In this document: positions 1 to 38,619 of the stretch, one piece after another
Layout of the letters: every line of letters begins with the position of its first letter
How positions within the stretch are numbered: the first letter of the stretch is position 1
IMG/VR virus record: IMGVR_UViG_3300043427_003377
Span: 1 to 38,619 of that record
DNA length: 38,619 bases
From: a virus
Reading direction: 5' to 3' (one strand)
Position numbers and translations under genes: made by a program
The notes under the pieces: generated by a model
The model's database searches: none
What the model was told of the DNA's origin: nothing
What the model saw: the letters and a program-made list of their open reading frames with translations, nothing else

Positions 1-63
1 GTGCTACACAACCTACTCACAACCACTACCATTCTCAATCTACAACCAGCACTGGAGACTATC

Positions 64-222
64 ATGGACCCAAGGTCCGAGGCCCGAGGCCCTCTAAGCC
101 CCGCCCCCACATCTTCTGTCAAGCCTGTCCCTGCCCGTCCGTTCTCGGACCCGGGTCGTTCAATGGACGACATCTTGAACGAGGTGTTCACTGTCGTATT
201 CAACCGCAAGCGTGAGGAGTAG
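64..222 (+). CDS. Small Pro/Arg-rich hypothetical protein
   Basis: A 52-aa protein I do not recognise. The frame is open from base 1 (GTG), but the ATG at 64 has a GGAG seven bases upstream, so I start there. The N-terminal third is encoded by three tandem heptamers (70-90), giving a PRSEARGP stretch. The middle is proline-rich and probably disordered. The acidic-then-hydrophobic C-terminus (DDILNEVFTVVF) could form one amphipathic helix. It begins a plus-strand run of short genes. Function unknown; the short length and repeat-derived N-terminus keep confidence moderate. Confidence 0.5.
   Translation: MDPRSEARGPLSPAPTSSVKPVPARPFSDPGRSMDDILNEVFTVVFNRKREE
70..90 (+). repeat. Heptamer repeat, 3 units
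   Basis: Three tandem heptamers CCAAGGT, CCGAGGC, CCGAGGC inside a plus-strand gene. One of the clearest members of the dispersed CCRAGGN family. Confidence 0.75.
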
Positions 223-227
223 CCGTC

Positions 228-839
228 ATGCAACTGAACAAGGACCACAAGGCCGAGATCATCAACAAGATCATGGCCGACATCCCTCGGACGAATTACG
301 GGGATGTCATCCACGGCATCGTGCAGGCGAAGGCCTACGAGTTGATGCCTGCCGAGGTGAAGGTTGTCTACGACAACCAAGACACCCGCAAGTTCCTGTC
401 TCAGCGCCACTGCGTGGCCTACGGCGACTACGCTGGCGGCATTGGCAATGTCTACTGGGGAACCGAGACCACCCACAACACCCTCTATCTGAACCGCCCG
501 CACTACAACGACATGGACGGCGACCTGACCAAGCAGCTCTTGGCCGAGGTCCGAGTTGCGGTGGACAAGGCCGTGCGGCGCGCGGAAGAGCAGGGCAAGG
601 CCCGTAATTCGATGCGCGAGAAGCTCTACACCATGCTGCGGGGCATCCGCACGTTGAAGCAGGCCAAGGACATGCTTGAGGTCGAGCTCCACAAGTACCT
701 GCCTGTCGAGCCGCCCAAGGACGCGACTCAGAAGGCGGCGCAGGCATCGACGGCGCTGGTGCCTTATGTCGTGGCGAACCTGCGCGAGATGGGTTGGCCC
801 AAGGACCAAGAGCCGAGCACCAAGGAAGGAGCAAACTAA
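228..839 (+). CDS. Nmad5-like phage protein
   Basis: A 203-aa soluble protein. The opening (MQLNKDHKAEIINKIM), a central stretch with paired Tyr/Gly residues, an Arg/Glu-rich helix and the ending in a PY..ANLREMGWP motif match my memory of the phage 'nucleotide modification associated domain 5' family. That family name comes from gene neighbourhoods with modified-base synthesis; its reaction is not known. No SAM or nucleotide-binding motif is evident. The stop (837-839) overlaps the next start. The 3' end carries heptamer repeats that encode the KDQEPSTKEG tail. No other base-modification gene is visible, so a direct role in DNA modification is only a possibility. Confidence 0.6.
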   Translation: MQLNKDHKAEIINKIMADIPRTNYGDVIHGIVQAKAYELMPAEVKVVYDNQDTRKFLSQRHCVAYGDYAGGIGNVYWGTETTHNTLYLNRPHYNDMDGDLTKQLLAEVRVAVDKAVRRAEEQGKARNSMREKLYTMLRGIRTLKQAKDMLEVELHKYLPVEPPKDATQKAAQASTALVPYVVANLREMGWPKDQEPSTKEGAN

Positions 840-863
840 TGTCCAAGGACCAAGAGCCGATGA
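799..863 (+). repeat. Heptamer repeats across a gene junction
   Basis: Four units at 799-826 (CCAAGGA, CCAAGAG, CCGAGCA, CCAAGGA), then three at 843-863 (CCAAGGA, CCAAGAG, CCGATGA). The second block encodes the first residues of the next gene, so the repeat spans a stop/start junction. Confidence 0.7.
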
Positions 864-1045
864 TCGTGCTGACTTTAGATCAAGCCAAGGTGGCACTGGA
901 GTGCGCCGAGAACGACATCACCACCACGAAGTTTGGCGAGGTCCCTGACTACGGGGACGTTAGCCAGATGATGTTCTACATGCAGCGCGCGGAGCTGGTG
1001 CAGCGTTTGAAGAATTTGCTGCGGGCGTGCGGGGAGGTGGTGTGA
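839..1045 (+). CDS. Small hypothetical protein
   Basis: 68 aa, starting at an ATG that shares its A with the TAA of the preceding gene (TAATG), which suggests translational coupling. Residues 2-8 (SKDQEPM) come from the heptamer repeat. The rest is a compact alpha-helical protein (LTLDQAKVALE...AELVQRLKNLLRACGE). No family recognised. It overlaps the next start by one base. Confidence 0.65.
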   Translation: MSKDQEPMIVLTLDQAKVALECAENDITTTKFGEVPDYGDVSQMMFYMQRAELVQRLKNLLRACGEVV

Positions 1046-1296
1046 TGGCGATTTCCATGGGCGCATTGGACACCCACATCGTCTTGTGTGGGCTGCACGA
1101 ATACAGGGAAGCGATGATGGTTCAGGCCGAGCGCATGTCGGACCTGCTCGTCGATCACCCCAACGCAGAAATCTCCGGGCTTGGATATGTCGGGGACCTG
1201 CTGAAGAACCTAGAGGCGAGGATCGAGAGCACAGAACGGCTGATCAAGTCATTCACCCGCTCGTATGCGGCGCTGGAACGGTTGGGGAGGTGGTGA
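1045..1296 (+). CDS. Small hypothetical helical protein
   Basis: 83 aa. The ATG at 1045 overlaps the TGA of the upstream gene and follows a strong GGGGAGG. The protein is predicted all-helical, with a charged C-terminal helix (LLKNLEARIESTERLIK) that could be a short coiled coil. No domain recognised. Coupled on both sides. Confidence 0.65.
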   Translation: MAISMGALDTHIVLCGLHEYREAMMVQAERMSDLLVDHPNAEISGLGYVGDLLKNLEARIESTERLIKSFTRSYAALERLGRW

Positions 1297-1583
1297 TGCC
1301 ACAGCATCTAAGAGTGCCCCAGTATCTAAAAGCCTGCCCAGAGTGCAACGGCTCAGGAACGGTGACCTATGAGCGCGTCCACTGCCATTCGCCGTCGCGC
1401 GACGTGGGCTTTGTGGAGGAATACGAAGACGTCTGCGAAAGCTGCCACGGTTCGGGCGAGATCGAGGCGGACGATCTGGATGACGACGAGGACCGTGGCG
1501 ATTGGCTCTTGCACAAGCTTCAGGACGACTACGGCGAGAAGAACGGCCAGTGGATGTACGACGAGGTCAAGCGCGATGACTGA
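1296..1583 (+). CDS. DnaJ-type zinc-finger (CxxCxGxG) protein
   Basis: 95 aa, with two CxxCxGxG elements: CPECNGSG near residues 14-21 and CESCHGSG near residues 47-54. This is the zinc-ribbon pattern of the DnaJ central domain, expected to bind one zinc. The C-terminal half is very acidic (EADDLDDDEDRGD), then helical. There is no J-domain or C-terminal DnaJ domain, so it is not a chaperone homologue. Such mini zinc-ribbons are common phage accessory proteins of unknown role. ATG overlaps the previous TGA after a GGGGAGG site. Confidence 0.7.
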   Translation: MPQHLRVPQYLKACPECNGSGTVTYERVHCHSPSRDVGFVEEYEDVCESCHGSGEIEADDLDDDEDRGDWLLHKLQDDYGEKNGQWMYDEVKRDD

Positions 1584-1749
1584 CCGCACCCTCACCCCCG
1601 AGGTCTACGGCGACTTCGCCCTGTTCATGGAGCAGATGGGCCTGCGTCCCAAGCATGCTGAAAAACCTACAACCACCCCCCAGTCTAAGGTTTATCCCAA
1701 AGCGGAGACGAGCGACTGGTACAAGCAAGGCAAGGAGTGCCCGTTTTGA
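1576..1749 (+). CDS. Small hypothetical protein
   Basis: 57 aa, overlapping the end of the zinc-finger gene by 8 bases. It contains an aromatic N-terminal helix (VYGDFALFMEQMGL), a polar linker, and ends in WYKQGKECPF. Similar short Trp/Cys-ending proteins occur in phage early regions, but I cannot assign a family. Position in the coupled gene chain is the main support. Confidence 0.55.
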   Translation: MTDRTLTPEVYGDFALFMEQMGLRPKHAEKPTTTPQSKVYPKAETSDWYKQGKECPF

Positions 1750-1931
1750 TCTACATGACAATCCTGTGGGTGACGATGCAGGGAGGTCCGCTCGAGGGCG
1801 ACACCTTTGGCATCCCATACCTGACCGAGGAAGCCTGCCGGGCGTCCATGAAAATCGTGGGCGACACGCTGGGCTATGATTACTCGATGACTTGCGAGAC
1901 CTTGCCTATCGATGCGGAGGTGGAGCCATGA
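1746..1931 (+). CDS. Small Cys-containing hypothetical protein, TTG start
   Basis: 61 aa. AAGGAG at 1732-1737 is well placed for a TTG at 1746, which overlaps the TGA of the upstream gene (TTTGA). The alternative ATG at 1755 is too far from that site. A hydrophobic N-terminus (IYMTILWVTMQG) is followed by a globular region with two cysteines (EEACRASMK and MTCETL) that could pair. It may be a secreted or membrane-associated small phage protein, but no signal cleavage site is clear. Confidence 0.55.
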   Translation: MIYMTILWVTMQGGPLEGDTFGIPYLTEEACRASMKIVGDTLGYDYSMTCETLPIDAEVEP

Positions 1932-2098
1932 GAGACTTTTGGGACAACGCCGTGCCGCTGGCAATCACCGCCGTTGCGGGACTATTTTTCTACGGCATGG
2001 GGCAAATCATTTTCGCTGACTTGGAGCGCGGTCAGGTGCGCTACGAACAGTGCATCGCCGCCGACAAGCAGTGGGTGCAGGGGAGTTGCGTGAAATGA
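1928..2098 (+). CDS. Small single-pass membrane protein
   Basis: 56 aa with one predicted membrane helix (AITAVAGLFFYGMGQIIF, about residues 12-29) and a short cytoplasmic or periplasmic tail containing two cysteines. ATGA overlap with the upstream gene. Function unknown; far from the lysis genes, so a holin role is unsupported. Confidence 0.6.
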   Translation: MRDFWDNAVPLAITAVAGLFFYGMGQIIFADLERGQVRYEQCIAADKQWVQGSCVK

Positions 2099-2256
2099 GT
2101 GACAACTCTTGGGAAATAGAGGCGCAAAAACGCATAAACCAGTTAGCCGTTTTGGTGGATTTTACCATGCGCTTAGAGCGATACGCCAAGGACACTGGCA
2201 ATAAGTTTCTGGCAGAGAAGGCCCGCACCACCCTCGAAGAGATCAAAGCCCCATGA
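2095..2256 (+). CDS. Small helical hypothetical protein
   Basis: 53 aa, ATGA overlap with the upstream stop. Highly charged and helical throughout (EIEAQKRINQLAVLVDFTMRL). No recognised domain. Confidence 0.55.
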   Translation: MSDNSWEIEAQKRINQLAVLVDFTMRLERYAKDTGNKFLAEKARTTLEEIKAP

Positions 2257-2447
2257 CCCGCACCCGGCACGACACATCGCCCCAAGCACAGGCCATCCGC
2301 GCCGCTGGCTTTGTGCGCGTGCCGGGTGGGCTTTGGTGTACCTCCGAGCAGCTTCAGCTTATTTTGTATATGCTCAGGCAAAATCTACCTGAGATCAATG
2401 CCATAAAGGAGAGAGCTAATGTATGGCGGAAGGAAGAGGATTACTAA
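2253..2447 (+). CDS. Small hypothetical protein
   Basis: 64 aa, starting with an ATG that overlaps the previous TGA. Contains an AAGFVRVPGGLWCT segment and a C-terminal helix. Its final 29 bases overlap the start of the downstream HTH gene. No family assigned. Confidence 0.55.
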   Translation: MTRTRHDTSPQAQAIRAAGFVRVPGGLWCTSEQLQLILYMLRQNLPEINAIKERANVWRKEEDY

Positions 2448-2712
2448 AGATATGATCGAGGCTTGTCTCGAGAAGGGCTGGTCCAAGGCCCAAGCAGCGC
2501 GGCACTATGGGTTCCACCCCAAGTCCATCGAAGCGGCCTGCGAGCGGTTCGGTATCATGCTGCCCATGTCGATCTTCTCACCGCAAATCCCGGCCTCGGT
2601 CAAAGTCCCAAGGTCCGAGGTCCACGTTCCCAAGAAGAAGGGCAACGCCGTCTGGTCCTGCAGTCCCGCAGCCATCCAACGCGCCCTTCTCAAACAAAAG
2701 GAGAGAATCTGA
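2419..2712 (+). CDS. Putative HTH DNA-binding protein
   Basis: 97 aa with an N-terminal helix-turn-helix (residues about 10-42: a leading helix, then SKAQAARHYGFHPKSIEAACERFG). This resembles the helix-turn-helix of homeodomain-like and transposase-type repressors. The linker after it contains a heptamer-derived VPRSEVHVP stretch, and the C-terminus is basic. AAGGAG upstream of the ATG at 2419 supports the start. Probably a small phage regulator; the operator is unknown. Confidence 0.6.
   Translation: MYGGRKRITKDMIEACLEKGWSKAQAARHYGFHPKSIEAACERFGIMLPMSIFSPQIPASVKVPRSEVHVPKKKGNAVWSCSPAAIQRALLKQKERI
2608..2628 (+). repeat. Heptamer repeat, 2-3 units
   Basis: CCAAGGT, CCGAGGT and a degenerate CCACGTT in the linker of the HTH gene. 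A further pair, CCAAGGC CCAAGCA, lies at 2483-2496 in the same gene. Confidence 0.65.
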
Positions 2713-2713
2713 C

Positions 2714-2995
2714 ATGAACGAGAAACCAAGGGGCATGACGCCAGAGACGTTGGAGGCGGTCATGAAGATGATGCCGGAAGACATGACCGGGTATCAGCTT
2801 TCGGCATTTCTGATGCTGCTGACGGACACCTATTCCCCGGACGCAAGCAAGGGGATTACCCTGCTGCTGACCACGGGCGTGACCTACGCCAGAACCTGCG
2901 GCATGGGTCCAGAAAAGATTTCTAGGATACTACGGGACGTGGCCATCCACGTCGAAGAACAAGACAAAGCCCTGACCAAGAAAAAGGTACACTAA
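2714..2995 (+). CDS. Hypothetical helical protein
   Basis: 93 aa, preceded by GGAGAG. Predicted all-alpha (METLEAVMKMMPEDMTGYQ, LSAFLMLLTDTYSP, then a helix ending in lysines). No recognised family. One base separates it from the next gene. Confidence 0.6.
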   Translation: MNEKPRGMTPETLEAVMKMMPEDMTGYQLSAFLMLLTDTYSPDASKGITLLLTTGVTYARTCGMGPEKISRILRDVAIHVEEQDKALTKKKVH

Positions 2996-2996
2996 G

Positions 2997-3596
2997 ATGA
3001 ACAACAGAGACTTCAAACCATCCGATGTCCGAGACGAAGAGCTCGTCATTCACGGGATTGGCATGAGCGGAACAGCCTTTGCGAAGTCCATCAACGGAAA
3101 CTTTGATGGCCAAGTCTTCATCCCGCAGGGCGTAGCGCAGCGGTTCAACATGCTGCCGGGCGATGCTGTCAGGGCTCGGATCATCCCCAACGGGGAAGAG
3201 CACAGGGACCGAGTTGCGTGGCGCGCGATCTACATTTACCCGAACGGGAATACCCCGCAGGTGCAGCACCGCCCTGCAACCTATGTCCCCCCTCCTGTGC
3301 CAAAGCGGAAGGAGATGACGGACGAAGAGTTGCGCAAGCAGATCGAGAAGCTGACGGATGACGGCTCGGTCTGGACAACTCGGGACATGTTCAGCGAAAT
3401 CTTCGAGCGGGAGCCGGACTACAAGGACGAGTGGGATCACCGCAAGGTATCGTCTGTCGGCAACATCCTGCGATCCATGTGCTTGGCGAAGAAGATGTAT
3501 CGCTCCGAGATTTTTACACACACTGACGTGGCCTATAAGGTATACTTCTCCACGGACATCGAACAGCTAAAGCCGGACGCCTATGCCGACCGTTGA
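2997..3596 (+). CDS. Hypothetical protein with OB-like N-terminus
   Basis: 199 aa. The first 80 residues form a beta-rich module containing FDGQVFIP..., LPGDAVRARIIPN and WRAIYIYP, a pattern that recalls a small OB-fold or cold-shock-like domain. A proline linker (YVPPPVPKRKE) leads to a charged alpha-helical C-terminal domain, perhaps a winged helix (TDDGSVWTTRDMFSEIFE...VGNILRSMCLAKKM). A two-domain nucleic-acid-binding protein would fit, but this is a judgement from residue patterns only. It is the largest gene at this end of the cluster. Confidence 0.6.
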   Translation: MNNRDFKPSDVRDEELVIHGIGMSGTAFAKSINGNFDGQVFIPQGVAQRFNMLPGDAVRARIIPNGEEHRDRVAWRAIYIYPNGNTPQVQHRPATYVPPPVPKRKEMTDEELRKQIEKLTDDGSVWTTRDMFSEIFEREPDYKDEWDHRKVSSVGNILRSMCLAKKMYRSEIFTHTDVAYKVYFSTDIEQLKPDAYADR

Positions 3597-3606
3597 GAGG
3601 GATGCC

Positions 3607-3747
3607 ATGAGCAGCGAAGAGATCAGGCTGGTGAACCTGCTGAAGCGGTTGATCCGGCTTGCCGAACAAGAAAAAAGCTACAGCCTCAAGGCTGTAGCAG
3701 AAGAAGTTGAGGCTTCTGTCTTACGCCTCTTGAAGGCGGCGGAGTGA
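3607..3747 (+). CDS. Tiny helical protein overlapping an opposite-strand terminator
   Basis: 46 aa (MSSEEIRLVNLLKRLIRL...), starting at an ATG with GAGAGGG upstream. Predicted as two amphipathic helices, coiled-coil-like. The middle of the gene (3671-3698) is also the intrinsic terminator of the minus-strand lysis transcript, so its codons SYSLKAVAE are doubly constrained. It could therefore be a chance frame. Confidence 0.45.
   Translation: MSSEEIRLVNLLKRLIRLAEQEKSYSLKAVAEEVEASVLRLLKAAE
3671..3698 (-). terminator. Intrinsic terminator of the lysis transcript
   Basis: A perfect 9-bp stem, GCTACAGCC at 3677-3685 against GGCTGTAGC at 3690-3698, with a TCAA loop. On the minus strand it is followed by six T residues (A-run at 3671-3676). 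It has no T-tract on the plus strand. It ends the transcript that carries endolysin, Rz and Rz1. Confidence 0.85.
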
Positions 3748-3763
3748 CTTGGTAAAAGTGATT

Positions 3764-3860
3764 CGAGGGGCGCAACACAATCTAGAAACCGTCACGGGTG
3801 GCTTTGTGTTGGTCAGAAACCAGACTGCGCTACGGCTTGTTTCCACCAGAGCGCCCCTCG
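3764..3860 (-). ncRNA. Possible structured RNA, three-way junction
   Basis: A 97-nt gene-free stretch with nested complementarity. The outer stem is 3764-3773 against 3851-3860 (10 bp, CGAGGGGCGC). One arm is 3774-3780 against 3804-3810 (7 bp, AACACAA). A second arm is 3811-3820 against 3839-3847 with one bulge. The arms abut with almost no unpaired bases. The minus strand is favoured because pair 3815/3844 is G-U there but a mismatch on plus. It sits in the 3' region of the lysis transcript, just before the terminator. No known RNA family recognised. Confidence 0.55.
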
Positions 3861-3863
3861 CGA

Positions 3864-4088
3864 TTACCCTTTTCTGCCGCAATCCGCAGCCAGCTCGTTG
3901 TGGCTGACGAGATCACGCAACAGCGCCTCGTCGTTCTCCAAGAGCCAGTCAACTACCTCTTCGCTGTTGAGGTAGATCGGGCGGGCGATGTCGCAGAAGT
4001 CACCGCTTGGGCTTGTTGCCACGCACCCAGATAGTAGCCCTGCCACGAAGAGTGTCGCGATCAAAAGCCTCGACTTCGTTCCGCACAT
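3864..4088 (-). CDS. Rz1-like outer-membrane spanin lipoprotein
   Basis: 74 aa. A basic N-terminus and hydrophobic stretch (RLLIATLFVAG) lead to a lipobox LLSGC with Cys22, so export and lipidation to the outer membrane are expected. The mature part is about 53 aa, with two further cysteines. The start lies out of frame inside the Rz-like gene, the classic embedded Rz/Rz1 layout. Its job would be to fuse inner and outer membranes with the Rz partner at the last step of lysis. Assigned from lipobox, size and position; o-spanins are too divergent to recognise by sequence. Confidence 0.75.
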   Translation of the reverse strand: MCGTKSRLLIATLFVAGLLSGCVATSPSGDFCDIARPIYLNSEEVVDWLLENDEALLRDLVSHNELAADCGRKG

Positions 4089-4242
4089 CCTGTGCCTCCT
4101 TGATTGCTTTGATCTTCTTGTCCGCCATCTTCATGCGGACTCTGTCCTCGCCGTCGCTGATCCACTTGGACCGGATGCCGAGGACACCGAGGAAGAAGGC
4201 GACAGCAACGGCAGCGTAGAGTTGGAAACGGAGAGGGATCAT
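4000..4242 (-). CDS. Rz-like inner-membrane spanin
   Basis: 80 aa, with the ATG at 4242 overlapping the endolysin TGA (ATGA). An N-terminal membrane helix (FQLYAAVAVAFFLGVLGI) is followed by a charged coiled-coil-like periplasmic segment (KMADKKIKAIKEAQDVRNEVE), the usual i-spanin design though shorter than lambda Rz. The Rz1-like gene starts within it. Together they would span the periplasm after endolysin has cut the wall. Confidence 0.72.
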   Translation of the reverse strand: MIPLRFQLYAAVAVAFFLGVLGIRSKWISDGEDRVRMKMADKKIKAIKEAQDVRNEVEAFDRDTLRGRATIWVRGNKPKR

Positions 4243-4862
4243 CGCACGCCCTCCGCCCACTTCTTGATGCGCTCTCGCATGATGTAGGCTGCGGCAAGAA
4301 CCACGATGCCAGCGAACACAAGCGCCACAACCTGTGCCACACCATCGAGCGCTCCGACGGCCGCGACCCCAGCGCCAGCGCCTGACGCGATCTGTACGGC
4401 GGAAGCCCGTACAGTGGTCGATTGCGACGGATCAGTGCGCTCTGCCGGGGGCTTGGCCTTGCTTGTCCAGTCGCCCTCGGGATAGACCTTGCGGTCGAGC
4501 TCGAAGTGCGGGCCGTCTTTGAAGCTTGTCCAGTCGCCGCCCCAGTCTAGAGCCACTTCCTCCTTCTCTGCCGCCGCCTTCACGGCAGGGCCGAGCTTGT
4601 CGTAGAGCGGCCAGTCAAAGGCAGCCTTGCCATTCGGCCCGATGGGCACAAGGTCCACGGCATGGCCCGTCAGGTGGCGGCTGTTCATGGTCTTTGAGGC
4701 ACCGCTGGCAACGAGCTGCTTTTGCCGCTCCTTAGTGCGAAGCCCCTCAATGACGACAAAATCAAGCGGGCTGTCCAGCAGCGCGCGGTCGATGACCCGG
4801 CGGAGGTCAGGGTGGACGCCGTTCAGGTTCTTCAGGCTTCGTGCACTATACTTGCGGCTCAT
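4239..4862 (-). CDS. Endolysin, M15 peptidase with C-terminal membrane segment
   Basis: 207 aa. The M15 (VanY/L-Ala-D-Glu peptidase type) zinc motifs are clear: SRHLTGHAVD with His63 and Asp70, and GPHFEL with His119. It should cut peptide cross-links of peptidoglycan. After a linker of Pro/Ser/Thr residues comes a C-terminal hydrophobic helix at about 176-194 (VVALVFAGIVVLAAAYI) and a basic tail, unusual for soluble M15 endolysins. No separate holin is visible nearby, so the tail may anchor the enzyme or act in hole formation. The ATG at 4862 has GGGAG upstream; the open frame extends further but starts in the repeat-bearing intergenic region. Confidence 0.85.
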   Translation of the reverse strand: MSRKYSARSLKNLNGVHPDLRRVIDRALLDSPLDFVVIEGLRTKERQKQLVASGASKTMNSRHLTGHAVDLVPIGPNGKAAFDWPLYDKLGPAVKAAAEKEEVALDWGGDWTSFKDGPHFELDRKVYPEGDWTSKAKPPAERTDPSQSTTVRASAVQIASGAGAGVAAVGALDGVAQVVALVFAGIVVLAAAYIMRERIKKWAEGVR

Positions 4863-4904
4863 GGTCAGGGCTCCCTGCTTACCTTCGGGCGGAGCATACA
4901 TGAA

Positions 4905-4940
4905 CCAAGGCCCGAGGTCAAAGAGCCTTGTCCCCGAGGC
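4905..4940 (+). repeat. Heptamer repeats in a divergent intergenic region
   Basis: CCAAGGC, CCGAGGT, a degenerate CAAAGAG, and a further CCGAGGC at 4934-4940. This is the one clearly intergenic copy; it lies between the divergent endolysin and RHH genes and overlaps the spacer of the promoter at 4928-4956. Confidence 0.65.
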
Positions 4941-4956
4941 ACAGGAAGTGTATAAC
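4928..4956 (+). promoter_or_regulatory. Sigma70-like promoter for the RHH gene
   Basis: TTGTCC at 4928-4933, a 17-bp spacer, and TATAAC at 4951-4956, about 32 bp before the ATG at 4988. A TTGGAG ribosome site follows at 4972-4977. Confidence 0.6.
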
Positions 4957-4987
4957 CCAAACACAAGTCTGTTGGAGTTTACGAACA

Positions 4988-5188
4988 ATGGCCCACAAAG
5001 ATCAGGTCTTCAAGAACGTGGCCGTCCCTGCGGACGACCACCAGCTTTTGTCGATCATCGCGGAGCATGAAGATCGGTCGATGGCACGCCAGCTCGCCGT
5101 GATGATCCGCGAAAAGTACCACGCGATTCAATCGGCAGCGGGTAGTACGGTGGAGGGCACGGCTCCAGCTTCGGGAAAGAGATCATAA
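4988..5188 (+). CDS. Ribbon-helix-helix (Arc-like) DNA-binding protein
   Basis: 66 aa. The pattern VFKNVAVPADDHQLLSII (beta strand then helix A) followed by RSMARQLAVMIREKY (helix B) fits the MetJ/Arc ribbon-helix-helix fold, which binds DNA as a dimer. It is the only plus-strand gene between two minus-strand blocks and has its own promoter. It probably represses itself and the divergent lysis operon, or the adjacent helicase operon. Its 3' 134 bases overlap the end of a convergent minus-strand gene. The polar C-terminal tail is probably disordered. Confidence 0.75.
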   Translation: MAHKDQVFKNVAVPADDHQLLSIIAEHEDRSMARQLAVMIREKYHAIQSAAGSTVEGTAPASGKRS

Positions 5189-5402
5189 GGGTAGCCAAGC
5201 GCTCCTTGCACATCTCTTTGAGCATGATCTCGCAAAAGAAAACCTCGAGCCCACTGAAGTAGCTCATGTGGGCGAGAGCATCCTCCTTCGACAAGTCCCC
5301 GAACTTAAACTCGAGGACCGCCTTCATGAACTGCCACTGCGCCATGATGTCGTCGCCCGTGATGATGTCGAGCTCCTGCATCCGTGTCAGAGTTGCAGCC
5401 AT
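5055..5402 (-). CDS. Hypothetical protein downstream of the helicase
   Basis: 115 aa, starting 16 bases inside the 3' end of the helicase gene. Residues 1-75 form a plausible helical protein (MQELDIITGDDIMAQWQ..., SYFSGLEVFFCEIMLKEMC). The last 40 residues (Pro/Arg/Ser-rich) are antisense to the RHH gene and look like a non-selected read-through tail. No domain recognised. The coupled start supports it as real; the C-terminal end is doubtful. Confidence 0.5.
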   Translation of the reverse strand: MAATLTRMQELDIITGDDIMAQWQFMKAVLEFKFGDLSKEDALAHMSYFSGLEVFFCEIMLKEMCKERLATLMISFPKLEPCPPPYYPLPIESRGTFRGSSRRAGVPSTDLHAPR

Positions 5403-6841
5403 GTCCGAGCCTCCTCCCGCAATACCTTAGCGCCGATGTCGATCTTGTTCCGCAGCGCCGCCACGATCTTCTCGTCCACCGTCTTCTCCGTGATCAGATC
5501 GACGTATGTCACGGGGTTCTTCTGACCGATGCGGTGCGCTCGATCCTCTGACTGCAGCCGATGTTCGAGGTCAAAGCTGTTGGCATAGTAGACCACAAGG
5601 TTCGCCTCGGTCAGCGTCAGACCATAGCCTGCCGTCGAGGGGTTGCCCACAAAGAATCGCAGCGGGTGGCCCGGTATCTGGAAGTCACGGACGATGCGAT
5701 TGCGCTCCTCGTCAGAGGTGTCGCCGAAGTAGCTGGCGGCTACATCGTTTCCGTAGGCTTTGCGCAGCGCCTCGGTGATGCCGATGATGTCGTGCCGGAA
5801 GCGAGACCAGATGATGGCCTTGCCATCGTGCTCTTCCATGATCTCGAGGAGAGCCTCCATGCGATTCGACTTGAACGTCAACACCTCGCCGTCGTCTGTC
5901 TTGAGATGGCCAGACAGCACCTGTTGCAGGCGGAGGAGCTGGGTGATGACGACAGGAGTGGAGACAAGCTCTGTCCCGTTGACCAAGGTGAACGCTTCCT
6001 TCCTGATCTCCTCGTACATCTTGGCCTGCTCGTCCGTCATCGACACATAGCGGGCGGTGTACGTCTTCTCCGGCAGGTCGAGGCACTCCTTCTTCAGAAC
6101 GCGGTAGGCAAACTGGTCGATGCGGTACGACAGGTCCTCGAGGTTCTTGTAGCCCACGATCTGCTCAAAGCTGTGCACCCCCATCTTGCGCTTCTGCGTC
6201 ACGGCATAGCGCCCTTGAAACGCGTAGTAACTATCGCAGCCCAAGAGCCGAGGTCCGAGGAACTCGCATTGAGCATAGACATCCATGGGCGACTTGGTCA
6301 CAGGCGAGCCTGTCAGCAGGCGGCGGTAACGAAAGAGCGAGGCGATCTTGACGAGGGCCTTGGTCCTCTTGGCCTTGTGGTTCTTGATGGTGGTCGATTC
6401 GTCGATGCCGATCAGACCACGGTGCCCGAACTTCTTGCCCAGCCACTCGCCTGCCTGCTTGCCCTTGAGGGCGGAGAAGGCTTCGACGTTCATGACGAAG
6501 ATGGTCAGGCCACCGAAGGCCTTGCCGACCGACTTGATCTCGGCCTCTTGCTGCTTGTTGGCAGACGAGACCCAGCGAATCACCCGCTTCTCGATCTCGT
6601 CCGGCATGTGCTCCGGGATTTCTTTGGCAACCCAGTTGCGGTACACGCCCTTCGGCGCGATGATCAAGGCGAAGTCTATCTTCCCCTCGAGGTGCAGGTT
6701 CGAGATGGTATCGATCAGGACCTTCGACTTTCCTGTTCCCATCTCCATAAAGAAGCCATAGGATTCGCGGTCCATGGACCGCTCAAGCGCGGTCACTTGG
6801 TGGGCATATGGCGTCGTCTTAAAATTCAGCTTGACAGTCAT
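5387..6841 (-). CDS. SNF2-family (SF2) helicase
   Basis: 484 aa, starting at the ATG at 6841 behind GGAGG. Motif I GTGKS (35-39) follows an HQ that resembles a Q-motif; motif II is DEST (147-150); motif III LLTGSP (175-180). The C-terminal lobe has IIWSRF, GYGLTLTEA and the SNF2-type motif VI QSEDRAHRIGQ (430-440). An ATP-driven dsDNA translocase related to phage SNF2-like helicases. Likely roles are replication, recombination or clearing bound proteins. It is divergent from the replication operon. A heptamer repeat (6241-6261) encodes the FLGPRLLG segment. Confidence 0.9.
   Translation of the reverse strand: MTVKLNFKTTPYAHQVTALERSMDRESYGFFMEMGTGKSKVLIDTISNLHLEGKIDFALIIAPKGVYRNWVAKEIPEHMPDEIEKRVIRWVSSANKQQEAEIKSVGKAFGGLTIFVMNVEAFSALKGKQAGEWLGKKFGHRGLIGIDESTTIKNHKAKRTKALVKIASLFRYRRLLTGSPVTKSPMDVYAQCEFLGPRLLGCDSYYAFQGRYAVTQKRKMGVHSFEQIVGYKNLEDLSYRIDQFAYRVLKKECLDLPEKTYTARYVSMTDEQAKMYEEIRKEAFTLVNGTELVSTPVVITQLLRLQQVLSGHLKTDDGEVLTFKSNRMEALLEIMEEHDGKAIIWSRFRHDIIGITEALRKAYGNDVAASYFGDTSDEERNRIVRDFQIPGHPLRFFVGNPSTAGYGLTLTEANLVVYYANSFDLEHRLQSEDRAHRIGQKNPVTYVDLITEKTVDEKIVAALRNKIDIGAKVLREEARTWLQL
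6241..6261 (+). repeat. Heptamer repeat, 3 units, antisense to the gene
   Basis: CCAAGAG, CCGAGGT, CCGAGGA on the plus strand, within the minus-strand helicase gene. Confidence 0.7.
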
Positions 6842-6861
6842 GGCATATCCTCCGATATACT
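6831..6861 (+). promoter_or_regulatory. Candidate promoter of the replication operon
   Basis: A perfect TTGACA at 6831-6836, then TATACT at 6856-6861 (19-bp spacer), or GATATA at 6854-6859 (17-bp spacer). It reads toward the gene at 6917 and overlaps the helicase start codon on the other strand. The -10 placement is uncertain. Confidence 0.45.
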
Positions 6862-6916
6862 CCATGTACAGCAAGACGACTTGTTGTTCAACCACAAACC
6901 TGAAGAGGATATACTT

Positions 6917-7474
6917 GTGACTAACATCTTTGACGACATCTTCAGCGAAGCCGACGCGCTGTCAAACGTAGGCACCCAAGAGACCAAGAACCTGAGCGAC
7001 CTCGTCCGCAAGCTGCGGGCCGTTGACTCCGACATCGACAAGGCCGAGCAGGCTTTGAAGGGTCTCAAGCAGGAGCGCCAGAAGCTCACCACCGAATTGA
7101 TCCCCGGCGTCATGGACGAGATGGGCGTGGATCGGTTGGACGTGGACGGCGTCACCGTTACCCGCAAGCTCATCGTGTCTGCCTCGATCTCTGACGAGAA
7201 CCGGGAGCAGGCCTTCGGTTGGCTGCGCGACAACGGCCTCGACGACATCATCAAGAACGACGTGGTGGTGTCCTTTGGTCGTGGCGAAGACAACGCCGCG
7301 AAGAACGCTGTCGGCATCCTGCGTGAGCAGGGCTTCGACCCAGACGTGAAGACCCACATCCACCCCATGACGTTGAAAGCGTTTGTCAAAGAGCGCGTCG
7401 AGGATGGCAAGCCCATCGACCTCGACATGTTCGGTGCCTACGTCGTCAACGCTGCTGAAATCCGGAGGAAATAA
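6917..7474 (+). CDS. Conserved phage protein, coiled coil plus alpha/beta domain
   Basis: 185 aa, with a GTG start preceded by GAAGAGG. The frame is open far upstream, but only as the antisense of the helicase. The N-terminal 60 residues are a charged coiled coil (SDLVRKLRAVDSDIDKAEQAL). A compact domain follows with LIPGVMDEMGVDRLDVDGVTV and a GLDDIIKNDVVVSFG segment. I recall similar proteins beside SSB-like and primase genes of other tailed phages, without a known activity. First gene of the replication operon, two bases before the next ATG. Confidence 0.7.
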   Translation: MTNIFDDIFSEADALSNVGTQETKNLSDLVRKLRAVDSDIDKAEQALKGLKQERQKLTTELIPGVMDEMGVDRLDVDGVTVTRKLIVSASISDENREQAFGWLRDNGLDDIIKNDVVVSFGRGEDNAAKNAVGILREQGFDPDVKTHIHPMTLKAFVKERVEDGKPIDLDMFGAYVVNAAEIRRK

Positions 7475-7476
7475 TC

Positions 7477-8271
7477 ATGACCACTGCTGTGGCAAAAGCT
7501 AAAGAGACCGCCCTGTCCACCGACTTGATGAACGACATCTTCGACATGGCCGGGGAGGGCACATCGTTCGACTCGTCGGAGATGCAAATCCCGTTTGTTC
7601 GTGTGGCGCAGTCGCTGTCGCCTCAACTGAACAAGAAGAAGGGCGAGTACATCGAAGGCCTCTCGGCAGGTGATGCGTACAATACGCTGACCGGAGAGAT
7701 GTGGCCCGGGGAGACGGGCCTTGTCGTGGTGCCCTGCTTCCAGACAACGAAGTATCTGGAGTTTGTTCCTCGCACCTCAGGCGGCGGGTTCCGTGGCGAG
7801 ATCGGTCCCAACGATCCGATCTTGCAGCGCACCTCGCGTGATGGCTCGAAGGAAATCCTGCCGAATGGCAACGAGCTGGTGAAGTCTGACCAACACTTCT
7901 GCCTGATCGTCGGGGAAGACGGCATCACCCAGCCTGTCGTGATTGACATGAAGTCTACTCAGCTCAAGGTCTCGCGCCGCTGGAAGACAAACATCAACCA
8001 GTTGAAGGTTCGGCATCCGGAAACGGGCGAAATCAAATCCCCGCCCGTGTTCGGATTTATGTGGCGCTTGAAGACCGTGGAAGAGACCAACGACAAGGGC
8101 GACTTCTACAACTGGTCTGTTGAGAAGGTTGGGATGGTTGAGACCCGCGAGCTGTTGATGGAGGGTAAAGCCTTCCGCGACGGCGTCATGCGCGGCGAGC
8201 TCAAGGCACAGGCTGAGAACCACGGCGGTGGCGACGGCGGCGGCGCTCGAAACGACGACAGCCCGTTTTGA
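7477..8271 (+). CDS. Putative ssDNA-binding protein
   Basis: 264 aa with a strong GGAGGAAATAATC ribosome site. The body is beta-rich. The C-terminus is a Gly/Asp-rich linker ending in NDDSPF, closely matching the acidic DDxPF tip by which bacterial SSB proteins recruit partners. The position between a conserved early gene and the primase fits a phage SSB. The OB-fold cannot be confirmed by eye, and an unrelated replication accessory with an SSB-like tail is the alternative. Confidence 0.6.
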   Translation: MTTAVAKAKETALSTDLMNDIFDMAGEGTSFDSSEMQIPFVRVAQSLSPQLNKKKGEYIEGLSAGDAYNTLTGEMWPGETGLVVVPCFQTTKYLEFVPRTSGGGFRGEIGPNDPILQRTSRDGSKEILPNGNELVKSDQHFCLIVGEDGITQPVVIDMKSTQLKVSRRWKTNINQLKVRHPETGEIKSPPVFGFMWRLKTVEETNDKGDFYNWSVEKVGMVETRELLMEGKAFRDGVMRGELKAQAENHGGGDGGGARNDDSPF

Positions 8272-8275
8272 GCAT

Positions 8276-8295
8276 GAGGGGGCGTGAGCCCCCTC
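8276..8295 (+). promoter_or_regulatory. Perfect GC hairpin between SSB-like and primase genes
   Basis: GAGGGGGC (8276-8283), loop GTGA, GCCCCCTC (8288-8295). No T-run follows on either side, so it is not a canonical terminator. It could attenuate, stall or protect mRNA between the two genes. Confidence 0.6.
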
Positions 8296-8320
8296 CCACC
8301 TTCCGCGCCCGGAGAAGACA

Positions 8321-9862
8321 ATGTCCCTTGCCAGACGTCTTCTGCTTGCCTTCGAAGGATCGGACTTGGCGCACGGTCGAACGACCGTGGGCCGAGTTGC
8401 GAGAAACGGCAAGGCAGAAGCAAACAGCTATGTCATACGGGAGTTGATGACGGAGGAGCACGTCAAGGCGCACCTTGCTGGGAAGCAGGGCGTCGGGTCG
8501 ATCCCGATCAATTCCAAGAACGAATGCAAGTTTGGAGCCATCGACATCGATGACTACGACCTTGATCACAAAGCGCTGGCTTCTCGTATCAAGAGCCAGA
8601 AGCTACCGCTCGTGCAGTGCCGCTCCAAGTCTGGCGGCGCTCACCTCTACCTGTTCTTGGACGGGTGGTATCCAGCGGCCATGGTCCGAGAATATCTGAC
8701 CGAGGTGGCAGCCCTGTTGGGCTACGCTGGCCGGGAGATATTCCCAAAGCAGGACAAGATTTTGTTTGACCGCGGAGACGTGGGCAACTTCATCAACTCG
8801 CCCTACTTCAACGCCGACGAGACGGTGCGCTACGCCGTGTCGGAAACGGGCGAGGCTATGTCGCTCGAGGAGTTTCTCGATAAGGTCGAGGCGACGCGTG
8901 TCCCGCTGTCCAAGCTGGAGATTGCGCCGCACGTGGAGAAGCGGGAAGACCTGAAGGACTATCCGCCCTGCCTCGAGCAGATCATTCTGCAGGGTGTGAT
9001 CAACGACTACCGCAACACCACCCTGTTCAATCTGACTACGGCACACAAGAAGGCAAGCTCTGACGGGTGGAAGCGGATGCTTGAGGAGAGCAACGTCCGC
9101 TACTGCGAGAACCCGCTGGGTGCCGAAGAGGTGGTCGGCCTTCAGAAGCAACACGACAAGAAGGACTACGGCTATCAGTGCACGGCCACGCCGCTTTGCA
9201 ACTTCTGCAACAAGGACCTGTGCCGCACCCGGAAGCTTGGCATCGGCAGTGGCGGGTCTGTGGAGTTTCCAAAGCTGACGGGGATGACGATCCTCAACTC
9301 GTCGCCCAAGATGTTCTTCCTCGACTACGACGGCAAGCGTCTTGAGATCACCTCGCAGCAATTGACCAGCCAGACCGCCTTCCAAAGCGTATGCGTCGAG
9401 CAGGTTGACCGCATGCCGCCCACGATCAAGGCGGCCGAGTGGAACAAGGTGGTGAACGGTCTTCTCGACACCGCCATCCACCTCGAGGCTCCGCCGGAGC
9501 TGACGCTGCGCGGCCAGTTCGAAGACCTGATCCGGGAGTATTGCACCAGCAACATCCGGGCCATGGTGGTCGAGGAAGTTGCGATGGGCAAACCTTGGAC
9601 GGACAAGGGCCTCACGAAGTTTACCTTTGGAGGCTTGATGGAGTTTCTGAAGTTTCGCGGGTTCACCAACGTGAGCCGGGTGCAGGTGCAGAATTTCATC
9701 AAGGACCTGAACGACGGCCGCCCCTGCCATGGCCATCAGGGCTTGAGAAGAGAGGATGGGGGCACGACCACAGTGCGGGTCTGGTGGGTCCCAGCCTACA
9801 AAGAAGAGCAAGTAGATATGAGAGTGGAGACGAACGATGAAGCTGCCCGTATTCCCTTCTGA
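8321..9862 (+). CDS. Archaeo-eukaryotic (TOTE-like) primase
   Basis: 513 aa, ATG behind GGAGAAGA. The AEP catalytic pattern is visible: AIDIDDYD with acidic residues at 75-77, and RSKSGGAHLYLFL with the Ser/His motif at 102-113, as in primases of the TOTE conflict system and related phages. Four cysteines (287, 293, 296, 301) may form a zinc knot. The C-terminal part (about 400-490) looks like a helical primase accessory region. It would prime DNA synthesis for the polymerase encoded downstream. No helicase domain is fused. Confidence 0.8.
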   Translation: MSLARRLLLAFEGSDLAHGRTTVGRVARNGKAEANSYVIRELMTEEHVKAHLAGKQGVGSIPINSKNECKFGAIDIDDYDLDHKALASRIKSQKLPLVQCRSKSGGAHLYLFLDGWYPAAMVREYLTEVAALLGYAGREIFPKQDKILFDRGDVGNFINSPYFNADETVRYAVSETGEAMSLEEFLDKVEATRVPLSKLEIAPHVEKREDLKDYPPCLEQIILQGVINDYRNTTLFNLTTAHKKASSDGWKRMLEESNVRYCENPLGAEEVVGLQKQHDKKDYGYQCTATPLCNFCNKDLCRTRKLGIGSGGSVEFPKLTGMTILNSSPKMFFLDYDGKRLEITSQQLTSQTAFQSVCVEQVDRMPPTIKAAEWNKVVNGLLDTAIHLEAPPELTLRGQFEDLIREYCTSNIRAMVVEEVAMGKPWTDKGLTKFTFGGLMEFLKFRGFTNVSRVQVQNFIKDLNDGRPCHGHQGLRREDGGTTTVRVWWVPAYKEEQVDMRVETNDEAARIPF

Positions 9863-10163
9863 GCAGGACGACCGAATGCTCAGGGCCGTTGACGTGTGTC
9901 GATGGCTGAACCTGTCGGAATCAACCCTGTACAAGTGGATCAAGGACGACAAGTTCCCGAAGCCCTATTCGCTTGGCGATGAGATGGATCAGAACTCGGT
10001 GTCCCGGTTCTCGAAAAAAGAGATTGAGGAGTGGCTCTATGCGCGACCAAGAGGCAAATTTCACGGAACGGAAAAAGCTGTTGCTCGGTCCCCCCGGGTG
10101 CGGAAAAACCCACAGACTGATCTGGGAGGTGGAGCAGGAGCTGGCACGGGGAACGAGGCCTGA
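9837..10163 (+). CDS. AlpA/MerR-type HTH regulator
   Basis: 108 aa. Residues 13-70 have the winged-helix pattern of AlpA/excisionase proteins: MLRAVDVCRWLNLSESTLYKWI, then KFPKPYSLG and SKKEIEEWL. The start overlaps the primase gene by 26 bases. The last 40 residues overlap the helicase gene in another frame for 125 bases and are Gly/Arg/Pro-rich, unlike a folded domain. Could be a transcription regulator, or an excisionase if the phage integrates; no integrase is in the window. Confidence 0.7.
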   Translation: MKLPVFPSEQDDRMLRAVDVCRWLNLSESTLYKWIKDDKFPKPYSLGDEMDQNSVSRFSKKEIEEWLYARPRGKFHGTEKAVARSPRVRKNPQTDLGGGAGAGTGNEA

Positions 10164-11589
10164 CGAGATTGCCATGGTCTCCTTCACTCGCAAGTCGGTG
10201 GAGGAGGCTCGGTCTCGCGCCTGTGCTAGGTTTAACCTCACGCCAAAAGACCTGCCGTACTTCCAGACCCTACACGCTCTTGGCCTCCGCCTGCTCGGCA
10301 TCTCCCCGTCTCAGATCATGACACAGGCGGATTGGAAAGACTTCGGCAAGAGCCTTGGCCTAGACATCAAGGGCGTCGATGACCGCTCCGCAAGGGACGG
10401 TCTGATCGTTGCCCAGACCGTAGGCGGAGACAAGTATGTCGCCATTATCGAGCGGGCGCTGATGCGGTGCCTTCCGCTGGAGCGTGAGTTTGCCGAGACC
10501 AACGACTGGTCGCTGTCGTGGCCCATGCTCAGGAAGGTCGAGCAGGAGCTCATGTTGTACAAGAGTACGTACAACAAGTTCTCCTTCGTGGACATGATCA
10601 ACGAGGTCGTGGTGCAAGAGCTCCAAGGTCCGAGGCTCAAGCTCCTCGTGGTCGACGAAGCGCAGGACCTGACGCCCTTGCAGTGGCTGATGGTAGATAT
10701 CTTGTCACTCCGCGCCGACCGGATAATTTATGCGGGAGACGACGATCAGGCGATCCACCGCTGGGCTGGCGTCAGGGTCAAGCTCTTCATGGAAAGCTCG
10801 AGAAACATCGAAGTGCTTTCCCAGAGCTACCGCCTGCCGCGCCCTGTCTATGAGACGTGCGTCGGTATCTCCGGCCGCATTCGCGACCGCCTGCCCAAGG
10901 AGTTCTACCCGGCCGAGCATGAGGGTTCGGTGAGCAGGGTCATGGGCCCTCGGAACCTTGACCTGCGGGAGGGCAAGTGGATGGTGCTGGCCCGGACAAA
11001 CTCCTACGTGCAGGACTGGGCCCAGCGCCTGCGGCAGGACGGCTACATGTTCAAGGTCTACGGCCGCAACTCCGTCGATCCCAAGCTGGCCGCTGCAATT
11101 CAAAACTGGCGCAGGCTGCAGAAGGGGGAGCTTCTCCCAGTCGGCGCGATCAAAGACCTGTACGAGTTGCTGCCAAAGCAGGGGGATGCTGCAGCACTGA
11201 AGCGTGGGTCAGGCAAGTTGCTGGAGGCCTTCAACCCCGAAGGTCTCTACGGCTACGATAATCTAGTATCGTCGGCGGGGATGATCGCCGATCTGGGGGT
11301 CGATGCGCTTCGGGTCTTGAACCTTGGGGCCTACGACGCCGACTACATCCGCAGTCTCGAGCGCCGGGGGGAGGACATCTCCGGTGAGCCGCGGATCAAA
11401 CTATCGACGGGGCATGCCGCCAAGGGTGGCGAGGAGGACAACGTCGCAGTCGATCTGTCCTCGACCAAGGCCTGCGTCAATACCCAGTTCCCTGATGACG
11501 AGCACAGGGTCATGTACGTCTGTGGAAGCCGTGCGAAAAAGAACCTCGTCTTCGTGCACACCGACAAGGAGTATCGCTATGTCCTCTGA
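10039..11589 (+). CDS. UvrD/Rep-like SF1 helicase
   Basis: 516 aa, starting at the ATG at 10039 with GAGGAG upstream. SF1A motifs run in order: Walker A GPPGCGKT (17-24), Ia SFTRKSVEEA, II VVDEAQD (204-210), III YAGDDDQAIHRW, IV LSQSYRLPRPVYE, V STGHAAKGGEEDNV, VI DEHRVMYVCGSRAKK. At 516 aa it is shorter than UvrD (about 720), with reduced B-subdomains. ATP-driven 3'-5' unwinding in replication or repair is expected. The 5' 125 bases overlap the HTH gene, and the 3' end overlaps the next start. Confidence 0.9.
   Translation: MRDQEANFTERKKLLLGPPGCGKTHRLIWEVEQELARGTRPDEIAMVSFTRKSVEEARSRACARFNLTPKDLPYFQTLHALGLRLLGISPSQIMTQADWKDFGKSLGLDIKGVDDRSARDGLIVAQTVGGDKYVAIIERALMRCLPLEREFAETNDWSLSWPMLRKVEQELMLYKSTYNKFSFVDMINEVVVQELQGPRLKLLVVDEAQDLTPLQWLMVDILSLRADRIIYAGDDDQAIHRWAGVRVKLFMESSRNIEVLSQSYRLPRPVYETCVGISGRIRDRLPKEFYPAEHEGSVSRVMGPRNLDLREGKWMVLARTNSYVQDWAQRLRQDGYMFKVYGRNSVDPKLAAAIQNWRRLQKGELLPVGAIKDLYELLPKQGDAAALKRGSGKLLEAFNPEGLYGYDNLVSSAGMIADLGVDALRVLNLGAYDADYIRSLERRGEDISGEPRIKLSTGHAAKGGEEDNVAVDLSSTKACVNTQFPDDEHRVMYVCGSRAKKNLVFVHTDKEYRYVL
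10623..10636 (+). repeat. Heptamer repeat, 2 units
   Basis: CCAAGGT, CCGAGGC directly upstream of the helicase motif II codons, encoding QGPRL. Confidence 0.65.
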
Positions 11590-11866
11590 TCCGAAGAGAA
11601 TCGAAATCTTGAAGCGCGCAGTCGAGGTGACTGGCGGCGAGCGGCAGGATTCCTACGGCCCTGTCAAAGACAACCTGACGAACATCGCTGATCTCTGGCA
11701 GGTCTACCTGACCCAGCGCAACAACTGTCTTGTCGAGGTATCGGCGGAGGATGTGGCGTGGATGATGACCATGCTCAAGGCCGCTCGGTCGCTGGCCGGA
11801 TACCATGAGGACAACTACGTTGATGCGGCCGCATACGCCGCCATCGCAGGGGAGTGTGCACAGTGA
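11579..11866 (+). CDS. DUF6378-family protein
   Basis: 95 aa. The GGERQDSYGPVKDNLTNIADLW opening and VSAEDVAWMMTMLKAARSL...DNYVDAAAYAAIAGE ending match the small all-helical DUF6378 family common in phages. Its conserved His/Asp/Glu layout recalls MazG-like folds, but the activity is unknown. It overlaps the helicase stop by 11 bases and the polymerase start by four. A role in nucleotide supply is a guess from position. Confidence 0.8.
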   Translation: MSSDPKRIEILKRAVEVTGGERQDSYGPVKDNLTNIADLWQVYLTQRNNCLVEVSAEDVAWMMTMLKAARSLAGYHEDNYVDAAAYAAIAGECAQ

Positions 11867-13773
11867 CCAAGGATCGCTTCGACGTCAGCACGGACGACTT
11901 CCTGCTGAAGATGGACCTGTCCAACCCGGACGTCGAGTGGTTCATGCCCTCCGAGTTCCCTGACCTGACGCGACACACGCTGATGGCCATCGACCTTGAA
12001 ACGAGGGACCCGCAACTGACGGAGATGGGACCCGGCTGGGCAACCAAGAACGGCGAGGTCATCGGCATCGCCGTCGCGGCCGGGGACTTCTCTGGCTACT
12101 TCCCCATTGCCCACGCCAACGGGCCGAACCTCGACAAGAAGCTGACGCTGCGCTGGCTGCAGAAGCAACTGGCCACGCCGCACATGACGAAGGTCATGCA
12201 CAACGCAAGCTACGATACGGGCTGGCTCATGGCCGAGGGTGTTAATATTCAAGGCCCAATCATTGACACCATGCTGTCAGCCCCGCTATTGGACGAGAAC
12301 AGGATGTCCTACCGTCTCGACCTCTTGGGCAAGGACTACCTCGGCATGCGGAAGGACGAGAAGGTCCTGCGGCAGGCGGCGGCCGAGTGGGGCATCGACC
12401 CCAAGTCGGAGATGTGGAAGCTGCCCGCCCGCTATGTGGGCGTCTATGCCGAGGCAGACGCCGTGCTGACGCTCAAGCTCTGGGAGCGCTTCAAGCCCAT
12501 GCTTGAGGATCAAAGCCTGATGTCCGTCCTGACGCTGGAGCACAGGGTCCTGCCCGCCGTGATCGAGATGCGGATGCGCGGGGTCAAGGTCGATCTGGAC
12601 AAGGCGGAGCAGGCGAAGAAGGAGCTCCGCAAGCGGGCCAACGAGATGTCCGACTGGATCGGCAAGGAGTCCGGGGTCAAGGTCGATCCGTGGTCGGCCG
12701 CCTCGGTGCAGAAGATGTTCGACGCCCTCGGGCTGGAGTATCCAAGGACCGAGGCCGGAGCGCCGTCGTTCACCAAACAATTTCTGCAGGCCATGGAGCA
12801 CCCGGTGGCCAAGGCCCTCGTCACGTTGCGCGAGATGGACAAGGCAGACAGCACGTTCATCGACTCGATCCTGCGCTACCAGAAGAACGGCCGCATCCAC
12901 TGCGAAATGCACCAGCTCCGCTCCGACGATGGTGGCACGGTGACAGGGCGCTTCTCTTCTTCGAACCCGAACCTCCAGCAAATCCCGGCCCGGGACCCCT
13001 ACATCAAGAAAATAATCCGGGGACTTTTTGTCCCGGAGGATGGCTGCAGGTGGGGATCGTTCGACTACTCGTCCCAAGAACCGCGGCTCTTGGTGCACTT
13101 CGCGGCCAGTCACCCCGACACGGAGCGCGATCCGTTGGTCAAGTCCATCGTCGAAGAGTACCAGCGTGGCGATGCCGACCTGCACCAGATGGTGGCAGAC
13201 ATGGCAGGCATCAGCCGGAAGGCGGCCAAGACCATCAACCTCGGCATCATGTATGGCATGGGCGTAGGCAAGCTGGCCAACCAGCTTGGGCTGTCCGACG
13301 TGCAGGCCAAGGCGCTCATGGCGGAGTATCAAGAGAAGGTGCCGTTCGTGAAGAAGCTGGCAACTCTTGCTTCGACCCGGGCCGAAAGAGAGGGGCGCAT
13401 CCGCACCATTCTTGGACGCCTGTGCCGCTTTGATCTTTGGGAACCCGCGACCTTCGGGTACAATAAACCCATGAAGTACGATGACGCGCAGCGCGAGTAC
13501 GGTGGGATGGGTCGCCTGAGACGGGCGTTTACCTACAAAGCCTTGAACCGTGTGATCCAAGGCTCCGCTGCCGATCAGAACAAGCTCGCCATGGCAGAAT
13601 GCTACGAGGAGGGACTGGTCCCGCTCCTCACGGTGCATGACGAATTGTGCTTCAACGTGGAGTCCGACGAGCAGGCAACCCGCATCACCAAGATCATGGA
13701 GGAAGGGTTGTCTCTCAAGATTCCCAGCAAGGTGGACCAAGAACTCGGCAACAACTGGGGAGAGGTCGGATGA
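11863..13773 (+). CDS. polA-like: Family A DNA polymerase with 3'-5' exonuclease
   Basis: 636 aa, with a GTG start at 11863 overlapping the upstream TGA behind GGGGAG. Exonuclease motifs: DLE (44-46), HNASYD (113-118), YAEAD (195-199). Polymerase motif A is DYSSQEPR (Asp401), motif B R452..K456..L460..Y464 in an RKAAKTINLGIMYG context, motif C VHDE (591-594). No 5' nuclease domain. The site equivalent to E. coli Pol I Phe762 is Leu460. It is the replicative polymerase, working with the AEP primase, SSB-like protein and helicases encoded upstream. Confidence 0.95.
   Translation: MTKDRFDVSTDDFLLKMDLSNPDVEWFMPSEFPDLTRHTLMAIDLETRDPQLTEMGPGWATKNGEVIGIAVAAGDFSGYFPIAHANGPNLDKKLTLRWLQKQLATPHMTKVMHNASYDTGWLMAEGVNIQGPIIDTMLSAPLLDENRMSYRLDLLGKDYLGMRKDEKVLRQAAAEWGIDPKSEMWKLPARYVGVYAEADAVLTLKLWERFKPMLEDQSLMSVLTLEHRVLPAVIEMRMRGVKVDLDKAEQAKKELRKRANEMSDWIGKESGVKVDPWSAASVQKMFDALGLEYPRTEAGAPSFTKQFLQAMEHPVAKALVTLREMDKADSTFIDSILRYQKNGRIHCEMHQLRSDDGGTVTGRFSSSNPNLQQIPARDPYIKKIIRGLFVPEDGCRWGSFDYSSQEPRLLVHFAASHPDTERDPLVKSIVEEYQRGDADLHQMVADMAGISRKAAKTINLGIMYGMGVGKLANQLGLSDVQAKALMAEYQEKVPFVKKLATLASTRAEREGRIRTILGRLCRFDLWEPATFGYNKPMKYDDAQREYGGMGRLRRAFTYKALNRVIQGSAADQNKLAMAECYEEGLVPLLTVHDELCFNVESDEQATRITKIMEEGLSLKIPSKVDQELGNNWGEVG
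12742..12755 (+). repeat. Heptamer repeat, 2 units
   Basis: CCAAGGA, CCGAGGC in the polymerase gene, in the linker between exonuclease and polymerase lobes (encodes YPRTEA). Confidence 0.6.
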
Positions 13774-13985
13774 TCCCGAAAGACATGAAGACGGTTGGCC
13801 TGAAAGACATGGCCGACGAACAGATAGAGGCCATCATGAAGATGACCCATCACGCCTTGGTTCTTGCGCAGTGCACCGGGGACATGGACCTTTACGAGGA
13901 GGTCCTCGAGGATGCCAACGACATGGTCATCCTTCTTGGAGGCCAAAGCCTTCAAGTTGGGATGAGCATTGAAATTGAAGGCTAA
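13770..13985 (+). CDS. Small hypothetical protein
   Basis: 71 aa, with an ATGA overlap with the polymerase stop. Helical and acidic (KDMADEQIEAIMKMTHHALVLA...). It is the last gene of the plus-strand replication operon; its stop overlaps the convergent structural gene by four bases. No family recognised. Confidence 0.6.
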   Translation: MIPKDMKTVGLKDMADEQIEAIMKMTHHALVLAQCTGDMDLYEEVLEDANDMVILLGGQSLQVGMSIEIEG

Positions 13986-16900
13986 CCCCCGAGGCGCTGT
14001 GCGATTTCCATATTTGACATCTGCGACGCAAGGTCCCCTCCGAGAAGGCTCGGAGACAAGGAGGTCCTATTCGCTGGTGCCGTCGGCAGCTGTGGTGCCG
14101 AGGGTGCTGGCACTGAATCGAAGGCGGGGGGCGGCAGTGCCGCCCCTTGTGTTGACTGGCTTCCACTGCCCCCGCCGCCCGGTGCGAGGACAGGGACGTC
14201 GTCGAAGAGACCGCCGCCCGAGGGGGCGGTGAGTGGAACATCATCGAAGAGACCGCCGCCTGTGGGCGCAGAGGTTTGTGGCTCGGGCGTCTCGACAGGC
14301 TCTTCCGGGATGAGCTCCTGACGCATGCGCGCCCGGGTCATGCGGTTGAACTCCCGGAAAGGAACCTCGCTGGCAGGGGTAGTCCGGTTGATCCTGTCAA
14401 AGCGCTCTTGCATCCGGATGTCTTTGAGCATCTCTTCCGACGCGCTGCCCGGATAGAACTGGCCACGCATGATCATGTTCACTTCGTCGGAGCCGAGCTT
14501 GGCATCCTTGATCAGGTTGCGACGGATTTCCTTGTCCGAAAGGCCCAAGGTCCGAGCTGCTTGGATATCCCCGTAGAGCTTAACCTGTTCACGATACAGG
14601 TTGTCGAGGTACTGGTTCCACGCACCGAGCATCTCTTCGGAGGTGCGGTCAGGAGCGCGGATGATCCGGGTCGCTGCAGTCTTGGCATCCTGACGACGAG
14701 GCGCGTACTCTTTGCCCGCGAACTGGAAGTCGCGCTTCAGGTTCAACTCCATCGGCGTGAAGCCCGTCACGATGCGGGCAAACTCGGCAGGCAGGTTGAA
14801 CTCTTCGCCCTGCGGACCGGGGGTATCGGTCATCGCGCGCATGATCCGGCCGGGGCGAATATCCCCTCCGCGAACTTCCCTGAACTCCCGCAAGTAGCCC
14901 GGAAGGTAGGTTGCCATCAGGTGGCTTGCTGAGCTCAAGACCTTCTCGGACAAAGAGTCCGTCTCGTTGTAGACTTTCGACCCGGTCAGCGTGATCCCGC
15001 CGCGGCCAAGCATCTCACGGGGAAGAACATCGAGGATACGCTCTGTGCTCATGGACTGCGAAGCAAAGGGGTCGGCGTAGGACGTCACGCTGGCCCAGAT
15101 GCCGTTCATGATCTGATCGACTTCGTCCTTGCCGAGCCGCTCTGCCTCGTTGTAGGCGCGAATGCCTGCCACTGCAGGGTCAAACGCGAAGGCGTAGGGC
15201 AGCGTGTAGCTCAGGTTGATGTACTGGAGATTGCCGTTTTGCTCGTTCTTTGTCACGGCGATGTCGTTGCCAGCAAAGAACTCCGGAAGCTCGGCGTACA
15301 TCGCCTCCATCTGTTCCGGTGTAGTGCCAGTGGCGGCCATCGAAGCGCGGACCGCGGCCTTCGGGATCACCCCGGCAACGGCGGTATAGGCCATCAAGCG
15401 CTGTGCGCCCTGCGACCGGATCGACCGTTCGAAGGACCGAGCGGCGTCTTCTCCAAGGCGCTTGCGCACCCGGTCGGAGACAGTGAAGGACATCTCCTTC
15501 AGGCCACGGTCGAGGATGTTGACCGAGTTGCGGATGTTCTCCGAGGCGAAGGACATAAAGTTACCGAAGACCGGGAACTTGTCGAGCTCACGCACGAACA
15601 GGCCGACCCGATTGTAGATCGGGAACATGTCTTTCACCGCGTCGGCAGCGTAGACCTCGAGAGGGCTGAGCTCAGGATTTGCCTTACTGGACAAGCGCTT
15701 AGCAAGTCCTTGGTCCTGCAGGTCCTCGAGGAGACCGATGACAGGGCGGTTCAGGCCAGCGTCAGCAAAGGCCTTCATGATCTTGCTTTGCTCCGAGACC
15801 ACAGCCACGCCCTTGAAGAACGAGTCCGAGTCTGAGTACAGGCGTTCGAAGGCCTGTAGGAAAGGCACCCAGCCCTCGGCCTTAGTGATCAGGTTACGCA
15901 GACGGCCGGAGACTGCGAGGTCTGCCCCCGCATCTCGGTACTCCTGCAAGGCCTTGATCACGAGGCTGCTCTCCGTCACCCCGCTCAGGCTGATGACCTT
16001 AGCCAGACGGTTCAGGCCCTGATCGTTCAACCCGTCGAGGTTGGTCGTGAACAGCTTGAGCACGTCAAAGACATCTGTCGAGCGCCCGAGGTTCGCGGTC
16101 GCAGCAAGCATGGCCGTGTTGCCGAGGATGTTCCGGACTTGGCTTTCCGGGTTCGGCACGATGGTCATCTTCTGCGAGAGGCCGCGCATCTGCGTCAGGA
16201 TCGACAGCACCTCGTCGATGCCCGTCACGCCGATCCGCATCGGAGCAGTCAGAGCCTGATAGGTCTCGGGCGTTACGTAGAGCCCGGACAGCGCGCCGTA
16301 GGAACCCGTGAACAGATCGGAGAACTTGTCAGACTCGCCAAGCTTGACGTAGCCGCTTTGGACAAGCTCGTCAGTGTAGCTCTGGATCACGTCCTCGACG
16401 CCGATCTGGCCCGCGAACGACGGGGCAAGATCAGGGCCCGCAGCTCCGGGGGCCGAGGTCCGCACGTTGAGCTCCTGAGCCCGCTGGATGAACGGCGAGA
16501 TGTCGAAGTCCGTAAGTCCGGTCGCCATGTCAGGAACCTGCACAAACAGGGGGCGCAGGCCTTGGCTCAGGTTTGGAATGGCGTCGGCCAGAGAGGCCAC
16601 CATGCCAGAGGTGGCCATGTTCTGGTAGAAGTTCAGAGCAGACGTGGTCTTTGCCATGTCGCCAATCGTCTGGAAGTACAGCTCCTTCGGGTCGGTAACC
16701 TCGCCCAAGAGCTGACGCAGCTTCGGAGAGCTGTCGAGGATCGCTTCGCGCGGGGTCAGCAGGGTGGGCGTCGTCTTCAGGCGCGGCATGTCCTTGGCAA
16801 ACAGACCGCCCTTCGGATCGATCTGCTGTGCCTTCATGCTGTCCAGCAGCTTGCCGATGGCAGCCTTAGGACTCGCGCCGTTGTTGATCGCGCCGAGGCC

Positions 16901-18382
16901 GATGTACTCGTTGACCTTGTAGCGGGACAGCGCCAAGGCTTCCGGGCTGGACCACACGTTCCCCTGCCCAACGTGCAGGTTCTTGGACACCTCCGCGACG
17001 GCCTCATCGTAGAGCTGCTTGTCCTTGCCAACGAGATCGATGTTCTTGTAGTAGGTGATCGGGTCCTTGTGGACCTCAAACGCCCGGCGCAGAAATCCCT
17101 TTTCGGCCGCGTGATGCTCGTTCATGGCCTTGAGAGCGTTCTGCAGCTTGACGGTGCGCTCAGCTCCCGGCAGAGCCGTTGCCAGCTCGCGCTCGACGGA
17201 GGTGATGAACTGCTCACGAACCTTGTTGGCGGTGCCAAGCAGGCGGTCAGCGGCCTTTGAGACGTCTGCACCATACTTGGACAGGTCTGGCCCCGTGCCT
17301 GTCAGGTAGTTGAACAGGTCCTTCTCGGCCTGCTTGGCCGTGTCTTTTCCTTTACCAAACAGCCGCATCTTGCCGATGGTGTTGTTCAGAGCCTGCTCGT
17401 ACTCGCCATACGCCTTGATCCCGCCAGACTCGGTCGCGTCGATACGGGCGATGGTGTCCATCATCTCTTCGTAGACGAGGGGGTCTGCGCCCCCGGTCGG
17501 AGTCAGATACTTCGTGCCCACCCGGCCGACGTACTTGGCCCCCGGCAGCTTCTTTGCTGCGCTGCCCAAGATGTCGAAGCCAGTGCGGATGCCGCGTGCC
17601 GTGGCCGCGCCAGCTTCCGTGCGCCCAAGAGCCCCGACCCCCGCACCGAGGCCCACGAGAGCCGTGTCAAATGCCGTGCTGGCAAGACCAGCCTCGGTCC
17701 CCGCACGGAGCTTGTTGCGGATGCGGCGCAGCGCTTCCTCGCGCCCGGTCAGCCCGGTGTCCGCTTCGGTCTGCAAAGGGCCACCAAGATCGAAGGTGTC
17801 GGACAGGGTGGTCCGGCCGTCCGGGGTGAAGATGGTCTCATAACCCGCGGCGGCCGCAGCCGTCGTGCCGACAAGTCCTGCGCGGGTGCTCAGGATTTTC
17901 TGCCCGCGAGCAGACTTTCCGAAGTTTTCTGCGGTGCGGAGAAAGCGGCTAGTCGACGGGATGACGGCGCGCCCGGCCTGCGCTGCCTTGGCCGCACTCG
18001 AGGCGCGACCTAGCCATCCTGCGATTGGGATGAAGCCAAGGCCGAAAGCCGTAATGTCTTCGACGGTTTTCCCGACAGCGCCTTCCGGCTTTATGCCAGA
18101 CTTAAACGACTCGAAGGCGTCGGTGACGGAGCGGGATGTGTTGGTGCCAAAGGTGAGGTCGAGCCCAGCCGCGCCAAGTTCTGTCAAACCTTGAACAAGA
18201 CTGACCGGGGCTGTGATGATGCCGCGTCCGGCCTCCTCGCCGAAGTCCGCGACGCTTCCCCCGAAGTCGGCCACACTTTCAAGGATGGACTTTTCTGCGA
18301 CAACAGGAACGTCGTCAAACAGACCGCCCGAAGACGGAGCAGCCTCCTGTCCCACCATCGGGACGTCGTCGAAAATGCCCAT
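13982..18382 (-). CDS. Large internal virion / DNA-ejection protein
   Basis: 1466 aa, by far the longest gene. Low-complexity Ala/Gly stretches near the N-terminus, long alpha-helical regions, and its place last in the structural operon after the tail hub match podovirus internal core proteins that are ejected with DNA (T7 gp16-like in position). The motif FDDVP occurs at 4-8, 22-26, 1379-1383 and 1393-1397, plus FDSVP at 1421-1425, so both termini carry it on Gly/Pro-rich arms. No lytic transglycosylase or protease motif found. Ends tail-to-tail with the replication operon. Confidence 0.75.
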   Translation of the reverse strand: MGIFDDVPMVGQEAAPSSGGLFDDVPVVAEKSILESVADFGGSVADFGEEAGRGIITAPVSLVQGLTELGAAGLDLTFGTNTSRSVTDAFESFKSGIKPEGAVGKTVEDITAFGLGFIPIAGWLGRASSAAKAAQAGRAVIPSTSRFLRTAENFGKSARGQKILSTRAGLVGTTAAAAAGYETIFTPDGRTTLSDTFDLGGPLQTEADTGLTGREEALRRIRNKLRAGTEAGLASTAFDTALVGLGAGVGALGRTEAGAATARGIRTGFDILGSAAKKLPGAKYVGRVGTKYLTPTGGADPLVYEEMMDTIARIDATESGGIKAYGEYEQALNNTIGKMRLFGKGKDTAKQAEKDLFNYLTGTGPDLSKYGADVSKAADRLLGTANKVREQFITSVERELATALPGAERTVKLQNALKAMNEHHAAEKGFLRRAFEVHKDPITYYKNIDLVGKDKQLYDEAVAEVSKNLHVGQGNVWSSPEALALSRYKVNEYIGLGAINNGASPKAAIGKLLDSMKAQQIDPKGGLFAKDMPRLKTTPTLLTPREAILDSSPKLRQLLGEVTDPKELYFQTIGDMAKTTSALNFYQNMATSGMVASLADAIPNLSQGLRPLFVQVPDMATGLTDFDISPFIQRAQELNVRTSAPGAAGPDLAPSFAGQIGVEDVIQSYTDELVQSGYVKLGESDKFSDLFTGSYGALSGLYVTPETYQALTAPMRIGVTGIDEVLSILTQMRGLSQKMTIVPNPESQVRNILGNTAMLAATANLGRSTDVFDVLKLFTTNLDGLNDQGLNRLAKVISLSGVTESSLVIKALQEYRDAGADLAVSGRLRNLITKAEGWVPFLQAFERLYSDSDSFFKGVAVVSEQSKIMKAFADAGLNRPVIGLLEDLQDQGLAKRLSSKANPELSPLEVYAADAVKDMFPIYNRVGLFVRELDKFPVFGNFMSFASENIRNSVNILDRGLKEMSFTVSDRVRKRLGEDAARSFERSIRSQGAQRLMAYTAVAGVIPKAAVRASMAATGTTPEQMEAMYAELPEFFAGNDIAVTKNEQNGNLQYINLSYTLPYAFAFDPAVAGIRAYNEAERLGKDEVDQIMNGIWASVTSYADPFASQSMSTERILDVLPREMLGRGGITLTGSKVYNETDSLSEKVLSSASHLMATYLPGYLREFREVRGGDIRPGRIMRAMTDTPGPQGEEFNLPAEFARIVTGFTPMELNLKRDFQFAGKEYAPRRQDAKTAATRIIRAPDRTSEEMLGAWNQYLDNLYREQVKLYGDIQAARTLGLSDKEIRRNLIKDAKLGSDEVNMIMRGQFYPGSASEEMLKDIRMQERFDRINRTTPASEVPFREFNRMTRARMRQELIPEEPVETPEPQTSAPTGGGLFDDVPLTAPSGGGLFDDVPVLAPGGGGSGSQSTQGAALPPPAFDSVPAPSAPQLPTAPANRTSLSPSLLGGDLASQMSNMEIAQRLGG
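14545..14558 (+). repeat. Heptamer repeat, 2 units, antisense to the gene
   Basis: CCAAGGT, CCGAGCT within the minus-strand internal virion gene (encodes ARTLGLS). A weaker copy, CCGAGGT CCGCACG, lies at 16453-16466. Confidence 0.55.
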
Positions 18383-19650
18383 CAGAGAAGCTCCGGATCA
18401 ATTCCCATCTGCTTCAGTTTAGCAGCAACCCCGGACGGGTCACGACCTCCTTCGATAGCCTTGCGGGCTTCATCAAGAATAGCTTGCTCGTCCAAGCCTT
18501 CCGGAGTTGCGGCTGGATCGGCAGTGGTTGCAAGACCCGCTAGCCGAGTGTCTTTCAATTGTTCGGAGGTATAGCTGCGGAGAACAAGGTCCTTGGCGAC
18601 TTGGTCGGCGTAAGCCTCGCGGCTCATCCCCTCGGGGATTTCGAGGTCAATCTCGCTGGCGTTCATGACAGCCTGATAGGCGTCCTGATAAGCATCGACA
18701 GGGTTGCGGTAGGCACGGGATTCCGACGCGCCGCGCTCCTTTGCTTCGGACGCCCGAGCCTGCAACTCTGCAAGCTGCAGGGCCCGCGCCTCCTTAACCC
18801 GGCGCTCTTCCGTATCTTTGGCAGCCTCAAGACCAACAAGCAGGCCCTTCGAGATATTCTCCGTGGCACGTGCGGAGGTCCCAGCTCCAATCGCCGCACC
18901 AATGATGCCGCGGTTGAGCTCGTCGATGTTCTTTTCGTAGGCCGCAGGGTCGCCCGTCAGGCTGGCGTAAACACTGGCGAGGTCGGACTGGACGTCGCCC
19001 GTGAGCTCAGTGCCCTTCTCCTCTGCCTTGGCAAGAATCTTATTTGCCACGGCGTATGGAGGCTCGTCCTCCAAACGCATCTCAAGGTCCTTTGCGGTGG
19101 CCACGACGTCTTCGTCGAGCTCCACAGTTGGAGCTTCGACAGCGGTGCCAGCCTGCTGGGTGATGTCAACCACGCGTGGAAACTTAGTTCCCGCCCCGAC
19201 AATAATTGGGCCGCCGTCTTTGAAACCAACGGGCTGCATCGGCATCTGCGCAGACTGCGGCATCCCCGGCGGCATGAAGGCAGGCTCCGCCATCGGTTGC
19301 TGCATCATTGGTTGCTGCGGCTGCATCATTGGTTGCTGCGGCTGCATCATCGGTTGCTGCATCGGCATGGGGGCCATCGGCTGCTGCATTCCCATGTCCA
19401 TCGGCATGGGGGCCATCGGCTGCTGCATCATCGGCTGCTGCGGCTGCATGACCGGGGGCGCAGGCATCCCCATCGGCTGCTGTTGCGGCATGGCCATAGG
19501 TCCAAGGTCCGCGGGCCCCGGAGCCTGCATCCCGGTCATCAGGGCCTCGCGCATCAGCTCCTCGGAGCTGGACATGATCCCGCCCATCTTGCGAAGCTCG
19601 TCGCGAGCACCGCTTTGACGAAAGAGCTTACGGTTGTAGACACCTGACAT
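18382..19650 (-). CDS. Virion protein with Met/Gln/Pro-rich repeats
   Basis: 422 aa. The N-terminus (MSGVYNRKLFRQSGARDEL) resembles starts of internal or tail proteins of marine podoviruses. Residues about 40-130 are a low-complexity tract of QQPM and QPQQPMM units, encoded by direct DNA repeats. Then comes VGFKDGG and a long helical region ending in GVAAKLKQMGIDP. Probably an internal virion or ejection component alongside its neighbours. The stop overlaps the start of the 1466-aa gene by one base. Confidence 0.65.
   Translation of the reverse strand: MSGVYNRKLFRQSGARDELRKMGGIMSSSEELMREALMTGMQAPGPADLGPMAMPQQQPMGMPAPPVMQPQQPMMQQPMAPMPMDMGMQQPMAPMPMQQPMMQPQQPMMQPQQPMMQQPMAEPAFMPPGMPQSAQMPMQPVGFKDGGPIIVGAGTKFPRVVDITQQAGTAVEAPTVELDEDVVATAKDLEMRLEDEPPYAVANKILAKAEEKGTELTGDVQSDLASVYASLTGDPAAYEKNIDELNRGIIGAAIGAGTSARATENISKGLLVGLEAAKDTEERRVKEARALQLAELQARASEAKERGASESRAYRNPVDAYQDAYQAVMNASEIDLEIPEGMSREAYADQVAKDLVLRSYTSEQLKDTRLAGLATTADPAATPEGLDEQAILDEARKAIEGGRDPSGVAAKLKQMGIDPELL
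19502..19515 (+). repeat. Heptamer repeat, antisense to the gene
   Basis: CCAAGGT and degenerate CCGCGGG (then CCCCGGA) within a minus-strand virion gene, encoding the ADLGPM segment. Confidence 0.5.
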
Positions 19651-19651
19651 A

Positions 19652-20728
19652 TTAAGCTCCGCTTGGGTTCAAGAGAGAACCGAGGATACCTTGTCCGCCG
19701 CCGTACTTGCTTGCGTAGGAGCCAAGACCCATGGCCGTACCGAGGATCGAGGACACCGGGCTGGGCGTCGGGACGCTGGTGACGCCAAGCGTTTGCTGCG
19801 TCGAGGGAACACCGCGCAGGATGTCGGACATGTAGGAGAAGCGCTGGAACGGTTCGTAGGCCGACTCGATGGCCCCGGCCCGCTGCACGTCGTACTCCGA
19901 CTGGCGCTGCGCCTGCTCGAGCGCGCCCACGTTGAAGAGCGCGTTGACGTCCCGCTGCGCTGCAGCCTGCCCAGCCTCGCCCAGTGCAGCCTGTGCCGTG
20001 CCCAGACCTTGGAAAATCTGAGCCGCATTCTGGCCGCGGTTCATCTGGTTCTCGAAGACGTTCTGCGCTTGCTGCTGTGCGCCCGTGTAGGCGGCCGAAC
20101 GAAGCTGCGCCCCGGTGCGAGCCATCTGGTCGGCGAGGTTGCGCTGCAACTCCTGCTCCGCCACGGCCTGACGCGAACCACCAAAGGCCCCAGCCTCGAC
20201 GGCCGACGAACCAATGCGCTGACGCTCCTGCGCTCCTTGACGCATGATGTCTTGCTCAGTCGTGTCGATAACCTGCTCGACGAAGGGGTCGTAGAAGGAT
20301 TTGTAGGACATCGGATCGTATGCGCCGCTGGTGCCGCCCAGTGCAGCCACGCCCTGCGCCATCGTCTGCTCGCCCGTGCGGAGCATGGGAGCATAGACGC
20401 CAATGCCCTGAGCGCCAAGTTGCACGGCCCGCTGTTGGGCTGGGGTGAACGGCATGATCTCGGGCCGCGGAACGCCGCCCTCGACCTTCTGAATCGGCTG
20501 GCCACGGATGTCGAGGCGGGGCTTGCCCTGCGCGTCCATCTCATAGACAGGCTTGCCCTGCGCATCTACGACAGGCTTGCCGTAAAGCGGAGAGATCGCA
20601 GCAATACCAGCAGGCTTGCCAGTCGCCGGATCGACACGGTAGATGTTGGACAAGAGGTCTTTTAGGTACTTCTCCTGATACTCAGGAAGAAGCGTGATGC
20701 TCTCTTGGCGGACGGTTTGATCGACCAT
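19652..20728 (-). CDS. Internal virion / ejection-type structural protein
   Basis: 358 aa. Two regions stand out: KPVVDAQGKPVYEMDAQGKP repeats near residues 50-75, and a long Gln/Ala-rich helix with VEAGAFGGSRQAVAEQEL, which I recall from tail-proximal and internal proteins of podoviruses. The C-terminus is Ser/Gly-rich. Start overlaps the upstream stop (TAATG). A structural role is inferred from order and composition. Confidence 0.65.
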   Translation of the reverse strand: MVDQTVRQESITLLPEYQEKYLKDLLSNIYRVDPATGKPAGIAAISPLYGKPVVDAQGKPVYEMDAQGKPRLDIRGQPIQKVEGGVPRPEIMPFTPAQQRAVQLGAQGIGVYAPMLRTGEQTMAQGVAALGGTSGAYDPMSYKSFYDPFVEQVIDTTEQDIMRQGAQERQRIGSSAVEAGAFGGSRQAVAEQELQRNLADQMARTGAQLRSAAYTGAQQQAQNVFENQMNRGQNAAQIFQGLGTAQAALGEAGQAAAQRDVNALFNVGALEQAQRQSEYDVQRAGAIESAYEPFQRFSYMSDILRGVPSTQQTLGVTSVPTPSPVSSILGTAMGLGSYASKYGGGQGILGSLLNPSGA

Positions 20729-21465
20729 TATGCTCTCCGCTCAAGTTTGTTCATCATCCGGTACATCTCGGCCGCACCACGGGCGCGGTCGCCGTTTCCT
20801 GCACCGCGAACAGCGGCGTTGGTCATGACAAACTCACCGTCCGAGAGCCGCGCTTCTTGGACCGGGCGGCCACCCTGATAGATGCGGGCGCGAACAGAAT
20901 CGCTGGTTCCATTTCCGGGGCCCTCGATCATACCGCCACGAGCGTAGCGGTAGTCAAAGGCCGGAGTGCCTTGATAGTCCGGCAGACGCTCTCCCGTCTC
21001 AAGCTGGCGCTGCTGTTCAGGGGTTGTGACGCTCACGTTCTTGGGCTCGGTGGCCTTGAGGATCGCCGCCATCATGAGCGGGTTGTCAAAGGCCGAGAGG
21101 AGACCTTGCAGACCGCCCTGAGCAGGAGCTCGGGTTTGGCCCGCGGCCGTCGAACCGGGGGCCTTGGTTCCGCCAAGGCCGGGAACCAGACCTGCAAGCA
21201 AGTTCTGGCCTCCGCCCTGTCCGCCGAAGGCTCCAAAGATTGCTTCGCCAGCGCCACGGGACGAGGCACCACCGCCAAGGATGTCGCCTATGATCCCGGC
21301 TTTGCCGCCAAGACCCCCGGTCAGCAGGCTGCCGATCCCAGTCTTGAACGCGTCGGAGAGGCTGCCTCCTCCGAGAAGGGAGCCGAGGCCAGAACCAAGG
21401 GCCGCGCCCCCGGGTCCGCCAAAGACCATACCGACCATGCTGCCGATAGCTGAGAGAAGGCTCAT
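20728..21465 (-). CDS. Gly-rich virion protein with SDGEFVMTN domain
   Basis: 245 aa. The first 110 residues are a hydrophobic Gly/Ala/Leu tract (GGPGGAALGSGLGSLLGGG), possibly membrane-active. The C-terminal 70 residues contain GPGNGTSDSVRARI, EARLSDGEFVMTN and AAEMYRMMNKLER, a module I know from virion proteins of marine podoviruses. Likely an ejection protein that inserts in the inner membrane; that role is inference from composition. Confidence 0.65.
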   Translation of the reverse strand: MSLLSAIGSMVGMVFGGPGGAALGSGLGSLLGGGSLSDAFKTGIGSLLTGGLGGKAGIIGDILGGGASSRGAGEAIFGAFGGQGGGQNLLAGLVPGLGGTKAPGSTAAGQTRAPAQGGLQGLLSAFDNPLMMAAILKATEPKNVSVTTPEQQRQLETGERLPDYQGTPAFDYRYARGGMIEGPGNGTSDSVRARIYQGGRPVQEARLSDGEFVMTNAAVRGAGNGDRARGAAEMYRMMNKLERRA

Positions 21466-21761
21466 GTGGTTACCACCGTGACTGTGCCTATTGCAGAGGT
21501 GCCGGAAAGGCCACCAACATGCGGCGTGTTTGCTTGAGTGATCTTAACAAAACCTCCCTGCTGGAACAAGGCTCCAGTCTCAAGGCCTTGATCTGTATCT
21601 TGCAGGGCTGTCAGAACCATAAACGTCGCCCGGCCTTCGCCCGGGTTTTGCATCTGGTTCAGGTAGACAGAGAACGACCGGACCAGCTCTGCCATGTACG
21701 AGGCGGAGTACTCCGTTGGAGGGACAGGAAAAAACGGTTTGACGAGATTGCGCGAGGCCAT
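21462..21761 (-). CDS. Small virion-associated protein
   Basis: 99 aa, ATGA overlap with the following gene. Contains a mixed alpha/beta region (YMAELVRSFSVYLNQMQNPG) and ends in TVTVVTT, nearly the same ending as the protein encoded at 36877-37203 (IVMVVTT). Function unknown; it sits next to the tail hub and may be a small tail or neck component. Confidence 0.6.
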   Translation of the reverse strand: MASRNLVKPFFPVPPTEYSASYMAELVRSFSVYLNQMQNPGEGRATFMVLTALQDTDQGLETGALFQQGGFVKITQANTPHVGGLSGTSAIGTVTVVTT

Positions 21762-21763
21762 CC

Positions 21764-23683
21764 TTACCTCCGCCCATCCGGCCGCATACTAACCCTCGGC
21801 GAGCCCAGACGCCATGTCATGTCGAGGCCGGACGAGGAAACCTTGAGCGACATCTGTCTTCCACGTAGGCGATAGAACAAGAGCTCGGTGGCCACTGTGA
21901 CCGGAACAACCTGTGTCCGAGTAAAGTTCTGGCTGGTTGTGGCCGAGTATGAACCAAACGGGTAGTTTTGAACGGACACAGCAAAGGCCACCGAAGGGTT
22001 GGCGCTTGTGGTGTTCTCGAACGACAGGTCTGGGATCATCCTGTCGATGAACATGAACTGGTCCCCCTCGCCAATGTCGATGGGACTCGAGTCAATGTAG
22101 GCCGCGATGGCCGACGCGGGGTTGGTGCTGCCGTCGTCAAAGCCGACTTCGTGTTCGTAGAGGTAGCCATCTGCGCTGGCTGCCAGTGGATTGGTCAAAA
22201 CGCCCCGGTCAACCCACGCCGTGCGGCCAAGGTTTCCGTAGTACCAGCACTGCTCAAGGTAGTTGTAGACCACGTAGCGGTCGACGTTTTCAGAGGTGGC
22301 AGACGGGTAGAACCACCAAACCTCTGTGTTCGTGGTGTTGACGCCAGAGACAACCTTCTCCGCCTGTCCCTCGTTGAAGTTGTCAAAGACGTAGTCGCGC
22401 ACGGTGCAGGGCAGCCGCTCGACAGTACCGCCGTAGACATAGAACTCGTTGCGGCCCATCCAGAAGACCATGTCGTTGACCGACGCGGCGCTGTTCGGGC
22501 TGCGGATGGAGATGCTTTCGGAGATCGCCCCGACCCCGAAGGTGAACGGAGGGCCAAGGTACTGCATCGCGTAGAGCGTGGTGTCGGTGAACACCAGAAT
22601 CTGCTGGCGGGTTTCCAGAGCGCAAACAATCTCGGACCCAGAGCCGAGGCGCAACTCCCCCGCAGTTGTCGTCGCGGTACTCGCCCATTGGGTCAGGCTT
22701 TCTTGACTTGAGAACCGGATGGTCATCGGGTCTTGGACGCCGGGGTTCCCCTCAGGGTCGCAACCAAACGCGATGACGTGGCGGTCGCGGTCAGAAACCA
22801 GAATCTGCTTTGCGATGGTCGGGGCGGCGGTGCTGCCTGCCAGAGAGTTCAAGGCCACGGCCCGCGTGGTCAGACCCGCGCTTGCATCCCAGTAATAGAT
22901 GCCGCCGTCTCGGACGTTCATGAGCAGGTCTTCGCCATATGGGTCGTGCGACCAAAGACGAAGCGTGTTGATGGCAAGGTTGGACGTTGAGGCCGAGCCC
23001 CATGCTCCGCGGCTCCACGGGCCAACGCCCCAGCCTGCGCCGAAGACGGTGGTGTCGAGGCCAGTGTTGATCTGGTACGCGCCGACCACAGAGGCCCCGC
23101 CATCGCCAGAGTCTGACGCGTTGGCGGTGACGTAGGTGGGGGCAAGGTTGCCGTTGACAGTGATCGAGCTGATGGTTGTCCCAGCCAGACGCGCCTCGAC
23201 ATGGTAGGTGTTGGAATCCACCACATTGACGATCTGATACTCTTGGTTCAGGACGCCCGCCGTAATGTTGCCGCCAAGGCTGGCCGCACCAGAGAAGGTG
23301 ACGAAGTCTCCCTCGACCGCGCCATGCGCCGTATCCGTTACCTCTAGGACGTAGTCTCCAGTGGTCGCAGAAAAAGTAACGGCCCCTGCCGTCGTTGTTT
23401 CCCGAAGGGGTGTGATGTCGTTATAGCCACCGCCGCGGTTGATGTAGTATTTGACCGAGGTCCCAACGCCAATGTACCTGTCTTGGTTTAGCGTGACCCA
23501 CGGCAGAAGCGCGCGACAGGACCCCAAAAAAGAGCTAGAGGACTGCTTGACCCAGCCCTTGATCTTTTCCGGAAATCCAAACCGGAAACGAATCTTGTCG
23601 CCGTCGTACCACCCACCCTCGTTGGTGTAGGAGGTCACTTCCCGGTTGATCCCCGGCTTAAACTGGAGCTTTGCGTAGGGCAT
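21764..23683 (-). CDS. Tail hub / packaged-DNA stabilization protein (P22 gp10-like)
   Basis: 639 aa, beta-rich. The start (MPYAKLQFKPGINREVTSYTNEGGW) and later segments SISIRSPNSAASVNDMVFWMG, NEFYVYGGTVERLPCTVRDYVFDN and VVYNYLEQCWYYGNLGRTAW are typical of the P22 gp10-like beta-propeller hub family of podoviruses. It would close the neck and hold the needle or fibres. Strong family resemblance; exact structural role by analogy. Confidence 0.82.
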   Translation of the reverse strand: MPYAKLQFKPGINREVTSYTNEGGWYDGDKIRFRFGFPEKIKGWVKQSSSSFLGSCRALLPWVTLNQDRYIGVGTSVKYYINRGGGYNDITPLRETTTAGAVTFSATTGDYVLEVTDTAHGAVEGDFVTFSGAASLGGNITAGVLNQEYQIVNVVDSNTYHVEARLAGTTISSITVNGNLAPTYVTANASDSGDGGASVVGAYQINTGLDTTVFGAGWGVGPWSRGAWGSASTSNLAINTLRLWSHDPYGEDLLMNVRDGGIYYWDASAGLTTRAVALNSLAGSTAAPTIAKQILVSDRDRHVIAFGCDPEGNPGVQDPMTIRFSSQESLTQWASTATTTAGELRLGSGSEIVCALETRQQILVFTDTTLYAMQYLGPPFTFGVGAISESISIRSPNSAASVNDMVFWMGRNEFYVYGGTVERLPCTVRDYVFDNFNEGQAEKVVSGVNTTNTEVWWFYPSATSENVDRYVVYNYLEQCWYYGNLGRTAWVDRGVLTNPLAASADGYLYEHEVGFDDGSTNPASAIAAYIDSSPIDIGEGDQFMFIDRMIPDLSFENTTSANPSVAFAVSVQNYPFGSYSATTSQNFTRTQVVPVTVATELLFYRLRGRQMSLKVSSSGLDMTWRLGSPRVSMRPDGRR

Positions 23684-23684
23684 A

Positions 23685-24446
23685 TCAAACCTTCAGGGCG
23701 CTGCGCGTTTTTGTCATGTCAGCCCGTGTGTAGGGCTGGTAGTTCCGTCTCAACTGCGCGGGCATCGGCACCTCTTTGATCTCTGCCCCGGTCTCCGAAG
23801 CAACCTGCCGAGCCACGTCCATGAACGACGAGGTCGCTCCGGTTCCGACATTGTACACGCCTGAGCAGGATAGGTCAAAGAAACGCAGGTGGATATCGAT
23901 GACGGTTTCTACTGGGACAAAATCCCTACAAAAGTTCTCACTCCCCTCGAAGACCTCGATCACTCCTGAGGCGGCCTGCCTGCGGAAAAGGCTGTGTGGT
24001 GAGGGCTGATCCTTGTGGTCCTCGTGCGGACCGTAGACGTTGAAGTACCGAAAGAGCTGGACAGGGATCGTCCACGCATGACGCTCAACGTATTTCTCGA
24101 CAATAAACTTTGACAGGGCGTAGGGGTTTTGTGGGTTAGGCTTGTCCGTCTCGACGAAGGTTGAGGCCTTTGGTCCGTAAACGGCCGCCGAGGAAGCGAT
24201 CTGGATGGGGATGCCACGCTCATTGCAGGCCGCCAAGAGGCGCACAGAGGATATGACGTTCTGCTCAAGAAGCGCGTCCCAGTCCCGGCAGGCCGTACTG
24301 CTGATTGCGCCGAGGTGGATAACCCGCTCGATGCCGTCGAGGTTGGGTTCGCCGTAGCCCCACTCATGGCCAACGGCCCGAGGTCCGAGGGCCTTCATCA
24401 TATTCTGGCCGATGAAGCCGCGATGTCCGGTGATCAGAATAGCCAT
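23685..24446 (-). CDS. NAD-dependent sugar epimerase, HldD-like
   Basis: 253 aa from the ATG at 24446. Extended-SDR features: GHRGFIG (7-13) for NAD(P) binding, SSAAVYG, and the catalytic YALSK (Tyr109, Lys113). RYFNVYGPHEDHKDQ and FVPVETVIDIHLRF resemble ADP-L-glycero-D-manno-heptose 6-epimerase (HldD/RfaD) more than UDP-glucose epimerases. At 253 aa it is shorter than HldD (about 310). It would epimerise a nucleotide-activated heptose or hexose. It overlaps the HAD gene by 13 bases, at the 3' end of the sugar cassette. Confidence 0.8.
   Translation of the reverse strand: MAILITGHRGFIGQNMMKALGPRAVGHEWGYGEPNLDGIERVIHLGAISSTACRDWDALLEQNVISSVRLLAACNERGIPIQIASSAAVYGPKASTFVETDKPNPQNPYALSKFIVEKYVERHAWTIPVQLFRYFNVYGPHEDHKDQPSPHSLFRRQAASGVIEVFEGSENFCRDFVPVETVIDIHLRFFDLSCSGVYNVGTGATSSFMDVARQVASETGAEIKEVPMPAQLRRNYQPYTRADMTKTRSALKV
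24378..24391 (+). repeat. Heptamer repeat, 2 units, antisense to the gene
   Basis: CCGAGGT, CCGAGGG within the epimerase gene, encoding the ALGPRAVG segment after the first beta-alpha unit. Confidence 0.6.
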
Positions 24447-24715
24447 TGAGCTTTGTCGTCCACCCATATGTCGTAGGAAGGCTTTCCCATCCAAAGGTGG
24501 TGGTACTTACAGCCCCACTGGTCCAGTTGCCTTTTCGTCAGCTCTGACCAGTCGGTGCCAGACGACATGCCCCGGGCTGTCCAGTAGACGATCTCGCACC
24601 CCTGATCATAGAGCGCGTTGATCTTGGCGATCCGGTCGGCATACGGCTGGGCTTCTGGGTAGGAGCTTGCTGTCTGGGTACAGATTGTACCGTCGATGTC
24701 AACGACGTACCTCAA
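24434..24715 (-). CDS. HAD-superfamily phosphatase, small
   Basis: 93 aa from a TTG at 24715 that overlaps the upstream TGA. The nucleophile motif is DIDGT (6-10); IVYWTARG gives motif II; a lysine in GKPSYD and a DD in WVDDKA complete a minimal HAD without cap domain. Close to short HAD enzymes found beside nucleotidyltransferases in capsule and phage sugar clusters. It may remove the phosphate at C7 or C1 of a sugar bisphosphate, filling the GmhB step; the substrate is inference. An upstream extension of the frame is antisense noise. Confidence 0.75.
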   Translation of the reverse strand: MRYVVDIDGTICTQTASSYPEAQPYADRIAKINALYDQGCEIVYWTARGMSSGTDWSELTKRQLDQWGCKYHHLWMGKPSYDIWVDDKAQWLF

Positions 24716-25125
24716 CGAGAAACCCGGCTCCGCTGCAAGGTGGAAGACAGGTCGTGGCGGCGGCGGTTGTAGTGTATCAGCACACCAAGTCTCGCGCACA
24801 GCTCTTTGCCCGTGAAGTCCTTGCCTTCGTACTCTTCGCCGATAATGCGGACCGTTGGGCAAAGGAGCGCAATCAGCCGCTCAAGTTCTGCCTCGGTCTG
24901 ATACGGAATGATGCGGCCCACATGTCGTACCGCACTGAGCTGGATGTACCGCTCGGAAAGAGGCTGGAGAGGCTTTGACTTCTCCGGCCGCTCAAGGCTT
25001 GGATCGACGTGCAGCGCGCAGACAAGCACGTCACACAGGGACGCGGCCTCTTCGAGCATGGCGATATGCCCCGCGTGCAACATGTCAAAGGCGGACGCCG
25101 TGAAGCCGACAAGTTTCATGTTCAT
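24712..25125 (-). CDS. Nucleotidyltransferase (cytidylyltransferase-like)
   Basis: 137 aa. The GFTASAFDMLHAGHIAML start (residues 7-24) holds the HxGH signature of the TagD/RfaE2 fold. CALHVDPSLERPEKSKPLQ, SERYIQLSAV, IIGEEYEGKDFTGKEL and the YNRRRHDLSST ending match phage and marine bacterial adenylyl/cytidylyltransferases. It would join CTP or ATP to a sugar or polyol phosphate. Starts with an ATGA overlap with the kinase stop. It is distinct from the second transferase at 26025, so two activated substrates may be made. Confidence 0.82.
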   Translation of the reverse strand: MNMKLVGFTASAFDMLHAGHIAMLEEAASLCDVLVCALHVDPSLERPEKSKPLQPLSERYIQLSAVRHVGRIIPYQTEAELERLIALLCPTVRIIGEEYEGKDFTGKELCARLGVLIHYNRRRHDLSSTLQRSRVSR

Positions 25126-25835
25126 TTCACCGCGTAGACGCCCGGGCGGCTACAGGCCATGGCGGCGTAGTAGTTTGCGGCGTTGAGCGCCCCGGCCATG
25201 TCCTTGTACTCCGTGCGGTGGTAGGCCAGCGCGGCCAAGAAAGTGTCTCCCGCCCCGCACACATCGACCACGTCGATCTTTGGGGCGGGATAGTTCTCGC
25301 CCTTGTACCAGCATCCGCCCGCCCCGCAGGTCACGACCAGATCGTCAGGCTCGCTCTTGAGCTTGCCGTGCTCAAGGCTGTTGATCTTGTAGGTGGGACC
25401 AGACAGAGGTTTCAGGTCCGTCTTTTTGGTGTCCACGAACATCGGACCGTTGTACCGCTGGATCAGGCCGTAAAGGTTGTCTTGCGTGATGAAGCCCTTG
25501 TCGTAGTCCGACACCACAATAGCGTCGAACTTGGCATAGAACTCAGGAATAGCCAGTTGGTAAGGCCTGCTCCGAACGTCTTGGTCAACCCGCAAGAGCT
25601 GGGTCACGCCATCCTCGCCGTAGAACCGCATCTTCTTTGAATACGGTTCGTCAGGGAAGTGGCTCACCACATCGCAAAAGGCGCGGAGGTTCTCGGCCAC
25701 ATTGGCCGCCATGCCAAGAGAGCGGCGCGTCCCCGTCTGCCGCAGGAGCGTGGCCCCCGCTTCTGGGTTCTTCCGCTCCGTCGTGCCGTGGACGTAGATG
25801 TCTTCGCAGACGTCGCCTATGACAAGAACCATCAT
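25122..25835 (-). CDS. HldE-N-like heptose-phosphate kinase (PfkB family)
   Basis: 237 aa. Ribokinase fold with GMAANVAENL (41-50), VSDYDKGF (108-115) and the GAGDTF anion hole (194-199, catalytic Asp197). These match the kinase half of HldE, which phosphorylates D-glycero-D-manno-heptose 7-phosphate at C1. It is somewhat shorter than that domain (about 310 aa). In E. coli kinase and nucleotidyltransferase are fused; here they are separate genes with a cupin gene between. ATGA coupled to the cupin gene; the open frame upstream is not used. Confidence 0.82.
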   Translation of the reverse strand: MMVLVIGDVCEDIYVHGTTERKNPEAGATLLRQTGTRRSLGMAANVAENLRAFCDVVSHFPDEPYSKKMRFYGEDGVTQLLRVDQDVRSRPYQLAIPEFYAKFDAIVVSDYDKGFITQDNLYGLIQRYNGPMFVDTKKTDLKPLSGPTYKINSLEHGKLKSEPDDLVVTCGAGGCWYKGENYPAPKIDVVDVCGAGDTFLAALAYHRTEYKDMAGALNAANYYAAMACSRPGVYAVK

Positions 25836-26179
25836 GTCTGGCTGTCTCCCGACAGGACGCGGTAGTTGTCGGCGGCCGTGTCCCGGCTCGAGACTTCGAT
25901 GATGACGCCCGGGCCAGAGATGCAGTGCAACTGGTGGGGCAGGAGCGGGCGGTTGCGCCACGTGTCTTGGGGATAGAGCCTACGCGAGGAGTACGTGGCC
26001 GTCGCCGTATCGATGGTCGTCAGCTCAAAGACGCCCTGCAGGACGTACCACGTTTCGTCCTTGTCTACATGGAAGTGCATCGAGAACTTCTTGTCCTGCT
26101 CGAAGCACAGAAATTTCCCACAGTAGGTCTCCGTCGAGGCAAAGATTTCCTCGTGCCCCCAGCCCTTCTCCACGCGCAT
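25832..26179 (-). CDS. Cupin, mannose-6-phosphate isomerase type II-like
   Basis: 115 aa. GWGHEEIF, FSMHFHVDKDETWYVLQGV and GPGVIIEVSS form a single cupin barrel with the HxH...E metal ligands (about His35/His37/Glu41). Small cupins of this kind sit beside sugar nucleotidyltransferases. It could isomerise or epimerise a sugar phosphate. The gene overlaps the 3' end of the upstream nucleotidyltransferase by 148 bases in another frame. Confidence 0.78.
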   Translation of the reverse strand: MRVEKGWGHEEIFASTETYCGKFLCFEQDKKFSMHFHVDKDETWYVLQGVFELTTIDTATATYSSRRLYPQDTWRNRPLLPHQLHCISGPGVIIEVSSRDTAADNYRVLSGDSQT

Positions 26180-26552
26180 GTTCGATAATCCTTGTTGTCG
26201 ACTTGTTGACAGTATAGGGGATTATCACAACCTTTGCCAAGTCTCTTCCGACAACATCTTCTTCGGCATAGTCGCCGCCCTTGGTGATGATGTCGGGCTG
26301 GAGATTGCGGATCAGCTCGTAGGGCGTGTCCTCGTCAAAGATCACAACCTCGTCCACGCAGGCCAGCGCCCGCAGGATTTCGGCTCGGTCTTCTTGGGAG
26401 TTGATCGGTCGGTCAGCGCCCTTGAGGCGGCGCACGGAGGCGTCAGAGTTTATGCCGACGATCAACTTCGAGCCAAGGGCGCGTGACGCCTGCAGGTATC
26501 GGATGTGGCCAACGTGCAGGATGTCAAAGCAGCCGTTGGTAAAGACTAGCAT
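26025..26552 (-). CDS. HldE-C-like ADP-heptose synthase (nucleotidyltransferase)
   Basis: 175 aa. FTNGCFDILHVGHIRYL (4-20) carries the HxGH signature; LIVGINSDASVRRLKG, INSQEDRAEILRALACVD, DEDTPYELI, ITKGGDY and STTRII are near-diagnostic of the RfaE2/HldE C-terminal domain, which makes ADP-heptose from heptose 1-phosphate and ATP. Homology ends near residue 130. The last 45 residues run out of frame over the cupin gene and look like read-through of a lost stop. Start overlaps the methyltransferase stop by seven bases. Confidence 0.88.
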   Translation of the reverse strand: MLVFTNGCFDILHVGHIRYLQASRALGSKLIVGINSDASVRRLKGADRPINSQEDRAEILRALACVDEVVIFDEDTPYELIRNLQPDIITKGGDYAEEDVVGRDLAKVVIIPYTVNKSTTRIIEHARGEGLGARGNLCLDGDLLWEISVLRAGQEVLDALPCRQGRNVVRPAGRL

Positions 26553-27118
26553 GTGCGCTGCACCACGACCTGATAGCCCGTCGGCGATTCGAGAACCTTC
26601 AGGCGGTTCCAGTTGCAGGCGATGAAGGCATCGACCGCCTGCTTCGGGCTGTCGTGGATGCTCTCGCCGTATCGCCAGCTCACCGCGTCATCAAAGACCA
26701 TGACGCCGCCGATGTTCAAGAGTTCGAAGCCCAGAGCCGCATCAAGCAGCACGTCCTTGGCGAAGTGTGAGCCATCGACGTAGATCAGGTCTGCTTTCAC
26801 GCCGCGCTGGCGCAGCGCGATGAGGCCGTCGAGCGACGTCATGTCGATATGCTCAACCTCGGGAAACTGCGGCAGGATGCTGGTGAATGTCTCGCGGGCC
26901 GAGGCCACAGTGCCGTCGGTCAGGTTCTCCGACTGCAGGAACGGGTCGATGGCGTAGTGCTTGTAGGCTCCCGAGCCTCGGAGCATGGCCGTGAGGTTGA
27001 ATGTCGTCTCGCCCTCGAAACAGCCGATCTCAATGACCGTGTTCGGGACGAGGACTTCGTTAAAGATGCGGGAGAGCGTGGTCTTGATGTGGTCGTGGAA
27101 GACGACGGAGAAGCTCAC
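26546..27118 (-). CDS. Class I SAM-dependent methyltransferase
   Basis: 190 aa. VIEIGCFEGETTFNL (28-42) is SAM-binding motif I; YAIDPF, IDMTSLDG and DLIYVDGSHFAKDVLLD follow, with GGVMVFDDA, typical of Methyltransf_24-type sugar or small-molecule methyltransferases. It may methylate the sugar made by neighbouring genes, but the acceptor is unknown. Overlaps both neighbours slightly. Confidence 0.85.
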   Translation of the reverse strand: MSFSVVFHDHIKTTLSRIFNEVLVPNTVIEIGCFEGETTFNLTAMLRGSGAYKHYAIDPFLQSENLTDGTVASARETFTSILPQFPEVEHIDMTSLDGLIALRQRGVKADLIYVDGSHFAKDVLLDAALGFELLNIGGVMVFDDAVSWRYGESIHDSPKQAVDAFIACNWNRLKVLESPTGYQVVVQRTC

Positions 27119-27807
27119 GTTTCAAGCCTATCGTTGCGGACGGTGCTGCGGCCCTCTTTCGGTCTGCCGAGGATCGTCGTTTCAGCGTCCTTCACGTCGT
27201 AGGCGTAGAGGCCCATCTGGTGCATCGGGAAGAGGTCAGCCCGAAGCAGAATATCCAGAGGCCCGCTGATGCCGTAACGCAGGACGTGGGCCAGCATATT
27301 CTTCGCCACAGCCGGGTCAATGGCGTAGGCGTGCGCCCGGCAGATAAAGTGGTAGTTCGGCCCCTCGCTGGCGTGCGGAGGCGTGGGCAGAACCTGCCAG
27401 CCTTGGTTGGCCTGCTCGTTGCTGCCCAGATAGCAGATCGAATTGAAGAGCGCGTGCTGCGTGTAGGGCTGAACCATGACCGCGTCATGCTCAAGGATGA
27501 CCAGCGGCTTGTCGTCGAGAACACACTTCTCCCACAGGCTGATGTGGCTGAGAGCGCAGGCCACCTCGCCTCGGGTCATGTAGTGGTCGGTCACCTTGAC
27601 CATGGCCGGGATGCCGCCGTGCGTTGCCGGAGGCTGAATGGGGTTCTGGATGCCGTCGTAGGCGTCCCAGTACATCCACGGCATGCCAGCCAGTTCGCAG
27701 CTCTCGGCGGCTCTCTTTGCCTTTACCTCGGATGGCTCGTGGCCTTTGACGCGGATGATGTGCGCTGCCGACACGCCGAGGTCATAGCTGAAGTTCAAAG
27801 AGCGCAA
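27115..27807 (-). CDS. Glycosyltransferase family 25 (LPS-type)
   Basis: 230 aa. GT25 signatures: AHIIRVKGHEPS at the N-terminus, the GEVACALSHISLW segment (80-92) and the LVILEHDAV donor/metal motif (102-110), then HAYAIDPAVAKNML. This family includes LPS galactosyltransferases (LOB1-like) and collagen-type protein glycosyltransferases. The acceptor here may be host LPS or a virion protein. ATGA coupled to the methyltransferase. Lies immediately downstream of an RCC1 fibre gene. Confidence 0.85.
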   Translation of the reverse strand: MRSLNFSYDLGVSAAHIIRVKGHEPSEVKAKRAAESCELAGMPWMYWDAYDGIQNPIQPPATHGGIPAMVKVTDHYMTRGEVACALSHISLWEKCVLDDKPLVILEHDAVMVQPYTQHALFNSICYLGSNEQANQGWQVLPTPPHASEGPNYHFICRAHAYAIDPAVAKNMLAHVLRYGISGPLDILLRADLFPMHQMGLYAYDVKDAETTILGRPKEGRSTVRNDRLET

Positions 27808-27810
27808 AGG

Positions 27811-29034
27811 TTATCCTTTGGTGATGGCGACAGTTTGTTTGCCTGCAGATGTCATTGACCAACTTGTTAGGGAGCCGACCTGAATAGGACTGGACTTGCT
27901 AACAACAGTATTATCACCGAGCCTGCCATCAATGTTGCTGCCCCATGTCCACAAGGTTCCATCTGTTTTCACAGATGTAGTGAAACTTGTCCCTGCTGCA
28001 ACTTGCGACCAGTTCGTCAAAGCTCCAATTTGAACAGGGCTGGAACGGGAAATAGTATTGTTCTGACCTAGCTGCCCTGAAGCATTGACGCCCCAAGCCC
28101 ATACGGTTCCGTCGGTTTTAATTGAAATAACATGTTCATCACCCGCAGAAACCTGAGACCAGTTTGTCAGAGAACCGATTTGAACGGGGCTGGAGCGGTT
28201 GATGACAGTGCCGTCGCCAAGTTGGCCCGCGTTGTTCCGCCCCCAAGACCAAAGAGTTCCGTCAGTTTTTACAGCAGCTGCATTGTTTGAAATGGCTGCA
28301 GAAACCTGAGACCAGTTTGTCAGAGAACCGATTTGAACGGGGCTAGAGCGGTTGATGACCGTGTTGTCTCCAACTTGGCCTTGAGCATTGCCACCCCACG
28401 CCCATAATGTCCCGTTGGTTTTAACCGCCGACGTTATGCCGCCTCCTGCGGAGACTTGACGCCAATCTGTTAAAGATCCAATTTGAACGGGGCTAGAGCG
28501 ACCAGCGGTAGTGTTGTCTCCAACAGTACCGCTACTATTGCTTCCCCAAGCCCACAAAGTGCCATTTGTTTTTATTGATGCGGTAACGCTATTCCCAATA
28601 GACACGCTATACCAGTCTGTTAACGCGCCGACTTGAACAGGGCTAGAACTAGAGATCACATTACCTTGACCTAGTAAGCCATTTGAGCCGAAACCCCAAA
28701 CCCATAATGTCCCATCAGCTTTTACAGACGCGGAGTTGCTGTTCGCCGCAGACACTTGCGCCCAGTTTGTTAAAGCCCCGATTTGAACAGGGCTGGAACG
28801 GTTGATGACGGTGCCGTCGCCAAGCTGGCCTTGTCCATTGTAGCCCCAAGCATACAACTCCCGAGGCGACACCGGCTTCGGCCACCCGTCAACCTTCTCG
28901 TATGTCAAGACATCCGCCAGCGTCCAGACGCCAGACGCGCTACCACCTTCCCCGGCGAGCGGGCCAGACGTCGCTGGCCCCGTCACCGTCGGGGGTGTCT
29001 TTCGGATAAGGCCGCCGGGGTAGCGTTCTGACAT
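27811..29034 (-). CDS. RCC1-repeat tail protein 1 (seven repeats)
   Basis: 407 aa. A 55-residue N-terminal segment (SERYPGGLIRKTPPTVTGP, then VWTLADVL) resembles tail-protein attachment regions. Seven RCC1 repeats of about 50 aa follow, each with GTLWxWG, GQLGDGT, RSSPVQIG and LTNW, enough for one closed seven-bladed propeller. As the proteins lie among tail genes, a receptor-binding role is likely. DNA is more AT-rich than neighbours (about 48% GC in a sampled line at 28621, against about 62% at 30001). Paralogous to two more genes at 31203 and 32347. Confidence 0.8.
   Translation of the reverse strand: MSERYPGGLIRKTPPTVTGPATSGPLAGEGGSASGVWTLADVLTYEKVDGWPKPVSPRELYAWGYNGQGQLGDGTVINRSSPVQIGALTNWAQVSAANSNSASVKADGTLWVWGFGSNGLLGQGNVISSSSPVQVGALTDWYSVSIGNSVTASIKTNGTLWAWGSNSSGTVGDNTTAGRSSPVQIGSLTDWRQVSAGGGITSAVKTNGTLWAWGGNAQGQVGDNTVINRSSPVQIGSLTNWSQVSAAISNNAAAVKTDGTLWSWGRNNAGQLGDGTVINRSSPVQIGSLTNWSQVSAGDEHVISIKTDGTVWAWGVNASGQLGQNNTISRSSPVQIGALTNWSQVAAGTSFTTSVKTDGTLWTWGSNIDGRLGDNTVVSKSSPIQVGSLTSWSMTSAGKQTVAITKG
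28145..28344 (-). repeat. Direct DNA repeat inside RCC1 gene 1
   Basis: 47 identical bases at 28145-28191 and 28298-28344, 153 bp apart, which is exactly 51 codons. It is the most exact of many near-copies across the three RCC1 genes. Confidence 0.8.
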
Positions 29035-29036
29035 CT

Positions 29037-29468
29037 TTACAGACCCAAGGCGTCCAGATCGTCATGCGTAGCGGCGGCGGTGATGGCCACGATGTTCGCA
29101 TCGCGCGTTGCCTTCGCCGCAGCCACAACCTCGGCGTCGTAGAAGTCGTCCGGGTTGTCGTTCACTTCCCGAGCCGCCTCGGCGTTCACGACCGCCGTGT
29201 AGGCAGCCTTCTGAGCCGAGATGAGCAGCTCCTGCCGCTCCTCAACGCTCACCGAGCGCGAACCCCAGACGATCTGCGCAGGCTCAACGTCGATGTCGAA
29301 GTGGTGGGTCGTGTAGATTTCGCGGCCCGGAACGATGTCAGGATGAACCTCGACCGCCGCACGCCAACCCGGCTCGACGGCCAGCTTGTCATCCGACGGC
29401 TTGTAGTCCCAAACGTCCGTGACTTGGCCGTTCTTGACGCGAATCCAGAAGCCCGTTTTCGTAGGCAT
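29037..29468 (-). CDS. Small tail-associated protein (possible fibre chaperone)
   Basis: 143 aa with a strong AAAGGAG site. Beta N-terminal half (FWIRVKNGQVTDVWD, IYTTHHFDIDVEP) and an Ala-rich helical C-terminal half. Small proteins beside fibre genes often act as assembly chaperones or caps, but no family is certain. Its 5' 80 bases lie under the out-of-frame end of the sulfotransferase fusion. Confidence 0.55.
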   Translation of the reverse strand: MPTKTGFWIRVKNGQVTDVWDYKPSDDKLAVEPGWRAAVEVHPDIVPGREIYTTHHFDIDVEPAQIVWGSRSVSVEERQELLISAQKAAYTAVVNAEAAREVNDNPDDFYDAEVVAAAKATRDANIVAITAAATHDDLDALGL

Positions 29469-31203
29469 GCTGAAGCTCCTTTTTCAATTCCCCAAAGACT
29501 GTCGTCCAGTCCCCATGTCCAGTTTGACGGAACAGACGCACGCTGTCATACCACTCCGTCTTCGAACCCGGCTTTGCCCAAAGATAATACGGCAAGACAG
29601 GTATAACAATCCATGTTGGAACGCCCATGGCTCCAGCCAAATGCGCCACCGATGTGCACGACGTTATCACAAGATCGCAGGATGCAACAGCCTCCGCTGT
29701 GTCAGCCCACGAAGAAAGGTTCATCTCGCGAACCCACGCGGGCCGATGCTCAGCGCCAAGGTCACGCTGCAGGCTGACGTACTCGACATCCAGCCCCTTC
29801 ACCGCGTTGAAGAGATACTGCGGCGGGAACAGGCGGTGCTGCTCATGCTCAAACTGCGGGTTGCCCTGCCAGCGCAGGCCGATGCGCAGCTTGCGGCCAC
29901 GCTCAACCTCGGGCCGCTTCATGTAGGCCGACCCGTCGATGTCCTTGTACTGCCAGTCAAGCGGCAGGCTGGCGGTCATGCTGGGCACCCAGAAGTCATG
30001 CACAACGCCAAAGGCAGCCTCGTGCTGAATGACCATGTCCACGCCCTCGACCTGCCGCATGGCCAGCGCCAGCGGCCCGGAGCAGGCCACGATCACCTGA
30101 TTGCCGAGCTTCTTCAGTTCGCGGGCGAACCGTGCGCCGTGAATCTGGTCGCCGAGGCCAGCCTCCAAATTGAGGAGAGCCGTGCCCACCTGCTTGCCGT
30201 CCCAGATCGGCGTCGGCACGCTGGGCTTCTCGTTGCCGAAGACCTTCTCAATCCTGCCGCGCTCCAAGAGCATCATGCCGTCTTTTAGGTGCCCCTTGCG
30301 CAAGACGTACCAGCCACGGTTAAAGGCGGCGCGGTGGTTCTTCGGCTCCTTGATGGCCAGCTCGTTGGCGATCTTCTCGCCCTCGGCGAAGTTGCCCATG
30401 ACCCCGGCGGCAAGCTGCATGTCCAAGGGGTGGATCGGCTTGTTCGACGTCTTCTCGCCACGCCAGAAGCGGGGCTGCACGAACTGGTCGTGCATGTGCT
30501 CCAGCACATCCTCGGAGTTGTCATCGTGCCGCTTGGCGAGCTTCGGTGCCACCGTGTGCAGGCCCGGCACCTGCCAGATTTCCTCGTCACGCTCCTTGGG
30601 TGCCGTCTCGTCCAGATGGTTCAGATCGTAGTCAAAGTCCGACAGGCCCAAGAACTTGTGGATGCGATCCAACTGCGCTTTCGGATCGGCGACCAAGTCT
30701 TCGTACTCGACAAAGAGGAAGCAATCAGGGTCTGCCGTGTAGCCAGACAGAAGCACCTGATAGGACTTCTTCAGGTGGTCGATCAGGTCGCTGTTGCGGA
30801 GGAAGTCTTCCAGATCGTTGGGCCGCGCAACCCGGACGAAGGATGCGGCGCAGTCCTCGACGTTGCGGACGGTGGCGATGATCTTGGGCTTGCGGCCCAG
30901 AAGATCGTTGAGCACGGCCACCGACGATGCCTCGGCCCAATTCCGCGCCTTGTCGATCACGATGGGCTTCTGGATGTGGGCGTACTTCGCCTCCATGATC
31001 CCGCGCAGGACGCGCTTGATCTGCTCGCCGTCGGGGGCTGCCTGCTCGGCCATGCTCCCCTGCCACGCCTTGAACGTGTTGAACATCACCTCGCCCATGC
31101 CGCTGGTGGGGCTGGCGTGGATGTCTGGGTGCTGGTTCAACAGGGCGGACAGAACCGTGCTGCCGGAGCGGGGTAGGCCAGCGAGGAAGTGGATTTGGGG
31201 CAT
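29389..31203 (-). CDS. Sulfotransferase-TPR-GT9 fusion
   Basis: 604 aa from the ATG at 31203 (TAATG overlap). Residues 1-240: sulfotransferase with the PAPS loop FLAGLPRSGSTVLSAL (6-21), ATVRNVEDCAASF (110-122) and VEYEDLVADP. Residues 263-318: a TPR-like helical pair. Residues 335-590: a GT9/heptosyltransferase-like domain with LNLEAGLGDQIHGARFA (345-360), RIGLRWQGNPQFEHE and DLVITSCTSVAHLAGAMG. It could add both a sulfate and a heptose or related sugar. TPR-GT9 proteins include protein glycosyltransferases. It lies between two RCC1 fibre genes, and its 3' end overlaps the next gene by 80 bases. Confidence 0.85.
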   Translation of the reverse strand: MPQIHFLAGLPRSGSTVLSALLNQHPDIHASPTSGMGEVMFNTFKAWQGSMAEQAAPDGEQIKRVLRGIMEAKYAHIQKPIVIDKARNWAEASSVAVLNDLLGRKPKIIATVRNVEDCAASFVRVARPNDLEDFLRNSDLIDHLKKSYQVLLSGYTADPDCFLFVEYEDLVADPKAQLDRIHKFLGLSDFDYDLNHLDETAPKERDEEIWQVPGLHTVAPKLAKRHDDNSEDVLEHMHDQFVQPRFWRGEKTSNKPIHPLDMQLAAGVMGNFAEGEKIANELAIKEPKNHRAAFNRGWYVLRKGHLKDGMMLLERGRIEKVFGNEKPSVPTPIWDGKQVGTALLNLEAGLGDQIHGARFARELKKLGNQVIVACSGPLALAMRQVEGVDMVIQHEAAFGVVHDFWVPSMTASLPLDWQYKDIDGSAYMKRPEVERGRKLRIGLRWQGNPQFEHEQHRLFPPQYLFNAVKGLDVEYVSLQRDLGAEHRPAWVREMNLSSWADTAEAVASCDLVITSCTSVAHLAGAMGVPTWIVIPVLPYYLWAKPGSKTEWYDSVRLFRQTGHGDWTTVFGELKKELQHAYENGLLDSRQERPSHGRLGLQAVG

Positions 31204-32345
31204 TAGTTGGATGAACCTTGGAAGATGGCTACGGTAAACTCGCCGCCCGCCGCAACCTGATACCAATTGGTAAGAGAGCCAATTTGCACCGGGCTAGATT
31301 TGTTAACGGCAGTGCCGTCGCCGAGTTTGCCAGAAAAGTTGCTGCCCCAAGTCCAAAGAGTGCCGTCGATCTTGACGGCAGCGGTGGAATCGTTAAATGC
31401 CGAAACTTGCGACCAGTTAGTCAAAACTCCAACTTGAATAGGACTGGAGCGGTAAACTGTTGTGCCGCTGCCAAGCTGGCCGCTGCCGTTATTACCCCAA
31501 GTCCATATGGTGCCATCGGTTTTGATAGACGCAGTAACTCGGTAACCAACCGAAACTTGCGACCAGTTTGTGAGCGCGCCAATTTGAACAGGGCTGGATC
31601 GACTGATGACTGTGCCATCTCCAATTTGGCCGTTTATGTTGTAGCCCCAAGTCCACATCGTGCCATCAGTTTTTATGGCTGCGGTAAAATTGCCGCCCGC
31701 TGAAACCTGATACCAGTTAGTTAAAGCCCCAATCTGAACAGGGCTGGACTTGTTGACAACCGTGTTGTCGCCGAGTTGGCCTCGGTTGTTTCGGCCCCAA
31801 GTCCAAAGGGTACCGTCGGCCTTAATAGAGGCAGTGTGAAACCAGCCTGCCTCAACCTGATACCAATTGGTAAGAGGGCCAACTTGAACAGGGCTTGATT
31901 TGTTAACGGCAGTGCCGTCGCCGAGGTTGCCGAAGCTGTTGTTACCCCAAGTCCAAAGAGTGCCGTCAGTTTTGACAGAAGCGGTGAAGTTACGACCCGC
32001 AGAAACTTGCAACCAGTTTGTAAGTGCGCCAAATTGAACAGGGCTGGATCGACTGATGACTGTGCCATCTCCAATTTGGCCGTTGCTGTTGTAGCCCCAA
32101 GTCCAAAGAGTACCGTCGGTTTTTACTGCCGCTGTAAAGCTGTCTCCCGCCGCAACCTGCGCCCAATTGCTAAGCGCGCCCACTTGGACAGGGCTTGATC
32201 TGGAAATGGTGTCGTTCTGGCCAAGCTGCCCCTGAGCATTCTGCCCCCACGACCACAACTCCGGCAGCGGCAACCCCGTCCACGTCCCGGCGGCCACGGC
32301 CTGCAGCTGCTCGGTCAAACCCCATTTCCCGGAGAAATTCGGCAT
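31203..32345 (-). CDS. RCC1-repeat tail protein 2 (seven repeats)
   Basis: 380 aa. A 30-residue leader (MPNFSGKWGLTEQLQAVAAG) precedes seven RCC1 repeats with the same RSSPVQ[IV]G and LTNW[SY]QV blocks as the other two proteins. The C-terminus is FQGSSN. The leader differs from the other copies, so the propeller module has been joined to different virion-binding ends. Likely a receptor-binding or capping tail subunit. Confidence 0.8.
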   Translation of the reverse strand: MPNFSGKWGLTEQLQAVAAGTWTGLPLPELWSWGQNAQGQLGQNDTISRSSPVQVGALSNWAQVAAGDSFTAAVKTDGTLWTWGYNSNGQIGDGTVISRSSPVQFGALTNWLQVSAGRNFTASVKTDGTLWTWGNNSFGNLGDGTAVNKSSPVQVGPLTNWYQVEAGWFHTASIKADGTLWTWGRNNRGQLGDNTVVNKSSPVQIGALTNWYQVSAGGNFTAAIKTDGTMWTWGYNINGQIGDGTVISRSSPVQIGALTNWSQVSVGYRVTASIKTDGTIWTWGNNGSGQLGSGTTVYRSSPIQVGVLTNWSQVSAFNDSTAAVKIDGTLWTWGSNFSGKLGDGTAVNKSSPVQIGSLTNWYQVAAGGEFTVAIFQGSSN

Positions 32346-32346
32346 T

Positions 32347-33738
32347 TTACACTACTCCGTAGAGGGCGAGGGTGTGGGCTTGCCCGGTGGACACTTGATA
32401 CCAGTTAGTAAGTGCACCAATTTGGACGGGGCTTGAACGATAGTTGCTCGTTCCATCTCCCAGTCTTCCACTCGAGCCATACCCCCAAGCCCACATGGTC
32501 CCGTCGGTTTTTGTAGCAACAGTGAAGCCAGCGCCCGAGGAAACGCTAAGCCAATTTGTAAGCGAACCGCTTTGAACGGGGCTCTGCTGGTTGACCTGAG
32601 TGCCGTTCCCAAACTGACCCCCAGAATTTTTACCCCAAGCCCAAAGAGAACCGTCCGTTTTTATAGAAATACAAAAGTTTGATCCGGCGGAAATTTTAGA
32701 CCAGTTTGTCAACGCGCCAACCTGAACGGGGCTCGAGCGGGGTAGGGTGTTGCCTTGACCAAGTTGCCCCTCATTATTGTACCCCCATGCCCATAATGTT
32801 CCGTCGGTTTTGACTGCTGCGCAAAACTCTCCTCCAGAAAAAACCGTAGCCCAGTTGGTTAAACTTCCAACCTGTACAGGACTCCTACGAGCAGTGCGAG
32901 TCCCGTCACCGAGTTGCCCCCTTGTGTTAATACCCCACGCCCACAGTGTTTTGTCCGTCTTTACGGAAGTAAAAAATTCGCTCCCCTTGCTTCCAGAAAC
33001 CAGATACCAATCTGTCAAGGCTCCGATTTGGACGGGACTTGATTTGTCAACTGTTGTTCCATCACCTAGCGCGGTATACGAACCCCACGTCCAAAGTGTG
33101 CCGTTTGTTTTTATTGCAGCGCCGTTAGGGCCTCCAGCGGACACTTGATACCAGTTAGTAAGTGCACCAACTTGAACGGGGCTTGAACGGTATACTGGGC
33201 TTGAACCAATGCCAAGTCTACCCTGTCCGCCGGCCCCCCATACCCACAAAGTTCCGTCAGACTTTACGGCTTGGCTATGTGTTTGGCCTCCCGATACGTT
33301 TGCCCAAGTTATAAGAGAACCAACCTGTGTCGGGGACGATCTTGGATTTAAGTCAAGGATTCCAAGCTCTCGGCTGCTGTTCTGGCCCCAACCCCACAAG
33401 CTCGCCCCAGCATAAATCTCGTTCCCCGTGTCATACTGCGACACCCGCCCCGGCCCATAGATGTTGGTCGCCGCAGCTCGGATTTTGAACGTGCCGCCAG
33501 CCGGAGGAGACACCGTGATCGGAGACGCAGAACCGACGGCTCCGGTCGAGGCTCCGGTGCTCTCGTCCACGGCGGTGATCGTGTAAGACGTAATGGCGCC
33601 GCCGCCCACGTCTGCAGGGGCGGTGAACGCGACAGAGGCGCTGCCGATGCTTGTCGTCACCGACGTGATCGTCGGCGCGTTGGGGGCTTTCAGAATGTCG
33701 AAACCGCCACTGACGTAGCCGCCTTTTGACGTGGCCAT
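32347..33738 (-). CDS. FN3 plus RCC1-repeat tail protein 3 (seven repeats)
   Basis: 463 aa. Residues about 17-105 form a fibronectin type III domain (PNAPTITSVTTSIGSASVAF, ITSYTITAVDESTG, FKIRAAATNIYGPG). Seven RCC1 repeats follow; these are the most diverged of the three paralogues. FN3 domains are common on phage surface proteins as carbohydrate- or cell-contact modules. Expected at the tail tip or fibre. Confidence 0.82.
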   Translation of the reverse strand: MATSKGGYVSGGFDILKAPNAPTITSVTTSIGSASVAFTAPADVGGGAITSYTITAVDESTGASTGAVGSASPITVSPPAGGTFKIRAAATNIYGPGRVSQYDTGNEIYAGASLWGWGQNSSRELGILDLNPRSSPTQVGSLITWANVSGGQTHSQAVKSDGTLWVWGAGGQGRLGIGSSPVYRSSPVQVGALTNWYQVSAGGPNGAAIKTNGTLWTWGSYTALGDGTTVDKSSPVQIGALTDWYLVSGSKGSEFFTSVKTDKTLWAWGINTRGQLGDGTRTARRSPVQVGSLTNWATVFSGGEFCAAVKTDGTLWAWGYNNEGQLGQGNTLPRSSPVQVGALTNWSKISAGSNFCISIKTDGSLWAWGKNSGGQFGNGTQVNQQSPVQSGSLTNWLSVSSGAGFTVATKTDGTMWAWGYGSSGRLGDGTSNYRSSPVQIGALTNWYQVSTGQAHTLALYGVV

Positions 33739-33748
33739 TTAGACCTCC

Positions 33749-34123
33749 TCAGGAAATGTCCTCGTAAGAAATTAGCACCTTCAGGTCGTTTGCGGAACCT
33801 GCCGTAGCGCCAATCGACTTATCCTCTTCGAGGTAGAAGGTGGTGTTCTTATCAATCACGACCAGCGAGGAGTCAGCTGGAACCGAGACCGTGCTCACGA
33901 TCTGCGTGGCCGTGCCGCCGAGGGCTGCCGCGCTGTAGTAGTTGATCGTGATGTCGGCAGCGTTGACACCGTCCACGTTCGACACGATCAGAGTGTTGAT
34001 CTTGAAGACCTTGTTGGACGACGCCGCGTTGCTCACCACAGACGTGGCGCTGGTGGTTGTCAGATCAATCGTGGCAGACTTGCCGAGGATTGACGTGACG
34101 TTGACGATATTCGGGTTTGCCAT
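33749..34123 (-). CDS. Small beta-rich virion protein
   Basis: 124 aa. SATIDLTTTSATSVVSN, NTLIVSNVDGVNAADITINYY and STVSVPADSSLVVIDK show a beta-sandwich-like Thr/Ser/Val-rich protein. Similar proteins lie between fibre and neck genes in marine tailed phages, perhaps as decoration or fibre-base proteins. Function not established. Confidence 0.65.
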   Translation of the reverse strand: MANPNIVNVTSILGKSATIDLTTTSATSVVSNAASSNKVFKINTLIVSNVDGVNAADITINYYSAAALGGTATQIVSTVSVPADSSLVVIDKNTTFYLEEDKSIGATAGSANDLKVLISYEDIS

Positions 34124-34134
34124 AGCTTATCTCC

Positions 34135-34860
34135 TTAGCCGAACACGATGGCCATGGCGATGGCCTTGCCTGTTGAAATGCCAGCAGACGGCGTCGAAAA
34201 AGCAAGGGTCCCAGCACCGTCCGTGCTGATAACCTGCCCACTCGTGCCGTCGGTCGTGGGCAGGGTGAAGGTGTTGACGAACGACTGCAGGTTTGCGTCG
34301 TAGGCCAAGACGTTGGTGCCGATCACGAGACCAAGGTTCGTGCGCGCATCAGCTTGGTTCGAAGCGCCAGTACCACCGTCGGCCACAGCCAGATCGGTGA
34401 TGCCAGTAATTGAGCCGCCAGTGATGTTGACGCTCGACATGGCGAAGTCGGCCGTGAGGTCTACAACCGCGGCCCCCGCTCCAGCGCCGTCGCAGTACAC
34501 AACCTTAGTGTCGCCATTAGCTACAGTGACGTTGCCGCCCGAGCCTTGCGTCAGAACCACGCTCTGTCCCGAGGAGTTCTTGACGATGTACAGGTGCTGC
34601 GCATCGTTGGGTGCGACCGTGACCGTGTTGGTTCCGCTCGGTGAACCCGAGAACACCAGCACCGCGTACTGACCGTCCGAGAGCGTCCCGTCCGAAGTCG
34701 TCAGGGTGTGGGTCGTGCCCGAAAGGGTGATCGTCCCGACGCCGTTGACCAAGCGGTCGATGATCGACAGGTTGGTGTTGGTCGTCGTGCCCCAAGTACC
34801 GGACTGTTCTCCGGTCGTGATGAGCTCGATACCGCTGTTCGTTGTGTACGTGCTGGCCAT
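34135..34860 (-). CDS. Tail-fibre-like protein
   Basis: 241 aa. Ser/Thr/Gly-rich beta protein with VADGGTGASNQADARTNLGL, the common phage fibre motif, and an ISTGKAIAMAIVFG ending known from cyanophage-type fibres. The N-terminal 100 residues may attach to the tail. Likely a short fibre or its base. Confidence 0.72.
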   Translation of the reverse strand: MASTYTTNSGIELITTGEQSGTWGTTTNTNLSIIDRLVNGVGTITLSGTTHTLTTSDGTLSDGQYAVLVFSGSPSGTNTVTVAPNDAQHLYIVKNSSGQSVVLTQGSGGNVTVANGDTKVVYCDGAGAGAAVVDLTADFAMSSVNITGGSITGITDLAVADGGTGASNQADARTNLGLVIGTNVLAYDANLQSFVNTFTLPTTDGTSGQVISTDGAGTLAFSTPSAGISTGKAIAMAIVFG

Positions 34861-34869
34861 GTCGTTCCC

Positions 34870-35484
34870 TTACGCCGCGATCTCGGTCCAGATTGTACCA
34901 GAGTCCGGGTTGATCTGAGTATACCCATTTCCGGGGTTCGGAACAATACGCCCCCACACCTTAACCTGCCCAACCGCTCCGGTCGCCGAAACGCCAGACA
35001 CGGTAACACGGGCGTCCCCGTTGACGCCAGCAGTTCCTACTGCCCCCGTAGCCGAGACGCCAGTGACGATGACCCGGGCTTTGGCGGAGACGTCGGCCGT
35101 TCCAACCGCTCCAGTCGCTTCAACGCCAGTGACGTTGACAGAGACCGACTCCTGAACGCCCGCCGTGCCGACCTGACCCACGCCCTCGACGCCCGTGACG
35201 TCGACGAGGACGCCAGAGCCTTCGGTGACCGTGACGCTGCCAACCTGACCAGTGCCAAAGACGCCTGTGACGACAACGGAGGCATCCGCCTCTACGGTCG
35301 CCGTCCCGACTTCCCCGGTCCCCGCTACGCCCGTGACGTTGACGAGGATGTTCTGGGTCGTCGTGACCGTGACGCTACCGACTTCGCCCGTGGCAAAGCC
35401 GACAGCAACGCTGCCTTCGCCCCAAGCGAGTTCGCCGAACCCCGCTCGGCCCCAGCCGGTGAAGGGGACGACGACATCGGTCAT
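34870..35484 (-). CDS. Virion protein with internal VTGV..TG.VG repeats
   Basis: 204 aa. About six copies of a 23-26 aa unit (VTGV-x-GTGEVGTATV, VTGVEATGAVGTADV and so on) lie between an N-terminal FTGWGRAGFGELAWGEG and a C-terminal WGRIVPNPGNGYTQINP...WTEIAA. The ending matches virion proteins of marine phages. The repeats suggest a beta-solenoid or fibre shaft. Structural role inferred. Confidence 0.68.
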   Translation of the reverse strand: MTDVVVPFTGWGRAGFGELAWGEGSVAVGFATGEVGSVTVTTTQNILVNVTGVAGTGEVGTATVEADASVVVTGVFGTGQVGSVTVTEGSGVLVDVTGVEGVGQVGTAGVQESVSVNVTGVEATGAVGTADVSAKARVIVTGVSATGAVGTAGVNGDARVTVSGVSATGAVGQVKVWGRIVPNPGNGYTQINPDSGTIWTEIAA

Positions 35485-35487
35485 GTC

Positions 35488-35934
35488 TTAAGCAATCCGA
35501 ATCAGGGCGTTGCTTGCGTCCGCGGCAGGGAACACGATGGTGAAGTCGCCCGCCGTCGAAGTCTTGTCCGATCCAAAATCGAGCACAACCACCGCCGGAT
35601 TGGTGTAGGTGTGGGTGGGCGTCGAATTGTAGATCAGCGCACCGCGGGCCGTGATCGTGGCCGAGGTGAACGTCAAGTCCGCAAAGTCGGTGAACGCGGT
35701 CGTACCCGAAGTGGTCGGATCGATCCGGGTCAATGTTCCGCCGCCAGCCGAGTACGAACCCGAAGCCGAAACTTCGTCCGACGTGGTGTAGGCCGTGGTG
35801 GCCGCCGTGAACGAGGCCGAGTTGGTGTACAACGCCAACTTAAAGGTATCGCCGCCAGTTAGGCGGAAGTCGTGAACGGCTTCAAGAATTTGCTGCTTGA
35901 AGCTAGTCGCCATGTAGTTGCCCGTGAAAGCCAT
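35488..35934 (-). CDS. Virion structural protein
   Basis: 148 aa. FTGNYMATSFKQQILEAVHDF, DTFKLALYTNSASF and FTSATITARGALIYNST match a family I know from cyanophage and other tailed-phage structural modules, possibly a tail or decoration protein. Beta-rich after the first helix. No enzymatic motif. Confidence 0.7.
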   Translation of the reverse strand: MAFTGNYMATSFKQQILEAVHDFRLTGGDTFKLALYTNSASFTAATTAYTTSDEVSASGSYSAGGGTLTRIDPTTSGTTAFTDFADLTFTSATITARGALIYNSTPTHTYTNPAVVVLDFGSDKTSTAGDFTIVFPAADASNALIRIA

Positions 35935-35936
35935 GG

Positions 35937-36236
35937 TTAGAGTCTCCTGATAAACTCGGCAAGCTGGGGATGCCCAGCCTCAGTGAGCGCATTATACACG
36001 GTTGTGCGGTCACTGCGAACCGCTTGTTGCAAATACAGTTGGACAACCTTCTGTACCTGCACCTTGAACGCACGGGCTTGATCCCGAATTTCCTGCGGCG
36101 CGGTGTCGGCGACGAACACGATCTTGTCCGCGCACAACTCTGCGAGCTCCTCGGGCGTGAAGCCCCGGCCGCTCGTGGTCTTGACCCCTACGACGGGGAC
36201 GTCCCTTGGAAGTTCCAGCGATGCCCCGACCATCAT
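35937..36236 (-). CDS. Small neck/virion protein
   Basis: 99 aa; ATG overlaps the TGA of the adaptor gene. LPRDVPVVGV, LCADKIVFVADTAPQEIRDQARAF and a C-terminal helix. Similar proteins of about 100 aa lie beside head-tail adaptors in marine podoviruses. Function unknown. Confidence 0.6.
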   Translation of the reverse strand: MMVGASLELPRDVPVVGVKTTSGRGFTPEELAELCADKIVFVADTAPQEIRDQARAFKVQVQKVVQLYLQQAVRSDRTTVYNALTEAGHPQLAEFIRRL

Positions 36237-36880
36237 TCTTTCGCCCTGATGACCATACCTTTACGGTATTCGTCAGTTGTTTCTTTCGCCTCGCCCAGCA
36301 TTTTGAGCGCCGTCAGGCTTTCGACAAAGCGCTTCTCGTACAGCGCCATCATGTCGGGCTCGCCCTTCATGAAAATGTACGCTTCTACCAGCGCGCCGTA
36401 AAGCAGCGTCAGTTCAGCGTTGTCGCTCAGCCACGTGGTGCCGTTCTCCGGGCCGGACGTGATGCTGGCCGGACGATAGAAGTAATGCAACTCCATTACA
36501 TACGCCGCAGCCGGGGTGGGGGCGAGGATGAAGTTGTCCACGTCAAACTGCGCATAGTAGCGGGGCTGCCCAGTGTCCGTTGGATCGGTGTTGTACGTCT
36601 GGATGAAGCTCACGTCTTTGAACTCGACGAAGTTTTTGTCGCCCAAGGTCGTGTAGGACAGCGACAGCGGGGCCAAAAAGTCTGACGGGCAAGCCAGAAA
36701 CTGGTTGCTCGTCGTAGCCGTCGTGGTCGCGTTCTTGCGGAACAGGCTAAGCTGCACGGTCTTCAGGATGCGCTCTTCCGAGAACCGGATGAACAGCGGC
36801 AGATTGTTCACGAAAGTCGTTTCCGTGTTCTGCGTGTAGTCCTGAATGGCCTGCTTCAGCTGGGCGTAGGTAAGGCTCAT
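36233..36880 (-). CDS. Phage adaptor protein (head-tail connector)
   Basis: 215 aa. TYAQLKQAIQDYTQNTE, FIRFSEERILKTVQL, a beta region and MELHYFYRPASIT, TLLYGALVEAYIFMKGEPD follow the pattern of the 'phage adaptor' family that sits under the portal. Located between two other neck genes. Good family match by memory; exact ring position not known. Confidence 0.75.
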   Translation of the reverse strand: MSLTYAQLKQAIQDYTQNTETTFVNNLPLFIRFSEERILKTVQLSLFRKNATTTATTSNQFLACPSDFLAPLSLSYTTLGDKNFVEFKDVSFIQTYNTDPTDTGQPRYYAQFDVDNFILAPTPAAAYVMELHYFYRPASITSGPENGTTWLSDNAELTLLYGALVEAYIFMKGEPDMMALYEKRFVESLTALKMLGEAKETTDEYRKGMVIRAKE

Positions 36881-37203
36881 GTGGTCACCACCATAACTAT
36901 TCCAACGGAGCCTTGGGCCTGCAGGTTATTCGGAGGGTTGATCCCGTTGTCCGGGGGGCCTCCGACTGGGTCCCAGCTCCACTGGACGTTTCTTTGCTCT
37001 ACCAAGTCCTGCTCGGGGCGAGGATTGCGCAGCGCCTGCGGGTCAGGATAGGCCTTTGGCGGGAAGAGCTGCGGATGCTTGGGGTCGTACTCGTCCGGCC
37101 CGACCAGCAACCCGGTCCACTCCTTGCGCATTTCGCGCAGGCGGTAGCGGAAGCCGGAGCGATCCGAAAGACCCCAAGCATGTTTCCCACTGGCGTATGG
37201 CAT
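36877..37203 (-). CDS. Small conserved virion-module protein
   Basis: 108 aa. HAWGLSDRSGFRYRLREM, EWTGLLVGPDEYDPKHPQL is a conserved block I recall from podovirus structural modules; the last 40 residues are Pro/Asn-rich and end in IVMVVTT. ATGA overlap on both sides with the adaptor genes. Likely neck or scaffold component. Confidence 0.65.
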   Translation of the reverse strand: MPYASGKHAWGLSDRSGFRYRLREMRKEWTGLLVGPDEYDPKHPQLFPPKAYPDPQALRNPRPEQDLVEQRNVQWSWDPVGGPPDNGINPPNNLQAQGSVGIVMVVTT

Positions 37204-37868
37204 CAGAACCTCAGATAGGCAACATCAGGTTGCAGCTTGAGCGGCACCCGGTCTTCGTCTTCCTCGGCCGCGCGCGTGAACTCTTCGTCATACACCGCCT
37301 TGAGCATGCCCATCCGATCCGGGGCCCGCTTCATGGCAAGATAGTAGGCCAAGCCCGCAACCATGCACGGATAGAACCGCCACGGCATGTCCGTGGTGTT
37401 CTGCAAAGTTCCTGCGTCCTCGATGCGGCGGACGTAGTAGTAGACGATCTGGTCGGTCGAGTTCTCCGGAACCTGCCACAGGTTGATGACCGGGGAAATC
37501 TTGCGGTCGTAGTAGAACTGCGACGGCCGACCCTGCGTGGTCTTATTGGGCAGCAAAAAATATTCGCTGCGACTGATCCGTTCGACCTCGTAATCCGTAC
37601 CACTTCTACGCAGGACTACCTCGAGGATGTCCGCGTGGTCGGCGCTGACCGTGTAGGTCGCAACGCCTTGAGTCACGGTGATCGTGGCTTGGCTCACGGT
37701 CCACAGATTGAGACCCCGGTTTGCCCACTCTGCGAGCATCAGGTTCAGGGACCGCCGTGCCGTGCGCGCATCGTAGCCTGTGCGGACCTCAAGCCCGCAC
37801 CGCTCAAACGCCTCTTCAATAAGCTCGCCGACGTCCAGATTGAACGTCCGGGTCCCTGAGGTTGTCAT
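37203..37868 (-). CDS. Head-tail adaptor (P22 gp4-like)
   Basis: 221 aa. LDVGELIEEAFERCGLEVRTG, ARRSLNLMLAEWANRGLNLW, and GVATYTVSADHADILEVVLR resemble the P22 gp4/T7 gp11 type head-tail adaptor family, as does RFYPCMVAGLAYYLAMKRAPDR near the C-terminus. It would bind the portal ring, next to the adaptor encoded downstream. Confidence 0.75.
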   Translation of the reverse strand: MTTSGTRTFNLDVGELIEEAFERCGLEVRTGYDARTARRSLNLMLAEWANRGLNLWTVSQATITVTQGVATYTVSADHADILEVVLRRSGTDYEVERISRSEYFLLPNKTTQGRPSQFYYDRKISPVINLWQVPENSTDQIVYYYVRRIEDAGTLQNTTDMPWRFYPCMVAGLAYYLAMKRAPDRMGMLKAVYDEEFTRAAEEDEDRVPLKLQPDVAYLRF

Positions 37869-37871
37869 GAC

Positions 37872-37997
37872 TTACTTCATGCCCTTCTTGGCAGGCTTCT
37901 TGCCGCCCGCAGGTTTCATGCCCATGGCCATAGCCTTGCGCGGGCTGACCATATCTGCCGAGCAGCCCTTGCCGCCCTTTTTCTTGCCGTACATCAT
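37872..37997 (-). CDS. Tiny Lys/Gly-rich basic protein
   Basis: 41 aa, about a third Lys plus Arg (MMYGKKKGGKGCSADMVSPR, then KKPAKKGMK). Its ATG overlaps the TGA of the upstream gene. Similar minute basic proteins lie near portal and adaptor genes in marine podoviruses and may bind DNA or capsid. Supported by coupling and composition. Confidence 0.6.
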   Translation of the reverse strand: MMYGKKKGGKGCSADMVSPRKAMAMGMKPAGGKKPAKKGMK

Positions 37998-38269
37998 GGC
38001 TTTCTCCTCAGAGGTTTGACACGCTTCGGTGCGCCAGCGGGCTGCCCCAAGCTCTTCTTCTGTGCGATTCTATCACGCTTCTCCGAGGTCGTCATCTCCG
38101 ATGCCGTCTTCGGGGTCTTCTCGCTCACCCGCTTGCTTGGGCGGCAGTATGGGGTTCCGCGGCTCTCGCCCTCTTGGCGGCCGCAAGCCTTCCCGGTGCG
38201 AACGTCCTTCCAGTCCTCTTTGAACCAGCGGCGAAGAGCTGCGCCCTTCTCTGTTTTGCGGACAGCCAT
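37994..38269 (-). CDS. DUF5872-like basic protein
   Basis: 91 aa from the ATG at 38269 (TGATG). RRWFKEDWKDV, ACGR, YCRPSKRVSEKTPKT match the small basic DUF5872 domain, with two cysteines that may hold metal. Basic charge suggests nucleic-acid or virion association. The upstream extension of the frame is antisense noise. Confidence 0.75.
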   Translation of the reverse strand: MAVRKTEKGAALRRWFKEDWKDVRTGKACGRQEGESRGTPYCRPSKRVSEKTPKTASEMTTSEKRDRIAQKKSLGQPAGAPKRVKPLRRKP

Positions 38270-38481
38270 CAGAACGTCCTCGACTTCTTGGCCGCGCCCT
38301 TCTTGGCAGACTTCTTGGACCCGGTGCCCCACTTGTCTGCACCAACTTTGCGGCACTTGGCAAGAGCCCCGCTGGCATAGGCCGACGGGAAGACCTTATA
38401 ACGGGCCTTGACCTTATCGTAGCAAGCGTCTTTCCCAGCCACAGAAGTATCCACCTGTTTGGCCATACTGGCGCGGTTCAT
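38269..38481 (-). CDS. DUF6321-like basic protein
   Basis: 70 aa. CYDKVKARYKVFPSAYASG, ALAKCRKVGADKWG matches the short DUF6321-type domain that often accompanies DUF5872 in phages and some large DNA viruses. The lysine-rich C-terminus (KKSAKKGAAKK) suggests DNA contact. Start at the ATG at 38481, one base past the stop of the upstream gene; an in-frame ATG at 38466 is possible. Confidence 0.72.
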   Translation of the reverse strand: MNRASMAKQVDTSVAGKDACYDKVKARYKVFPSAYASGALAKCRKVGADKWGTGSKKSAKKGAAKKSRTF

Positions 38482-38482
38482 A

Positions 38483-38619
38483 TCACTGCGGCCCCGAGTT
38501 ATTCTTCACATAAAAGCCGACGGCCGCGAGGATGAACATCAAAAGCGTCGTCGTCAAAACCTTGACCGCCGTTGACCAGACAGCCTTCTTTGTATCACGC
38601 CATGATACAAGCAGGTTCC
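38483..38619 (-). CDS. Membrane protein, 5'-truncated by the window edge
   Basis: The last 45 codons of a minus-strand gene entering from the right. One membrane helix (VLTTTLLMFILAAVGFYV) follows a basic segment (WRDTKKAVWSTAVK) and precedes a short NNSGPQ end. Could be a holin-type or other small membrane protein; the N-terminus is missing, so no assignment. Confidence 0.6.
   Translation of the reverse strand, partial: NLLVSWRDTKKAVWSTAVKVLTTTLLMFILAAVGFYVKNNSGPQ

Follow-up and report, generated by a model that had tools for sequence, protein, structure and literature searches.

A phage-borne sulfotransferase–TPR-like–GT9-fold fusion protein and its genomic linkage to RCC1 propellers

The fusion gene and its neighbours

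The window analysed here is a whole IMG/VR virus record of 38,619 nucleotides, and its features relevant to this work are listed in Table 1. The gene of interest has its ATG at 31203 and its stop at 29389–29391, with no internal stops. Its start overlaps the stop of the upstream RCC1 gene by 1 nt, while its 3′ end overlaps the gene for the 143-residue protein by 80 bases. These overlaps with both neighbours place the frame in a compact operon of late genes in a tailed phage, and structural genes flank it on either side.

Table 1. Features of the fusion locus within the window, with the evidence for each
Feature	Position	Strand	Evidence
Second RCC1 protein, 463 aa	32347..33738	-	Pfam RCC1 2.4e-62
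RCC1 beta-propeller protein, 380 aa, directly upstream; proposed substrate	31203..32345	-	Pfam RCC1 5.9e-86; synteny
Sulfotransferase / TPR-like / GT9-fold fusion protein, 604 aa	29389..31203	-	Pfam, AlphaFold2 model, homologues, conservation, GT tree
PAPS sulfotransferase domain, residues 1-250	30454..31203	-	Sulfotransfer_3 1e-20; TPST fold Z 19; conservation 32/32
Helical TPR-like linker, residues 258-320	30244..30432	-	AlphaFold2 helices; TPR_16 E 0.11; TPRs in homologues
GT9-fold (GT-B) domain, residues 340-585	29449..30186	-	WaaC/WaaF Z 16.5; TibC Z 15; hhalign
143-aa protein, DUF4376 / tail-assembly-chaperone-like	29037..29468	-	AlphaFold2; weak BFVD matches; synteny
Third RCC1 protein, 407 aa; proposed substrate	27811..29034	-	Pfam RCC1 3e-72
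GT25-like glycosyltransferase, cassette-conserved	27115..27807	-	Pfam 2.4e-13; synteny
Class I methyltransferase (Methyltransf_24)	26546..27118	-	Pfam 5.6e-14
HldE-C-like heptose-1-P adenylyltransferase	26175..26552	-	TIGR02199 179.1 bits, cut-off 181.5
Small cupin protein	25832..26179	-	
HldE-N-like PfkB kinase, shortened	25122..25835	-	TIGR02198 E 5e-28, below cut-off
Second HldE-C-like nucleotidyltransferase	24712..25125	-	TIGR02199 E 8e-20
HAD-type phosphatase-like protein	24434..24718	-	phrog_1238 1e-28; TIGR01689 3e-5
HldD-like NAD-dependent epimerase	23685..24446	-	TIGR02197 E 1.5e-57, 195 bits, cut-off 274.6

The initial annotation had read this frame as one 604-residue protein joining a sulfotransferase, a TPR and a GT9-like domain in that order. 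The open frame, the Pfam matches, the folds predicted by AlphaFold2 and about 90 in-frame copies all bear this out. A sequencing error joining two genes, which had been named as a possible objection, is excluded by these roughly 90 further viral copies on other contigs. The fusion itself is thus confirmed as real, a single chain.

The 143-residue protein is predicted with high confidence by AlphaFold2 (pLDDT 95.8). It has weak BFVD matches to DUF4376 and to proteins annotated as ‘tail assembly chaperone’; a PDB fold search gave no Z above 6.3 and was uninformative. This gene and the GT25 gene usually accompany the fusion downstream. Two other fibre-like genes, at 34135–34860 and 34870–35484, are found close by, and many loci have kept them. 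An APS-kinase-like gene that follows GT25 in two other loci (L037 and L047) was considered as a source of PAPS and rejected, being far below the apsK cut-off; NCBIfam identifies it as a weak kinase plus a nucleotidyltransferase.

Predicted domain structure

The structure prediction suggested in the initial annotation was carried out with AlphaFold2, using a 33-sequence alignment, and gave a model of the 604-residue protein with pLDDT 87, in which residues 1–255 adopt a TPST-like fold and residues 340–585 a GT9 fold. For the sulfotransferase half, Pfam matches Sulfotransfer_3 to residues 6–188 (E = 1e-20) and also matches Sulfotransfer_1; the scores for PF13469 and PF00685 (75.5 and 54.1 bits) are above the curated cut-offs of 27 and 22, respectively. 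Comparison of the model with known structures using VIA-align places residues 1–255 closest to TPST-1/2, with Z of 18.5–19.1 over 232–239 residues, followed by CurM-type enzymes (Z 16), heparan 3-O-sulfotransferases (14) and SULTs (approximately 11–13).

The sulfotransferase motifs comprise a PRSGST loop at 11–16, K85, which is equivalent to Lys158 of TPST, R113, S121 and R124. The residues of the 5′-PSB loop and of the 3′-phosphate site are present (R12, S13, G14, T16, R113, S121 and R124), and these together with K85 are identical in all 32 of the domain-bearing sequences. The PAPS-binding residues of TPST-1/2 are kept. In TPST2 the catalytic glutamate is E99 and the substrate arginine is R101; in the alignment these become T33 and G35. 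Membership of the TPST family is consequently rejected despite the matching overall fold, and here the phage enzyme is in addition fused to a glycosyltransferase (GT). As judged from sequence, the loss of these two TPST2 residues and the replacement of WaaC D261 described below limit the functional naming of the protein.

The linker contains four predicted helices at 259–317. For the window protein the TPR signal is weak, but it is clear in longer homologues (E = 5e-14 in the second copy of L145; E = 6e-9 in L108). Because the TPRs of the longer homologues are unmistakable, and one of them passes the PF01075 cut-off, we regard the family as TPR-GT9 by descent, the window protein apparently retaining a reduced TPR.

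Residues 340–585 superimpose on WaaC (Z 16.6) and WaaF (Z 16.4) with an rmsd of about 3 Å over 228–235 residues, and on TibC with Z 15, again using VIA-align on the predicted model. The window protein misses the Pfam cut-off for GT9 (PF01075; 10.6 bits vs 22), and its assignment to GT9 is made from fold and motifs; a distant homologue, L146, exceeds the cut-off with 24.9 bits. The motifs are GLGDQxH, containing D352; RIGLRWQGNPxFEHEQHR; and SCTSVAH, containing C516 and H521. D352 lies in the LGD motif and is equated with WaaC D13 by motif and order; it is found in 32 of 33 sequences. H521 is kept in all 33, and R444 is near-invariant. The conservation of these and of the PAPS residues also answers the second objection named in the initial annotation, that PAPS and GT9 residues might be missing from an alignment. 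WaaC SVDTGLSH is placed on SCTSVAH by hhalign, such that the donor-site residue D261 of WaaC corresponds to C516; this cysteine is present in 33/33 sequences and is also invariant in the bacterial relatives. On the predicted model, the domain belongs to GT9 by fold, but not by profile score or D261.

The initial annotation had pointed to the autotransporter heptosyltransferases as a parallel. TibC and AAH require a four-cysteine iron finger (PMC4358343). No such finger was found in the fusion protein, whose GT domain has cysteines only at 374, 509 and 516 and no CxxC. Nor was an N-terminal β-barrel of the TibC/AAH type found, the GT being preceded by the helical linker and the sulfotransferase domain. 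Without iron-finger cysteines and without an autotransporter, membership of this family (TibC/AAH, BAHT) is rejected. The two share a GT9-like fold and an aspartate at the catalytic-base position, and TibC/AAH modify a surface adhesin, which resembles the modification proposed below; they differ in the iron finger, the β-barrel, the autotransporter and the fusion to a sulfotransferase (PMC4358343).

A second likeness is to FlmG of Caulobacter, which we compare by its published description only, and which combines a TPR-like region with a C-terminal GT-B domain (PMC7591256). FlmG modifies an exported surface protein in the cytoplasm, as we propose may also happen here, and its TPR domain binds the substrate; in contrast to the fusion, FlmG as described has no sulfotransferase (PMC7591256). 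The substrate here would instead be RCC1 propellers, the TPR region of the window protein is reduced, and none of the annotated genes around the fusion was recognised as a nonulosonate gene.

Occurrence of the fusion and its linkage to RCC1 genes

An architecture search, also proposed at the outset, returned about 90 viral copies of the fusion, whose carriers are a group of aquatic phages. Two viral scans found 34 and 80 loci, most of them with a full-length open frame and with identities of 38–93%. The only fusion in a scan of bacterial genomes (L092) is on a 10-kb contig and sits among phage genes, and the fusion therefore looks viral. In a tree of the GT domain the fusion forms a single clade (support 100/96), which is sister to an RCC1-linked bacterial GT. 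Two entries within this clade look GT-only because the contig is truncated (L024) or the copy frameshifted (L084). In the latter (4728–6545) the frameshift is local, affecting approximately residues 157–240, and is probably an assembly or sequencing error; an alternative genetic code was rejected, given the local frameshift, an ambiguous base and the occurrence of both kinds of stop, TGA and TAA. Pairwise dN/dS is 0.16–0.26 in each catalytic half, and purifying selection acts on both. We also note a divergent fusion (L090, 3905–5656) that lacks the RIGLRWQGN motif and carries D352N while its sulfotransferase residues are kept, and which on its sequence is possibly a natural single-activity version.

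An RCC1-repeat gene is present in the locus of 90 of the 93 fusion copies (a few contigs being counted twice). The gap between fusion and RCC1 genes has a median of 0 bp and exceeds 350 bp in a single case. Phages seldom carry RCC1, which occurs in 39 of 50,697 phage records. In the reverse search, with RCC1 as the bait, the fusion or GT/sulfotransferase genes turned up on 23 of 26 new viral contigs; of the three exceptions two break off at the RCC1 gene, where the contig ends, and one (L128) is genuine. This two-way genomic linkage of the fusion gene and RCC1 genes is our main new result. It does not extend to the related stand-alone phage sulfotransferases of S-SKS1 and AG-345-O18, which have no RCC1 nearby, nor to the RCC1 proteins of PollyC, SeaP3 and Clostridioides, Brevibacillus and Marinobacter phages, which have no such enzymes nearby. 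The parts are of known kinds; a search of open-access papers on RCC1 with sulfotransferases or glycosyltransferases in phages found nothing relevant, and neither the fusion nor its association with RCC1 was found in them. One paper on a jumbo phage suggested that phage RCC1 proteins perhaps order DNA (PMC7247149).

In the Pseudomonas phages PollyC and SeaP3, RCC1 propellers are carried on T7-like fibres (L155, 6585–9188; L156, 6588–9185). The RCC1 region is the C-terminal part of a protein in the tail-fibre position, behind a T7-fibre-like N-domain (E = 7e-5, just under the cut-off). RCC1 as a fibre tip therefore has a precedent, and by analogy the RCC1 proteins of the window phage are likely to be fibre tips.

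The GT-linked RCC1 genes, including those of the window (27811–33738), show NW and [ST][ST]P[VI] motifs repeated blade by blade. Phage and bacterial RCC1 proteins that are GT-negative or unlinked mostly lack both, a comparison biased by the fact that the RCC1 query itself carries the motif. We regard these motifs as a lead, which may point to the acceptor sites.

The same elements occur unfused. Separate GT and sulfotransferase genes together with RCC1 genes are found in AG-345-E08 and in five further loci (L108, L118, L120, L122 and L127). The cultured cyanophage S-SRM01 has the order long tail fibre, RCC1, DUF4376, RCC1, TPR-GT and, further on, RCC1 and sulfotransferase. RCC1 lies beside the GT in both BUCT-ZZ01 and AG-345-E08. 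A second kind of fusion of the same GT is also seen, in which the RCC1-adjacent TPR-GT of BUCT-ZZ01, L048 and L125 has a C-terminal extension of about 200 residues (L094, 7857–9572; L048, 5513–7231; L125, 11272–12981). The extension is methyltransferase-like in L125 and weakly so in BUCT-ZZ01 / L094.

A close GT was found in 6 of 192 Bdellovibrionota genomes, there without a sulfotransferase. In four of the six the GT gene lies next to genes for large RCC1 proteins that bear a signal of the twin-arginine type (SRRxFL, identified by eye), as in L143, L144, L145 and L093. Of the 192, the five whose RCC1 matches are strongest all belong to the six GT-positive genomes (hypergeometric p = 3e-9, ignoring kinship), including G149 and G129, which show no RCC1 next to the GT. 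These pairs are possibly a bacterial system for modification of surface proteins. The Tat pathway exports folded proteins, with which modification of RCC1 in the cytoplasm would fit.

Proposed role of the fusion protein

Genes downstream of the fusion (23685–26552) form an hld-like cluster that appears to provide most steps of ADP-heptose synthesis in a phage; gmhA was searched for in the window and was not found. The HldE/HldD-like genes make ADP-heptose a plausible donor and the leading candidate, an assignment from gene content that we hold tentatively. Such genes are present in roughly half of those loci whose flanking sequence is long, and many loci with 10 kb of downstream sequence have none; alternative sugar genes occur elsewhere, such as UDP-galactopyranose mutase in L055. 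These gaps and the replacement of D261 by cysteine count against ADP-heptose, the sugar donor that the initial annotation had named for enzyme assays, and its use is conjectural.

We propose that the fusion protein is probably a cytoplasmic viral enzyme with two protein-modifying activities, and that its substrates are the neighbouring RCC1 propellers, as probable tips of tail fibres or adhesins. The GT9-fold half, guided through the TPR-like linker, would use a nucleotide sugar to glycosylate sites that recur along the blades of the propeller; the donor is perhaps ADP-heptose, made in part by the HldE/HldD-like enzymes of the phage. The TPST-like half would move sulfate from PAPS onto that glycan or onto the propeller protein itself. 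Both additions would precede fibre assembly, and the downstream GT25 and methyltransferase may elaborate the glycan. The initial annotation had considered a fibre-modifying sulfo-glycosyltransferase conceivable. The two-way linkage to RCC1, the neighbour resembling a fibre chaperone and the presence of RCC1 on T7-type fibres of other phages support this idea, more firmly than could be seen from the sequence alone; the activities themselves we infer.

The enzyme might instead modify the host surface (LPS or capsule) with ADP-heptose and PAPS, and so exclude superinfecting phages or mask receptors, RCC1 being only a co-resident of a receptor module. GT9 enzymes are classically LPS heptosyltransferases, the genes downstream include GT25, an LPS-type family, as well as the HldE/HldD-like genes, and phage sulfotransferases without RCC1 exist. 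We nevertheless consider this unlikely: the gene is in a late structural cluster and overlaps RCC1 and chaperone-like genes, the GT is tied to RCC1 in bacterial chromosomes also, GT and sulfotransferase each follow an RCC1 gene in the split cassettes, and inspection of the enzyme by eye showed neither a membrane segment nor an export signal.

It is less probable still that either the sulfotransferase or the GT half has lost catalysis and acts only to target the protein, leaving sulfation alone or glycosylation alone. In favour of this are the replacement of WaaC D261 by C516, the missing TPST glutamate and the sequence of L090, in which the GT half has lost its RIGLRWQGN motif and D352 while the sulfotransferase half is kept. 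Against it, D352, R444, H521 and the full set of PAPS residues hardly vary across the family, and the two halves have similarly low dN/dS. The acceptor could also be another virion protein, either a different fibre or the 143-residue protein, with RCC1 as a scaffold or adaptor; the genes for these candidates are close by and conserved in many loci, but only RCC1 stays beside the GT across phages, split cassettes and Bdellovibrionota, and we judge this the most doubtful of the alternatives.

Modification of RCC1 propellers by the fusion protein may be compared with the capsid glycosylation suggested for mycobacteriophages such as Maravista, where phage transferases are likewise thought to decorate their own virion (PMC11256854). 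The enzymes and targets there are different and no sulfation is mentioned, whereas the target proposed here is the RCC1 fibre tip. In its fullest form, which we put forward with some reserve, our proposal is that a single-chain viral enzyme adds to every blade of the RCC1 tail fibre a modification that is sulfated and probably contains heptose, within a wider system of RCC1 glycosylation in phages and Bdellovibrionota that is absent from the papers searched. The enzyme and its proposed substrate form a pair that is directly testable, including the split version in the cultured cyanophage S-SRM01. If the proposal is correct, one phage enzyme would both sulfate and glycosylate the receptor-binding proteins of its own virus, with a bearing on host range, fibre masking and the ecology of aquatic phages, and it would offer an initial hypothesis for what RCC1 proteins do in phages.
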